Origin: a virus
Reading direction: 5' to 3' (one strand)
Virus record (IMG/VR): IMGVR_UViG_3300044710_000007
Location: 1 to 44,701 of that record
Length of the DNA stretch: 44,701 nt
A program made the translations under genes and the position numbers. The notes below the pieces were generated by a model. It was not told the origin of the DNA. It ran no database searches and saw nothing but the letters and a program-made list of their open reading frames with translations. Shown piece by piece: positions 1-44,701 of this stretch (positions within the stretch are counted from its first letter, which is position 1; the number at the start of each line of letters is the position of its first letter).

Positions 1-1545
1 GAAAGTTGGGTCAAGGATTTGACGGCAGAAGGTCGCGGTGCCGAAGTAGAGAAGCTGAATAAAGCCTTTCACTCGGTCGAGACGAAACTGTGGCCGGTGG
101 TTGCTGGTGATCCTCTCGCTGTACACGGACGACTGGAACGCTACTCTCGCAGCATAAAACAGTTTCAGGGACTGTCCCACTTGGGCTCGGTAGTGCTGCG
201 CCAGATTGGCGACATGACGACTCGTGCGCAGAAGCTCAACTACTATGGTGCTCGCAATCCGGGGGGTTGGATGGGGCGACAGTACAACGCTGTCATGCAC
301 ATGGCCGGGGCCTTCACGGATAAGCAGGCGCGGCTAGATTGGGCTGCCCGACAGCACATTCTCACCGATAACATACACCGGCCACTTGGATATAGCACTG
401 GGCTTGATCTGCCGGGCTTTGGCAAAGCAGCAAAGACTGAGCGCTGGATGATGAAAGTTGGTGGCAGTCTCGGCTGGCTTAACCGGATGCGAACCAGTTC
501 CGCAGCCGAACTAGCTCACAACCACTACAACCTCCGCAACACTTCGTATGACCAATTAGGCAGTGGATACCGCGACACGTTTAAACAGTATGGTATAGAC
601 TCGGCAGGTTGGGATATTATCCGCAAGACTAGCCCGGCCGAGTTGGGAAACGGCTATAAAGGCTTGGACGCTTCTGAAATACTGGGGCTACCGCGCGCTC
701 AGTTCAGGTCGCTCGCTACGATGGACAACCCAACTGAGTATCACTTGGGCAAGAAGCAGCGCGACCTGTATAACAGTTACGTGAACATTCTGTCCGATAC
801 TGGCAACGTTGCCGTCAATCACGCTAGCCCAGCGATCCGAGCCCTCGCCTATCAGGGCACGCACGCCGGTACTGTAGTCGGTGAAGGGCTGCGGCAGGCA
901 GCTACATTCAAGTTGTGGACGCTCTCCTTCATGCGGAATTTTCTTGGCACAGAACTGCACGGCTATGCTGAGGGCCGCATAAGCACGCCCCGCGCCTTGG
1001 CTCGCGTCCTTACACTGAAGGACGGCGGCAAAGGGATGGTTGGACTAAGCACGCTTTTGGCAGGCGGGGTGTTCTGGGGCCACCTGTCCAACATGCTTGG
1101 CGACCTTGCCAAAGGTGAGACGCCTCAGAACCCGTTCGAGCCACAGCAGGCAAGTAGCGCGCTTTCTCGTGCGCTCTATACATCTTCCAGCGCAGGGCTC
1201 TACGGAGATTTCTTGTTAGGTGAAGGGCGCTCTACCGCCGACAAAGCGTGGGATATGTTTGCGGGGCCAGCTCTCGGCAGCGCCGGGCACGCGATGGACG
1301 CTGCGTTCATGGCCTATCACGGGCTCAGCAAAGACAACACTGACGAAGAAGAGATGAAGGCGCTTGATAAGCTGCTGCGAGCTGGAGAAGAGCAGTTGCC
1401 TTTCCGCAACTTCGTGTACACACGGGGTGCTCTCGACTACCTTATGTTCGATCCACTGTCGGAAGCACTCAACCCCGGCTGGAAGCAGCGCAAAGCAAAC
1501 CGCTTGGCACAGTCTGGCCAACAACTGTTGTTGGGCAACCAATGA
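1..1545 (+). CDS. Large internal virion protein, C-terminal part
   Basis: This is the last 514 codons of a gene whose start lies at 43558. The frame entering at base 1 is the frame leaving at the window end, because 1-127 equals 44575-44701. The reconstructed protein is 853 aa. The sequence is helical and Ala/Gly/Leu-rich, with a hydrophobic Gly-rich stretch around residues 345-365 of the 508-codon part (VGLSTLLAGGVFWGHLSNML). It has no signal peptide and no catalytic motif that I recognise. Its place after tail-tube B and three other virion genes is that of T7 gp14-gp16 ejection proteins, which enter the host envelope with the DNA. The role is inferred from position. The stop overlaps the next start (ATGA at 1542). 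Confidence 0.7.
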   Translation, partial: ESWVKDLTAEGRGAEVEKLNKAFHSVETKLWPVVAGDPLAVHGRLERYSRSIKQFQGLSHLGSVVLRQIGDMTTRAQKLNYYGARNPGGWMGRQYNAVMHMAGAFTDKQARLDWAARQHILTDNIHRPLGYSTGLDLPGFGKAAKTERWMMKVGGSLGWLNRMRTSSAAELAHNHYNLRNTSYDQLGSGYRDTFKQYGIDSAGWDIIRKTSPAELGNGYKGLDASEILGLPRAQFRSLATMDNPTEYHLGKKQRDLYNSYVNILSDTGNVAVNHASPAIRALAYQGTHAGTVVGEGLRQAATFKLWTLSFMRNFLGTELHGYAEGRISTPRALARVLTLKDGGKGMVGLSTLLAGGVFWGHLSNMLGDLAKGETPQNPFEPQQASSALSRALYTSSSAGLYGDFLLGEGRSTADKAWDMFAGPALGSAGHAMDAAFMAYHGLSKDNTDEEEMKALDKLLRAGEEQLPFRNFVYTRGALDYLMFDPLSEALNPGWKQRKANRLAQSGQQLLLGNQ

Positions 1546-2159
1546 ACTTCAAGCTCGTCGGCAGAGTAGTGCGCGGCATCCGCGACCGCATCCCTGGCGG
1601 CTATCTGATCGGTCGCCTGAGCAGTGGCACAGGTGCGCCAGAGATCATATCGCTCGGAGAGATCGTGCAGGCCATCCAGGCCAATGCACAGGAGGGTGGC
1701 GGCTCAGGCATCGTCTCTGAAGTGGACACTGGGCTCGGCCTTACAGGTGGCCCCATTACCACGAAGGGTACAGTTGCCGGCGTCCCAACGTCGAGCACAG
1801 CCTTTGGCGTTTGCAAAGTGGATGGAACCACCATCACGGCAGTAGACGGAGTGATCTCAGCCTTGGGCGGTGCAACAGGTGCAAACCCAACCGCTACCGC
1901 TGGCCCATCGGCCATTGATGGTTCTGCCACCACGTTCATGCGAAGCGATGCGGCGCCAGCGGTGCAGATCGCGAGCACCAGCCAGCTCGGGCTAGCGCAA
2001 GCAGACGGCACTACGATCCACGTCACTGATGGAGTCTTCAGTGTTTATAGTCCCAACCCGTCTCTGCAAGGATGGATACCCCTTTCCCTCGGCGTCGAGC
2101 CCGCTCAAATCGTGACGGATGGCGCTGGTGATTTCGTCTTAACAGCCCCAGGAGTTTAA
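1542..2159 (+). CDS. Tail fibre/structural protein with fibre-type repeats
   Basis: A 205-aa protein that starts inside the stop of the preceding virion gene (ATGA), so the two are probably translationally coupled. It contains two copies of a short module, roughly G-x4-DGTTI-x3-DGV-x-S (about residues 88-106 and 150-168). Between them is a segment with SATTFMRSD, a motif frequent in phage tail-fibre and appendage proteins. The next gene carries the same two elements at about 70% identity by eye, so the pair looks like a duplicated fibre module. It probably forms part of the distal tail or a fibre anchor. No enzymatic motif is visible. Confidence 0.65.
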   Translation: MNFKLVGRVVRGIRDRIPGGYLIGRLSSGTGAPEIISLGEIVQAIQANAQEGGGSGIVSEVDTGLGLTGGPITTKGTVAGVPTSSTAFGVCKVDGTTITAVDGVISALGGATGANPTATAGPSAIDGSATTFMRSDAAPAVQIASTSQLGLAQADGTTIHVTDGVFSVYSPNPSLQGWIPLSLGVEPAQIVTDGAGDFVLTAPGV

Positions 2160-2162
2160 TCC

Positions 2163-3113
2163 ATGGCCGACACAACCATCAATCGCTTCGTAGGTTATGG
2201 CACTACGACACAAATGAATGCCTTCACGCCGTCGCCACCGAGCCCGGCTAGCGGGCCGTCGCAGGGCTATCTCTGGGCCAACCATACGACCGGCACAGTC
2301 TGGTACTACGACTTCACCTCGAATGAGTGGGTAAACAGCGGCAGCTCGGGTGCAACCGGCGCCAATCCTACGGCCACGGCAGGACCGAATGCTGTGGATG
2401 GTTCTGCAACCACATTTCTGCGGAGCGATGGTGCCCCGGCTGTACAGATTGGCTCTGCTTCTCAACTGGGATTGCTTCAGGTTGATGGCACTACTATTAC
2501 CGCGGACGATGGTGTGATCTCGGCTGTGGGTGGAGGAGGCGGCGCATCCTATTCGGCACCCAACACTTCGTCGCTGACGTGGATGAACCAACCTTCCGGC
2601 TCAACCATTTCCAATATAACAGGCGCGCTCCAGTTCTATTCCCCATCGCAGGGAAACGCTCGTGATATGGCAGTAGCTGCGTTCGCTTCCTATCCTGCTA
2701 CACCATTTACTAAATGGGTAAGGCTTTCAGGGTCGCCACTTATTGCTGTTTCTGACTACTGGGAAGCCGGACTTGTTGTCATGGACAGTAGTGGCAAGAT
2801 TGTTCACTTTAATGTGTCCACGCAATCAGGTGCTCTTGGCTATGAAATGGCATATTATACAAATTACACCACCTATTCGTCAGTAGTAGTGGCAAGTGTA
2901 TCAGGTTATATACCGCTAATCGGTGTAAATGATGACGGCACCAATCTCAACTTCGTTGCAAGCTATGATGGTGTTTCTTTATTCACCTTGGCTTCCGCCT
3001 CGCGTACTGCGTTCTTGAGCAGCCCATCCATAATCGGTTTGGGAGTGGACGCCTACAGTCAGAACACGACAATCAACTATGCCCACTATGGCGCCCTGCC
3101 TGGACCGATCTAA
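2163..3113 (+). CDS. Tail fibre / putative receptor-binding protein
   Basis: A 316-aa protein starting three bases after the previous stop. Residues 60-125 repeat the fibre module of the upstream gene (GATGANPTATAGP, then SATTFLRSD, then VDGTTITADDGVIS). After a glycine-rich hinge (GGGGGA, about residue 125) comes a unique C-terminal domain of ~185 aa, rich in Ser, Thr, Tyr and beta-prone residues, resembling a jelly-roll or lectin-like receptor-binding head. The DNA for that domain (about 2580-3113) is visibly more AT-rich than its surroundings, as expected for an exchangeable adsorption domain. The fibre call rests on the modules; the receptor-binding role is inferred. Confidence 0.65.
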   Translation: MADTTINRFVGYGTTTQMNAFTPSPPSPASGPSQGYLWANHTTGTVWYYDFTSNEWVNSGSSGATGANPTATAGPNAVDGSATTFLRSDGAPAVQIGSASQLGLLQVDGTTITADDGVISAVGGGGGASYSAPNTSSLTWMNQPSGSTISNITGALQFYSPSQGNARDMAVAAFASYPATPFTKWVRLSGSPLIAVSDYWEAGLVVMDSSGKIVHFNVSTQSGALGYEMAYYTNYTTYSSVVVASVSGYIPLIGVNDDGTNLNFVASYDGVSLFTLASASRTAFLSSPSIIGLGVDAYSQNTTINYAHYGALPGPI

Positions 3114-3155
3114 GTCTTGACAAACCGCCGCGGAAGCGTTATGTAGGAGTTCACC

Positions 3156-3602
3156 ATGGCCATACACAATTCAGTCGTCTCCAGCCCACCCGCGCAGGTT
3201 GTCGCAGCGGGAGTTGCAGCACTCACGTTGCCTGCTATTCCGTTCTGGTTGGCAGTCATCTTCGGTGCAGTGCCGACCCTTTACTACACGCTTCTGACGA
3301 TTGACTATATCCGCAACTGGAAACCACCGACAGTGCAGCAGCAAACCGTAGGGGCAATCCTCGCCAAGATCACTGACCTTGTGGGCTATGATCGGCCATA
3401 TCTTGTGGCTGCCGCGATCTTCGTGGTTTCTGTGCTGAGTTCCTATGGCATCCATATCCCGGTCTGGGTATACGGCGTCCTCGGGGCGGGCGGCATGATC
3501 TCGATGCACCGCATCACGAGCGCGGCTGTGGTGCTTGACAAACCAGTAATCGCGCCTATTGTAGTACCAACCCCACCCCCAACTGGAGGAACACACGCAT
3601 GA
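3156..3602 (+). CDS. Holin-like multi-pass membrane protein
   Basis: A 148-aa protein with a good ribosome site (GTAGGAG ahead of the ATG). Three hydrophobic segments are visible: residues ~15-35, ~38-52 and ~85-120. The C-terminus ends in a proline-rich tail (VVPTPPPTGG). There is no signal peptide. It lies between the receptor-binding protein and the lipase/muramidase genes, where a holin or pinholin is expected. Its stop overlaps the start of the exported protein that follows (ATGA at 3599). Holin function is inferred from topology and position only. Confidence 0.55.
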   Translation: MAIHNSVVSSPPAQVVAAGVAALTLPAIPFWLAVIFGAVPTLYYTLLTIDYIRNWKPPTVQQQTVGAILAKITDLVGYDRPYLVAAAIFVVSVLSSYGIHIPVWVYGVLGAGGMISMHRITSAAVVLDKPVIAPIVVPTPPPTGGTHA

Positions 3603-4012
3603 AGAACCTTTTCCTTATTCCCGCGCTGCTTGCCGCAGTGCTTTTTGCTGTCCCGGCTTCTGCCGGCGAAGTGACGCTAAATCTCTCACAGCTCGAACAG
3701 ACGACCGTTGCCGACCTTCAGGCCGCGGAGACGGACGCCACAAACCACAACGACACGATTGCGGCCAACTGCTACGCCGGCCTTATTGCCTACGTGGACG
3801 CGAATGGCACTCAGCTTTCGGTCACGGCACCAGTCGGCGTTGCATCCGCTTTCCAGGATGCTCGCGATGGCGTGAAACTCGCGGAGACGACTGCGGAGAC
3901 TGGCATTCCCCCGGCTATCGAAACTGCCTGTGGCCCACTCGCGCTCGACGTACAGAGCGATCTTGGCAAGGCTGGAGCCGCCGGCTTCACGATCTTCGGG
4001 CTTCACCTGTAA
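3599..4012 (+). CDS. Exported small protein of the lysis region
   Basis: A 137-aa protein with a clear Sec signal peptide: basic start MKN, hydrophobic core LIPALLAAVLFAV, and a likely cleavage site after PASA-G. The mature part is about 115 aa, Ala/Thr-rich, probably helical, with two cysteines that could form a disulfide in the periplasm. It is coupled to the holin-like gene by ATGA. A periplasmic lysis accessory role fits the position. It lacks a lipobox and does not look like a typical o-spanin or i-spanin. I do not recognise the family. Confidence 0.6.
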   Translation: MKNLFLIPALLAAVLFAVPASAGEVTLNLSQLEQTTVADLQAAETDATNHNDTIAANCYAGLIAYVDANGTQLSVTAPVGVASAFQDARDGVKLAETTAETGIPPAIETACGPLALDVQSDLGKAGAAGFTIFGLHL

Positions 4013-4026
4013 GCGTCACCGTCCCA

Positions 4027-4058
4027 TAAGTAAAGAAAAATGAGATTTCCTTTACTTA
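4027..4058. repeat. AT-rich perfect 9-bp inverted repeat
   Basis: TAAGTAAAG at 4027-4035 is repeated inverted as CTTTACTTA at 4050-4058, with a 14-base loop. It lies directly after the exported-protein gene and upstream of a rho-independent terminator. It could be an operator, an RNA processing hairpin or part of the transcript end. No function is assigned. Confidence 0.5.
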
Positions 4059-4108
4059 CGGTCTAGCTAAGGAAAGGTCCGCTTACTACCGAGCTGGTGA
4101 TCGGACTG

Positions 4109-4143
4109 AAGGCCCGGTGGTGATCCTGCCGGGCCTTTCTTTT
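4109..4143 (+). terminator. Rho-independent terminator
   Basis: A perfect 9-bp stem, AAGGCCCGG (4109-4117) with CCGGGCCTT (4129-4137), has an 11-base loop and is followed by a T-rich tract (TTTCTTTT, to 4143). It lies between the exported protein and the lipase and reads rightward. It separates the main late transcript from the last two lysis genes, so those either depend on read-through or have their own promoter. Confidence 0.8.
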
Positions 4144-4153
4144 GGAGACTGAC

Positions 4154-4777
4154 ATGGACCACCCTACCGACTTCGAGCTTGCCCAGCTCGCTCAAGCGAT
4201 CTACAGCCAGCAGCCAGCCGGCTTCTGGGTGACACTGCTGCCCCATGACGGCGGCTACGTGGGCCTCTACCGCTGGCATGACAAGGTGGACGTGCCAGTT
4301 TGGCGCGGCTCGATCACGTTAACCGATTGGCTGGACGACTTTGCGGCCGCACCCGAATTCGATGGGCGGCTGGGATGGGTCCACAGCGGCTTTATGGGAG
4401 GCGTGGAGAGCATCTACGAAGAGCTGGGCAAGCACATAGCCCGACCCATAATGGTCACTGGGCACTCGCTGGGGGCCGCGCACGCCATGCTCCACACCGG
4501 CCTCCTCCGTTACGCCAAGGAAGACTTGATCGGTGCCGTGGTTTTTGGCTGCCCGCGGCCAGCGGAGCAGGGCTTAGCCGACCTCTTGGCCGATGTTCCG
4601 ACCCGCTCCTACCGCAACGGGGAAGACCCGGTGCCGACCGTCCCGACCGACCCTCCCTATGTCCACCCGAAGCCACTGATCCAGGTGAATGCAGGCGCTC
4701 ATATTAACGATCATGGACCGCTCACGTACCACCACATTGATCTCTACGTCTCAGCCATGAAAGGACTCGCTCAATGA
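4154..4777 (+). CDS. Class-3 lipase-like alpha/beta hydrolase
   Basis: A 207-aa protein. The ATG at 4154 was chosen because GGAG at 4144-4147 is correctly spaced; a TTG 12 bases upstream lies inside the terminator tail. The nucleophile elbow GHSLG (in MVTGHSLGAAHAMLHT, about residue 100) is preceded by a hydrophobic strand. A candidate acid is in NGEDPVPTVPTD, and a late His (YHHIDLY) could complete the Ser-Asp-His triad. This matches the fungal lipase/lipase-3 fold. There is no signal peptide, so it needs the holin or a similar route to reach the envelope. It is coupled by ATGA to a muramidase-like gene, which suggests attack on envelope lipid esters during lysis. The substrate is unknown. 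Confidence 0.8.
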   Translation: MDHPTDFELAQLAQAIYSQQPAGFWVTLLPHDGGYVGLYRWHDKVDVPVWRGSITLTDWLDDFAAAPEFDGRLGWVHSGFMGGVESIYEELGKHIARPIMVTGHSLGAAHAMLHTGLLRYAKEDLIGAVVFGCPRPAEQGLADLLADVPTRSYRNGEDPVPTVPTDPPYVHPKPLIQVNAGAHINDHGPLTYHHIDLYVSAMKGLAQ

Positions 4778-5226
4778 TCCGCAATGTCAGGAACTCAAAT
4801 CCAGGAAACATTGAGGTCGGCGCCCACTGGAACGGGCTGCTCGACCGGATGCACATGAACCCGCTTCAAGAGGCCGAGCACCGCTTCTGTGTCTTCCGGT
4901 CGCCCTGCTGGGGCTTCAGAGCGTTGGCCATTGTGCTGCGCTCCTATGGCGAAGACGGGCTTGAAACGCTGACCCAGTACATAGAGCGCTGGGCGCCGGC
5001 AAATGAGAACGATCCGAAAGCATATCGTTGGGACGTGGAGCAGAAGACGGGCTGGGACGCAAACCACACCGTTAATCACGATGATCCGGTCGAGATCGGG
5101 ATGCTGGCAAAAGCAATAGCCTCCCACGAAACCGCGGGAGGCTTGCCTTACGATAAGAGCTTCGATCCGTACTGGAGCGAAGATGATCTGGATGCGGGAG
5201 TCAGAGCCGCGTTTGCGCCACACTGA
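4774..5226 (+). CDS. Muramidase-like endolysin (NPGNI domain)
   Basis: A 150-aa protein overlapping the lipase stop (ATGA). The N-terminus RNVRNSNPGNIEVG followed by W-x-G is the signature of a phage family found in structural and lytic peptidoglycan-degrading proteins. F-x-SPCWGFRAL and a helix leading to ERWAPANENDP (around residues 65-80) follow the usual pattern of this fold. It is the best candidate for the free endolysin. A related domain occurs in the virion protein at 42233-43558. The 3' end overlaps the convergent - strand gene by 26 bp. Catalysis is inferred from the family. Confidence 0.65.
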   Translation: MIRNVRNSNPGNIEVGAHWNGLLDRMHMNPLQEAEHRFCVFRSPCWGFRALAIVLRSYGEDGLETLTQYIERWAPANENDPKAYRWDVEQKTGWDANHTVNHDDPVEIGMLAKAIASHETAGGLPYDKSFDPYWSEDDLDAGVRAAFAPH

Positions 5227-5389
5227 AATACTGAGTATGCAAGAAGCGCGGTGATCGGCCTTCAGTGGTTTCTATCACCACGACATTTCCACCATGGCGG
5301 AAGCCCGTGATGCGGCCCTCGACGTTGGGAAACTCTTTATCCGCCCACATGGTATAAATCTTCACTTTGTCCCCGACCTTAGCGGCCAT
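5201..5389 (-). CDS. Small SH3-like beta-barrel protein
   Basis: A 62-aa protein, last of the leftward arm. The start at 5389 (MAAKVGDKVKIY) overlaps the upstream gene's end by 11 bp and is preferred to a longer upstream start. The alternating pattern VGDKVKIY, GRITGF, GGNVVVIETTEG suggests a small beta-barrel of the SH3 or KOW kind. No family is recognised. Its 3' end overlaps the + strand muramidase-like gene tail to tail by 26 bp, so the two transcripts run into each other here with no intervening terminator. Confidence 0.6.
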   Translation of the reverse strand: MAAKVGDKVKIYTMWADKEFPNVEGRITGFRHGGNVVVIETTEGRSPRFLHTQYFSVAQTRL

Positions 5390-5912
5390 GGCTGGTGCTC
5401 GTGCTGACGTTGCGCTCGGCTTCGAGTTCACGTTGGAGCAGCGCGAGCGCCCGCCACGCTACCTTCGCACTGTGACGAACACCGTCCGAGTCGTAGCTGC
5501 CGCGCTTCGACAGGTGGCGTAAGAGCGCGTCCGCTTCGTCGGCCGACTTCTCCTTCGCCCAGTGCAGCGGCTCCCCAGGATTGTGCTGCTCATTGCCCAC
5601 ATAGCTGCAATGCGCGACTTCGAGCAGCGCGTCAGGGAAATAGTCCAGAACGCCAGTAACCAGTGGGCGCTCCTTGCGCCACTTGGCGGTCTTATGATCG
5701 AATGGGCGCTCGCGCTGATCCTCAAAGCGATGCACAGAACCGGGAGGATAGCCGACGAATTTGGCTACGCCAGCGAGCGGTGGACACAGCCCTGTCCCGC
5801 AGTCATCGCGCGCCGGATGGTACTGATTTAGTACCTCTTCCCGCTCTTCGAGATAGTCGTGGATCGCGTGGTAGTCTTCACGCTGTTCCGGTGTCATGTT
5901 TCGAGGGTCCAT
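5379..5912 (-). CDS. dATP/dGTP diphosphohydrolase-like protein (DUF5664-type)
   Basis: A 177-aa protein. The ATG at 5912 has GGAGAAG just upstream; earlier TTG/ATG codons at 5927/5924 lie deep in the upstream gene. The core (KWRKERP, then LDYFPDALLEVAHCSYVGNEQH, then a helix EADALLRHLSKRG, then AKVAWRALALLQ) resembles the all-alpha MazG-like family that Pfam names dATP/dGTP diphosphohydrolase N-terminal. Such enzymes hydrolyse (d)NTPs to monophosphates and tune phage nucleotide pools. The usual Glu/Asp metal ligands are plausible in EVAH, EADA and the DSDG region. An N-terminal CGTGLCPP segment carries two cysteines. No PurZ-like gene is present, so it gives no sign of a base-Z system. Confidence 0.5.
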   Translation of the reverse strand: MDPRNMTPEQREDYHAIHDYLEEREEVLNQYHPARDDCGTGLCPPLAGVAKFVGYPPGSVHRFEDQRERPFDHKTAKWRKERPLVTGVLDYFPDALLEVAHCSYVGNEQHNPGEPLHWAKEKSADEADALLRHLSKRGSYDSDGVRHSAKVAWRALALLQRELEAERNVSTSTSHGR

Positions 5913-6444
5913 CTGCTTCTCCATCAAAGAATTGAACAGTAGTTGCTACGCCGTCTTCCACGCGCGAAACTTCACTTGCATCCACCCAGCCTTGCGGTGT
6001 CCAGAAGCCCCAGCGTCGGTACCGCGGCCCCATCGTGAACAGGGACATAGTGTACGGGATGCCGTCCGGCAAGATCAGCCGGTGTGCCCACTCTGCCTGC
6101 CGCGGAATAAAGTCACCGGGCCGACGCTGAAGCTCGACCGTAACGGCGTCGGCCCATGGGGCGCGGTTGAGCAGTTCACAGTAGCCACCTGCCAATATCA
6201 CGCTCGCATTGTCCCACGGATGGTCATGCAATGGCCGCTCAGGATCGCTGGCTACCTGGATATGGAAATAGGTGCCGCCGCGTTCGTGGCGCACCGGGTT
6301 AGGCGTCAGTTCCCAACGATACAAATACGGCTTCTGCTCGTGGCCGGGCGAGATAACGAGATCGGGCTTGCGTCGGCCTCCGATATAATCGGTAGCAGCA
6401 GCCCAATCTTCCGCAGTAAGAATGCCCCAATCAAACTTTGCCAC
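5878..6444 (-). CDS. Cupin-fold protein
   Basis: A 188-aa protein starting with GTG at 6444, behind a strong AAGGAGAA; the open frame extends 17 codons further without a ribosome site. The metal-binding cupin pattern is visible: LHDHPWDN (His-x-His) with GGYCELL after it, then RRPGDFIPRQAEWAHRL, then a strand ending GFWTPQGW. This family is often seen in phage genomes. The enzymatic role is unknown; candidates are a dioxygenase-like or sugar/nucleotide isomerase-like activity, or just metal or ligand binding. It overlaps both neighbours and is part of the same leftward operon. Confidence 0.65.
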   Translation of the reverse strand: MAKFDWGILTAEDWAAATDYIGGRRKPDLVISPGHEQKPYLYRWELTPNPVRHERGGTYFHIQVASDPERPLHDHPWDNASVILAGGYCELLNRAPWADAVTVELQRRPGDFIPRQAEWAHRLILPDGIPYTMSLFTMGPRYRRWGFWTPQGWVDASEVSRVEDGVATTVQFFDGEADGPSKHDTGTA

Positions 6445-6823
6445 AGTTCTTCTCCTTATGGAAAAATGCGAGCATCTGGCGAGTGAAGTCTTCATGTTGC
6501 ATAGTTAAAATATGCGGCAACTCTTCGGAAGAAAATCTTCCTAATTGTAGGTAAGACCGGAAAGAAATTCTCTCCTTTCCGTAGCCCCACACGTCTTTAC
6601 GCCAGCCGCCAAATTCGTCATATTCCAAATCCATGCCAGCAGCTGGCATAAGTTCTAGCCGCGGGGGCAAAGAAAGTGGCATCTCCAAGGGCTTCGGCTT
6701 TGCCGAAAGCACAAAAGGATTGTCCACCATAAACCCCGCCCGAGCTGTAAGTTCTGCAATCTTGTATTTAAGGTGTCGGTTCTCTTCTTCGAGTTCCAGT
6801 TCTCGATAGCTGCGCAGTATCAT
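6431..6823 (-). CDS. Hypothetical protein with N-terminal coiled coil
   Basis: A 130-aa protein. The start at 6823 has GGAGG upstream and overlaps the previous stop (ATGA). Residues ~5-25 (YRELELEEENRHLKYKIAEL) look like a short coiled coil or leucine zipper. The middle is proline-rich (KPKPLEMPLSLPP). The C-terminal 40 residues are probably helical (FSSEELPHILTMQHEDFTRQ). The coiled coil suggests oligomerisation. I do not recognise the family and no function is proposed. Confidence 0.6.
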   Translation of the reverse strand: MILRSYRELELEEENRHLKYKIAELTARAGFMVDNPFVLSAKPKPLEMPLSLPPRLELMPAAGMDLEYDEFGGWRKDVWGYGKERISFRSYLQLGRFSSEELPHILTMQHEDFTRQMLAFFHKEKNCGKV

Positions 6824-7233
6824 TGTTTTCCTCCAAGCCGAATGAGCTTCAGCGCTTCTTGATACGAAACCATATTGCCATAGAGCGGACTCGACAGGCG
6901 CCGTGCCATGTAGACCAGTTTTTTCGCCCGCTTCTCCCGGTCGCGAATGTACTTCGTCTTCAGGTACTCGATCTGGTGCGCCTGGAGTTCCATAGTGAAA
7001 CGGAACTCTTGGCTGGCTAGGTATGCGTCCCACCAGCTTTGGGCGCCGCCAGTGTTGTACTGCTGGACTGAGTGAGCCGCCTCGTGTGCTTCAATCTCGA
7101 CTGGCACCGGCACCTTGTCGGGGTTATAGATACGATCTTCCCAGCAATAAAGAATACCCTTCTGTTCGCGGATGATTGGGAAAACGGCTGCGATCTGCTC
7201 AAAGTTTGGTGGCTTCTCAGGAATGATTATCAT
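6820..7233 (-). CDS. Small zincin-like protein with HEAAH motif
   Basis: A 137-aa protein with ATGA overlaps at both ends. It carries HEAAH in EAHEAAHSVQQYN (about residues 50-54), an exact HExxH zinc-metallopeptidase motif, followed by a helix with QEFRFTMELQAHQIEYL, where a downstream Glu could be the third ligand as in gluzincins. The C-terminal half is basic (REKRAKKLVYMARRL). It lacks an export signal, so it would act in the cytoplasm. Possible roles include host protein cleavage or a non-catalytic fold. It is distinct from the ImmA/IrrE-like protein at 16090-16515. Confidence 0.6.
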   Translation of the reverse strand: MIIIPEKPPNFEQIAAVFPIIREQKGILYCWEDRIYNPDKVPVPVEIEAHEAAHSVQQYNTGGAQSWWDAYLASQEFRFTMELQAHQIEYLKTKYIRDREKRAKKLVYMARRLSSPLYGNMVSYQEALKLIRLGGKQ

Positions 7234-7397
7234 CGAGAGAGAAGTCCAAACGCTGCTTGCTCATAAACGAAATGCCGCCAGCCGCCCCACACTGCTTCTT
7301 GAGCATAGTAGCGGATATTTTGCAGCGCTGTCTTCATGCGTTCATTATCGCGCACAAGTTTCTCATAGTCAGTCAAACAAAGTTCGATCTTGCTCAT
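7230..7397 (-). CDS. Small hypothetical protein
   Basis: A 55-aa protein (MSKIELCLTDYEKLVRDN at the start) with ATGA overlaps on both sides, which strongly supports it as a real gene. The N-terminal half is predicted helical; the C-terminal half is aromatic-rich (WGGWRHFVYEQAAFGLL). No family is recognised. Confidence 0.55.
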   Translation of the reverse strand: MSKIELCLTDYEKLVRDNERMKTALQNIRYYAQEAVWGGWRHFVYEQAAFGLLSR

Positions 7398-8623
7398 TGT
7401 GTCCACTCCACCCATTTGCGGTTCTTGACGTTACGCTGCGGTTCCAGATACACTTGCCAGTGAGTCGTGATCCCATGTACAGGATGCGTGAACCACAGGG
7501 CTTGTGAGGGCCGGCTGTACGGCGCCCGCAGCATCAGCCGCGCGTATTCGTCGTAGCCCTTGAGGCTATTGTTGACGATGATGCCAGGAAGAGTGAGGTA
7601 CTGGTGCCAGTGGCCCATCAGCACCGTGTCGAACTCGCGCCCGATCTGCGCCTCGCTCTTTCCTACCTTGAGAGCGCCGCGGGCAATAGGGCCAAGTGCG
7701 CCGATAATCCCGTCACCTCCGCGGACGCCCAGACTATCGCCGTGAGTGAGAAGATAGCGATGACCATATATCCGATAGTAGGCATCTGTTTCTCCCGGTA
7801 TGGTGAAGGTGATGCGCGGATCGTTTCGGAACTCGCGCTCCAGCATTGTGTAGATGTTCCACTCGAAGGACGTGAAGACGCGACCCTTCATACGCGGCTT
7901 CATTGTCCCGCGGCCATGGTTGCCGACCACGCAGAAGACCGCCACGCGGCCGAAGGCGTCAGCCCAAGCGGTGAGCTGTGCCGACATGAGGCCGACAAGT
8001 TCCGTCACGCCCTGCCATGGCGTCCGGTCATTGCTGACCATCAACTCCTCGTGGATATCGCCCGAGATCATGTCACCGCCGTAGTTGACCACGAGGCCGG
8101 GGTATGCACGCTCGGCGCGGCCCATGTGGTTGAACGACAGGTCGATCACCGTCTCCGTCAAGCGCTTGATACGCTTCGCAGCAATAGCCGCGTTGAACTC
8201 GTTGACGCCTCCTACTTCCGACGCCTGGATGACTTCTCCGTAGTGCCAGTCGCTCGCGAGGACTGAGGGCACTGATAGCGCAACGCCCGGCTTTCCTCGC
8301 GCGTTAATGAGCCACTTAGGCGCAACTGCCGAAGTTGCTGACAGTCCGTAGATGGCTTGACGAATGGTTTCAGCGGTGTCGTTGTCACGATGGATATTCT
8401 CCAGTTGCTTTGTGAGTTGCCGGACTTGAAGTTTGAGCTTGTCCTTCTCGTCCAGTACCGGCGACTGCGCGGTAAGGCCGCGGGCCTTTGCTTGCTGGAT
8501 CGAGGTTCGGAATGCGCTTGTACCTACGCCGAGGATGCCGGCAGCTTTCGTTGCTCCATGTTGGGACTGGAGTTGGAGCCGCTCCACCAACTCGGCGTCA
8601 GTTAGACTTGCGCGGGTCGTCAT
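7394..8623 (-). CDS. HTH-metallophosphoesterase
   Basis: A 409-aa protein with AAAGGAGT ahead of the ATG. Residues ~5-45 (LTDAELVERLQLQ, then KAAGILGVGTSAF) form a helix-turn-helix like those in phage terminase-small or HTH_29 proteins. Residues ~120-370 form a calcineurin-like phosphoesterase: ASDWHYGE (DxH, ~127), NYGGDMISGD (GD), VVGNHGRG (GNH, ~235), LLTHGDS and MGHWHQ (GHxH, ~338). All metal-ligand motifs are present. It sits next to DNA polymerase and a small nuclease, so a DNA- or nucleotide-directed phosphodiesterase in replication or recombination is likely. The first 26 bp overlap the end of the nuclease gene. Confidence 0.8.
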   Translation of the reverse strand: MTTRASLTDAELVERLQLQSQHGATKAAGILGVGTSAFRTSIQQAKARGLTAQSPVLDEKDKLKLQVRQLTKQLENIHRDNDTAETIRQAIYGLSATSAVAPKWLINARGKPGVALSVPSVLASDWHYGEVIQASEVGGVNEFNAAIAAKRIKRLTETVIDLSFNHMGRAERAYPGLVVNYGGDMISGDIHEELMVSNDRTPWQGVTELVGLMSAQLTAWADAFGRVAVFCVVGNHGRGTMKPRMKGRVFTSFEWNIYTMLEREFRNDPRITFTIPGETDAYYRIYGHRYLLTHGDSLGVRGGDGIIGALGPIARGALKVGKSEAQIGREFDTVLMGHWHQYLTLPGIIVNNSLKGYDEYARLMLRAPYSRPSQALWFTHPVHGITTHWQVYLEPQRNVKNRKWVEWTQ

Positions 8624-8936
8624 ACGGTACTCCTTTGAGTTGGATGAAATCTTCGGCGCGCATCACCACGATCCAGTCGCGGAGGTTACGCTTGTGCATG
8701 ACGATTGGCAGCTTGGGGCCGGCGTCTCTGATTGCCTGCTCCAGCCACAGATACGGGTTGCCAATCTCGACGCGCTTGACTTCTATGTGCACGTCATCCC
8801 ACGCCGATGCCACGTCAGGGCTGTCGCCGCCGCCCTTGAACTGCTGGCCGCGACGGGCGGGGACGCCGCGCTCGCGGAGGAACTTGGCAGCCTCTAGCTC
8901 GCCGCGTTTCCCCTTGCTTCGTGAATTGATTGCCAT
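8598..8936 (-). CDS. Small PD-(D/E)XK nuclease, Holliday-junction-resolvase-like
   Basis: A 112-aa basic protein. The N-terminal KGKRGELEAAKFLRERG, then PDVASAWDDVHIEVKRVE, gives the E...PD...ExK arrangement of the PD-(D/E)XK fold (Glu ~13, Asp ~40, Glu-Val-Lys ~52-54). A Gln in the following helix (LEQAIRDAG) fits motif IV. The size suits archaeal-type Hjc resolvases and phage recombination nucleases. The start overlaps the polymerase stop by one base (TAATG). It probably processes branched DNA during replication or packaging. Confidence 0.7.
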   Translation of the reverse strand: MAINSRSKGKRGELEAAKFLRERGVPARRGQQFKGGGDSPDVASAWDDVHIEVKRVEIGNPYLWLEQAIRDAGPKLPIVMHKRNLRDWIVVMRAEDFIQLKGVPYDDPRKSN

Positions 8937-10948
8937 TACTTACGATACCTCTCTCCGCTCCACGTCTCGGCCACAATAGGAAGCTGCATTCGTTTCACCC
9001 AGTCGGGCGAGTCTTCCATGATCTGCTTAAGCACCACTGGGCTCGCGATACTTTCCAACACGTCACAAACAGGTTCGTCGTGTACCGTGAAGACGAGCGG
9101 GAAGTCAGCAGCTTCAGCCTTAAACATCGCAGCCACAAGGATATCGCGCGCAATAGTCTGTACCACATTCTCTGTCTCCAGTCCACCATAGGCATCTACT
9201 GTGATCCAGCGACCGCCCTTAAGAGCATTATAGGTCCAGGCGGGGCGAATATCAAGATGGTCCCACGGCATCGCCTTCTTAACCACTTGCGGATTGTAGT
9301 AGTGAAGATCGCGCCCGCTCGGCAGTCGAGCCTTAAGATATGGCCCATCGAGATAGTAGAGGATACCGTGGCTCTCGTGCGGCGTCTTGTCGATCACCGT
9401 CCGCAGACTTGCCTCCTGTAGATCACTCCACAGCTCAGGCACTAGAGGCGCGAAGTCCTCACGGTAGGCGCGGATAGCTTCCTTGATTTCGTCCTCGGGC
9501 ATCCCGTGCGCGTAGCGATCACGAAAGGTCTTCCACCCCATTTGGAAACCCGCGCCCAAGATCGTATTCTTTCCTATAGTGTATTCCTGAACATCCTTGT
9601 GTTTATCTATCGGCCGCTTGTAAATCTGCTCCGCCATCGGGACATAGAGGTTCTTGCCGGCAGCTAGAACATCAAGCTTATCGTATTGACCAGCAAGAGC
9701 CAAAAGGATGCGCAACTCAATGCCAGCGAAATCCCCAACAACGAGCTGGCGCCCCTCAGATGCAATGATCGCATGTCGGAGCCCGGTAACCACAGCGTCA
9801 ATAGGATCACCAAAGAGAGCTTCAACATATCTCCAGTCTCCTGTGTTGATCGCGTCTACGAGCAGCTCGGGACGCGGCAGTTCTCCATCCAACTTGACTA
9901 CGCCTTTCGGGAAATTCTGGGGCTGAAACAGGCGCCCGCTCCAGCGGCCGGTCGAGATCGCCCCGTAGTATTGCAGCGTCCCGTGCGCCCGACCATCACG
10001 AGCAATCACCATGGCCATGCGGTTCAGTTTCTTGATGGACGCGGAGCCCAGCACGCGGCGGATGTCGAGCGCGCGGCGCACGTCTTCGGGCAGCTCCATA
10101 CGTTCTTCCGTATCTTCATCATCTATACGGATATCCGCATCATCCTCGTCATCACTCGCACCTAGGAGCTTGACGATAGTATCCTTCTTCAGGTCCGGCA
10201 GCTTGGCGCCGCGCTCGACTGCCCACGCCAGCACCTTGTCACGCTGGGTGACGTTGAGCCCACCTGTCAGCTTCCGAAATTCATCCAGCCGGGGGGCCGC
10301 CGCCTCTTGTACAATCCTCTGAGCATTGCGGATATAGTCTGTATCCAGCCGGATGCCGCGTTCGTTGATCCGTTGATCGAGCAGCCAGACATTTCGCTCT
10401 GAAGCTGGCATAGGGGCAAGTCTTCGTCGTAAGTCGCGAGTAGTTCCAAGGTCGATTTTGTTGTACTCGTAGACGATGGCGAGTTTCTCTGGTGATCGGT
10501 CATAGTAGCCCTTCTTTGATTTGCTCAGTGTCTTGGTGATCTTCGAGCCTTCTACCCACTTGCGCGTAGCGAGGCGCAGCACGTTCGACACTTTGTCGAG
10601 AGAACCAGGAAGGCCCTGCTGCATAGCAATCGCCATGGTGTCGAGCCACCGACTGTTCGGTATGTTGGGCCAACCGTACAACGGCACCATGATCTCGCGC
10701 CAGATCGCCTTCTCGAACCCGGCGTTGTGTGCAACGAACATGAAGTCAGGCTGGTCAGCAGCGCGTGTGAGCTGGAAGTTCTTACCGTACTGGAGATCAC
10801 AGTGCGGGAGCACAAAAGGCTCACCCTCTTCAAACACGAAGCCGAGGCAGATGATCTCGGTAGTCGGGTCTTCCGCGTAGACTTGGGCGCCGACCTTTTT
10901 CAGGTCCGCTGCTGACGCACTCTCGAAGTCGATGTAGCAGTAGCGCAA
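8936..10948 (-). CDS. polA: DNA polymerase I-like, with 3'-5' exonuclease
   Basis: A 670-aa family-A polymerase starting with TTG at 10948 behind AGGTG. The N-terminal exonuclease domain shows YIDFES (Exo I), FVAHNAGFE (Exo II) and YNKID (Exo III). The polymerase domain shows motif A GDFAGIELR (~400), motif B as KNTILGAGFQMGW (~459) and motif C VHDEP (~624). No 5'-3' nuclease domain is present, as usual for phage replicative Pol A. Motif A has FAG where DYSQIELR is typical. A short acidic insert (DDEDDADIRIDDEDTEE, about residues 265-285) is unusual. The neighbours are other replication genes. Confidence 0.95.
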   Translation of the reverse strand: MRYCYIDFESASAADLKKVGAQVYAEDPTTEIICLGFVFEEGEPFVLPHCDLQYGKNFQLTRAADQPDFMFVAHNAGFEKAIWREIMVPLYGWPNIPNSRWLDTMAIAMQQGLPGSLDKVSNVLRLATRKWVEGSKITKTLSKSKKGYYDRSPEKLAIVYEYNKIDLGTTRDLRRRLAPMPASERNVWLLDQRINERGIRLDTDYIRNAQRIVQEAAAPRLDEFRKLTGGLNVTQRDKVLAWAVERGAKLPDLKKDTIVKLLGASDDEDDADIRIDDEDTEERMELPEDVRRALDIRRVLGSASIKKLNRMAMVIARDGRAHGTLQYYGAISTGRWSGRLFQPQNFPKGVVKLDGELPRPELLVDAINTGDWRYVEALFGDPIDAVVTGLRHAIIASEGRQLVVGDFAGIELRILLALAGQYDKLDVLAAGKNLYVPMAEQIYKRPIDKHKDVQEYTIGKNTILGAGFQMGWKTFRDRYAHGMPEDEIKEAIRAYREDFAPLVPELWSDLQEASLRTVIDKTPHESHGILYYLDGPYLKARLPSGRDLHYYNPQVVKKAMPWDHLDIRPAWTYNALKGGRWITVDAYGGLETENVVQTIARDILVAAMFKAEAADFPLVFTVHDEPVCDVLESIASPVVLKQIMEDSPDWVKRMQLPIVAETWSGERYRK

Positions 10949-10965
10949 CTAATCACCTAAAAGAA

Positions 10966-11029
10966 ACCCGCGGGCTTGCTGCGAACCATCCGATCAAATC
11001 AAGGAGGTTGCGGTCACTGGCCCGCGGGT
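10966..11029. repeat. GC-rich inverted repeat between polymerase and SSB genes
   Basis: The 10-base sequence ACCCGCGGGC (10966-10975) pairs with GCCCGCGGGT (11020-11029) across a 44-base loop. Each arm is itself nearly palindromic (CCCGCGGG). It fills most of the 108-bp gap between the two leftward genes and could be an RNA structure limiting polymerase expression or a binding site. There is no U-tract, so it is not a normal terminator. Confidence 0.45.
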
Positions 11030-11056
11030 AGGCGGACACCCTTTCAGGGCCGCAGG

Positions 11057-11725
11057 TTAGAACGGAATTTCGTCATCTACGCCAGTACCACCAGTCGGGT
11101 CTTCCGCTGTGATGCCGCCGACATAGGACTTGAACACTTCGGCCGCAGATGCGCCACCAATGCGCGTGCCTTCGCCCGTCTTGAGGACGATATCCACGTA
11201 GGCGTTGACGCCATCCGGATTGCCGGCGCCCGTCTCCTCGTCCTGCTGGCCTTCATAGCTGGCGAAGTTCACCTGCGCCACAACCATGCAGCCATTGTAG
11301 AACTTGGAAGCCGCCAGTCCGCGGCGCTCGTTGGCGTACTCCACGATCTTGCCGCCTTCGAGCACAGAGACTTGTGGAGGGTACTTCGAGCGTGCGGTCA
11401 GGAGAACGTGGCCCTCGAAGAAACTGCCGTCCCTACCGTCCTTGGCGCTCTTGGCGGCACGCTTGGCGCCGTCCTCGAACGGGAACTTCAGGGTCTTCAG
11501 ATCGCGACCAGGGAACCGAGCCTTGGCTACAGCCACTGCCTTCGCTTTCATGGCGGTCAGATCAGGGTGATCCACGGGTATGCCGAGCGTGACGCTGTAC
11601 TTGGGCGTCCCGCGGGCTTTGCCGCGCTTGCCGACAGGCCGGGGCTCGAAGAGGTTCCCGAAGAACATGCGGACAGGACTGGTAAACGAAAACCGTCCAT
11701 CCGTCTTTTGCGCTACTTCACTCAT
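11057..11725 (-). CDS. DUF2815 ssDNA-binding-like protein
   Basis: A 222-aa protein with AAGGAGT before its ATG. It is mostly beta-prone, with the family pattern FSFTSPVRMFFGNLFEPRP near the start and YSVTLGIPVDHPDL after it. It ends in an acidic tail, GVDDEIPF, like the C-terminal tails of single-strand binding proteins that recruit partners. DUF2815 commonly travels with DUF2800, Pol A and an SNF2 helicase in phages and is thought to act as an SSB or annealing factor. The assignment is by family pattern and neighbourhood. Confidence 0.75.
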   Translation of the reverse strand: MSEVAQKTDGRFSFTSPVRMFFGNLFEPRPVGKRGKARGTPKYSVTLGIPVDHPDLTAMKAKAVAVAKARFPGRDLKTLKFPFEDGAKRAAKSAKDGRDGSFFEGHVLLTARSKYPPQVSVLEGGKIVEYANERRGLAASKFYNGCMVVAQVNFASYEGQQDEETGAGNPDGVNAYVDIVLKTGEGTRIGGASAAEVFKSYVGGITAEDPTGGTGVDDEIPF

Positions 11726-11771
11726 TACCGATACTCCTTGGGTTGCGTTACTGGATCAAGCCGGGGCGGCT

Positions 11772-11812
11772 GCGGAAGGGAGTCGAACCCTCTGCCCCTG
11801 TGGGGCTTCCAC
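11772..11812 (-). other. tRNA T-arm-like structured element
   Basis: On the - strand a 7-bp outer stem (GTGGAAG with CTTCCGC, one G-T pair) encloses a GCCCC/GGGGC hairpin and a GGG-TTCGACT-CCC hairpin. The TTCGACT loop fits the tRNA T-loop. The D-arm, anticodon loop and CCA are missing, and the outer stem competes with the T-stem, so this is not a tRNA gene. It lies in the 122-bp gap between the DUF2800 and DUF2815 genes. Confidence 0.35.
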
Positions 11813-11847
11813 TACTCGCGCGAGCCACGCTGGGCTGTCCCGGTAGA

Positions 11848-13020
11848 TCATAAGGTAAGGTTTTCCGTGTGGTTCGTCAAGTGAGCGAACACTTCGGCCG
11901 GCTTCTGGACCTTGACTCCCGCGCGCCGGTCATCCGCTGCGGCCACTGTGAGGCCGGTCTGCGGCATATAGGCGTGCTCCTTCACGAAGTCCTTGGCTTC
12001 CTGGGTGCCGAGCTTCTCAAGCTGCGACGGGGATTTGATCTCGGGCTTCTCCATGGCTTCCTCTCCAAAGCGCGCGCACGCAAGGCGGTCGGCGCCATCA
12101 GCCCATACCCGGTGCGCCTTCTTGGGCACGAGCTTGGTGCCCTCGATCTGGTCGCCTTGATTGAGGCGCCGGAACACTTCGTCATCCACTGCCTTCAGGT
12201 AGAAGCGGACTGCTTCGCGCTGCTGCCACTCTAACCCCAGTCGCTCATTGTTGAGATTGGGGATCGCTTTCGGGTTTGCAGTAGCAGCAGCGCGAAACAT
12301 TCCACTGAGCATAGGACACACAAGCTTCGCCGGGCAGAAGCGACACCAAGGGCCGGGCGTCAGTGTCTCGTCAACTTCAGCGCGCTCCATGGCAGGCACG
12401 AGCACCGTGCGGCCCCACTCCAGCACATACTCGACTGACAGTTCTTCCGCTTCGCAGATCGGCCCATCGAAGTGATACGCCCGCGGCTGGACAATGGCTA
12501 GTTTGACGCGCTTCACGTTCTCGACCGGCATCGTCACGAGATAAGCATAGGCGTAGTACAAGAGCTGCGGGTTGTCTACCGCGTCCACGGCGATGCCCTC
12601 GCCATGCTTGTAGTCCACAATAGTCAGGAGATCACCCTGCACTGAGGAGAAGTCCAGGCGGCTATACATCTGCGGGTGCGGAACTTCGCCAACGTAGGCG
12701 CCCACCTGCTGCTCGATATGGTAGCGCGCCTTGGCACCCATCAGCGGACGCACGTAGTCAAGATACTGCTGGATCGCGTTCGCCATTTCTGGCGTCACGG
12801 TCGTATTGTGGAAATCCAGATTGACCAGTTCCCAGGCATCCAGCTTCTCAACCAGTGCATAGGCGCCCGCATCGTGCGCGGCTATACCATCCCGGCGATA
12901 GTCTTCTTCGTCCGACTCAGGCAACTGTAGCTGCTTCAGCAGCACGTTGGAGCCGGGGCAGTTCATCCAGCGCTCAGCACTGGAACCACCGAGAGGACTG
13001 TGTTCAGGAAGATCAGTCAC
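11848..13020 (-). CDS. DUF2800 RecB/Cas4-like PD-(D/E)XK protein
   Basis: A 390-aa protein starting with GTG at 13020, two bases after the upstream stop. The N-terminal SPLGGSSAERWMNCPGS is the typical DUF2800 opening. TIVDYKHGEG (~135-143) is the D-x-K catalytic part of a RecB-type nuclease, with Asp in YSRLDFSS before it. Cys residues in PWCRFCPAKLVCP (~225-237), together with the N-terminal Cys, could hold an Fe-S cluster as in Cas4/AddB. It probably works with the DUF2815 protein and the SNF2 helicase in DNA end processing. Confidence 0.8.
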   Translation of the reverse strand: MTDLPEHSPLGGSSAERWMNCPGSNVLLKQLQLPESDEEDYRRDGIAAHDAGAYALVEKLDAWELVNLDFHNTTVTPEMANAIQQYLDYVRPLMGAKARYHIEQQVGAYVGEVPHPQMYSRLDFSSVQGDLLTIVDYKHGEGIAVDAVDNPQLLYYAYAYLVTMPVENVKRVKLAIVQPRAYHFDGPICEAEELSVEYVLEWGRTVLVPAMERAEVDETLTPGPWCRFCPAKLVCPMLSGMFRAAATANPKAIPNLNNERLGLEWQQREAVRFYLKAVDDEVFRRLNQGDQIEGTKLVPKKAHRVWADGADRLACARFGEEAMEKPEIKSPSQLEKLGTQEAKDFVKEHAYMPQTGLTVAAADDRRAGVKVQKPAEVFAHLTNHTENLTL

Positions 13021-13021
13021 G

Positions 13022-13195
13022 TCACACTTCCTCCGCGTCTCCGGTTACTTCCCAATCTGAAAGTTCTCCCGCATCTAAGTCATCCCACTGCATGTCTTCT
13101 ACGCGCTCTTTCGCCTCTTCAGGAGAATACGCTTCTACATAGGCAGTACCGTAAAACATTGTTTTGATAGGCACAGCGTATTGTTTCGGTTTCAT
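13022..13195 (-). CDS. Small acidic DpnD/PcfM-like protein
   Basis: A 58-aa protein. The start ATG overlaps the upstream stop (TGATG at 13193-13197). The sequence runs MKPKQYAVPI, then YGTAYVEAYSPEEAKERVEDM, then an acidic C-terminus (WEVTGDAEEV). The pattern of a strand followed by S-x-EEA-helix resembles the small DpnD/PcfM family found in phages and plasmids. It is tightly packed between two operon genes. The family call is tentative. Confidence 0.55.
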   Translation of the reverse strand: MKPKQYAVPIKTMFYGTAYVEAYSPEEAKERVEDMQWDDLDAGELSDWEVTGDAEEV

Positions 13196-13851
13196 CACGC
13201 CACCTTCGGGATTGTCTTGAGGCGCTCGATAAATGCCGCGCGCTTATCCTGCGCGATCTCGCGCGCCTGATACTTGCGATCCTTCGGCGTGAACTCCTCG
13301 ATCAGCGCACGAATGGCCGCACCGTTCTTGGTGGCGCCGTTGACGCGGGTAAGGTGCGCGAACAGTTCATCGTCGTTGATCTCTTTGGGTTGCTCCCACT
13401 CCTCGACAGAGGCCGCGTCGGTCAGGACCGGCTCCTGAGGAGTGAGAGCTTCCTCGACGGAGGCCGCGTCGGTCAGGACCGGCTCCTGAGGAGTGAGAGC
13501 TTCCTCGTCCACTACTGCGGACGGGTCTGGTGTGCGTTCGGTCTTGGCATTCTGGGGTGGCGGGGTCTGCACGCGCTTGGCCACTTCGCGCGCCGCGGCA
13601 GCCGCCTTCTGCGTCATCTGCGCTGGCGACACCGTGCCGGCCGGCTTCTCGCCAACGACCTGCGTGGTCGGCCGCTTCAGCAGCCTGTTCACCTGGGCGT
13701 CGGCCGACGCGCTCGCGTAGTCGAGCACTGTCTTGGCTTCGTTGCCTTCGGGAACATCGAAAGAAAGCTCGACGCGAACCTTGCGCGCCGGGGCATACTC
13801 CTCCGCGGATTTTACTCCGTCTTCGACTGATACTGTTCCTGCACGTATCAT
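13195..13851 (-). CDS. Hypothetical replication-module protein with tandem repeat linker
   Basis: A 218-aa protein. The ATG at 13851 has GGAGG five bases upstream; a TTG 12 bases earlier is part of that site. The N-terminal ~65 residues are a mixed alpha/beta domain (KVRVELSFDVPEGNEAKTVLD). A long Ala/Pro/Glu-rich linker contains two exact copies of a 17-residue unit (ALTPQEPVLTDAASVEE-type). The C-terminal ~65 residues are a helical domain (ELFAHLTRVN, then AAIRALIEEF). It is part of the replication operon. I do not recognise the family; a scaffold or adaptor role is only a guess. Confidence 0.6.
   Translation of the reverse strand: MIRAGTVSVEDGVKSAEEYAPARKVRVELSFDVPEGNEAKTVLDYASASADAQVNRLLKRPTTQVVGEKPAGTVSPAQMTQKAAAAAREVAKRVQTPPPQNAKTERTPDPSAVVDEEALTPQEPVLTDAASVEEALTPQEPVLTDAASVEEWEQPKEINDDELFAHLTRVNGATKNGAAIRALIEEFTPKDRKYQAREIAQDKRAAFIERLKTIPKVA
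13400..13501. repeat. Two tandem copies of a 51-bp unit
   Basis: Bases 13400-13450 and 13451-13501 are the same 51-bp unit with only a few differences near the left edge (for example GACAGAGG against GACGGAGG). The unit length is a multiple of three, so the overlying gene simply gains 17 residues. The near identity suggests a recent duplication in a flexible linker. Confidence 0.85.
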
Positions 13852-13998
13852 TTCAACCTCCAAGTTAGAGCCGCTGGCATGGTATCCAGCACGGCAGCTA
13901 GCTACCGCGTTTTCAGGTGGGGTGCCCGGTACTGGGGAGTTTGCGGCTCCCGCTCCCGGCCCATCGTCCGCTCCGTGCGGTCAGCTCCAGTCCAGCAC
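13852..13998. other. Structured intergenic gap, no gene seen
   Basis: This 147-bp gap between the acidic 73-aa gene and the next leftward gene holds no convincing reading frame. It contains a near-palindrome CGGCAGCTAGCTACCG at 13892-13907, and next to it a GCTGG/CCAGC hairpin. These may shape the polycistronic mRNA. No tRNA or promoter could be supported. Confidence 0.4.
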
Positions 13999-14220
13999 TT
14001 AGGAGCAGTTACAGTCCGTGTCAAGATCATCATCTTCTTCGTCTTCTTCCTCGACATAAATTTCAGACGCCTCAGCAGCCTCTTCGAGAATGTCAATTAT
14101 CTCAGAAGAAGGAACGCATTGCCGCAGATACCGCGCGCTCTCGTATAGGACTTGTGTAGTTCCGTGACGGTTAATAATCTCGCGCAACTGGGCAACCTGT
14201 TCTGCATTAAGTTTTGACAT
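13999..14220 (-). CDS. Small acidic hypothetical protein
   Basis: A 73-aa protein starting two bases after the helicase stop. The first ~50 residues are helical (AEQVAQLREIINRHG, then YESARYL). The C-terminus is strongly acidic (YVEEEDEEDDDLDTD) and ends CNCS. Such acidic tails occur in DNA-mimic or SSB-partner proteins. The family is not recognised. Its position in the operon argues for a replication accessory or anti-host role. Confidence 0.55.
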   Translation of the reverse strand: MSKLNAEQVAQLREIINRHGTTQVLYESARYLRQCVPSSEIIDILEEAAEASEIYVEEEDEEDDDLDTDCNCS

Positions 14221-14222
14221 TG

Positions 14223-15848
14223 CTATCTCCTATCCAAGGCTTTGTGGGTGATCTGTTTCTTTCGCAGCGCTGACGCCAGTACCCGCTCCGCAATCGACCG
14301 CGGAGCCACGAACAGATCAGCCTGCACCGTCCTAAGTTGGCCCCCGCGGTCGAGTCTGTCAATAGCCTGCTCGTTATTTCCCGGAGTCCAGTCAGGTTCC
14401 GCGAGGAGCGCGTGCGCCGACACGTTCTGGAGGCCATCGGTCCCGGTCCCAAGCGACAAAGTGTTGCCGAGCATCACCTGCTTCCGCGGGTCTTCCTGGA
14501 ACTCCTTCACCTTCCGCTGCTTTGCGGCTTGGCTGGTGCTGCCATCAATCCGCAGGGTGCCCCACCTGGCGAGGTGCTGCTCCAATATGTTTAAGACTTC
14601 GATATGCCAGCCGAAAATCACGAGCTTCTCTTCGCCGCCTTCGAGAAGCATATTCGCGTAGCTCGCCACCTGTGGCGCAAGTGCAACACCCATCTGCCGG
14701 CGCACTACTGCGATATGGCCGAGGATTTCCGCGTCGGCGCCCTCCAGGTTCTCAGGGTCGATATCGAGCAGGCTCTCCGCGTGCAGGGCTTGCTTCACCG
14801 GCCCAGTCTCTTCGAGCTGCACGATATCATAGATCGGCAGCTTGAGCTGGGGCATCACGTCACGCTTCAGGTGGCGGACCATGAAGTTCGCGCGGAGCCG
14901 GTTCTGTAACTCCGCGTGTCGGCCGGTGCGCTCGTCTACATAGACGTAGGGTGTTCCATCTCCCCGCACCCCGTCGCGCGTGACGCTGGGGTTAAACCTC
15001 TCCTTGAATTTTTCTTCTGAGAGAAAGTCGATGCTATCAAAATTGAGCGCTCTTGCGACAGTATACGCTTCGCGCGGCCGATTTGGGAGGGGAGTACCGG
15101 AAAGGGCAAGGATGCTGCCTGCCCGTTCAGCAAGAGCCCCGAATTTACGATCCTCACCGCCGCCGAAGATAGCGCGAGTCCGCCGGCTATCAACAGTTTT
15201 GAGGTAATGCACCTCGTCCAAGATAAGAACATCGTAGGTTCCTTTCGCTAGAGCTGCACCAATCGCAGGAGTGCGTGCCAGATCGTATGAAACAATCGTC
15301 CACTCCGCTTCAGGATGGACTCCGTGGCGCCCACTGAGGATAGGATAGACTCGGTAGCCCCACTCCATCGTTGACCACTGTCTTATTCTTTCCGCCCATT
15401 GGAGGCGGATATTCGCCGGACAGATAACGAGAACTCGCCGGGCTTTCGTTTCGTTACAATATACAATCGCAACTTCCGTTTTCCCCAGTCCAGGTTGATC
15501 TGCGATGAGCGTGTTCCGCCTTCGTAGGGCGTACTCAATATCAGCACTCTGAAAGGACCAAAGCTCTTTATCAGCCGGAACGGCGAAGTGCCCACTTGAT
15601 TTCTCCTTCCAAGATGCTGCGATCTCGTCAGCGAGTTTGCTCAGGTTTGCCTTTGCTGCCGGTGTCCCGTGCTCGATAAACGTCACCGCTGCAAATGGTT
15701 CGTGAGTTACTAAGACTGCTGTGCTCGAAGTGGATGCAGTTACGGAAAAATCAAGTCCATAATCTTGCATCAATTCCTGCACGTTTGCTTCCGTGCGCTT
15801 GACGCGCAGGAAATATGCTCCCGTCCTCGCGTTGTAGTCAAGCTGCAC
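14223..15848 (-). CDS. SNF2/DEAD-type DNA helicase
   Basis: A 541-aa protein starting with GTG at 15848 that overlaps the previous stop (TAGTG). Superfamily-2 motifs occur in order: Walker A DQPGLGKTE (~118), ILDEVHYLK (DEVH box, ~213), LALSGTPLPNRP (motif III), and in the second lobe LGTGTDGLQ (motif V) and AIDRLDRGGQ (motif VI, with Q-x2-DR). The spacing matches SNF2-like helicases that accompany DUF2800/DUF2815/Pol A in phage replication modules. It should use ATP to translocate on DNA, perhaps remodelling forks or end-processing complexes. Confidence 0.88.
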   Translation of the reverse strand: MQLDYNARTGAYFLRVKRTEANVQELMQDYGLDFSVTASTSSTAVLVTHEPFAAVTFIEHGTPAAKANLSKLADEIAASWKEKSSGHFAVPADKELWSFQSADIEYALRRRNTLIADQPGLGKTEVAIVYCNETKARRVLVICPANIRLQWAERIRQWSTMEWGYRVYPILSGRHGVHPEAEWTIVSYDLARTPAIGAALAKGTYDVLILDEVHYLKTVDSRRTRAIFGGGEDRKFGALAERAGSILALSGTPLPNRPREAYTVARALNFDSIDFLSEEKFKERFNPSVTRDGVRGDGTPYVYVDERTGRHAELQNRLRANFMVRHLKRDVMPQLKLPIYDIVQLEETGPVKQALHAESLLDIDPENLEGADAEILGHIAVVRRQMGVALAPQVASYANMLLEGGEEKLVIFGWHIEVLNILEQHLARWGTLRIDGSTSQAAKQRKVKEFQEDPRKQVMLGNTLSLGTGTDGLQNVSAHALLAEPDWTPGNNEQAIDRLDRGGQLRTVQADLFVAPRSIAERVLASALRKKQITHKALDRR

Positions 15849-16093
15849 TACAAACGCTTTCCAGTTTCAGGATCGCGCCGAACTCCGCGCTTCATAATTT
15901 CGGCTGCCTCTTCTGGAGTAATACGCAGCGTCCACTCTAATCTATAAGCGATTTCAGCCGAAACAGAACGAAAGTTTTCATCCGCAAACTTCCGCAATAA
16001 GCCGAGCTGCTCTTTTCTAATGTTTATAGTAACATGACCGGGGAAAGCTTTTTCATTAAGCGGCTTAATAGCCCTATGTGCGCGACTTTTCAT
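15848..16093 (-). CDS. Arc-like ribbon-helix-helix regulator
   Basis: An 81-aa protein. The start at 16093 has GGAGG upstream and overlaps the metallopeptidase stop (ATGA). The order is a basic arm (MKSRAHR), a strand HVTINIRKEQL, a helix LLRKFADENF, then RSVSAEIAYRLEWTL. This is the ribbon-helix-helix fold of Arc/MetJ-type DNA binders. It probably represses or tunes transcription of this region or an early promoter. The operator is not identified. Confidence 0.7.
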   Translation of the reverse strand: MKSRAHRAIKPLNEKAFPGHVTINIRKEQLGLLRKFADENFRSVSAEIAYRLEWTLRITPEEAAEIMKRGVRRDPETGKRL

Positions 16094-16515
16094 CGGTGTT
16101 TCCTCCACTCCTTGCCGTAAGCGTACTTCAGAACGGCTTCATCGTCTACGTGTTCTTTTGATTTCTCGATCATATCGCGGACGATCTCCTTGTGCCACTT
16201 TACACACTCGCGCGGCACCGGAACACCAGCCGCGCGCATAGCCTTGATCGCGTACTGATCGGCTTCATATTCCTCGCGCCAATTCTCGGGAACCTCCTCG
16301 TAAACGTGACGCAAGTGGACATGGCCCGCCTCGTGCAGAAAGATGAAAAGCTCTTTGGCGTCAAGCACTTGCTCCACCACGATCTCGCGCACGAAATGAG
16401 CATAAGCAAGTATCCCACCGCGCAGCTTCTTGAACTTCAGCTTGAAGCCCTTCGGCATGTGCTGCTTGATAAGCGGCCAGTAATCGGGGGACACCTTTCG
16501 CATGTCGGGCGCCAT
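16090..16515 (-). CDS. ImmA/IrrE-like metallopeptidase
   Basis: A 141-aa protein. The start at 16515 follows AAGGAGAA; a longer frame upstream lacks a ribosome site. It has LFIFLHEAGHVHLRH with HEAGH (HExxH) at about residues 75-79 and EEYEADQYAIKAM about 20 residues later, giving the third ligand Glu and the E-A-D signature of the DUF955 family. ImmA/IrrE peptidases cleave repressor-type regulators. The neighbouring ribbon-helix-helix gene is coupled to it, so the pair may be a protease/regulator unit. Only 38 bp separate its start from the divergent primase gene. Confidence 0.75.
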   Translation of the reverse strand: MAPDMRKVSPDYWPLIKQHMPKGFKLKFKKLRGGILAYAHFVREIVVEQVLDAKELFIFLHEAGHVHLRHVYEEVPENWREEYEADQYAIKAMRAAGVPVPRECVKWHKEIVRDMIEKSKEHVDDEAVLKYAYGKEWRKHR

Positions 16516-16553
16516 TGATTTCTCCTTGTGTGGAACCGATATGGGAGAAGAAC

Positions 16554-18581
16554 ATGCCCGACACAAGCCCTAAAAGCGAACTCCATCAAGCCGCGCTCGA
16601 CTGGGCAGCGGCTGACGCCACCGCCGCTGAATTGCGGGCAGCGGCCGATGGAAGCGAGCCCATGATTTCAGAACTACACCAAGCTGCCTTAGACTGGGGA
16701 AAAGCTGGCTTCGCGATCTTCCCCATTGCACCAGATGCCAAAAAACCACCAACGATTGAGGAGTGGCAGCACGAAGCCACCACCGATAGCACTCAGATCA
16801 ACCAGTGGTGGAGCGCTTGCCCTGACTGCAATATAGGCTTCCATCCAGAACCTTCCGGCATGTGGGTTTTGGATGTTGACGGACCCCTCGGCCGAGCGTC
16901 CCTCTCCGCGCTCGAAAGCCTGCACGGCACGTTGCCATCAACCTATACCGTGCAGACGCCGAGGGGTCCAGATGGTTTACACCTCTACTTCCGCGGCCAT
17001 GCTCCCACGACTGTCGGCACCTCGACGCGCGGGCTCGCGGACCATCTGGACACGCGCGGCGAGAATGGTTATGTTCTGCTTCCACCGTCCCGAGTAGGAG
17101 GGAAAGAATATGTCACAGTCAACGCAACCGGAGTCGCGCACGCTCCCGAGTGGGTGGCCGACGCTATCAGAACTAGAAACATACCGGCGCAACGCGGAGC
17201 AGATACAGAACTCGACTTGCCTGCCAATATCGAGCGCGCTGTCAGTGCTCTTAAAGACGCAGTTGCTCGAAAAGCGATTGCCGTAAGCGGCCAAGGAGGA
17301 GACAATGCCACATTCCGCCAAGCCTGCGAAGTCCTCGATCTCGGCGTCTCGCCAGAAACAGCGGTCAAGCTCCTCGCGGAGCATTGGAACCCTTACTGTG
17401 AACCGCCCTGGGAAATCGAAGACCTCGAATACAAAGTTGCGAACGCTGCAAGCTATAAACAAAACGAGGGAGGAGCTTACGCGGTATCTTCGCCGCAGTC
17501 CGCGTTTGCCACTTTTCTTAGCACAGTTACTCAGCATGACGATAGCAGTCTACGAAAAACCAAGCGTTCACGCTTCTACCCTGAAGCCGAAGAAGATTGG
17601 CAAAACACGCCGGAGCCATCATGGCTGATACCAGAACTTATCCCAGCCCGCAGTACGATCTTGTTGATCGGACAGACGCAGAGCTACAAGAGCTTCTTAG
17701 CATTAGACATCGCCCTAGCAATCGCTACTGGCAGGGAAACCTTTCAAAACCCCCTAATCATTGGTCAAACAATTTACGCCGCTGGCGAAGGGCGCGCGAC
17801 AATCAAGCGTAAGCGGACGCCGGCATGGAAGATCGCCCACAGCTACTTTGAGCCTCTCGGGCTCTCTCACTTCGTGATGCCAGAACCGCTGATCGCGATG
17901 CCGGGCGAACGCGAAGAGTTTATACATGAAATCGAGCAGCGCCAGATCAAGCCCCAGCTAATCGTGCTCGATACGGTCACAAAAGCAATGGCCGGACTAA
18001 ACGAGAATGACGCGCGCGACGCCGGCATGTTCATCCACTTCTGCGATAGCCTCGTAGAGCGCTTCGGCTGCTCCGTGCTCGCAATCCACCATCTAGGCAA
18101 GGACGCTGACCGCGGAGCCCGAGGCTCCAGCGCCTTCCATGCCGGCTTCGACTCCGTGCTCGAAGCGCGCGCCAACCGCGACACCAAGACCGTCGAACTC
18201 CGTGTCCTGAAGCACAAGGACGCCGAGGAGCGCGAGGAGCCGTGGACCTTCGAGGGCAAGACAGTTGGCCCCAGCCTCGTCTTCTTCCCCACGGACGCCA
18301 GCAGTCGGCCGCTCCGGGCACAGCCTCCCGGCTTCATATCCCGGCATACAGTCGGGAAAGCCTTGGAGGAGGTCGGCGCGACAAGCCCAGAGACGGCCAT
18401 AGCGACGTTTGTGCTGGCGGGCCACTTCATACCGGCCGACGAGAATGAGAGCGTGGTGGAACACCAGAAGCGCGTCAGGAACCTTGCCCGTGGCCTGGAT
18501 CAGTATGTCAGCTTGGAAGGCTACCGCAGCCCGGCCGGCTGGTATCTGCCTGTGACAAAAGAAGAGGGCTGGGCCTCCTAG
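16554..18581 (+). CDS. Bifunctional primase-polymerase / replicative helicase
   Basis: A 675-aa protein on the opposite strand to its neighbours. The ATG at 16554 has GGGAG at good spacing; 16662 is an alternative start. The N-terminal prim-pol domain shows FAIFPIAPDAKKPP, LDVDGPLG (DxD, ~105), GLHLYFRG and NGYVLLPPS. The C-terminal RepA/AAA_25-type ATPase shows ILLIGQTQSYKS (Walker A, ~372), LIVLDTVTKAM (Walker B) and VLAIHHLGKD, then GSSAFHAG. It should prime and unwind DNA for the Pol A enzyme. The first 50 residues hold two diverged copies of SELHQAALDW, an N-terminal duplication. The stop codon lies within a hairpin. Confidence 0.88.
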   Translation: MPDTSPKSELHQAALDWAAADATAAELRAAADGSEPMISELHQAALDWGKAGFAIFPIAPDAKKPPTIEEWQHEATTDSTQINQWWSACPDCNIGFHPEPSGMWVLDVDGPLGRASLSALESLHGTLPSTYTVQTPRGPDGLHLYFRGHAPTTVGTSTRGLADHLDTRGENGYVLLPPSRVGGKEYVTVNATGVAHAPEWVADAIRTRNIPAQRGADTELDLPANIERAVSALKDAVARKAIAVSGQGGDNATFRQACEVLDLGVSPETAVKLLAEHWNPYCEPPWEIEDLEYKVANAASYKQNEGGAYAVSSPQSAFATFLSTVTQHDDSSLRKTKRSRFYPEAEEDWQNTPEPSWLIPELIPARSTILLIGQTQSYKSFLALDIALAIATGRETFQNPLIIGQTIYAAGEGRATIKRKRTPAWKIAHSYFEPLGLSHFVMPEPLIAMPGEREEFIHEIEQRQIKPQLIVLDTVTKAMAGLNENDARDAGMFIHFCDSLVERFGCSVLAIHHLGKDADRGARGSSAFHAGFDSVLEARANRDTKTVELRVLKHKDAEEREEPWTFEGKTVGPSLVFFPTDASSRPLRAQPPGFISRHTVGKALEEVGATSPETAIATFVLAGHFIPADENESVVEHQKRVRNLARGLDQYVSLEGYRSPAGWYLPVTKEEGWAS

Positions 18582-18594
18582 AAGCACCCAGCCC
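18566..18594. terminator. Hairpin at the end of the primase gene, possible terminator
   Basis: A perfect 8-bp stem GGGCTGGG (18566-18573) / CCCAGCCC (18587-18594) has a 13-base loop that includes the TAG stop. It lies between convergent genes, as a bidirectional terminator would. No U-tract follows directly; a run of five T occurs only about 25 bases later. Termination is therefore uncertain. Confidence 0.45.
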
Positions 18595-18621
18595 AGCCGC
18601 TAGTCATCGTCCTAGCAGTTT

Positions 18622-19176
18622 TTAGTCATCCAGACTGCCGCCACAGTCTTCCTCGACCGGCTCAATATCCAGAAGATTGGGAGTGGCGCGCCCCTTGCCC
18701 CCGACAAGGGCTGGATCAAGGCCGCTGTTAATATAGGCTTCAGCCGCCGCGCGGTCGGGGAAAACTGCGGTGCCATGCAGCTTCACGCCATCGCTGCGCG
18801 TAACATAGACCGCAAACTGCTGATCATCTCCTTCCCCGAAAATGTGCAAGACGCCGGAATAAAGGCCCCAGACATAAGGGCCGAGGACGCCGAAGCCGAG
18901 TGCCGGATCATGCTTCACATAGAAGGGATCAGAGATGTTGCCACCAAGAATGATGGCAAACTCAGCCTCCACAATTTGCTGCGGCGACCGGGCATCGTCA
19001 GCTAGCGGCTTCTCGGCCGCTTCCAGTGCAAGCACTTCCTGCCGAAGTTCAAAACTACGGCCGAGTATCTGGATCAGCTTGTCAGTATCGTCCAGCGTTA
19101 CGCCACGCGCCTTAATCTGTTGCACCGTCTTGAGGTGCTCTGCGATCTCGGCCTTCACTTCTTCACGCGTACGCAT
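18622..19176 (-). CDS. Hypothetical protein, helical N-terminus
   Basis: A 184-aa protein with AAAGGAG before its ATG. Residues 1-55 are helical and charged. The middle is beta-rich with GFGVLGPYVWGLYSGVLHIF and FAVYVTRSDGVKLHG, then a helix RAAAEAYINSGL. The C-terminus is acidic (EPVEEDCGGSLDD). The family is not recognised. It is the last gene of the small-gene early cluster, just before the oppositely oriented primase. Confidence 0.6.
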   Translation of the reverse strand: MRTREEVKAEIAEHLKTVQQIKARGVTLDDTDKLIQILGRSFELRQEVLALEAAEKPLADDARSPQQIVEAEFAIILGGNISDPFYVKHDPALGFGVLGPYVWGLYSGVLHIFGEGDDQQFAVYVTRSDGVKLHGTAVFPDRAAAEAYINSGLDPALVGGKGRATPNLLDIEPVEEDCGGSLDD

Positions 19177-19200
19177 TCATTTACTCTCCTTTATGTGCGC

Positions 19201-19320
19201 TTAGTGGCGCACGGCACTTTCCCTAGCGGGAATTTCCTCAAACGTCCACTCCTCGTCGTTTATAACAGACTGAGCAATGGCGTCGTATTCTTCCACCTCT
19301 ATGCTTCCAAGTCGAACCAT
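19201..19320 (-). CDS. Very small acidic protein
   Basis: A 39-aa frame whose start lies inside the upstream membrane-protein gene (22-bp overlap) with GGGAG seven bases before the ATG. The sequence is acidic with VEEYDAIAQSVIN and EEWTFEEIP. It fills what would otherwise be a gap in a tightly packed operon, which supports it. No family is recognised. Confidence 0.45.
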   Translation of the reverse strand: MVRLGSIEVEEYDAIAQSVINDEEWTFEEIPARESAVRH

Positions 19321-19487
19321 ACCACAGCTCCCGAGAGAAGCACAAAGCACGCCAGCCCGCACCCGAGCAAGATCACGAAGTGCGGGCTATCCATGCACGC
19401 AAGAGCAAAGAAGCCGTAGTGCGTGAAGTCGCGTGCCACCTTGACTTTTACTTTGTGCAGTTTGCACCACTTCACGCACTGGGGCAT
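19299..19487 (-). CDS. Small single-pass membrane protein
   Basis: A 62-aa protein with AGGA before the ATG. The N-terminal ~30 residues are basic and Cys-containing (VKWCKLHKVKVKVARD). Residues ~36-57 form a membrane segment (FVILLGCGLACFVLLSGAVV). The order suggests a cytoplasmic N-terminus. It could be a host-membrane effector or a superinfection factor; no family is recognised. Confidence 0.5.
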   Translation of the reverse strand: MPQCVKWCKLHKVKVKVARDFTHYGFFALACMDSPHFVILLGCGLACFVLLSGAVVWFDLEA

Positions 19488-19496
19488 TAGTTCATC

Positions 19497-19730
19497 CTAC
19501 ACGAACTCATATCCATCTTGAATGCAAACCGGCTCACAAGCGTTGTTGCATCGAATTGCTTCGACAGCTTCTTTACTAAGGCGAATAGTCAGGTGCTTTG
19601 GCGGATAGCCCGGCCGCACCAATCCTGCGGATTTATCCGGATACATTATAATCTTTATTGACCCATCTTCCTGTTGGTCAATATAGGTGTATAGTAAGTT
19701 TGCTTTATTTTGATACAGGCGTTTGGACAT
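19497..19730 (-). CDS. Hypothetical protein
   Basis: A 77-aa protein with AAAGGAGAG before the ATG. The sequence starts MSKRLYQNKANLLYTYID, has a strand SIKIIMYPDKS, and then HLTIRLSKEAVEAIRCNN, which resembles a strand-helix pair as in small DNA-binding proteins, though too little is seen to call one. Two Cys residues lie near the C-terminus. AT-richer than its neighbours. Confidence 0.55.
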   Translation of the reverse strand: MSKRLYQNKANLLYTYIDQQEDGSIKIIMYPDKSAGLVRPGYPPKHLTIRLSKEAVEAIRCNNACEPVCIQDGYEFV

Positions 19731-19742
19731 TGTTCTCTCCTT

Positions 19743-20246
19743 TCAAAGAAGCGCATCAAGCGCATATTTTCCTGGGCCTGTCAATACCAGCGAGATCGCC
19801 AGCAGTAAGTAGAAAGGCTCAGGAAGCCACAGATAGCACGACACCCAGTCTATGCCATCGCATGGGTTCTGCCGTGCGGTGCGCTCGCGCCAAGTGCAAA
19901 GCGTGCCGAACAGGATGATGATTGCCAGCCCGAACGCGGCCGGGACCGCCAGCAAGCCCACGATCAGCGCGAGCCCTGCGGCCACCTCTACGACCGCTAC
20001 CAGCACATGACAGGGCGGATAGTGGCAAACGTCGCAGACTTTATGCCGCAAGCTCTCGTAGCGCGTAGGGTTCAGGAAGCAGCGCTGGTGCCGGGACGGA
20101 TCGCCAGCAGCAAGACGAGGCGCCACCGGGTCATAGAAGAACCGAAATCGCGCCAGCACGAAGAAGCCACCGAGCATGACACGCTGTGCCAGGATTGCCA
20201 GATCGCCAGCACCTACGCCATGTTGCAAGACCGCAACTGGACTCAT
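19743..20246 (-). CDS. DoxX-like membrane protein
   Basis: A 167-aa protein, start coupled by ATGA to the gene before it. Hydrophobic segments occur at residues ~17-35, ~80-115 and ~143-160. The pattern LVAVVEVAAGLALIVGLL followed by AIIILFGTL and YLLLAISLVLTGPGKYALD is that of the DoxX/DoxD family of quinone- or redox-associated membrane proteins. Host versions act in the inner membrane. In a phage it may alter membrane redox or the host envelope. Several Cys and His residues occur in the loop at ~55-80. Confidence 0.65.
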   Translation of the reverse strand: MSPVAVLQHGVGAGDLAILAQRVMLGGFFVLARFRFFYDPVAPRLAAGDPSRHQRCFLNPTRYESLRHKVCDVCHYPPCHVLVAVVEVAAGLALIVGLLAVPAAFGLAIIILFGTLCTWRERTARQNPCDGIDWVSCYLWLPEPFYLLLAISLVLTGPGKYALDALL

Positions 20247-20425
20247 GGAACAGCCTTGCAGGCTTCAAGGAAACGAACGCGATTGAAGCGCGGGAACACT
20301 TGTTGCAAGTCGCCTGCGATATACGCTGCCGCGCGATCCGTGCCCGCTTCTTCTCCCCAGGTTTGGGCATTCTGTCGCGCAGAAGCCAATGCTCCTGCGA
20401 TAAGCTCGAAATCTTTCTTAGTCAT
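20243..20425 (-). CDS. Small hypothetical protein
   Basis: A 60-aa protein with GAGGAGG nine bases before the ATG, overlapping the DoxX-like start (ATGA). It is helical: FELIAGALASARQNAQ, then AAAYIAGDLQQVFPRFNRVRFLEAC. Similar small helical proteins recur in phage early regions without known function. Confidence 0.6.
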   Translation of the reverse strand: MTKKDFELIAGALASARQNAQTWGEEAGTDRAAAYIAGDLQQVFPRFNRVRFLEACKAVP

Positions 20426-20446
20426 AGTGTCAAACCTCCTCTGTTC

Positions 20447-20587
20447 CTATTTAATGCAGCTAGGCGCTGCAAACCACGAGATCGCCAGCAAGACCGCCAA
20501 CATAGGCGAGAGCGCCAACAAGAACCAAGCGGCGCCATACCAGAGCGCCAGGGTCCAGCGCCAATAGGCTTTAGTGAGTTCGAGCAT
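20447..20587 (-). CDS. Very small membrane protein
   Basis: A 46-aa frame with GAGGGA before the ATG, overlapping the upstream gene by 17 bp. After MLELTKAYWRW nearly all of it is hydrophobic (LALWYGAAWFLLALSPM, then LAVLLAISWFA), giving one or two membrane segments. The alternative frame here (20422-20622) is Arg/Ser/Gly-rich and looks like a shadow. Function unknown. Confidence 0.5.
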   Translation of the reverse strand: MLELTKAYWRWTLALWYGAAWFLLALSPMLAVLLAISWFAAPSCIK

Positions 20588-20741
20588 GGTCCCTCATTCC
20601 CTTGCGAGCCACGGCGCGGCACTTCGGACAGTTTGCCACGTGCCAGACAAGTCGGCCAGCCGTATCATCGTCTAAGCCGTCATGCGCAGTAGCGCGAAAT
20701 GCTTGGCGCTCGATTGCTTCGATTTCATTTAACTGGACCAT
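20571..20741 (-). CDS. Small HxxxCxxC zinc-binding-like protein
   Basis: A 56-aa protein with GAGGAG eight or nine bases before the ATG. Residues ~34-41 read HVANCPKC, which is an H-x3-C-x2-C signature, the arrangement seen in zinc-binding anti-sigma (ZAS) domains. An acidic helix comes before and a basic tail (RAVARKGMRDHARTH) after. It could bind a host sigma factor or be a plain zinc finger. The motif is visible; the role is inferred. Confidence 0.5.
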   Translation of the reverse strand: MVQLNEIEAIERQAFRATAHDGLDDDTAGRLVWHVANCPKCRAVARKGMRDHARTH

Positions 20742-20759
20742 TGTTACCGCTCCTCGCTT

Positions 20760-21326
20760 TCAGAAAGGGATATAGTCTTCTGGCACGATTGACAAGTGCA
20801 ACGCTGAAATATCTTCTGCGTTCCATCCGCGAACTGTGGCAACCTCGCAACACCAACGATCCCAGTACAATTCAGCCTTGCCATGCGTCGCAGCGACATA
20901 GCGCGTAATCTTCTTGCAAGCGGGCTTCCTGCCATCCGTGCGCCAAGCTCGCGGATTAGCGCCATCGGCTGCAAGGTTCCGACTATCCAGGCAAGCGATA
21001 TTCTCGCCCATAATCTGCAACAGGAATGCCGATTTCACGATGCCTAATCCGGGAACCTCACACAAGATCACGAGCTTGCTTTCAAGCGTCGGCGCTACCA
21101 GGACACGCTTTTGCAGATCGCCAGTATGGTCTGACAGATGCACATAAGCGTCGCGCTTGTGTCCCCATAGCGGCGACAGATCGCCAGATATTACCTCGTC
21201 TAATTGCGCGGGAACCTTCAGGATGCTTTGCCGGATCGACAGGACGCAAAAGAGCGCCGCGCGGAGAAAGCCTTGTTGCTCCGCGCAAGCGTAAGCTGAT
21301 ATAATTGGCACATGTTCCTTATACAT
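20760..21326 (-). CDS. HhH DNA glycosylase-like phage protein
   Basis: A 188-aa protein; start at 21326 (MYKEHVPIISAYA) chosen by overlap with the previous stop. Residues ~87-118 contain LCEVPGLGIVKSAFLLQIMG followed by CLDSRNL. This is a helix-hairpin-helix followed by an Asp at the position where HhH-GPD glycosylases keep their catalytic Asp. The C-terminal part is helical and rich in aromatic residues (AELYWDRWCCEVA). A conserved phage family of this kind exists, but its substrate is not known to me. It could excise modified or host-altered bases or simply bind DNA. Confidence 0.6.
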   Translation of the reverse strand: MYKEHVPIISAYACAEQQGFLRAALFCVLSIRQSILKVPAQLDEVISGDLSPLWGHKRDAYVHLSDHTGDLQKRVLVAPTLESKLVILCEVPGLGIVKSAFLLQIMGENIACLDSRNLAADGANPRAWRTDGRKPACKKITRYVAATHGKAELYWDRWCCEVATVRGWNAEDISALHLSIVPEDYIPF

Positions 21327-21648
21327 GCCGGGCAAATCGCTTTGTGAACACCACGTCCTCCCCGACCACATAGGACATAAGCTCTTGCTGATCGGGGTAG
21401 GCAAGTTGGCATTCGATTATGACCAGCGGCCATTGATCGTGACTATTGCAGGCAACGCGCAGCGGTATCATCCGCTCGCCTTGCACTTGCCCGGTATCGG
21501 GATTGCGCCAGCATCCGAATACGGGCTCGCATAGCGTAACCCCGCCCGCAATAGTCACGATCCGATCCGCAAGCAATTTGTGGGTATCCTGCGGAATGAG
21601 TGTGCCGGTATTGTCCCTTACCGGCACCAGGATTTCATATAGTCGCAT
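21319..21648 (-). CDS. Conserved phage hypothetical protein
   Basis: A 109-aa protein starting MRLYEILVPVRDNTGT, with TIAGGVTLCEPVFGCWRNPDTG in the middle and VRF-type strands after. The strand-helix-strand pattern with a conserved GG...W-x-(D/N)P-x-TG resembles small phage proteins that share a fold with DUF3574-like ferredoxin-type domains. Function unknown. Its end overlaps the HhH gene by 8 bp. Confidence 0.6.
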   Translation of the reverse strand: MRLYEILVPVRDNTGTLIPQDTHKLLADRIVTIAGGVTLCEPVFGCWRNPDTGQVQGERMIPLRVACNSHDQWPLVIIECQLAYPDQQELMSYVVGEDVVFTKRFARHV

Positions 21649-21649
21649 G

Positions 21650-22021
21650 TTACCGCGTCCTTACGTTGCCGATCCGACCGTATCGGAACCATTTGAGTAC
21701 TGTCAAGCCACACTGGCCCTGTACGCGGTCAAGGCTCGCGTCAACATCATGCCATATGGCCGATAGAGCACCGACAAGTATATCCTGATCCGCCTCAGTT
21801 TCGGCGTTGCGCACGTCGCGCAAAGCCATTTCCAGGCGCCATGCCGCGGCGCTGAAGAATGCCGATACCCGCTGCAACGCGCGCAGATAAGTTTCGACAT
21901 GCTCATACTGTGGCGCAAGCTTGCCTGTTGGCTTCCCCAGCGCGCGGCCATAATTGAATGTTTGCAGGTCAACGCGCGGCACTTCAAAGCCCGCGATTGT
22001 GTCATGTTGCACTATGTTCAT
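21650..22021 (-). CDS. Helical hypothetical protein
   Basis: A 123-aa protein, ATGA-coupled to the upstream gene. It is helical through most of its length (VETYLRALQRVSAFFSAAAW, then RLEMALRDVRNAETEADQD), with no export signal. The C-terminus is basic (KWFRYGRIGNVRTR). No family is recognised. It ends one base before the next start. Confidence 0.6.
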   Translation of the reverse strand: MNIVQHDTIAGFEVPRVDLQTFNYGRALGKPTGKLAPQYEHVETYLRALQRVSAFFSAAAWRLEMALRDVRNAETEADQDILVGALSAIWHDVDASLDRVQGQCGLTVLKWFRYGRIGNVRTR

Positions 22022-22359
22022 TTCGTGAACTCCCCTATATAAATCTGGAATTGCCCGGTTTCAACAATAGCCCAATAGGACTGCGGGCGTGATACAGCCA
22101 AGCGCATGAAGGCCGGGATAGTCATAGCCGGCTCACTTTCAGCTCCAAAGCCACTACTATCCACAAAATGCGTTGCGACGAGCTTGAAGCCTTTCGGCTC
22201 ATAGTCGCCCATGTGGGGAATGCGCGCCAGCGGCACATTACTGCCCGCATTTAACTGCGCAATCTGCGCAGCGTCAAATTGATAAGGTCGCAATCCCTTA
22301 TGCTTTGCCCGCCGCGTTGCAGCGTCGCGCATGTTTGCTATTGTCCGGCCGTCAATCAT
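22018..22359 (-). CDS. Hypothetical protein
   Basis: A 113-aa protein with an ATGA overlap at both ends. The N-terminus is basic and helical (IANMRDAATRRAKHKG). The middle has MGDYEPKGFKLVATHFVDSS, and the C-terminus has two strands (YWAIVETGQFQIYIGEF). No family is recognised. Coupling on both sides argues for stoichiometric expression with its neighbours. Confidence 0.6.
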   Translation of the reverse strand: MIDGRTIANMRDAATRRAKHKGLRPYQFDAAQIAQLNAGSNVPLARIPHMGDYEPKGFKLVATHFVDSSGFGAESEPAMTIPAFMRLAVSRPQSYWAIVETGQFQIYIGEFTK

Positions 22360-22529
22360 TGCACATTGCTCCTTTTGTCATGCGGCACATTTGCCGCGTT
22401 CAGTTCCTGGGTTTGTCGCAAAGTCTCACGAATATCACCCGAATAGACATAGGGCCGCTTGCCATACTTCTGATATGGCGATTTCCCAGTCCTACGGTCA
22501 CGCAGCTTGCGCGGTAGTCTTCGTTTCAT
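22356..22529 (-). CDS. Small basic protein
   Basis: A 57-aa protein (MKRRLPRKLRDRRTGKSPYQ at the start). The ATG at 22529 overlaps the stop of the in-phase repeat tail (ATGA at 22526-22529), which is why I prefer this start to a longer upstream frame in the repeat region. It is highly basic in its first 25 residues, consistent with nucleic-acid binding. No family is recognised. Confidence 0.6.
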   Translation of the reverse strand: MKRRLPRKLRDRRTGKSPYQKYGKRPYVYSGDIRETLRQTQELNAANVPHDKRSNVQ

Positions 22530-22675
22530 CGCTTGTCCTCTAGCTGTGCATGACAAAATGCTGACGCTTTGATGCGCCCGTACTCGGCCAGTGCTGACGC
22601 CTGGATGCGTTCGTATTCTGCCCATGCTGACACGTGTATACGCTCGTATTCAGCCCATGCTGACGCTTTGATGCG
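22526..22675 (-). pseudogene. Detached C-terminal tail of the repeat protein (frame +1)
   Basis: This segment continues the 11-residue repeats of the upstream gene for three more units but in the frame offset by one base. Its units read like KASAWAEYERI, VSAWAEYERI and QASALAEYGRI, and it ends with SAFCHAQLEDKR and a stop at 22526-22528. That stop forms an ATGA with the next gene. The offset arises around 22673-22690. Joined to the main frame it would give a 231-aa protein. Confidence 0.55.
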
Positions 22676-23075
22676 TTGCGTGAAAGAATGCTGACGCTTG
22701 TATACGCCTGTATTCAGCCCATGCTGACGCTTGTATACGCTCGTATTCGGCCAGTGCTGACGCTTGTATACGCTCGTATTCTGCCCATGCTGGCGCCTGG
22801 ATGCGCCTGTATTCAGCCCATGCTGACGCTTGTATACGCTCGTATTCGGCCCATGCTGACGCTTGTATACGCTCGTATTCGGCCAGTGCTGACGCTTGTA
22901 TACGCTCGTATTCTGCCCATGCTGGCGCCTGGATGCGCCTGTATTCAGCCCATGCTGACGCTCTGGCACGCTCGTATTTGGCCCGTGCTGACGCTCTGGC
23001 ACGCTCGTATTTGGCCCATGCTGACGCTCTGGCACGCTCGTATTCGGCCCATACTGACGCTGATAAGAGATTTTT
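22550..23075. repeat. 33-bp coding tandem repeats (about 14 units)
   Basis: About fourteen units of 33 bp encode the 11-residue motif (S/P)A(W/L)AEY(E/R)RIQA. Within them a 132-bp (four-unit) block is duplicated almost exactly: sequence from about 22737 reappears about 132 bases on. Because the period is a multiple of three, several reading frames stay open on both strands, and these are artefacts. The homogeneity suggests recombination or slippage. Confidence 0.85.
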
Positions 23076-23222
23076 TGCAGCCCAGTCCCAGTCGAATAGC
23101 GCCGCGACAGCTAAGCACTTTTCGAGAGTTACCTCGCCACCATTACCAAAATGCTCCTTGAATAGTTCTACTTGTTCGAAGCAAGCGCCTTTAGCTCTGA
23201 GCATTCTCAGTGTGATTTTCAT
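22650..23222 (-). CDS. Hendecad-repeat phage protein (truncated frame)
   Basis: A 190-aa protein with GGAAGG before its ATG. Residues 1-52 are a conserved domain seen at the head of similar phage proteins, with CFEQVELFKEHFG, then VTLEKCLAVAALFDWDWAAKNLL. Eleven 11-residue repeats follow, first of the ARASAWAKYER type and then IQASAWAEYER. The frame ends with SAFFHATHQSVSMG, where the last eight residues are out of phase. The repeats continue in the +1 frame to 22526. The repeats are probably alpha-helical and may form an extended rod. Function unknown. Confidence 0.65.
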   Translation of the reverse strand: MKITLRMLRAKGACFEQVELFKEHFGNGGEVTLEKCLAVAALFDWDWAAKNLLSASVWAEYERARASAWAKYERARASARAKYERARASAWAEYRRIQAPAWAEYERIQASALAEYERIQASAWAEYERIQASAWAEYRRIQAPAWAEYERIQASALAEYERIQASAWAEYRRIQASAFFHATHQSVSMG

Positions 23223-23226
23223 TGTG

Positions 23227-23274
23227 TTACCTTCCTAGATAGGTTGCGAGTTCGATCAATGCGGCCAATGTCAT
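23227..23274 (-). CDS. 15-codon mini-ORF upstream of the repeat gene
   Basis: An ATG at 23274 with AGGAG about nine bases upstream opens a frame of 15 codons (MTLAALIELATYLGR). Its last codons contain the GGAAGG ribosome site of the repeat gene, four bases before that start. It may be a leader peptide that controls the repeat gene by translational coupling, or a chance frame. Confidence 0.3.
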   Translation of the reverse strand: MTLAALIELATYLGR

Positions 23275-23286
23275 GTCACGATACTC

Positions 23287-23529
23287 CTAATAGGTTACGT
23301 CTACAGTGTAGTTCGGAAAGTGGCCGGAAATGTGGACGTTGCCACCTCGGTCGCCCCAGGCGGAATAAATAAAACTTCTTACTTCACGGGCTTTAGCGCG
23401 CCAGCCGCGCACATCATACACGTACAATTGCGTGTCATGATACACAGTGACGTGACCTCGCTTCCCGTGGATATATTGCGCTTGACCAAAAGAGCCATCG
23501 CGGAAAGTACCGACGTGAATTCCTATCAT
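23287..23529 (-). CDS. Hypothetical beta-rich protein
   Basis: An 80-aa protein starting one base past the previous stop (TAACATG). It contains many aromatic and His residues in alternating strands (GHVTVYHDTQLYVYDVRGW, then FIYSAWGDRGGNVHI). No family is recognised. It is part of the early operon. Confidence 0.55.
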   Translation of the reverse strand: MIGIHVGTFRDGSFGQAQYIHGKRGHVTVYHDTQLYVYDVRGWRAKAREVRSFIYSAWGDRGGNVHISGHFPNYTVDVTY

Positions 23530-23530
23530 G

Positions 23531-23734
23531 TTATGCCACTCCTAGCCGTCGTGCGATACCATGCAACCACACAAGCGTAGCGTGGTCACGCTGATTTGCC
23601 ACGAGCCGCTCGCGATACACTGCGGCTACTGAACGTGGTGCCTGATGCAAGTATGAACTGCCGCGCATTGCTGCGGCAGGATCATATGTAGTTGCCGCGC
23701 TACGGCGCGGGCTTCCATCAACTAGCCTATTCAT
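23531..23734 (-). CDS. Hypothetical protein
   Basis: A 67-aa protein with AGGAG about nine bases before the ATG. The first 20 residues are basic and Ser/Arg-rich (NRLVDGSPRRSAATTYDP). The rest is a probable helical pair (SVAAVYRERLVANQRDHATL, then VWLHGIARRLG). No family recognised. Confidence 0.5.
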   Translation of the reverse strand: MNRLVDGSPRRSAATTYDPAAAMRGSSYLHQAPRSVAAVYRERLVANQRDHATLVWLHGIARRLGVA

Positions 23735-23746
23735 GGGCCATTTCTC

Positions 23747-23881
23747 CTATTTGAGAAGGTTGGCGAGTGACAGAGCATGTACCAGCCGGCGTGCCCATTC
23801 GGCCGCTTCCTGGTCCTTGCCGCACTGCTTGAACGCAATCGCCTTTGCGAGGCAACGCGCTGCTTCGATCCGATCAATCAT
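23747..23881 (-). CDS. Small helical protein
   Basis: A 44-aa frame with GAGG ahead of the ATG: MIDRIEAARCLAKAIAFKQC, then AAEWARRLVHALSLANLLK. It is amphipathic and helical, as in small phage early proteins. Position at the head of the packed run and a good ribosome site support it. Function unknown. Confidence 0.45.
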   Translation of the reverse strand: MIDRIEAARCLAKAIAFKQCGKDQEAAEWARRLVHALSLANLLK

Positions 23882-24299
23882 GGCTTTCGCCTCTTTGGTT
23901 CGTGCTGAATATGGCCTGGCGCAGTGGGCTTGTCATTGCCGCTCGATTAAATCCGCATTACGCTTTTGTTATCATCAGTCGCAATCGCAGCACTTGAGAA
24001 TCATAAGCTACTATATGATATCGTGGCTTAAGAGTCTCATTCTCACCTGGTGGATTGGCCGACTAGTCTGCACTTCACACTAGTCTGCACTTCACACTAG
24101 TGTGCGTCGCAGTCGCATGTAACTGGCGCTCGCAACTAGGCATTGCTGCGACTCATGTGCATCTAAGTTTCAAAACGTTCCCTGTGCTGCGCAATAAAGA
24201 CCGGGGTGGGCGGCTGGGGAGGGTCGCGCGCGCGAGCGGGCGCAAGGCGGTCGGCCACAGGCTGTTTTTCGCGGAATTGCTAGAAATCTCATGCTAACA
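23882..24299. other. 418-bp intergenic region, candidate origin or regulatory region
   Basis: The largest gap in the window. It contains an AT-rich stretch around 23995-24025, a 17-bp direct repeat (24062-24095), a TGCGACTCA word at 24147-24155 and a very GC-rich stretch around 24205-24260. The only frames across it are a 40-65-aa pair lacking convincing composition. On the - strand TATGAT occurs near 24000 and TATAGT near 24010, possible -10 elements for the genes below, but no matching -35 is clear. Confidence 0.4.
24062..24105. repeat. 17-bp direct repeats with ACTAGT (iteron-like)
   Basis: Two exact copies of ACTAGTCTGCACTTCAC lie at 24062-24078 and 24079-24095, followed by a partial third (ACTAGTGTG, 24096-24104). 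The spacing of 17 bp is about 1.6 helical turns. They lie next to an AT-rich segment, as replication iterons or regulator-binding repeats do. No function is shown. Confidence 0.7.
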
Positions 24300-24722
24300 T
24301 TAGCTCTCAACTGGCACCTCGATTGAGCCATAGTAGTACTGCCAAGTCTTCGGATACGCCTTCTTGCAAGCCGCTTCATTGCGGTCTTGATCGCACCAGG
24401 CGCCGAGTTCGGCCTCGGTAGGGGCTCTCCACTCCACGGCCATGCGAGGAGAACCATCTTTGTTCTTGAATGACACCGGCCGCGTCGAGGGATGCGAGTA
24501 TGGGCCTAGTGGACCCTCCCGAAGGGCGTGCAGCTTGCCCACGAAGGCCGTAGAGAGCTTCCTGTCGAGGTTTGGCTGGAACCCTAGCTGCCGGCACAGC
24601 TCCGTCACTGTGAAGAGTTCTCCGGAGCGCCCGTCGAGGAAAGCCCGTACTGCCTTGGAGATCGGTTCCTGCCACATGTCCGACCACTTAGACATGGCCG
24701 CATATTCCTGTAGTGAAGTCAT
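24300..24722 (-). CDS. First leftward early protein, hypothetical
   Basis: A 140-aa protein; start at 24722 has AAGGA nearby, and an earlier start 9 bases upstream is possible. It has an N-terminal helical part (SLQEYAAMSKWSDMWQEPISK), then AFLDGRSGELFTVTELCRQL, which resembles a winged-helix-like element, and a C-terminal WRAPTEAELGAWCDQD. It is the first gene after the divergent promoter region, where host-takeover or regulatory proteins usually lie. No family is recognised. Confidence 0.6.
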   Translation of the reverse strand: MTSLQEYAAMSKWSDMWQEPISKAVRAFLDGRSGELFTVTELCRQLGFQPNLDRKLSTAFVGKLHALREGPLGPYSHPSTRPVSFKNKDGSPRMAVEWRAPTEAELGAWCDQDRNEAACKKAYPKTWQYYYGSIEVPVES

Positions 24723-24742
24723 TGTTAACATCCTTTCATTGG

Positions 24743-24842
24743 CGGGTGACTGACACTACCCATCATAGGCTTATACTATCTATGTATGTGTCGTAAGACA
24801 CACATACAATAGTATAGCCTAGATAGGGTCTAGTGTCACCCG
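24743..24842. promoter_or_regulatory. Large palindrome with two face-to-face promoters
   Basis: An imperfect ~100-bp palindrome lies between the early and late arms. The outer stem pairs CGGG..TGACACTA with TAGTGTCA..CCCG, the middle pairs AGGC with GCCT and TATACTAT with ATAGTATA, and the inner stem pairs GTATGTGTC with GACACACATAC around GTAA at 24793-24796. The rightward promoter would use CTGACA (24750-24755), 16 bp, TATACT (24772-24777). The leftward promoter would use GTGACA (complement of 24834-24839), 17 bp, TATACT (complement of 24811-24816). The two -10 boxes pair with each other. The start sites would cross. It could also be an operator or an origin. Confidence 0.65.
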
Positions 24843-24966
24843 GAGGTTTGAGGTAGTATGCAAGTATAGGAAAGTCAAGCCCCCTTAGCATCCATATTAT
24901 CAAAACCCAGTGGCCCCAGTCAGGTTAGGGGTTGACTTCCGGCCTTTTGTACCTAACTGAAGCACT

Positions 24967-25527
24967 ATGGCAGGCAATCCACTCATAGAAATTCCGTCCG
25001 AGAAGTACCTCGGGCCGAAGATGTTGGCACTCTCCCCCCGGCACCGGGCGTTCGTTATCGGGCTCCTGATGAACCGCGGGAACCAGACTCGCGCCGCTGC
25101 GCTCGCCGGGTACAGTACCGCAAGCTCCCAAGGGCTTCGTGTCGTAGCGCACCGCGTCGCGCACCGCGAAGATGTACAGGAAGCGATCCAGGAGGAAGCC
25201 AAGCGCCGGATCAATGCCACCGCCATTATGGCTACGGAACGAATTGTGGAGGCTCTCGATGATGGCGACCCCCGCATTCGACTCAAGGCCGCGAAGCAGA
25301 TACTTGATAGCACCGGGCTTGGTGCAGTCTTCAAGCACGAACACCACGTCGAGGTAGAAAGCAAGACCACCCGCGAGCTGCTGGACTTCATCAAGGGTGC
25401 TGCTCGCGAACAGGGCCTCGACCCGAAGAAATTACTTGGCAGCGCTGGCGTCCCGCAGGACGTGATTGATGCCGAGTTCGAGGAAGTCGTATCGTCCACC
25501 GAAGGCATCGAAGACCTGCTCGGGTAA
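24967..25527 (+). CDS. terS: Terminase small subunit
   Basis: A 186-aa protein. LSPRHRAFVIGLLMNRGNQTRAAALAGYS (~25-55) is a helix-turn-helix typical of phage TerS DNA binding, then AHREDVQEAIQEEAKRR and a coiled-coil-like stretch DGDPRIRLKAAKQILDSTGL for oligomerisation. The acidic C-terminus (EEVVSSTEGIEDLLG) would bind TerL. It overlaps terL by one base (TAATG). It is the first rightward late gene; a CAGGTTAGG / CCTAACTG dyad lies just upstream. The start has no strong ribosome site. Confidence 0.8.
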   Translation: MAGNPLIEIPSEKYLGPKMLALSPRHRAFVIGLLMNRGNQTRAAALAGYSTASSQGLRVVAHRVAHREDVQEAIQEEAKRRINATAIMATERIVEALDDGDPRIRLKAAKQILDSTGLGAVFKHEHHVEVESKTTRELLDFIKGAAREQGLDPKKLLGSAGVPQDVIDAEFEEVVSSTEGIEDLLG

Positions 25528-26969
25528 TGACTGACGTTGACTCACGCATAGCCAAGGTCGCTGCCGCTCTCAAGGAAATCGAGAAGCGGAAGAAGTACCG
25601 CAAGTTCGAGTTCTTTCAGCCTTACCAGAAGCAGATCGAGTTCTTCGATCTAGGCAATGCCAAGCGCGAACGCCTGCTCATGGCCGGCAATCAGCTCGGG
25701 AAGACCGAAGGAGGAAGCTATGAGGCGACTGTCCATCTCACAGGAGAATATCCTGATTGGTGGCTCGGAAGACGCTTTGAGCCACCTGTTAAGGGCTGGG
25801 CGGCTGGAATTACCGGATTGTCTACCCGTGATATTGTTCAAAAGAAACTCTTCGGAGAGCCTGGACTTGAAAGTTTGCTGGGCACCGGAATGCTTCCGAA
25901 AGACCGAATTAAAGATCACAGCCTCGCACGAGGTGTTACCGATCTTTTCGACAAAATAATCATCAAGCACGTCAGCGGCGCCGACTCGGTGCTCATGTTG
26001 AAGTCTTATGAACAAGGACGGGAGAAGTGGCAAGGTGACACAATCGACTTCCTCTGGTGCGACGAAGAACCCCCTCCAGACATTTACAACGAAGGTCTTG
26101 CTCGACTTTCGGGTAGGGGTATGGCATATATTACCTTCACGCCCCTTAAGGGCAAGTCGGAAGTCGTCCTCTCGTTCACTGACGAGGACCATCCCGACAA
26201 AGGCTACGTGACGATGACGATTGATGACGTGACGCATTTCTCCGAGGAGGAGAAGGAGAAGCGTGTCGCGTCATATAAGCCTTACGAGCGCGAAGCCCGC
26301 CGCAACGGCATACCGATGATGGGAGAAGGCCGGGTGTTTGAAATCCCAGAGGAGATGATTAAGGAAGCACCAATCGAGTTCGTGCCGCGCGACTGGCTAT
26401 GGCTCTGGTCGCTCGACTTCGGCATTGGCGGCAAAGACCTCAATCACGCTTTCGCGGCGACCCTTCTCCTCTGGGACCGGGATGCGGACGTGATCCACGT
26501 CAAGCACGCGATAAAGATGGCAGGTGCGACGCCGTTGGAGCACGCCCAGGCCATGAAGCCATTTGGCTACATTCCCGTGGCTTGGCCGCAAGACGGACAC
26601 CAGCGCGACACCGGAAGCCTTCAGCCAATGGCCCAGATTTACAAGAAGCACGGCTTGCGGATGCTCCCCGAGCACGCCAAGTTTCAGGATGGGTCCAACT
26701 CGACTGAAGCCGGCATTACCCAGATGGAAGAGCGCTTCCGCTCGGGGCGCCTCAAGGTCGCTGCCCACCTGTCCGACTGGTTCAAGGAGTACCGCGACTA
26801 CCACCGCGACAACGGCCTCCTTGTAAAACGCCGCGACGACCTTATGTCAGCTACCAGAGTTGGCGTCATGGCAATCCGCTTTGCGAAGCCTATGGAGATG
26901 GGGACCAACAGCCGCAAGGCCCGGCAGGGCCAGATCGCGCCCGGTACTGACTTCGATATATTTTCGTGA
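25527..26969 (+). CDS. terL: Terminase large subunit
   Basis: A 480-aa packaging motor. LLMAGNQLGKTEGG at ~51-64 holds the Walker A (AGNQLGKT). TIDFLWCDEEPPPD at ~172-185 is Walker B with the catalytic Glu. YITFTPLKGKS is the coupling motif (motif C). The nuclease domain starts at WLWSLDFGIGGKDLNHAF (Asp ~295), with WPQDGHQRDTG and KRRDDLMSATRVG supplying further acidic residues of the RNase H-like fold. It cuts and pumps DNA into proheads via the portal at 27762. Confidence 0.93.
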   Translation: MTDVDSRIAKVAAALKEIEKRKKYRKFEFFQPYQKQIEFFDLGNAKRERLLMAGNQLGKTEGGSYEATVHLTGEYPDWWLGRRFEPPVKGWAAGITGLSTRDIVQKKLFGEPGLESLLGTGMLPKDRIKDHSLARGVTDLFDKIIIKHVSGADSVLMLKSYEQGREKWQGDTIDFLWCDEEPPPDIYNEGLARLSGRGMAYITFTPLKGKSEVVLSFTDEDHPDKGYVTMTIDDVTHFSEEEKEKRVASYKPYEREARRNGIPMMGEGRVFEIPEEMIKEAPIEFVPRDWLWLWSLDFGIGGKDLNHAFAATLLLWDRDADVIHVKHAIKMAGATPLEHAQAMKPFGYIPVAWPQDGHQRDTGSLQPMAQIYKKHGLRMLPEHAKFQDGSNSTEAGITQMEERFRSGRLKVAAHLSDWFKEYRDYHRDNGLLVKRRDDLMSATRVGVMAIRFAKPMEMGTNSRKARQGQIAPGTDFDIFS

Positions 26970-27013
26970 GAACCGAGTGCAGCGGCTCTGCACACAGCAG
27001 AAGGAGTAGTATT

Positions 27014-27238
27014 ATGTTGACAATTCTTCACAAAGAAAAGAGCGGGCATCAAAGCCTACAAAGTGCAAAATCTGTTTCCTTTAATCCAGGCAGTACAGAT
27101 ACCGAGACTTCGGTAGATGCTTTCGGATGTTCTGGTGAAGGTGGAGCAGTCGTGAATGGATATTGCCGCTACGGAAATGGCAGCATCTACGTGATGAATG
27201 ACACCGGAGCGACTGTGGCAGTTTACGATTTGGATTAA
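27014..27238 (+). CDS. Small hypothetical protein after terminase
   Basis: A 74-aa protein; the ATG at 27014 has AGGAG seven bases upstream, so it is preferred to an earlier GTG/CGA-region start. The sequence is Ser/Gly-rich with CSGEGGAVVNGYCRYGNGS and ends in strands (IYVMNDTGATVAVYDLD). It is AT-richer than terL. No family recognised; it may be a small decoration-type or regulatory protein. Confidence 0.5.
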   Translation: MLTILHKEKSGHQSLQSAKSVSFNPGSTDTETSVDAFGCSGEGGAVVNGYCRYGNGSIYVMNDTGATVAVYDLD

Positions 27239-27246
27239 GAATTGCC

Positions 27247-27340
27247 AGGCAGGTTTCTTGGTCAGGGGAGATACGGGTTCGAGTCCCGTTGCGGCAAAAG
27301 CGTAAGCCGTATCGTCTAATAGCTAGGATTACCCCGCCTC
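27247..27340 (+). other. tRNA-like element in permuted order (3' half upstream of 5' half)
   Basis: A T-arm with a perfect 5-bp stem (ACGGG / CCCGT, loop TTCGAGT, 27273-27289) is followed by TGCGGCA (27290-27296). About 8 bases later AGCCGTA (27305-27311) pairs with it at 6 of 7 positions (one G-T). A tRNA-type D-arm follows (TCGTCTAATAGCTAGGAT, 27312-27329; GTCT pairs with GGAT). CCCC (27332-27335) can pair with GGGG (27265-27268) as an anticodon stem. No clean anticodon loop with U33 is seen, so function is unproven. It may be a relic. Confidence 0.45.
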
Positions 27341-27370
27341 CTTGACATTGCGACTCATTCGCATTAAGTA
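27341..27370 (+). promoter_or_regulatory. Promoter-like repeat with Fur-box-like palindrome, copy 1
   Basis: The first of two exact 30-bp copies (other at 32083-32112). TTGACA (27342-27347) is a consensus -35; 17 bp later TAAGTA is a weak -10. Between them TGCGACTCATTCGCA is a palindrome (TGCGA/TCGCA), of the form seen in proteobacterial Fur-type boxes. It lies 37 bp before the first head gene. The sharing of the copy with the capsid promoter supports a late-promoter role. Regulation by a host iron regulator is inferred only from likeness. Confidence 0.6.
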
Positions 27371-27406
27371 AGGCCCATCTGCGACTCAACGTCCACGAGG
27401 GCCTGA

Positions 27407-27598
27407 ATGGCTGCATCCTCCAAGAACGACATGATCTCGCCCGCCGCGTCAGCGCTCGGGCTCGGAGATCAACTGCACCAGCAGCTCGAAGACAACCTTG
27501 ACGACGAGAAGAAAAAGAAGTTAATGGCGGCAACGCAGGGCGGCTACATGGACATGGGGTCGCCGGCCGCAATGTCTCTTTTCGGGCAGACCCGATGA
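27407..27598 (+). CDS. Small head-region protein
   Basis: A 63-aa protein with a weak ribosome site (GAGGG). The sequence is helical with DQLHQQLEDNLDDEKKKKLM. It starts the block led by the promoter-like repeat and is coupled by ATGA to the next small membrane protein. Similar small proteins precede portal genes in podoviruses. Function unknown. Confidence 0.6.
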   Translation: MAASSKNDMISPAASALGLGDQLHQQLEDNLDDEKKKKLMAATQGGYMDMGSPAAMSLFGQTR

Positions 27599-27765
27599 AA
27601 CCTATTGCCTACATCAAATCAGATATCGCTCGCCGCACTGCAATAATTGGGCTAGCTCCTATCGTCTTTATTGTGGCAATAGTGTGTGGAGGTTTTTTAG
27701 GTGCAAAAGAATGGTCTGAAGATGCCTGGTCTTCAGCGCGGTCTGCATGGCACGGTAAGTTATGA
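27595..27765 (+). CDS. Small single-pass membrane protein before portal
   Basis: A 56-aa protein with ATGA overlaps on both sides (27595 and 27762), which supports it strongly although it is short. After a basic N-terminus (MKPIAYIKSDIARRT) comes a membrane segment (AIIGLAPIVFIVAIVCGGFL), then an acidic/aromatic tail (KEWSEDAWSS). It could help lysis, or act in the membrane. Not a recognised family. Confidence 0.6.
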   Translation: MKPIAYIKSDIARRTAIIGLAPIVFIVAIVCGGFLGAKEWSEDAWSSARSAWHGKL

Positions 27766-29555
27766 CAGCACTCGCAGGTGTCGGCACTGTTGAGGCCCCG
27801 GCAGTAGTCGGGGCTTCGTCGCGTCGTGGCATGGACGCATCCCTCCAGTCGCAGGAGGACACCGACACTGTTGCGAAGGTGATGCAGCTCTTCGAGCAGA
27901 TTAACGCCTATCGCGTCTCATTCGCAAGTATGTGGGAGGAAACGGCCGAGGTAATCGCGCCCAACCAGAGGAACACGTTCTATAAATGGAACTACAACTG
28001 GCCCGGCATGAAGAAGACCGACCGGCAGATAGATGCGTCCGGTATGCTTGCGCTCTCGCGGTTTGCAGCGATAGTGGACTCATTGATAACCCCGAGGAAC
28101 ATGACGTGGCATACGCTCGCTGCGTCGAACGACTCCGTGCAGAAATCGCGCCGGGTCAAGCTCTGGATGGAGAAGGCTACCCGTGCTTTGTTCAAGGCAC
28201 GGTATGCGCCGACAGCGAACTTCCCCTCACAGAATAATCAAAACTTCGAGAGTCTTGGTGCTTTCGGCAACATGGCCATGTTCACCGATCAGCTCGTGGA
28301 CGCTTGGGGTCGGCCGATCCGTGGGCTTCGCTACAAGGCAATGCCCATTGGCGAAGTGTTTATCCGTGAGAACCACCAAGGTCAGATAGATGCGATTGTG
28401 CGCGCGTGGCGCATGACAGGCAAACAAGCCGTAGCGAAGTGGGGCGAACGCGCTCCCGTCGAGCTATGGGAAGCGATGGAGAAACAAAGTGAAGCTGTTT
28501 TCGACTTTTTTCACGCCATCATCCCGAATGACCAATACGATCCGCTACGCTTGGACGAGCGTGGAAAACGATATGCTAGTTATTACGTTTCAGTTACAGG
28601 GCGCGTCCTCCTACAAAAAGGAGGTTATCGCACCTTTCCAGTCGCTTTCTCGCGATACGCTCAGGCGCCTGGAGAAGTATATGGCCGAGGCCCTGCCACA
28701 AACGTATTACCTGGGCTGAAGACACTCAACGCGCAAAAGACCACGTTCCTGAAAGCGGGCCACCGCGCGGCTGATCCGATCTACTTAATGTTCGATGATA
28801 TCATGGAGTTCAACGCGCGGCCCGGCGCAATGAACGTGGGTGGTGTCAATGAGCAAGGACAGGCGCTCGTACACGCGCTGGAGCCCGGCAATATCCAGAT
28901 CACTAAGGAGATGATGGACGAGGAGAGGTCGCTTATCAACGACACATTCCTCGTGTCTCTGTTCCAAATCCTCATGGAGACGCCGGAAATGACGGCGACC
29001 GAGGTGATCGAACGTATCAATGAGAAGGGCATTCTGCTGGCGCCCACAGTCGGCCGGCAGCAGTCCGAGTACCTTGGGCCGATGATTGAGCGCGAGCTGG
29101 ATTTGCTTGTGGACATGCGGATGCTCGACCCGTTCCCTCCTGAGCTTATCGAAGCACGCGGCGAATACGAAGTGGTCTACACGTCTCCCCTGTCACGATC
29201 ACAAAGGGCGCAGGAAGCTGCGGGCTTTATGAGGACAGTGGAGACAGCACTCTCGGTGTCGAGCCAGATGCAAGACCCCTCGATCCTCGACCCGTTCAAT
29301 TTTGACGAAGCGCTGCCAGCTATCGCGGAAATCCAGAGCGTCCCGCCGAGCTGGATGAACTCGGAACAACAGATTGCTGCCAAGCGGCAGGCACGCGCGA
29401 AGGCGCAGGCACAGCAGCAGCAGATACAGGCATTGCCGGCTCAAGCTGCGATGCTCAAGGCGCAAGCTACCGTGAGTAAGGCCAATGGTCAACCGACACC
29501 AGCACAAGTAGCCGGACCTGCGGGGCCACAATCAGGTGGAGGTGTAAGTGGCTGA
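27762..29555 (+). CDS. Portal (head-tail connector) protein
   Basis: A 597-aa protein of the T7 gp8-like podovirus portal family. The core has FYKWNYNWPGMKK then IDASGMLALSRFAAIVDSLITPRNMTWHTL, a family signature. The family's length is usually 500-560. A long C-terminal Gln/Ala-rich tail (KAQAQQQQIQALPAQAAML, ~545-575) extends into the DNA-channel or barrel region. Twelve subunits form the packaging vertex with terminase and later the tail. Next genes are Bbp19-like and scaffold, as expected. Confidence 0.9.
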   Translation: MTALAGVGTVEAPAVVGASSRRGMDASLQSQEDTDTVAKVMQLFEQINAYRVSFASMWEETAEVIAPNQRNTFYKWNYNWPGMKKTDRQIDASGMLALSRFAAIVDSLITPRNMTWHTLAASNDSVQKSRRVKLWMEKATRALFKARYAPTANFPSQNNQNFESLGAFGNMAMFTDQLVDAWGRPIRGLRYKAMPIGEVFIRENHQGQIDAIVRAWRMTGKQAVAKWGERAPVELWEAMEKQSEAVFDFFHAIIPNDQYDPLRLDERGKRYASYYVSVTGRVLLQKGGYRTFPVAFSRYAQAPGEVYGRGPATNVLPGLKTLNAQKTTFLKAGHRAADPIYLMFDDIMEFNARPGAMNVGGVNEQGQALVHALEPGNIQITKEMMDEERSLINDTFLVSLFQILMETPEMTATEVIERINEKGILLAPTVGRQQSEYLGPMIERELDLLVDMRMLDPFPPELIEARGEYEVVYTSPLSRSQRAQEAAGFMRTVETALSVSSQMQDPSILDPFNFDEALPAIAEIQSVPPSWMNSEQQIAAKRQARAKAQAQQQQIQALPAQAAMLKAQATVSKANGQPTPAQVAGPAGPQSGGGVSG

Positions 29556-29850
29556 GTTCGTTCAGTCCAAGGAGCAGGCGCTCGCAGTCGTGCAAGAGCT
29601 GGTGACAGACTTTCACCAGATATTCGACAACCCGTCTGGTGCGAAAGTCCTGAAGGCACTGGAGAAATTCTGTTACATACTGGAGACCACATATTACACT
29701 GGTGACAAAGCACCTGACCCGCTCGTGTTGGAGGGACGCCGACAGGTGTTTCTCTTCATCGCAAAGAACCTGAACCTGTCGTCCGAGCATCTATTCCAGA
29801 TCGCGACCGGACGATCCAACCCTTACCAGATGGAGGTTACCAATGGCTGA
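29548..29850 (+). CDS. Bbp19-like head protein
   Basis: A 100-aa protein starting with GTG at 29548, overlapping the portal end by 8 bp. It has LVTDFHQIFDNPSGAKVLKALEKFCYILETTYY, then EGRRQVFLFIAKNL. This is the pattern of the Bbp19 family from Bordetella phage BPP-1 and related podoviruses (F-x-x-x-F ... G-x-x-VL ... EGRR). Found between portal and scaffold genes. Role unproven, probably in head assembly. Confidence 0.75.
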   Translation: MAEFVQSKEQALAVVQELVTDFHQIFDNPSGAKVLKALEKFCYILETTYYTGDKAPDPLVLEGRRQVFLFIAKNLNLSSEHLFQIATGRSNPYQMEVTNG

Positions 29851-30694
29851 AGGCGACACACAGACGCAGCAGACCCAAACTCAGCAGACTCAGCAAACCC
29901 AGACGCAGAGTGCGCCGTGGTTCGACGGGTTCGACGCGGAGGAGAAGGGCTACATCACCAACCGCGGGCTCGATAAGAAGACGCCCGTGGAAGCCGCGCG
30001 CGAGGCAATCAAAGCCCACCGTGCCGCGGAGTCGAAGCTCGGCTTCCCCGCCGAGCAGCTCGCGCGTATCCCGAAAGACCCGGCCGACCAGACTGGCTGG
30101 GCACAACTCTTCGAGCGCCTGGGGCGCCCGAAGGACGCGAACGGCTACGACTTCACCGCAGCTACGGCTGCTGGTGCCGATGAAGGCTTCCTGAACTTCT
30201 TCAAGGAACAGGCGCTCGCGCTCAACCTGACGAAGGATCAGGCCGAGCGTCTTGCGAAGGAGTACGTGGGCTTTGCTGACAAGGCTGAGTCTAACGAGAC
30301 TGCCGAGCAGACCGCAGCACTTGCGTTGGAGCAGACTGCACTCGACCAGAGTTGGGGCTTCAACAAGCAAGCCTTCATGCTGATTGCCAAGAACGCTGCT
30401 GAGAAACTCGGCATTAAACCCGAGGCAGTGGCCGCACTGGAGAAGCAGGTTGGCTACAGGGCCGTGATGGAGATGTTCCTGAAGATCGGGACAGCCATTG
30501 GTGAAGACAAGTTCGTACAGTCGGTCCACGGCACCGGGCAGGTGATGACGAGTGAAGGTGCGGCCGAACGCCTCGCGCAGCTCAAATCTGATCCGGCTTG
30601 GGTGAAGCGCTATCAGCGCGGCGGCATGAACTCGGCTGAGTTTAAGGAGATGCAGAACCTTATCCGCCTCGCTAATACGAAAGGGGGTAACTGA
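29843..30694 (+). CDS. Scaffolding protein
   Basis: A 283-aa acidic protein overlapping the previous end by 8 bp. The N-terminus is Gln/Thr-rich (QTQQTQTQQTQQTQTQ), then helical segments, GWAQLFERLGRPKDANGYDFT, an Ala/Glu-rich middle and a basic helical C-terminus (KRYQRGGMNSAEFKEMQNLI) for capsid binding. This layout and the position between portal and capsid genes fit a T7 gp9-like scaffold. It would leave the prohead before DNA filling. Confidence 0.75.
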   Translation: MAEGDTQTQQTQTQQTQQTQTQSAPWFDGFDAEEKGYITNRGLDKKTPVEAAREAIKAHRAAESKLGFPAEQLARIPKDPADQTGWAQLFERLGRPKDANGYDFTAATAAGADEGFLNFFKEQALALNLTKDQAERLAKEYVGFADKAESNETAEQTAALALEQTALDQSWGFNKQAFMLIAKNAAEKLGIKPEAVAALEKQVGYRAVMEMFLKIGTAIGEDKFVQSVHGTGQVMTSEGAAERLAQLKSDPAWVKRYQRGGMNSAEFKEMQNLIRLANTKGGN

Positions 30695-30927
30695 TGACTC
30701 TCGTTCGTTTTAGCGTGCTGCGTGACCTGACGTATTGGAACCCGGCCGGCGTGGAAGCGTATTCCGATCTGCCGATCTTCCAATATCCAGGCGGCGTCTT
30801 CAAGAACTATCATATCCCAGTCAACGCGCAGAAAATGAAATCGGCACCTTTCAACGTGCCGGATACGCACGTAATTGCGATCCTGCCTCGCACACTGGTC
30901 GAAGAGTGGATCACAAAAGATGCCTAG
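30694..30927 (+). CDS. Small head-region protein
   Basis: A 77-aa protein starting with a one-base overlap (TGATG). It has LTYWNPAGVEAYSDLPIFQYPGG and then FNVPDTHVIAILPRTLVEEWI, beta-prone. It lies in the chain of small genes between scaffold and capsid. No family recognised. Confidence 0.55.
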   Translation: MTLVRFSVLRDLTYWNPAGVEAYSDLPIFQYPGGVFKNYHIPVNAQKMKSAPFNVPDTHVIAILPRTLVEEWITKDA

Positions 30928-31084
30928 CGTTTCAGGGGCCCAACACCGCCTGATGGAGATGGTTGCGCATGATCCGGCCGCGGCAAAACGTCTCGGTATC
31001 CCGCAGAAGGTTGGTCGTGACTTCAGTAACGCAGACAAAGGACGGCACTTCACTGCTAAGCACGTAAGGAAGAAAAAGAAATGA
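30920..31084 (+). CDS. Small basic conserved phage protein
   Basis: A 54-aa protein starting inside the previous gene (8-bp overlap). Sequence motif QHRLMEMVAHDPAAAKRLGIPQKVGRDFSNADKG with a Lys-rich tail is common in small genes next to phage head genes. Function unknown. Confidence 0.65.
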   Translation: MPSVSGAQHRLMEMVAHDPAAAKRLGIPQKVGRDFSNADKGRHFTAKHVRKKKK

Positions 31085-31266
31085 CAACTACAATTCATAT
31101 AACAAACTTCGGTCCTAAGCCGGTGAGGCTCTTGCGTGAAAATGGGAATGAAATGGCGCAGGCGTTTGCTATTGTTCCGGCTGGTTCAGTCTCTTCGGCA
31201 GTCCACGTATGGGAAGATCGCGGCGCGGTTCTTATCACAGAGGTAAAAGAAGATGGCGAAGCATAA
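31081..31266 (+). CDS. Small hypothetical protein
   Basis: A 61-aa protein coupled by ATGA to the previous gene. Beta-prone with IHITNFGPKPVRLL and AVHVWEDRGAVLITEV. No family recognised. It may be a small capsid or regulatory protein. Confidence 0.55.
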   Translation: MTTTIHITNFGPKPVRLLRENGNEMAQAFAIVPAGSVSSAVHVWEDRGAVLITEVKEDGEA

Positions 31267-31438
31267 CTGGATCAAGGGCGCGGTGAAGCATCCCGGCGCC
31301 GAGAAGGCTGCCGCAGCGAAAGCAGGCATGTCCACTGAAGCGTACATGGAAAAACACAAAGGCGACTCTGGCACTGCTGGCAAGCGTGCCCGGCTTGGGC
31401 TCGCACTTTCCCACATGGCGAAGAAAAGGAAGAAGTGA
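31253..31438 (+). CDS. Small basic conserved phage protein
   Basis: A 61-aa protein beginning MAKHNWIKGAVKHPGA, a start shared by many small phage proteins near head genes. Ala/Lys-rich, with a helical C-terminus (RARLGLALSHMAKKRKK). It overlaps its neighbour by 14 bp. Unknown function; nucleic-acid binding is possible from charge. Confidence 0.65.
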   Translation: MAKHNWIKGAVKHPGAEKAAAAKAGMSTEAYMEKHKGDSGTAGKRARLGLALSHMAKKRKK

Positions 31439-31439
31439 C

Positions 31440-32078
31440 ATGAAACGACTACTCGCAATTTTCGCACTGCTGTTTGCTTTCGCGACGCCAGCGCTCGCCG
31501 CCAATCCAACGGAACCCGATGCTTGGGGACGCCAAGTTCCATTGCAGGAGCCGCCCTATTCACACGCAGCAACGTACCTGTGGTATGCCCTTGGATACTC
31601 GGCGTATGCCACTCCTACCGATCTTGCCTGTGTTTGGGGCTCTGCGACAACTACTGTTCGCGTTACCAACATGACTATCCTGATCGGCAGTACGTCGGCC
31701 GTGCTTCAGAACATCTACTTTATCAAGCGCAAGACTGCTGATAGTGGTGGCACGCCTACTTCACTCACTGGTATTCCGGTAGATAGTGCCGACCCGGCTC
31801 CTACTGGGACGGTCATAACCTACGGGGCGGCACCCACGACAGGAATGGCAGTTGGGACGATTGAGGACAACATCGGCTCCAGTGCAGTTTTGACGGGTGC
31901 GCCAACGTCCTTTACGCCTTACTTTCTCAACGAGTCGAACAACATGGCCAATGGTGTCAGCCACTTCAAGCCGATCAACCTGCACGGCACCAATGAGGGG
32001 GTTTGCATCAACTATAATGGCGCTTCGCTTACGTCCGGGTTTTCGGCAGAGCTGAAGTTCGAGACAGAAGAGTTCTGA
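31440..32078 (+). CDS. Sec-exported protein within the head module
   Basis: A 212-aa protein starting one base after the previous stop. It has a clear signal peptide: MKR, then LLAIFALLFAFATPALA with a likely site ALA-A at ~21. The mature part is beta-rich, Thr/Gly-rich, and has two Cys. It may be a host-surface or periplasmic factor, or a virion protein whose hydrophobic start is not a signal. No family recognised. The promoter-like repeat starts five bases after its stop. Confidence 0.55.
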   Translation: MKRLLAIFALLFAFATPALAANPTEPDAWGRQVPLQEPPYSHAATYLWYALGYSAYATPTDLACVWGSATTTVRVTNMTILIGSTSAVLQNIYFIKRKTADSGGTPTSLTGIPVDSADPAPTGTVITYGAAPTTGMAVGTIEDNIGSSAVLTGAPTSFTPYFLNESNNMANGVSHFKPINLHGTNEGVCINYNGASLTSGFSAELKFETEEF

Positions 32079-32082
32079 GCCT

Positions 32083-32112
32083 CTTGACATTGCGACTCAT
32101 TCGCATTAAGTA
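32083..32112 (+). promoter_or_regulatory. Promoter-like repeat with Fur-box-like palindrome, copy 2
   Basis: Exact 30-bp copy of 27341-27370: TTGACA (32084-32089), 17 bp, TAAGTA. The inner TGCGACTCATTCGCA is at 32091-32105. Five extra bases upstream (GCCTC, with one base inserted in copy 1) also match. It lies ~165 bp upstream of the capsid gene and would drive its strong late expression. The -10 match is weak, so an activator or a different sigma recognition is possible. Confidence 0.6.
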
Positions 32113-32277
32113 ACTCAACCGGGAGGCGCCGGCTCGCGCAGGCGCCGCCCCGCCGCGGGTGGCGAGCGCGACCATCCGCCCGCGGCACCCTTCTCACCGG
32201 CTTCTGCCGAGAGGGTTTCAGGCCCCCGTTTGGATACGGCCGACTTGGCTTTAACCAACTCAGGGATTTGAAACCCC
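32113..32277 (+). other. Structured 5' leader of the capsid gene
   Basis: This 165-bp leader is GC-rich and contains two strong hairpins: GGCGCC..GGCGCC around 32125-32145, and GCCGCGGG..CCCGCGGC (about 32152-32188). It ends with a weak ribosome site (CAGGGA) before the capsid ATG. Stable 5' structures may protect the transcript. No reading frame is seen. Confidence 0.45.
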
Positions 32278-33234
32278 ATGACCACAGTTAACTACGATCT
32301 CGACCTGCTGAACTTGGCAACGACCCAGTTCACGTCGAACGTCGAGCTGCTCTTGCAGCAAGAAGGCTCTCTGCTCCGCGGGACGGTGAAGACCGGCACC
32401 CACGTTGGCAAGGCAGCTTCCCCCATCAACCAAGTTGCTCCTATCTCCGCTAAGGCGCCCCCCGGCCGCTTCACACCGAAGCTCCGCACGCCTGAGGTGT
32501 TCACCCGCAGGTGGGTGTTCCCTTCGGACAAGGAAATCGACCAGTACATCGACAGCTTTGACGAGCTGAAGACCATTGTTGACCCCAAGTCGGCGTATGT
32601 CGAGAATGCGGCTTATGCAATCGGCCGTGCTTACGATGACGTGATTATCTATGCTGCCACGGCTGCGGCTCAGGTTGGCGTGGATGAAGGCGGGTTCTCT
32701 GGCAACACGATTGCCTTCCCATCCGCGAACGTGGTTGCGATCAACTTCCATGGCTCCACGACTACGGGGCTCACGGTTGACAAGATCATCGAAGCTCGCA
32801 GACTGCTCCGCCACTATCACAACAACCTGGAAGGCGGTGACATGCCGACCATGGTGATCGGGTCTCAGCAAGAGTCCGACCTGCTCAATCAGGTTGAAGT
32901 TGTCAGCACGGAGTTCAACTCGCGGCCGGTCCTATCGGAAGACGGGCATATCCGCAGCTTCCTCGGCTTCAACGTGGTTGTGTCGGAACGTCTGCCTTAC
33001 GGCACGCTTGACGGCACGAACGCGAATGAGCGCGGGTGCTTAGTCTACATGAAGTCCGGTATGTATCTGGGCGAATGGAAAGGCATGGTCAATCGGGCTT
33101 CGCTCCGTAATGACCTGTCTGGCGAACCTTGGGACTTGTACACCGCTTCGAGCTTCGGCGCGACCCGGTTGCAGGAGAACAAGGTCATCCAAATCCTTGC
33201 CTACGATACCACTGGCGCGGACACCAATCCCTAA
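32278..33234 (+). CDS. Major capsid protein
   Basis: A 318-aa protein (MTTVNYDLDLLNLATTQF...) with HK97-like features: an N-terminal arm, GRFTPKLRTPEVFTRRWVFPSDKEIDQYID, an A-domain-type region, and a C-terminal strand LQENKVIQILAYDTT. Typical podovirus capsid length. Preceded by its own promoter-like repeat and hairpin-rich leader, and followed by a decoration-type gene. It forms the icosahedral shell. Confidence 0.85.
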   Translation: MTTVNYDLDLLNLATTQFTSNVELLLQQEGSLLRGTVKTGTHVGKAASPINQVAPISAKAPPGRFTPKLRTPEVFTRRWVFPSDKEIDQYIDSFDELKTIVDPKSAYVENAAYAIGRAYDDVIIYAATAAAQVGVDEGGFSGNTIAFPSANVVAINFHGSTTTGLTVDKIIEARRLLRHYHNNLEGGDMPTMVIGSQQESDLLNQVEVVSTEFNSRPVLSEDGHIRSFLGFNVVVSERLPYGTLDGTNANERGCLVYMKSGMYLGEWKGMVNRASLRNDLSGEPWDLYTASSFGATRLQENKVIQILAYDTTGADTNP

Positions 33235-33259
33235 TAGCTAGGGTTGAAAGGAAATAACA

Positions 33260-33823
33260 ATGACTCAGACGATCACAAAGAGCGCCTCCCTCACCCTGCT
33301 CGATACGGTTCCGGTTCTTTACCCGGACGCCGGACAGGGCGCCTTCGGTGGGGTGCGCCAGATCAATGACTTCCAAGCTGTTACTACGGCACAGCTTGGA
33401 GCCACCACGACCCAGCTTAACATGGTGCGTGTGTCATCTACAGCGGTCATCAAGAGCCTTGCGCTCGACCTGTCCGCTGTTCTTGACTCGAATGGGTCTC
33501 CGACCCTGACGTGGGACGTTGGACTGTTCTATTCGGATGCACCCAACTCGGGTGCCAACGATGGCACCAACCTGTCTCTCGCCGGCACCGTGATTTCCGA
33601 GAACCTCTTTGCTGCTGCTTTCGCTTCACCGACTTCGGTTGGGCGAACCAGCATCATCGGTCTCGGCACCTACACGGTGGACAAGTTCAACACTCCCCTC
33701 TGGGAAGCGGCTGGACTGTCGAGTGATCCGGGTGGCTACTTCGATATCGTGGTTACGGTCCACGCGGCTGCGGCAACTGCCGTGGCTGGCAAGATCGGCG
33801 TCAACTGCGAAATCGCGTTCTAA
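33260..33823 (+). CDS. Capsid-adjacent structural protein
   Basis: A 187-aa beta-rich protein with GAAAGGA-type ribosome site. Sequence is Ala/Thr/Ser-rich with VRVSSTAVIKSLALDLSA and TWDVGLFYSD. Such proteins follow capsid genes in many podoviruses and are likely decoration or head-completion proteins. No catalytic motif. Followed by a long hairpin. Confidence 0.65.
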   Translation: MTQTITKSASLTLLDTVPVLYPDAGQGAFGGVRQINDFQAVTTAQLGATTTQLNMVRVSSTAVIKSLALDLSAVLDSNGSPTLTWDVGLFYSDAPNSGANDGTNLSLAGTVISENLFAAAFASPTSVGRTSIIGLGTYTVDKFNTPLWEAAGLSSDPGGYFDIVVTVHAAAATAVAGKIGVNCEIAF

Positions 33824-33826
33824 GCT

Positions 33827-33887
33827 TGACAGGGTGCCGGGGAGCAGCGACCAGCTCCTCCATCCCACCGCTGCTCCCGCCCTGTCA
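33827..33887 (+). terminator. Long two-part hairpin after the capsid genes
   Basis: TGACAGGG (33827-33834) pairs with CCCTGTCA (33880-33887), and inside it GGGAGCAGCG (33840-33849) pairs with CGCTGCTCCC (33869-33878). No U-tract follows. It may attenuate transcription or protect the upstream capsid mRNA from 3' exonucleases rather than end transcription fully. Confidence 0.55.
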
Positions 33888-33904
33888 GACTAGAAAGGAC
33901 ACCA

Positions 33905-34108
33905 ATGGCCAACGTATCATTCTATATCTCTAACGCGGCGGACTTGCACCTCGGTAACGTAGGTACAGGGACGAATGCGCCGGGCTCTGGCGACCTTGAA
34001 ATCCGCATCAATCACTCGAACGTGCTGACGCGGAAGGAAGCATACAAGCTTATCAAGGAAATTCTGAACTACATCAACTACGGCGATCAGTCCGTCTTCA
34101 AGCCCTAA
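33905..34108 (+). CDS. Small structural-region protein
   Basis: A 67-aa protein with GAAAGGA before ATG. Residues have GDLEIRINHSNVLTRKEAYKLIKEILNYINY; a strand and a helix. It lies between capsid and tail-tube A. Function unknown. Confidence 0.6.
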   Translation: MANVSFYISNAADLHLGNVGTGTNAPGSGDLEIRINHSNVLTRKEAYKLIKEILNYINYGDQSVFKP

Positions 34109-34120
34109 GCGGAGATTTCC

Positions 34121-35608
34121 GTGACACGGACGGCAACGGATATTGCCAATCGAGCCCTCCAGCGGGTCGGCGCAAGCCGCATACCCGCTGGACAGCTATT
34201 TACAGCCACCTCGAAGAATGCTACCGAGGCCGCGGCGATGTACAATGCGCTGCGTGAGGCCGAACTGCGCGCGCATCTGTGGGTATTCTCGACGCGCAAG
34301 ACGGCGCTGTATCCGATCTGCATGACGACTATGCAGGTTGTGCCGCCGACTTGGAACGCGACAGAAATCTATCCCTTTGCTGCCCTCGTGGTGTCGGCTA
34401 TAGACGGCCGTGTGTATCAATCTTCTATCAACGCCAATCAGAATAATGCACCCGAAGGCGGCACACCCTACTGGGATATCTTCTTTGGCAGCTTGAACGT
34501 CAACGTGTGGGGGCAGTTTCCAGGGCTCCAATCCCCGGTCACACCGTGGTCGGACAGTGTCACATATCCGGCCAATGCTTTTGTCACATACAACGGCAAC
34601 CTTTACGTATCAAACTACAACGGCAATCTGGGGTATGAGCCGGATACGAACCAAGCTTGGTGGATGTGGCAGGGCGCTCCGCCCGGCCCTGGTCAGGAAA
34701 CTGGTTACTTCGCGAACGATCTCGTATACTTCCCTGCTGCCTCGAACTATCAGATTTTCCTCTCGCTTCAGAATGGCAATAACGTGCAGCCGGGAGGCGG
34801 TATCCCCGCATACTCCGCGGCGACAACTTACAATCCCGGCGATCAGGTCACGTACAGTTCTGCCGCTTACGAGAGCAATCTGCCCATCAACTTCAACAAC
34901 ACGCCAGAGTCTTCACCGATCCTGTGGCTCGCGACGACTACTTACGCGGATGATGATACGGTAATCTTCTACGATGGCCAGAAGTACAATATCTACACGT
35001 CCGCAGCGGGCTCGAACACGGGCAACCCGCCTCTCCTTGATGGAGTGGTGAACTCGGCCTGGTGGACATACACCTCTACGCCATATTGGATCAGCGTGCC
35101 TTCGCAGGAGCTTGCTTCGTCGCAGGAGTACTGGCTGCTGCTTGAGGACTCCACGCTAGAGCCATTGCGTATTCCGTACCCTATCGGCTCGGGGCCGGTG
35201 GAAGATCAGGACACGCGCAACGTGTTCCAGCTCCCGAACGGATATCTTCGCGAGGCGCCGCAAGACCCGAAGGCAGGCAGCTTCTCGCCGCTCGGGGCAC
35301 CCACGAACCTCATGTATGACGATTGGACGTTCGAGAACGGCATGTTCACCTCCTGGTGGCCGGCGCCCATCGTCTTCCGCTTCTGCGCGGACGTATGTAA
35401 CCCAAACAGCTTCGACGCGCTGTTTGCTGAAGGGCTCGGCGCACGAATGGCCGAAGAACTCGCGGAACCCCTCACGCAGTCTACAGCCAAGAAGCAGATC
35501 GCACAGGCCGACTACAAACAGTATATGGGGCAGGCGAGTCGTACAAACGCTATAGAAGCACAACCTGTGGAGTTCCCGCTCGATGACTGGATCGCAGCCC
35601 GTATCTAA
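34121..35608 (+). CDS. Tail tubular protein A-like, with inserted carbohydrate-binding-like modules
   Basis: A 495-aa protein starting with GTG at 34121. The N-terminus (TDIANRALQRVGASRI, then NATEAAAMYNALREAELRAHLWVFSTRK) is that of T7 gp11-type tail-tube A, which is normally near 200 aa. Residues ~77-320 insert four aromatic modules of the form T-Y-x-x-(G/A)D-x-V-x-Y-x-x-x-x-Y-x-S ... N-x-x-P, similar to CBM5/12 or chitin-binding type 3 modules. The end (NGYLREAPQDPKAG, FRFCADV, FAEGLGARMAEELAEPL) returns to gp11 type. It joins the portal and tail; the modules may bind host glycans. Confidence 0.8.
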   Translation: MTRTATDIANRALQRVGASRIPAGQLFTATSKNATEAAAMYNALREAELRAHLWVFSTRKTALYPICMTTMQVVPPTWNATEIYPFAALVVSAIDGRVYQSSINANQNNAPEGGTPYWDIFFGSLNVNVWGQFPGLQSPVTPWSDSVTYPANAFVTYNGNLYVSNYNGNLGYEPDTNQAWWMWQGAPPGPGQETGYFANDLVYFPAASNYQIFLSLQNGNNVQPGGGIPAYSAATTYNPGDQVTYSSAAYESNLPINFNNTPESSPILWLATTTYADDDTVIFYDGQKYNIYTSAAGSNTGNPPLLDGVVNSAWWTYTSTPYWISVPSQELASSQEYWLLLEDSTLEPLRIPYPIGSGPVEDQDTRNVFQLPNGYLREAPQDPKAGSFSPLGAPTNLMYDDWTFENGMFTSWWPAPIVFRFCADVCNPNSFDALFAEGLGARMAEELAEPLTQSTAKKQIAQADYKQYMGQASRTNAIEAQPVEFPLDDWIAARI

Positions 35609-35831
35609 ACCGGATCGCAAGCGCGTTCCGTCTACAAAAGCGCTCTCGCTGTCCTTGACCAAGGACAAGCAGCCGCGCACGAAGAACGTGGTGCTCGACG
35701 GCCACTCGCCTACGGACGGTGTGGACGTGGAACTGCGCGTTGCGGCCGGCGTCACGCCAGAGCAGGCGTGGAACATGATACTCGCGATCAAGGACTACGC
35801 ACTGGTTCATGTTCTCGCTGGGAAGAAGTAA
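35583..35831 (+). CDS. Small protein between tail-tube genes
   Basis: An 82-aa protein overlapping tail-tube A by 26 bp. The N-terminus is basic and Ser/Lys-rich. The C-terminus has VDVELRVAAGVTPEQAWNMILAIKDYALVHVLAGKK, strand-helix. No family recognised. It may be a tail assembly factor. Confidence 0.55.
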   Translation: MTGSQPVSKPDRKRVPSTKALSLSLTKDKQPRTKNVVLDGHSPTDGVDVELRVAAGVTPEQAWNMILAIKDYALVHVLAGKK

Positions 35832-35834
35832 CCC

Positions 35835-38800
35835 GTGGCGAAAGTCAGTACCGTCCAGACCAACTTCTTCGGTGGTCGCTTTTCCCCGCAGATGCAAGGC
35901 CGCATGGACTCTCCGCAGTACAAGACTGCGCTCGCGGAGATGTTCAACGCCATGCCGAGCGAAGAGGGCGCATTCATCCGACGCTCGGGCTTCGAGTGGC
36001 TGGACTACACTCTGGACGGAAACCCGGCGCGGCTGATGCCGTTCAAATTCAGCACAACTGATCCTTACCTTGCGGAGTTTAGTGACGCTAATCTCCGCAT
36101 CTGGGACAACAAGCTGCTGGTGCTGACGAACGATCCTTTCGTCCTTATCTCCGCAGCCGATGACTCCACGCCGACGAACTTCACTTGCGATCAGGAATAC
36201 TGCCTGAACGGCACACTTACGCTGCACGATGGCGACTACGTGCTTGTATATAATGGCTACCTCTGGGGCACCGGCACATACCCCATGATCGTAGGTCCGC
36301 AGGTGTATCAGTTATCTGGCATCGCGAACGTGTCTGATTGCCAGTTCACCTGCAACCTAGTGGACCCGATTACTGGCGATGCCATTTCGGTCGGCACCGC
36401 GGTCGAAGACATTTACTCATTCTTCAACAAAGTGCTCGTGTTGCCGGCGCCGTACTCCGAAGGCCAGCTTCAGGCGATCCGCAAGGTGCAGTTCTCTGGG
36501 GATCAAGCCAGTGTCTATGCGAGTGCTCCGATTGAGCAGGTAGTGTTCCTGCACCCGGCAGTACAGCCCCAAGCGCTTTCTACTGTCAGCCCCTTCGGCC
36601 AAGGGTTGCAGCCGGTCAAGTTCACTGACGGCCCTTATCTCGATCAGCCGGACGTGCAAATCCCGCTTCAACCAAGTGCCACGAGTGGCGTCATAAACCT
36701 CGCGGTCATCGGCTGGCTGGCGTCCACGACCTATGCACTGGGCGATGCTGTTGCGTACAATAATCTGATCTATATTTCGTTGGCGGATAATAACCTCGGC
36801 AATACGCCTCCTTCTACAGTTAATCAATACTGGGTTGTTGCGCCTGCTGAGTGGGTGAGTGGCACGACTTATGAAACTGGCCAAGCAGCTCTTTATGGCG
36901 GTGTGATATACTTTTCGAGTGGCAACTCGAACACGGACAATGAGCCAGATGACAGTCCTAGCGACTGGTCGAGCGCCGTACCACCTGCTTATGCGTCGGG
37001 CACTAGCTACTACGAGACGGCTTACGTCACTTATGACAACACAACGTATGTGTCGCTTGTCAATTCAAACATGGGGCATGAACCCGATACGAGTCCGAGT
37101 GATTGGGCGCCCATAAACATAGTGCAGGTGTCGAGCGAAGTACAGGAACTTCTTTCTGGCTTCACATTTACGCCAGGGGATATTGGGCGCCATATTCGAT
37201 TGCAGGCTGCGCCGCCTCCATGGGTCGCAACGCAGACATACGCACTTGATGCGCTCGTGACGTACAACGGCAACATCTATGAGTCACTGATCTCGTCCAA
37301 CACAAATAATGAGCCGGACATAAACCCGACCGACTGGCAGCTTCAGTCTACGCTCCCGGCGTGGACGTGGGGCATCATCACGGGCGGTGGCGGACAAGTC
37401 TTGATCGACTCAATCGCGGCGTGGGACAGCAGCACCAACTACTCGCAGTACACGCTCGTCACGTACAACGGCTATGTCTACTTCGCTGACAACCAGTCCG
37501 GCAACGGAAATGGCAGTAACGAGGACAAGCAGCCACTCGATTGCCAGTACACGATCTCGCAGGCAGATGGCGGATCAAACTCCCTCTGGTGGATTTGCCT
37601 CGGCGCCGTAAATGATGGTGGGCTCTATGCGCCGCCGTGGGTTGCACAGGTCTATAGCTATTTGTCGGTCGTGTCGTACAGCGGCACGAACTACGTCAAC
37701 GTGCATTCGAGCGTAGGTGAGAATTGTATCCCCGGCATCTGCGAGTATTGGAAAGCGCTATCGGGCGGCACGAATACTGTAGACCAGAGCCCGTATTCGA
37801 TCACGGTTTCGATCCAAGGACCGAACCTGCCCAACACCAACCCGATCTATAGCTGGCAGCTTGGGCTGTATTGTGACGCTACTGGGTGGCCATCGTGCGG
37901 TACTTTCCACGAAGGTCGGCTCTGGCTCAATGGGCCTGTTGCCAACCGCTTCGATGCGAGCAGCTCGAATGACCCGTTCAACTTCTCGCCAACCGAATTT
38001 AACGGAACGGTGGATGATGCGAATGCCGTCTCGGAGACGCTTAATGCAGAAACGACAGAGGTGATCTACTCATTCGCTTCTGACGTTCGTGGACTTACAA
38101 TCTACACTGCTGGTGGTGAGTGGTTGGTATCGGCTTCGCAACTAGACGACCCGATTACGCCAACCTCAATCCAGGCGCGGCTCGTCAGCTCGTGGGGTGC
38201 ATATAACGCGGAGAACGTGCGCTTACCAACTGCGCGCTGCGTGATCCACGGTCTTCAGCACAAGGTGCTGGAGCACAAGCTCTTCATTGACACGTCCAGT
38301 TACAGTGTCCTATACGCGGCGAACGACCTCACGCATGTTGCCAAGGATTTATCGGCGCCGGGCGTAGTCGAGGTCGCGTGGAACCGGGAGCCAATCCAGA
38401 ACATCTGGGCGCGCAATACGGACGGAAGTTGGTTTGGCATAGCTTACAAGCGGGAGCCTGATCTCGTCTACGTTGGGCCGCACAAGCACGCGCACGCCTA
38501 TGGCGATACCCTGTGGAGCTTCGGCGTGCAGCTCGACAACAGTGGCGTGAATGAGAACCTATACGGTTGTTTCGGCACGACTGTAGAAGTGGACGGGGTG
38601 GCTGAGACGACTTACAATGTGCAGTGGCTTCACGACCCATGGATACCGCTGCAAGACGAGCCGCAGAATGCGTTCATGCTCGACCGCGGAGTGCAGGCCA
38701 CAACTATCGGCATGTCGGCGCCCAACTATGCGGATGTATCGACATGGAAGCTAAAGTTCATGGGACTCAGTTCGCTCGCCGGGCAGACTGTATCGCTCGT

Positions 38801-39572
38801 GATCGGCGGAGTCTCGTGGGGCCAGATAGATGTAGCCGACGATGGCACTGCAATCCTCGCGGTGCTGCCCGGCTTTCAATACAACCCGGACACCAATGCC
38901 TATTTTGGCGACGGGCCACTCAACCCATACCTGCTGTTTCAGGCGTTCAACTGGCAGACATACTTCGACACGGACAGCTTATCGGACGTGATCTCCAATC
39001 TGGGCGGCCCGACGCCGAGCGACCCGAGCAGTCCCACGAACTATGCGATCCTGATGATCGGCATTTACAGTATGGTGTCGGCCTACGAGTCATATGACAC
39101 GACCGACACGGATTTCCACTATAAGGCCCCGCTGACGAATGCCCCCAATTGGCAGTACACGCTGAACACCGGGGACTTCTTCCTGACGGATGACTATGTG
39201 GCGACTTGTAACGCGATCTTCGGGGTGCCATATCTGAGCCAGGGCCAGCTTCTTCGGCCCTTGGAAGGCGGGCAGAATGGCCCAACCTTCGCCAAGATAC
39301 GGCGCAGTGACCGCATGGGGCTTCTTGTGTCATATGTGAATGAGGTCAGTATTGGGTCGGATTTCCTTACGACGCTACACAGTCTGCCACTCACGCTCGA
39401 CGGGACGAAGAACGTGACTGCACCCGCGCCCGGTGATCTCGTGTCTGGCGTCTTCCGTGACAGCGTGGACAACGATTACGATTATGATGGGATGCTGACG
39501 TGGCAGTTTACAGAACCTTACCCCGGCGCAGTGCTCGCGGCCGGCACTTTTACGGGGGTGAATGATATCTAA
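35835..39572 (+). CDS. Tail tubular protein B-like, with inserted carbohydrate-binding-like modules
   Basis: A 1245-aa protein, starting GTG at 35835. The N-terminus (QTNFFGGRFSPQMQGRMDSP, then FEWLDYT) matches T7 gp12-type tail nozzle proteins, normally about 800 aa. About residues 290-645 add six aromatic modules like those in tail-tube A (TYALGDAVAYNNLIYIS, TYYETAYVTYDNTTYVS, ALVTYNGNIYES), with the recurring NEPD-type loop. The rest (FHEGRLWLNG, FDASSSNDPFNF, LTIYTAGGEWLV) is gp12-like. It forms the short tail nozzle; the modules may bind host glycans. Confidence 0.85.
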   Translation: MAKVSTVQTNFFGGRFSPQMQGRMDSPQYKTALAEMFNAMPSEEGAFIRRSGFEWLDYTLDGNPARLMPFKFSTTDPYLAEFSDANLRIWDNKLLVLTNDPFVLISAADDSTPTNFTCDQEYCLNGTLTLHDGDYVLVYNGYLWGTGTYPMIVGPQVYQLSGIANVSDCQFTCNLVDPITGDAISVGTAVEDIYSFFNKVLVLPAPYSEGQLQAIRKVQFSGDQASVYASAPIEQVVFLHPAVQPQALSTVSPFGQGLQPVKFTDGPYLDQPDVQIPLQPSATSGVINLAVIGWLASTTYALGDAVAYNNLIYISLADNNLGNTPPSTVNQYWVVAPAEWVSGTTYETGQAALYGGVIYFSSGNSNTDNEPDDSPSDWSSAVPPAYASGTSYYETAYVTYDNTTYVSLVNSNMGHEPDTSPSDWAPINIVQVSSEVQELLSGFTFTPGDIGRHIRLQAAPPPWVATQTYALDALVTYNGNIYESLISSNTNNEPDINPTDWQLQSTLPAWTWGIITGGGGQVLIDSIAAWDSSTNYSQYTLVTYNGYVYFADNQSGNGNGSNEDKQPLDCQYTISQADGGSNSLWWICLGAVNDGGLYAPPWVAQVYSYLSVVSYSGTNYVNVHSSVGENCIPGICEYWKALSGGTNTVDQSPYSITVSIQGPNLPNTNPIYSWQLGLYCDATGWPSCGTFHEGRLWLNGPVANRFDASSSNDPFNFSPTEFNGTVDDANAVSETLNAETTEVIYSFASDVRGLTIYTAGGEWLVSASQLDDPITPTSIQARLVSSWGAYNAENVRLPTARCVIHGLQHKVLEHKLFIDTSSYSVLYAANDLTHVAKDLSAPGVVEVAWNREPIQNIWARNTDGSWFGIAYKREPDLVYVGPHKHAHAYGDTLWSFGVQLDNSGVNENLYGCFGTTVEVDGVAETTYNVQWLHDPWIPLQDEPQNAFMLDRGVQATTIGMSAPNYADVSTWKLKFMGLSSLAGQTVSLVIGGVSWGQIDVADDGTAILAVLPGFQYNPDTNAYFGDGPLNPYLLFQAFNWQTYFDTDSLSDVISNLGGPTPSDPSSPTNYAILMIGIYSMVSAYESYDTTDTDFHYKAPLTNAPNWQYTLNTGDFFLTDDYVATCNAIFGVPYLSQGQLLRPLEGGQNGPTFAKIRRSDRMGLLVSYVNEVSIGSDFLTTLHSLPLTLDGTKNVTAPAPGDLVSGVFRDSVDNDYDYDGMLTWQFTEPYPGAVLAAGTFTGVNDI

Positions 39573-40024
39573 TGGCTTTCGGCGGAACTCTCAATTCTGA
39601 TTTCTCGTTTGGCGGTGGCGCAGTCAACTCGCTGTTCGGCGCCCTCGGTGATTTGTCCGAGGCTGCGGACTACGGACTCGCTGCAAACTACGCGACGAAG
39701 AACGCGCAGTACACGAAACTCTCGGGCGAGATACAGCAGAACCAGCTCGCGCGTCAGACCTATCAAGTACAAGGCGCCACAGAAGCAAGCACTGCGGCGT
39801 CCGGCTTCACGATGGGTGGTTCGGCTGCTGACGTGCTGAAGTCGAACGCACAGCAGCTCTCACTCAACCGCGCCACGACCGCGGCGCAGAGCCTTATCAC
39901 TGAACAGGGCTACGAGGAGCAAGCGGCAGTCTACAAGAACGAAGAGAACGCGGCAAACACTGCAGCCATTGGTGGCGCCATCTCGGGTGTCGCGGATATC
40001 GGCGCCATAGCGGCAGGAGCATAA
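39572..40024 (+). CDS. Internal virion protein, gp14-like
   Basis: A 150-aa protein with a one-base overlap (TAATG). Ala/Gly-rich with SEAADYGLAANYATKNAQYTKLSGEIQQNQLARQ (helix), GFTMGGSAADVLKSNAQQLSLN and a hydrophobic C-terminus (AIGGAISGVADIGAIAAG). Size and layout suit T7 gp14, the smallest ejection protein, which enters the outer membrane. The assignment is by position and features. Confidence 0.65.
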   Translation: MAFGGTLNSDFSFGGGAVNSLFGALGDLSEAADYGLAANYATKNAQYTKLSGEIQQNQLARQTYQVQGATEASTAASGFTMGGSAADVLKSNAQQLSLNRATTAAQSLITEQGYEEQAAVYKNEENAANTAAIGGAISGVADIGAIAAGA

Positions 40025-40025
40025 C

Positions 40026-42233
40026 ATGGCCCAGCTTCCAGTCTACACTTCCCAGAAAGCAGACGAAGGTTTGCGGCCTTCCGAGGCTGGCGTTGAGGCT
40101 GCCACACAAGGTGCCCGGCGCATTGGCTTGTTCTATCACCAGATAGGCGAGGAAGTCGGGCAGACAGTCCGTGACGTTGGACAACAGGTGGATACTCACT
40201 ACGGCCTTCAGGAAACGGCTACAGATACGCAGACTGCGGATGGTCTTTATGTGCAGGGGCTAAAGGACTGGGAAGTAGCTAAAGCTCAAGGCAAGACTGC
40301 CGACGAGTTTATGCAGGAGTATGCACCTAAGACACAGGACATAGGTAAGGACAACCAAACCGAAACCGGGCAGCACAATGCTGTGGCACTTCAGGACCGG
40401 CTGCTCACTACCCTGACTACCAAAGTTTATGCAGATCAGGTGCAAGCCGACCACGACAAAGTGGCCAACTCAATCGAGCAGGGGACTACGCAAGACGGCA
40501 ATATGGCGCTGTCGAACCCGGCACTGACTAAACAACTTGCAGGCAACCGGCACTACAGCGTAGGCTTGGTGGCGAAGGCCGGCCAGCTTACGAACGAGCA
40601 GGCAGCGGCGCTTCAGTTTAGTTCTGTGCAGCACATTGCTGACGCCGGGCTATCTGGGTGGGAGCAGCAGGCAGCTTCCGGCAAGATGACGCCGGACCAG
40701 ATCACGCAGAAGATCACAGAAATCCAAGGCGACCAGTTCTATCAGAAATACGCATCTAACGAGGCAACCAAGAGCTTCGTTGAGAAGATGACCACTATCG
40801 GCAACAGCGCTGGCGCAGTGGCGGGCTATCAGGCTAAGCTCCAGTTCGATGACGGCCTGAAGCAGCTTCGCGAGAACGGCGGCATCGACACTGGTAGTCG
40901 CGTTGGCAGCCTTATCAGTCAGATGCGTGGTGACACTGCTGCGGACACTGCCAAAGCACAGATCAAAGCGAAGCAGGACTATGAAAGTGCAGTAGTCTAT
41001 GGTCAGACAACGAAAGGCGTCATGACTGCGCCCTCTACAGAGTTGCAGCCCGCGGTGGACTCTGTACAGACAGCCATTGGCAAAGAGACAGACCCGGAGC
41101 GTTTGCGCGCTTTAGAGGCTCAGCAATCCGCTCTCCACGATGCTGTTGACAGGCGCAAGAAGGAATACGCGGCCGATCCTGCTGCTTACGCAGCGAAGTA
41201 TAGCCCGGTCGTGGGAAGTGCGGAGCAGGCTTTCGCTATCAACCCGAACTCGGATACTTTTCGTGCGTATGCGGATGCTCAGACTGCGGAGCAGCGCCGG
41301 CTAGAGCCGTATCAAACGCCTTCAATTCTACCGAAGACGGAAGTAGACAGGCTGGGCTCCGTTATGGCAGGCGCGCGCACAGACGCGAACGGAGTGGCGA
41401 TTGCGACGGGCGCGATCCAGCAAGAAGCTCAACTGACCGGCCGCTATTGGCCGCAGGTTGCTCAAGAGCTGTTCCACAAGCATGTGTTGGATCAGAACCA
41501 ATTTATCGCCGCTAGTTTGGTTGGGCAGCCGGGCGCTGCTGGTGTCTCGCAAGAGCTGATGCAGGTTTCAATGATGAAGCCCGAGGAACTGGAGACGGGT
41601 AACAAATTGTCGCTTGCGAAGGCGAATAAAGCGGCGGCTGCGGCGATCCAGCCACTTCGGCAGAGCTTGCACAATTCTGCGGGCGGCGACGAACTAGCTG
41701 ATGCTTATCAAAACGCGATCTCCAATCTGCTTATGTCCCGATCCAAAGTGGCCGGCGCAGATCAGAGTTCACAGGCCGCGGGTCTCGCCAATCAGATTAT
41801 CATGGGGCAGTATACCTTCTCTGGCTCGCTTCGCATACCGAACAATGCGGGAGATGCTGGACTTATCGAGAGCGGCACTCAGCAGGTGAGTGCCGACCTG
41901 AAGAACCACAATCTCGTAGTGCCTCCCTCTTACAGTGGTATGCGCCCCGGCCCCCAGCACGATGACTACGTGCTGTCTCTACAGACGAGCGGCCAGTGGG
42001 TGACGAACGGGGATGAAACTGGTGCAACTCTGTTGGACGCAAATGGCAACCAAGTGACCGAGATCAAGAATGGCAAGCGGGTGCCGCTAGAGTTGAAGTG
42101 GGATGCTCTTTCTAAGGCAGCCTCGCCTGCTGCCCAGACGTGGTATAAAGCCAAGCACGTGGGCGACATACCTCTTGGCGACATGCACCTAAATGCACCC
42201 GGCCTACCCAATTTTGAGCCCGCGCAACCCTAA
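40026..42233 (+). CDS. Internal virion protein, gp15-like
   Basis: A 735-aa long helical protein (Ala/Gln/Lys-rich) with no catalytic motif that I see. It follows the gp14-like gene and precedes the NPGN lytic domain protein. Similar large helical proteins form the ejection core of podoviruses. The order of genes (gp14, gp15, gp16) is preserved. Family not firmly recognised. It overlaps the next gene by one base (TAATG). Confidence 0.65.
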   Translation: MAQLPVYTSQKADEGLRPSEAGVEAATQGARRIGLFYHQIGEEVGQTVRDVGQQVDTHYGLQETATDTQTADGLYVQGLKDWEVAKAQGKTADEFMQEYAPKTQDIGKDNQTETGQHNAVALQDRLLTTLTTKVYADQVQADHDKVANSIEQGTTQDGNMALSNPALTKQLAGNRHYSVGLVAKAGQLTNEQAAALQFSSVQHIADAGLSGWEQQAASGKMTPDQITQKITEIQGDQFYQKYASNEATKSFVEKMTTIGNSAGAVAGYQAKLQFDDGLKQLRENGGIDTGSRVGSLISQMRGDTAADTAKAQIKAKQDYESAVVYGQTTKGVMTAPSTELQPAVDSVQTAIGKETDPERLRALEAQQSALHDAVDRRKKEYAADPAAYAAKYSPVVGSAEQAFAINPNSDTFRAYADAQTAEQRRLEPYQTPSILPKTEVDRLGSVMAGARTDANGVAIATGAIQQEAQLTGRYWPQVAQELFHKHVLDQNQFIAASLVGQPGAAGVSQELMQVSMMKPEELETGNKLSLAKANKAAAAAIQPLRQSLHNSAGGDELADAYQNAISNLLMSRSKVAGADQSSQAAGLANQIIMGQYTFSGSLRIPNNAGDAGLIESGTQQVSADLKNHNLVVPPSYSGMRPGPQHDDYVLSLQTSGQWVTNGDETGATLLDANGNQVTEIKNGKRVPLELKWDALSKAASPAAQTWYKAKHVGDIPLGDMHLNAPGLPNFEPAQP

Positions 42234-43558
42234 TGCCGCTGTACACAAACATAGCCGGTGGCGCGCAACCGGGGCCGTTGGAGGCTGATCCGACTACCTC
42301 GAACCAAGGTGCAGTCGCGACTGCGGCCAATGCTTTTATCGAGTCACCCGGCGTCACGCTCGCAGAAGGAGCTATCGGTGCGCTGCACGGTGGCCCGATG
42401 TTGTCGCATGATGACGCAGTAAAGCAGCTCGGGCCGGGTTACGATGCCTCTGTGCTTCCCAAGACAGGCATCAACGCGGGAGCGCTCGATGTAATACGGG
42501 ACCGTCAGGACAGTATCCAAGCGAACGAGAGTATAGCCGCGCGTGCAGATACCAGCACGCCCAAGCGCTTTATTGCATCTCTTGTCGGCGGCTTGCCCGA
42601 TCCTGTCAACGCAGCCGTCACGGCACTCGCGCCAGAAGCGCGCGGCGCCACGCTGGCTACTCGTCTCATTAGTGGCGCTGCTGAGGGCGGTGCTTTTATG
42701 GCGGGTGCAGATATAGCCGAGCACGAAGTCCATAGCTACGTAGGCGACCCGGACGTGCGTGTAGGAGACGTATTCCGAGACGTGGCACTTGGTGCTACGG
42801 TTGGTGCTGTCTCCCACGGCCTAGCAGGTCCACGCAATGCGGGTGAAGTCAACCTGTCTCATAACAACCCTGGCAATCTGAAAGTGCCGGGTCAGAACAC
42901 GTTCCAATCGTTCGGGTCGATAGAGGAAGGCATTGCAGCGGTAGATAAGCAACTCGATCTCTACCGCAAGCGCGATGGGCTAAACACGATAAGCGAGATT
43001 GTAAATAAGTACGCCCCGCCCGGCGTCGATAAGAATAATACAGCGGCTTATATCGCTGACGTTGAGAAACGCAGCGGCATCGGCCGTGACGCGCAGCTTA
43101 CTGAAGCAGACGTGCCGAAAGTGCGCGACGCAATGATTATTCACGAGCAGGGACCGGGCTGGCGCGAGAAGGCAGCGACCTTCGGTAAAGCGCCCGTGCC
43201 GCTCGACCCCACGAAACTACAGGTCGCACTCGCGCAAGTTGGCAATGATGCGCCAGTTAAGATAGACACGCCTACATTGGAAGAAGCGATCCCACAGCCG
43301 AACTCTGCACTCCAGACACCGCCCACTCCAGAGCCCGAGAAGCTACCGGAAGGTACAGAAGAAGCCGGGCCACTGTTCACGCAAGCGCAGAAACATTTGT
43401 CTGACGCAATGGACGAAGCAAAAAATTTATCCAGCAGCCTCGAAGAAGAAGGCGTGCCTGAGTTCAAGGAACGTGATGAAGAGATCGCAGAGACAAACCG
43501 CTTTACCGATGCGTTGCAGGCAGCACTCAACTGCGGCGCACGAAGAGGATTTGACTAA
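42233..43558 (+). CDS. Virion-associated peptidoglycan-active protein (NPGN domain)
   Basis: A 441-aa protein. Residues ~200-310 contain NLSHNNPGNLKVPGQ, then SFGSIEEGIAAVDKQLDLYR, SEIVNKYAPPGVDKNNTAAYI, and DVEKRSGIG, the same pattern as the putative endolysin at 4774. The N-terminal ~200 residues are hydrophobic/Gly-rich with no signal; the C-terminus is acidic and helical. It probably opens the peptidoglycan during DNA entry, as T7 gp16 does. It overlaps the final virion gene by one base (TAATG). Confidence 0.7.
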   Translation: MPLYTNIAGGAQPGPLEADPTTSNQGAVATAANAFIESPGVTLAEGAIGALHGGPMLSHDDAVKQLGPGYDASVLPKTGINAGALDVIRDRQDSIQANESIAARADTSTPKRFIASLVGGLPDPVNAAVTALAPEARGATLATRLISGAAEGGAFMAGADIAEHEVHSYVGDPDVRVGDVFRDVALGATVGAVSHGLAGPRNAGEVNLSHNNPGNLKVPGQNTFQSFGSIEEGIAAVDKQLDLYRKRDGLNTISEIVNKYAPPGVDKNNTAAYIADVEKRSGIGRDAQLTEADVPKVRDAMIIHEQGPGWREKAATFGKAPVPLDPTKLQVALAQVGNDAPVKIDTPTLEEAIPQPNSALQTPPTPEPEKLPEGTEEAGPLFTQAQKHLSDAMDEAKNLSSSLEEEGVPEFKERDEEIAETNRFTDALQAALNCGARRGFD

Positions 43559-44701
43559 TGGCCCTTGACAAGTGTATCGGCCCTATCGAGGCGGCTGCCG
43601 GGCGGAAGTTGACGCCGGAAGAGCGCAAGGTAGTCGCGGCTCACGGCGTTCGCATTCTGAATGCTGCTCGCAACGGCGGCAATATCAAGAACCTGCTCGA
43701 TAGTTATGTAGACGGGATGAAAGCACATGCGGCCATCTCGAAACGCAATGCCGCTCTCAACGTCTCGTGGTTGAAAGAGAAGAAGGATTTTATCAAGAAC
43801 AATCCTGCATGGCAGGGCGATCCGGCCGACAGCATGACTGCCCTAACGTATGGCTCGATGACTTCCAAGATACGGTCGAAAGACAGTCTTTCCTCGAAGG
43901 TCACGAACCACACGGAAGGTGCCCAAGCAGAGTTCTGGTCCGATATCGAGCGCGCCGGGCTTACTCGTTATCTCGGCTCGGGTGCTGACGACAAGAACCT
44001 TTTCATGGCTATCAGCGCGCTCCAGCACGGAGAAGATGCGTCTAAGTTTGGCAAAGCAGCTGCCGAAGCTGCGGCCATCTACGTGAAGCATAATCGCTTG
44101 CGCCTTGGTGAGTACAATTCTGTCGGCGGCTGGATACAGGAAAACCCGGATCGCGTTGGGCGCCGCACACACGATCCCGACAAGATACGCTCTGCTGGTG
44201 AGCCGCAGTGGGTGGCCGATCTTCGCGATCTGGATTGGGACAAAGCATTCCATGGCGAATACGCAGCCGCGGAACCCTCGAAGCGAGCAGCGCTGCTGTC
44301 GAGTCAGTTCCAGCAGCTCGGCAATGGCTACCATTTGTCCTTTAGCCCGCCAGAAGGAGGCGGTAAGGGGTTCGGTAGTATTGGTGCCAAGCGAGCACAC
44401 AGTCAGGAATATATATTCAAATCTCCCGAGGCTGATTTTACCTATCAGCAGAAGTACGGGATAGGAGACAATTTGGGCTCGCGCCTGTCTCTTGATCTCG
44501 CGTCCCTTGGCCGGGACACTGCGATCATGGACCACCTTGGCCCGAATGGTTTGGAGAACCTTCGTAAGTTGAAGGAAAGTTGGGTCAAGGATTTGACGGC
44601 AGAAGGTCGCGGTGCCGAAGTAGAGAAGCTGAATAAAGCCTTTCACTCGGTCGAGACGAAACTGTGGCCGGTGGTTGCTGGTGATCCTCTCGCTGTACAC
44701 G
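43558..44701 (+). CDS. Large internal virion protein, N-terminal part
   Basis: The first 381 codons of the 853-aa protein whose end is at 1-1545. The start at 43558 overlaps the previous stop (TAATG). The frame runs open to the window end and matches the frame at base 1: 44593 corresponds to base 19 and 1035 bases (345 codons) separate them. The sequence is helical with KCIGPIEAAAGRKLTPEERK at the start. It is the last and probably the largest ejection protein. No lytic motif is visible. Confidence 0.75.
   Translation, partial: MALDKCIGPIEAAAGRKLTPEERKVVAAHGVRILNAARNGGNIKNLLDSYVDGMKAHAAISKRNAALNVSWLKEKKDFIKNNPAWQGDPADSMTALTYGSMTSKIRSKDSLSSKVTNHTEGAQAEFWSDIERAGLTRYLGSGADDKNLFMAISALQHGEDASKFGKAAAEAAAIYVKHNRLRLGEYNSVGGWIQENPDRVGRRTHDPDKIRSAGEPQWVADLRDLDWDKAFHGEYAAAEPSKRAALLSSQFQQLGNGYHLSFSPPEGGGKGFGSIGAKRAHSQEYIFKSPEADFTYQQKYGIGDNLGSRLSLDLASLGRDTAIMDHLGPNGLENLRKLKESWVKDLTAEGRGAEVEKLNKAFHSVETKLWPVVAGDPLAVH
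44575..44701. repeat. Assembly-terminal repeat (identical to 1-127)
   Basis: All 127 bases equal the first 127 bases of the window. That length equals a common assembler k-mer, so it is probably an overlap at the closure of a circular assembly graph rather than a biological direct terminal repeat. It lies inside a gene, which also argues against a true end. Confidence 0.9.

Follow-up and report, generated by a model that had tools for sequence, protein, structure and literature searches.

A putative YrlA-type tRNA-mimicking module between the terminase and portal regions of a small phage genome

Introduction

In a small phage genome, a short stretch of DNA carries the parts of a tRNA in swapped order, such that a T-arm and a 3' acceptor strand precede a 5' acceptor strand and a D-arm. 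The question raised by this locus is what such an arrangement represents, and the original prediction offered three options, namely a permuted tRNA, a tRNA mimic, or what is left of two recombined tRNAs. In algae and archaea, permuted tRNA genes contain a splicing motif and yield tRNAs in which the anticodon loop is normal again; in the two-piece (permuted) tmRNA, the 3' acceptor strand likewise comes first, separated by a short spacer from the 5' acceptor strand. Mimicry is exemplified by YrlA, a bacterial Y RNA, in which a tRNA-like domain imitates the D, T and acceptor arms and is modified by DusA and TruB, with PNPase placed on the tRNA-like side, while the basal (outer) stem tethers the RNA to the ring protein Rsr/Ro60 (PMC8394870). 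YrlA has been reported in several phages (PMC7765460), Y RNAs have been noted in mycobacteriophages (PMC12282133), and TROVE proteins are known in jumbo phages (PMC7824862).

Results

The window analyzed here, i.e., the whole stretch of 44,701 nucleotides, is the 44.7-kb genome of a phage and ends on both sides in a 127-bp direct repeat; its genes include those for terminase, head-tail connector (portal), capsid, DNA polymerase and primase. The element lies in a gap of 168 bp, bounded by a small gene that follows the terminase and ends at 27238 and by the next frame, which opens at 27407; it sits between two virion genes, with the terminase side upstream and the portal region downstream. Shortly after it begins a 31-bp repeat, one copy of which precedes the portal region and the other the gene for the major capsid protein; the repeat contains a TGCGA-CTCAT-TCGCA dyad and a poor -10, and its sequence is suggestive of a promoter or operator of the phage. 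Two other repeats were also observed in minus-strand frames: an array of 33-bp tandem repeats at 22493-23127, within frame 22650-23222, encodes an 11-residue repeat of the AWAEYERIQAS kind, and a near-perfect tandem duplication of 51 bp at 13400-13501 lies inside a frame.

The sole relative with this very element was an identical contig. Search of the region against phages by blastn left the region as a whole unmatched and returned short matches (~25 bases), a good number of which lie within tRNA genes or close to them, and no such element was found in the fetched loci of portal-protein relatives when scanned with Rfam or with the descriptor described below.

Table 1 Features of the element and its flanks, in window coordinates
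Feature	Position	Strand	Basis
Separate hairpin GATTAAGAA..GCC/GGT..TTCTTGGTC	27233-27263	+	Predicted fold, -9.4 kcal/mol
YrlA-like tRNA-mimic module, 71 nt: GGGG AGAT ACGGG-TTCGAGT-CCCGT TGCGGC-(AAAAGCGTAA)-GCCGTA TC GTCT-AATAGCTA-GGAT TA CCCC	27265-27335	+	MFE fold, covariance model R1, Rfam RF02553
Closing (anticodon-stem-like) helix, 5' strand GGGG	27265-27268	+	Pairs with 27332-27335; equivalent helix covaries in viral modules
AGAT linker, 4 bases, closing strand to T-arm	between 27268 and 27273	+	Sequence
T-arm	27273-27289	+	Sequence; Rfam tRNA T-arm match, 14.5 bits
Capped acceptor-like hairpin (10-nt loop)	27290-27311	+	6/6 pairs, one G-U
Hairpin strand TGCGGC	27290-27295	+	Sequence
Hairpin loop AAAAGCGTAA	27296-27305	+	Sequence
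Hairpin strand GCCGTA	27306-27311	+	Sequence
D-arm, tRNA-Glu type	27314-27329	+	Aligned to viral modules; A replaces G18
Closing helix, 3' strand CCCC	27332-27335	+	Sequence and alignment
31-bp repeat CTTGACATTGCGACTCATTCGCATTAAGTAA, copy 1	27341-27371	+	Repeat search, exact copies
31-bp repeat, copy 2	32083-32113		Repeat search, exact copies

Direct reading of the sequence confirmed that the T-arm, the two acceptor strands, the D-arm and the GGGG/CCCC strands of the original prediction are all present (Table 1). The acceptor pairing had been put at six of seven positions; the six pairs are indeed there, one of them G-U, whereas the seventh would-be pair is A-A. The D-arm contains the tRNA-Glu type of motif, TCGTCTA..TAGGA, with two irregularities, i.e., AG instead of GG in the D-loop and a G10-U25 pair, and the alignment places it two bases (TA) ahead of CCCC, the spacing being about one in other modules. 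When the module was folded alone, the minimum free energy structure was exactly the YrlA layout at -21.0 kcal/mol, which is within the range of other viral modules and ordinary for its composition (z -0.67). Global folds of the wider region did not favor this layout, other folds winning, although such folds are uninformative as they leave out tertiary contacts. A structural descriptor that was written after the element had been seen, so that its figures serve as a guide, and that comprises the T-arm, a capped acceptor, a D-arm carrying A14/A21 and a closing stem of 4 bp, matched once in the window versus never in 400 resamples drawn with a first-order Markov model of the genome, amounting to about 36 Mb over both strands; minus the closing stem, it matched three times in the same resamples. 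The margin is large, and the element is more than a product of chance.

When the threshold was relaxed, YrlA (RF02553) ranked first among 4227 Rfam families, with 15.2 bits over 27270-27329, and the alignment kept the T-arm, acceptor hairpin and D-arm in register and in the same order. The E-value was 1.7 for the stretch and 0.06 for the genome when YrlA alone was searched, and the score fell short of the gathering score of 69 bits; it is low because the D-arm is of the tRNA-Glu type, unlike that of the Rfam model. The D-loop G18G19, which docks with the T-loop in YrlA, is absent from the element by alignment, AATAGCTA replacing AATGGCTA. A pattern scan of bacterial genomes retrieved some sixteen clear-cut YrlA modules sharing this layout, which ARAGORN separates from tRNA arrays, and in that scan the Rfam gathering score was reached by three matches in two loci. 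The element has all the parts of such a permuted tRNA-like module, i.e., a T-arm, a capped acceptor stem, a D-arm and a closing stem, and the part order is that of YrlA, with the acceptor as a capped hairpin and the supposed anticodon stem as the closing helix; among the three options named at the outset, the tRNA mimic therefore proved the best fit.

Modules with this type of D-arm were indeed found in other viruses. Viral contigs were scanned for a T-arm followed by a Glu-type D-arm, an approach of which the output was mostly tRNA arrays, and a capped acceptor with no complete tRNA at the match was found in L064, L085, L116, L120, L128, L135, L142, L150 and L171. In L064, a classic YrlA of 41 bits (RF02553) adjoins a Glu-type module that scored only 16.9 bits. 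Another viral contig (L132:2500-2567) has a tRNA-Ser gene that continues without a break as a D-arm of the Glu type followed by a tail like that of a Y RNA, an arrangement that may be a tRNA fused to a Y RNA. A covariance model, R1, was built from the nine viral Glu-type modules with the window left out, and gave the element 47.8 bits over 27264-27337 (E about 7e-16; next best in the genome, 12.8 bits), a score that cannot decide against tRNA-array junctions since these reach up to 53.7 bits, although the acceptor pairing does separate the two. When the nine modules and the window were aligned, 93.5% of cells paired and 13 of the 20 pairs changed on both sides, far exceeding shuffles and slid controls, where acceptor pairing had been partly a selection criterion for the rows but closing-stem pairing had not. 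A TROVE gene was found in three of the nine records (L085, L120, L135) and, within the available sequence, in none of the other six; thus, the window is not alone in having a module without Rsr. When R1 was run on 299 Pseudomonadota genomes, no clear bacterial Glu-type module emerged, as most of the matches were too long (78-120 nt) and are probably tRNA arrays; ordinary YrlA was present in some of these genomes.

The other readings of the locus were weighed against this background. A permuted tRNA gene that is circularized and processed to a working tRNA, or a two-piece tRNA matured by RNase P and 3' processing in the manner of the two-piece tmRNA, would explain why the 3' half comes first, followed by a short spacer and the 5' half, as well as the pairing of the acceptor strands. 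No tRNA was found in the region by ARAGORN, or by Rfam at gathering score, and the rearrangement of the halves that had been suggested as a check led ARAGORN to call only 11 of 144 constructs, all marginal and with shifting identities (Pro, Thr and Gly among those printed), so that the order gives no consistent tRNA. There is no credible U33-type anticodon loop, as had been anticipated, no bulge-helix-bulge splicing motif seen by eye around GGGG and CCCC, and no CCA, and the mismatch noted above falls at position 1-72. The splicing endonuclease required by permuted tRNA genes is not known from bacteria and phages. The YrlA fold accounts for all the parts without any processing, and a permuted or two-piece tRNA is very unlikely; the permuted gene is not supported. 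The relic, in which a tRNA array would have lost both outer halves and kept one tRNA's 3' half next to the 5' half of a tRNA-Glu gene, is somewhat better placed, as such junctions occur in many phages with equally high R1 scores and the D-arm resembles that of tRNA-Glu. Nonetheless, in 92 junctions between complete tRNAs, the acceptor strands paired at no more than four of six positions, compared with all six in the element, and none of the 92 combined acceptor pairing with a 4-bp closing stem; moreover, the outer tRNA halves have left no trace. Descent from two recombined tRNAs is accordingly disfavored and appears improbable.

A stronger form of the YrlA-type reading is a full working Y RNA, bound by a host Rsr through an outer stem formed by CAGGCAGG (27246-27253) and CCTCCTTG (27337-27344). 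Seven of the eight pairs of this stem are possible, and the 5' sequence CAGGCA-GGTTTCTT resembles CAGGCAGCGGTTACTTC of Y RNA, the best match being a local one to L026. The flank similarity is weak overall, however: 26 of 500 random windows matched Y RNA flanks as well as the 5' flank did, and the 3' flank was not significant. Pairing between the two flanks was no better than in shuffles, a test that has little power for many genuine Y RNAs as well. The predicted fold favors instead a separate hairpin immediately 5' of the module, which overlaps the stop codon (27236-27238) of the upstream gene and would compete with any outer Y RNA stem, and the outer 3' strand, expected at the very place where the 31-bp repeat starts (27341), overlaps this repeat, which is found elsewhere without the module. 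No TROVE/Ro60 gene was detected in the genome, with neither a PF05731 match nor a significant tblastn match to the Ro60 of phage Olaya. A complete, Rsr-bound Y RNA is therefore doubtful; without a supported Rsr stem, a TROVE gene and G18G19, the element is classified as YrlA-like, short of full membership in the Y RNAs.

Complete cassettes were found in cultured phages. In the Xanthomonas phages Olaya (L190) and 10KY502B (L191), a Y RNA-like array that includes a Glu-type unit lies directly ahead of a gene whose product, annotated as hypothetical, has TROVE and Ro60 vWA domains; the Olaya array (L190:4740-5370) has about five units, one of them without a tRNA-like module, and in 10KY502B, a YrlA-like module (L191:2985-3052) overlaps a feature annotated as tRNA-Thr. 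Likewise, YrlA-like modules lie next to a TROVE protein in the Brevundimonas phage Kikimora, where one (L192:1942-2016) overlaps an annotated tRNA-Ser. Phages of Xanthomonas albilineans, among the matches listed, are distant portal relatives of the window.

Discussion

Overall, these results favor, with a probability of roughly 0.78, the interpretation of the element as the module by which a YrlA-type RNA, i.e., a bacterial Y RNA, mimics tRNA, here in an orphan, diverged or decaying state. It is read as an orphan because the Rsr stem is not recognizable and the genome has no Rsr gene; given the missing stem and the change in the D-loop, decay of the module is a serious possibility. Phage YrlA has already been reported, and the element is a variant of it.

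What the analysis shows is the arrangement of the parts, their predicted folding, the likeness to the YrlA family and covariation among related modules; transcription, binding of proteins and function are inferred. If the module is transcribed, the RNA would most likely be made by read-through within the late operon, together with the virion genes. It would fold without splicing, the T-arm stacking on the loop-capped acceptor-like stem, the D-arm coming next, and GGGG/CCCC closing the module. Such a folded mimic may at most dock host tRNA-binding proteins that recognize the stack of T-arm and acceptor, or, weakly, a host Rsr. It is also conceivable, though we consider it a long shot, that an Rsr-independent mimic serves as punctuation in the late phage transcript, in which case the capped acceptor would be nicked, between the messages for terminase and portal, by host RNase P or by tRNA 3' processing; alternatively, the module would serve as a binding site for host PNPase or tRNA enzymes and thereby protect or expose message ends.

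Swapped halves of the kind that catch the eye at this locus are characteristic of tRNA mimics of the YrlA type. The current Rfam YrlA model scores modules with a Glu-type D-arm poorly, even though they occur in several phages. Small cultured phages carry entire Ro60 and Y RNA cassettes that are annotated as hypothetical protein or, in places, as tRNA genes, and these phages allow direct tests of the role of phage Y RNA. An orphan module without Rsr, in turn, raises the question of whether the mimic alone does anything.

Comparison with known systems places the element as follows. Like the permuted tRNA genes of algae and archaea, it has the 3' half before the 5' half, but their splicing motif and normal anticodon loop were not seen in it. 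With the two-piece tmRNA it shares the succession of 3' acceptor strand, short spacer and 5' acceptor strand, and differs in that neither ARAGORN nor Rfam matches it to tmRNA, its acceptor does not start with GGGG, and its D-arm is of the tRNA type. The Olaya and 10KY502B arrays also contain a Glu-type YrlA module, although they have several Y RNAs beside a Ro60-like gene, while the window has a single module and lacks a gene of this kind. The Glu-type module of L064 neighbors the 41-bit YrlA and shows a possible distal stem, GACTC/GAGTC, unlike the element, but has the same kind of D-arm (TCGTCTAATGGCTAGGA), capped acceptor and 4-bp closing stem. Finally, the element departs from YrlA itself in its Glu-type D-arm, located two bases ahead of the closing strand, and in having neither a recognized Rsr stem nor an Rsr gene in the genome, whereas the T-arm, the capped 6-bp acceptor hairpin, the D-arm and the 4-bp closing stem follow in the same order in both, with the same four bases leading from the closing stem to the T-arm.
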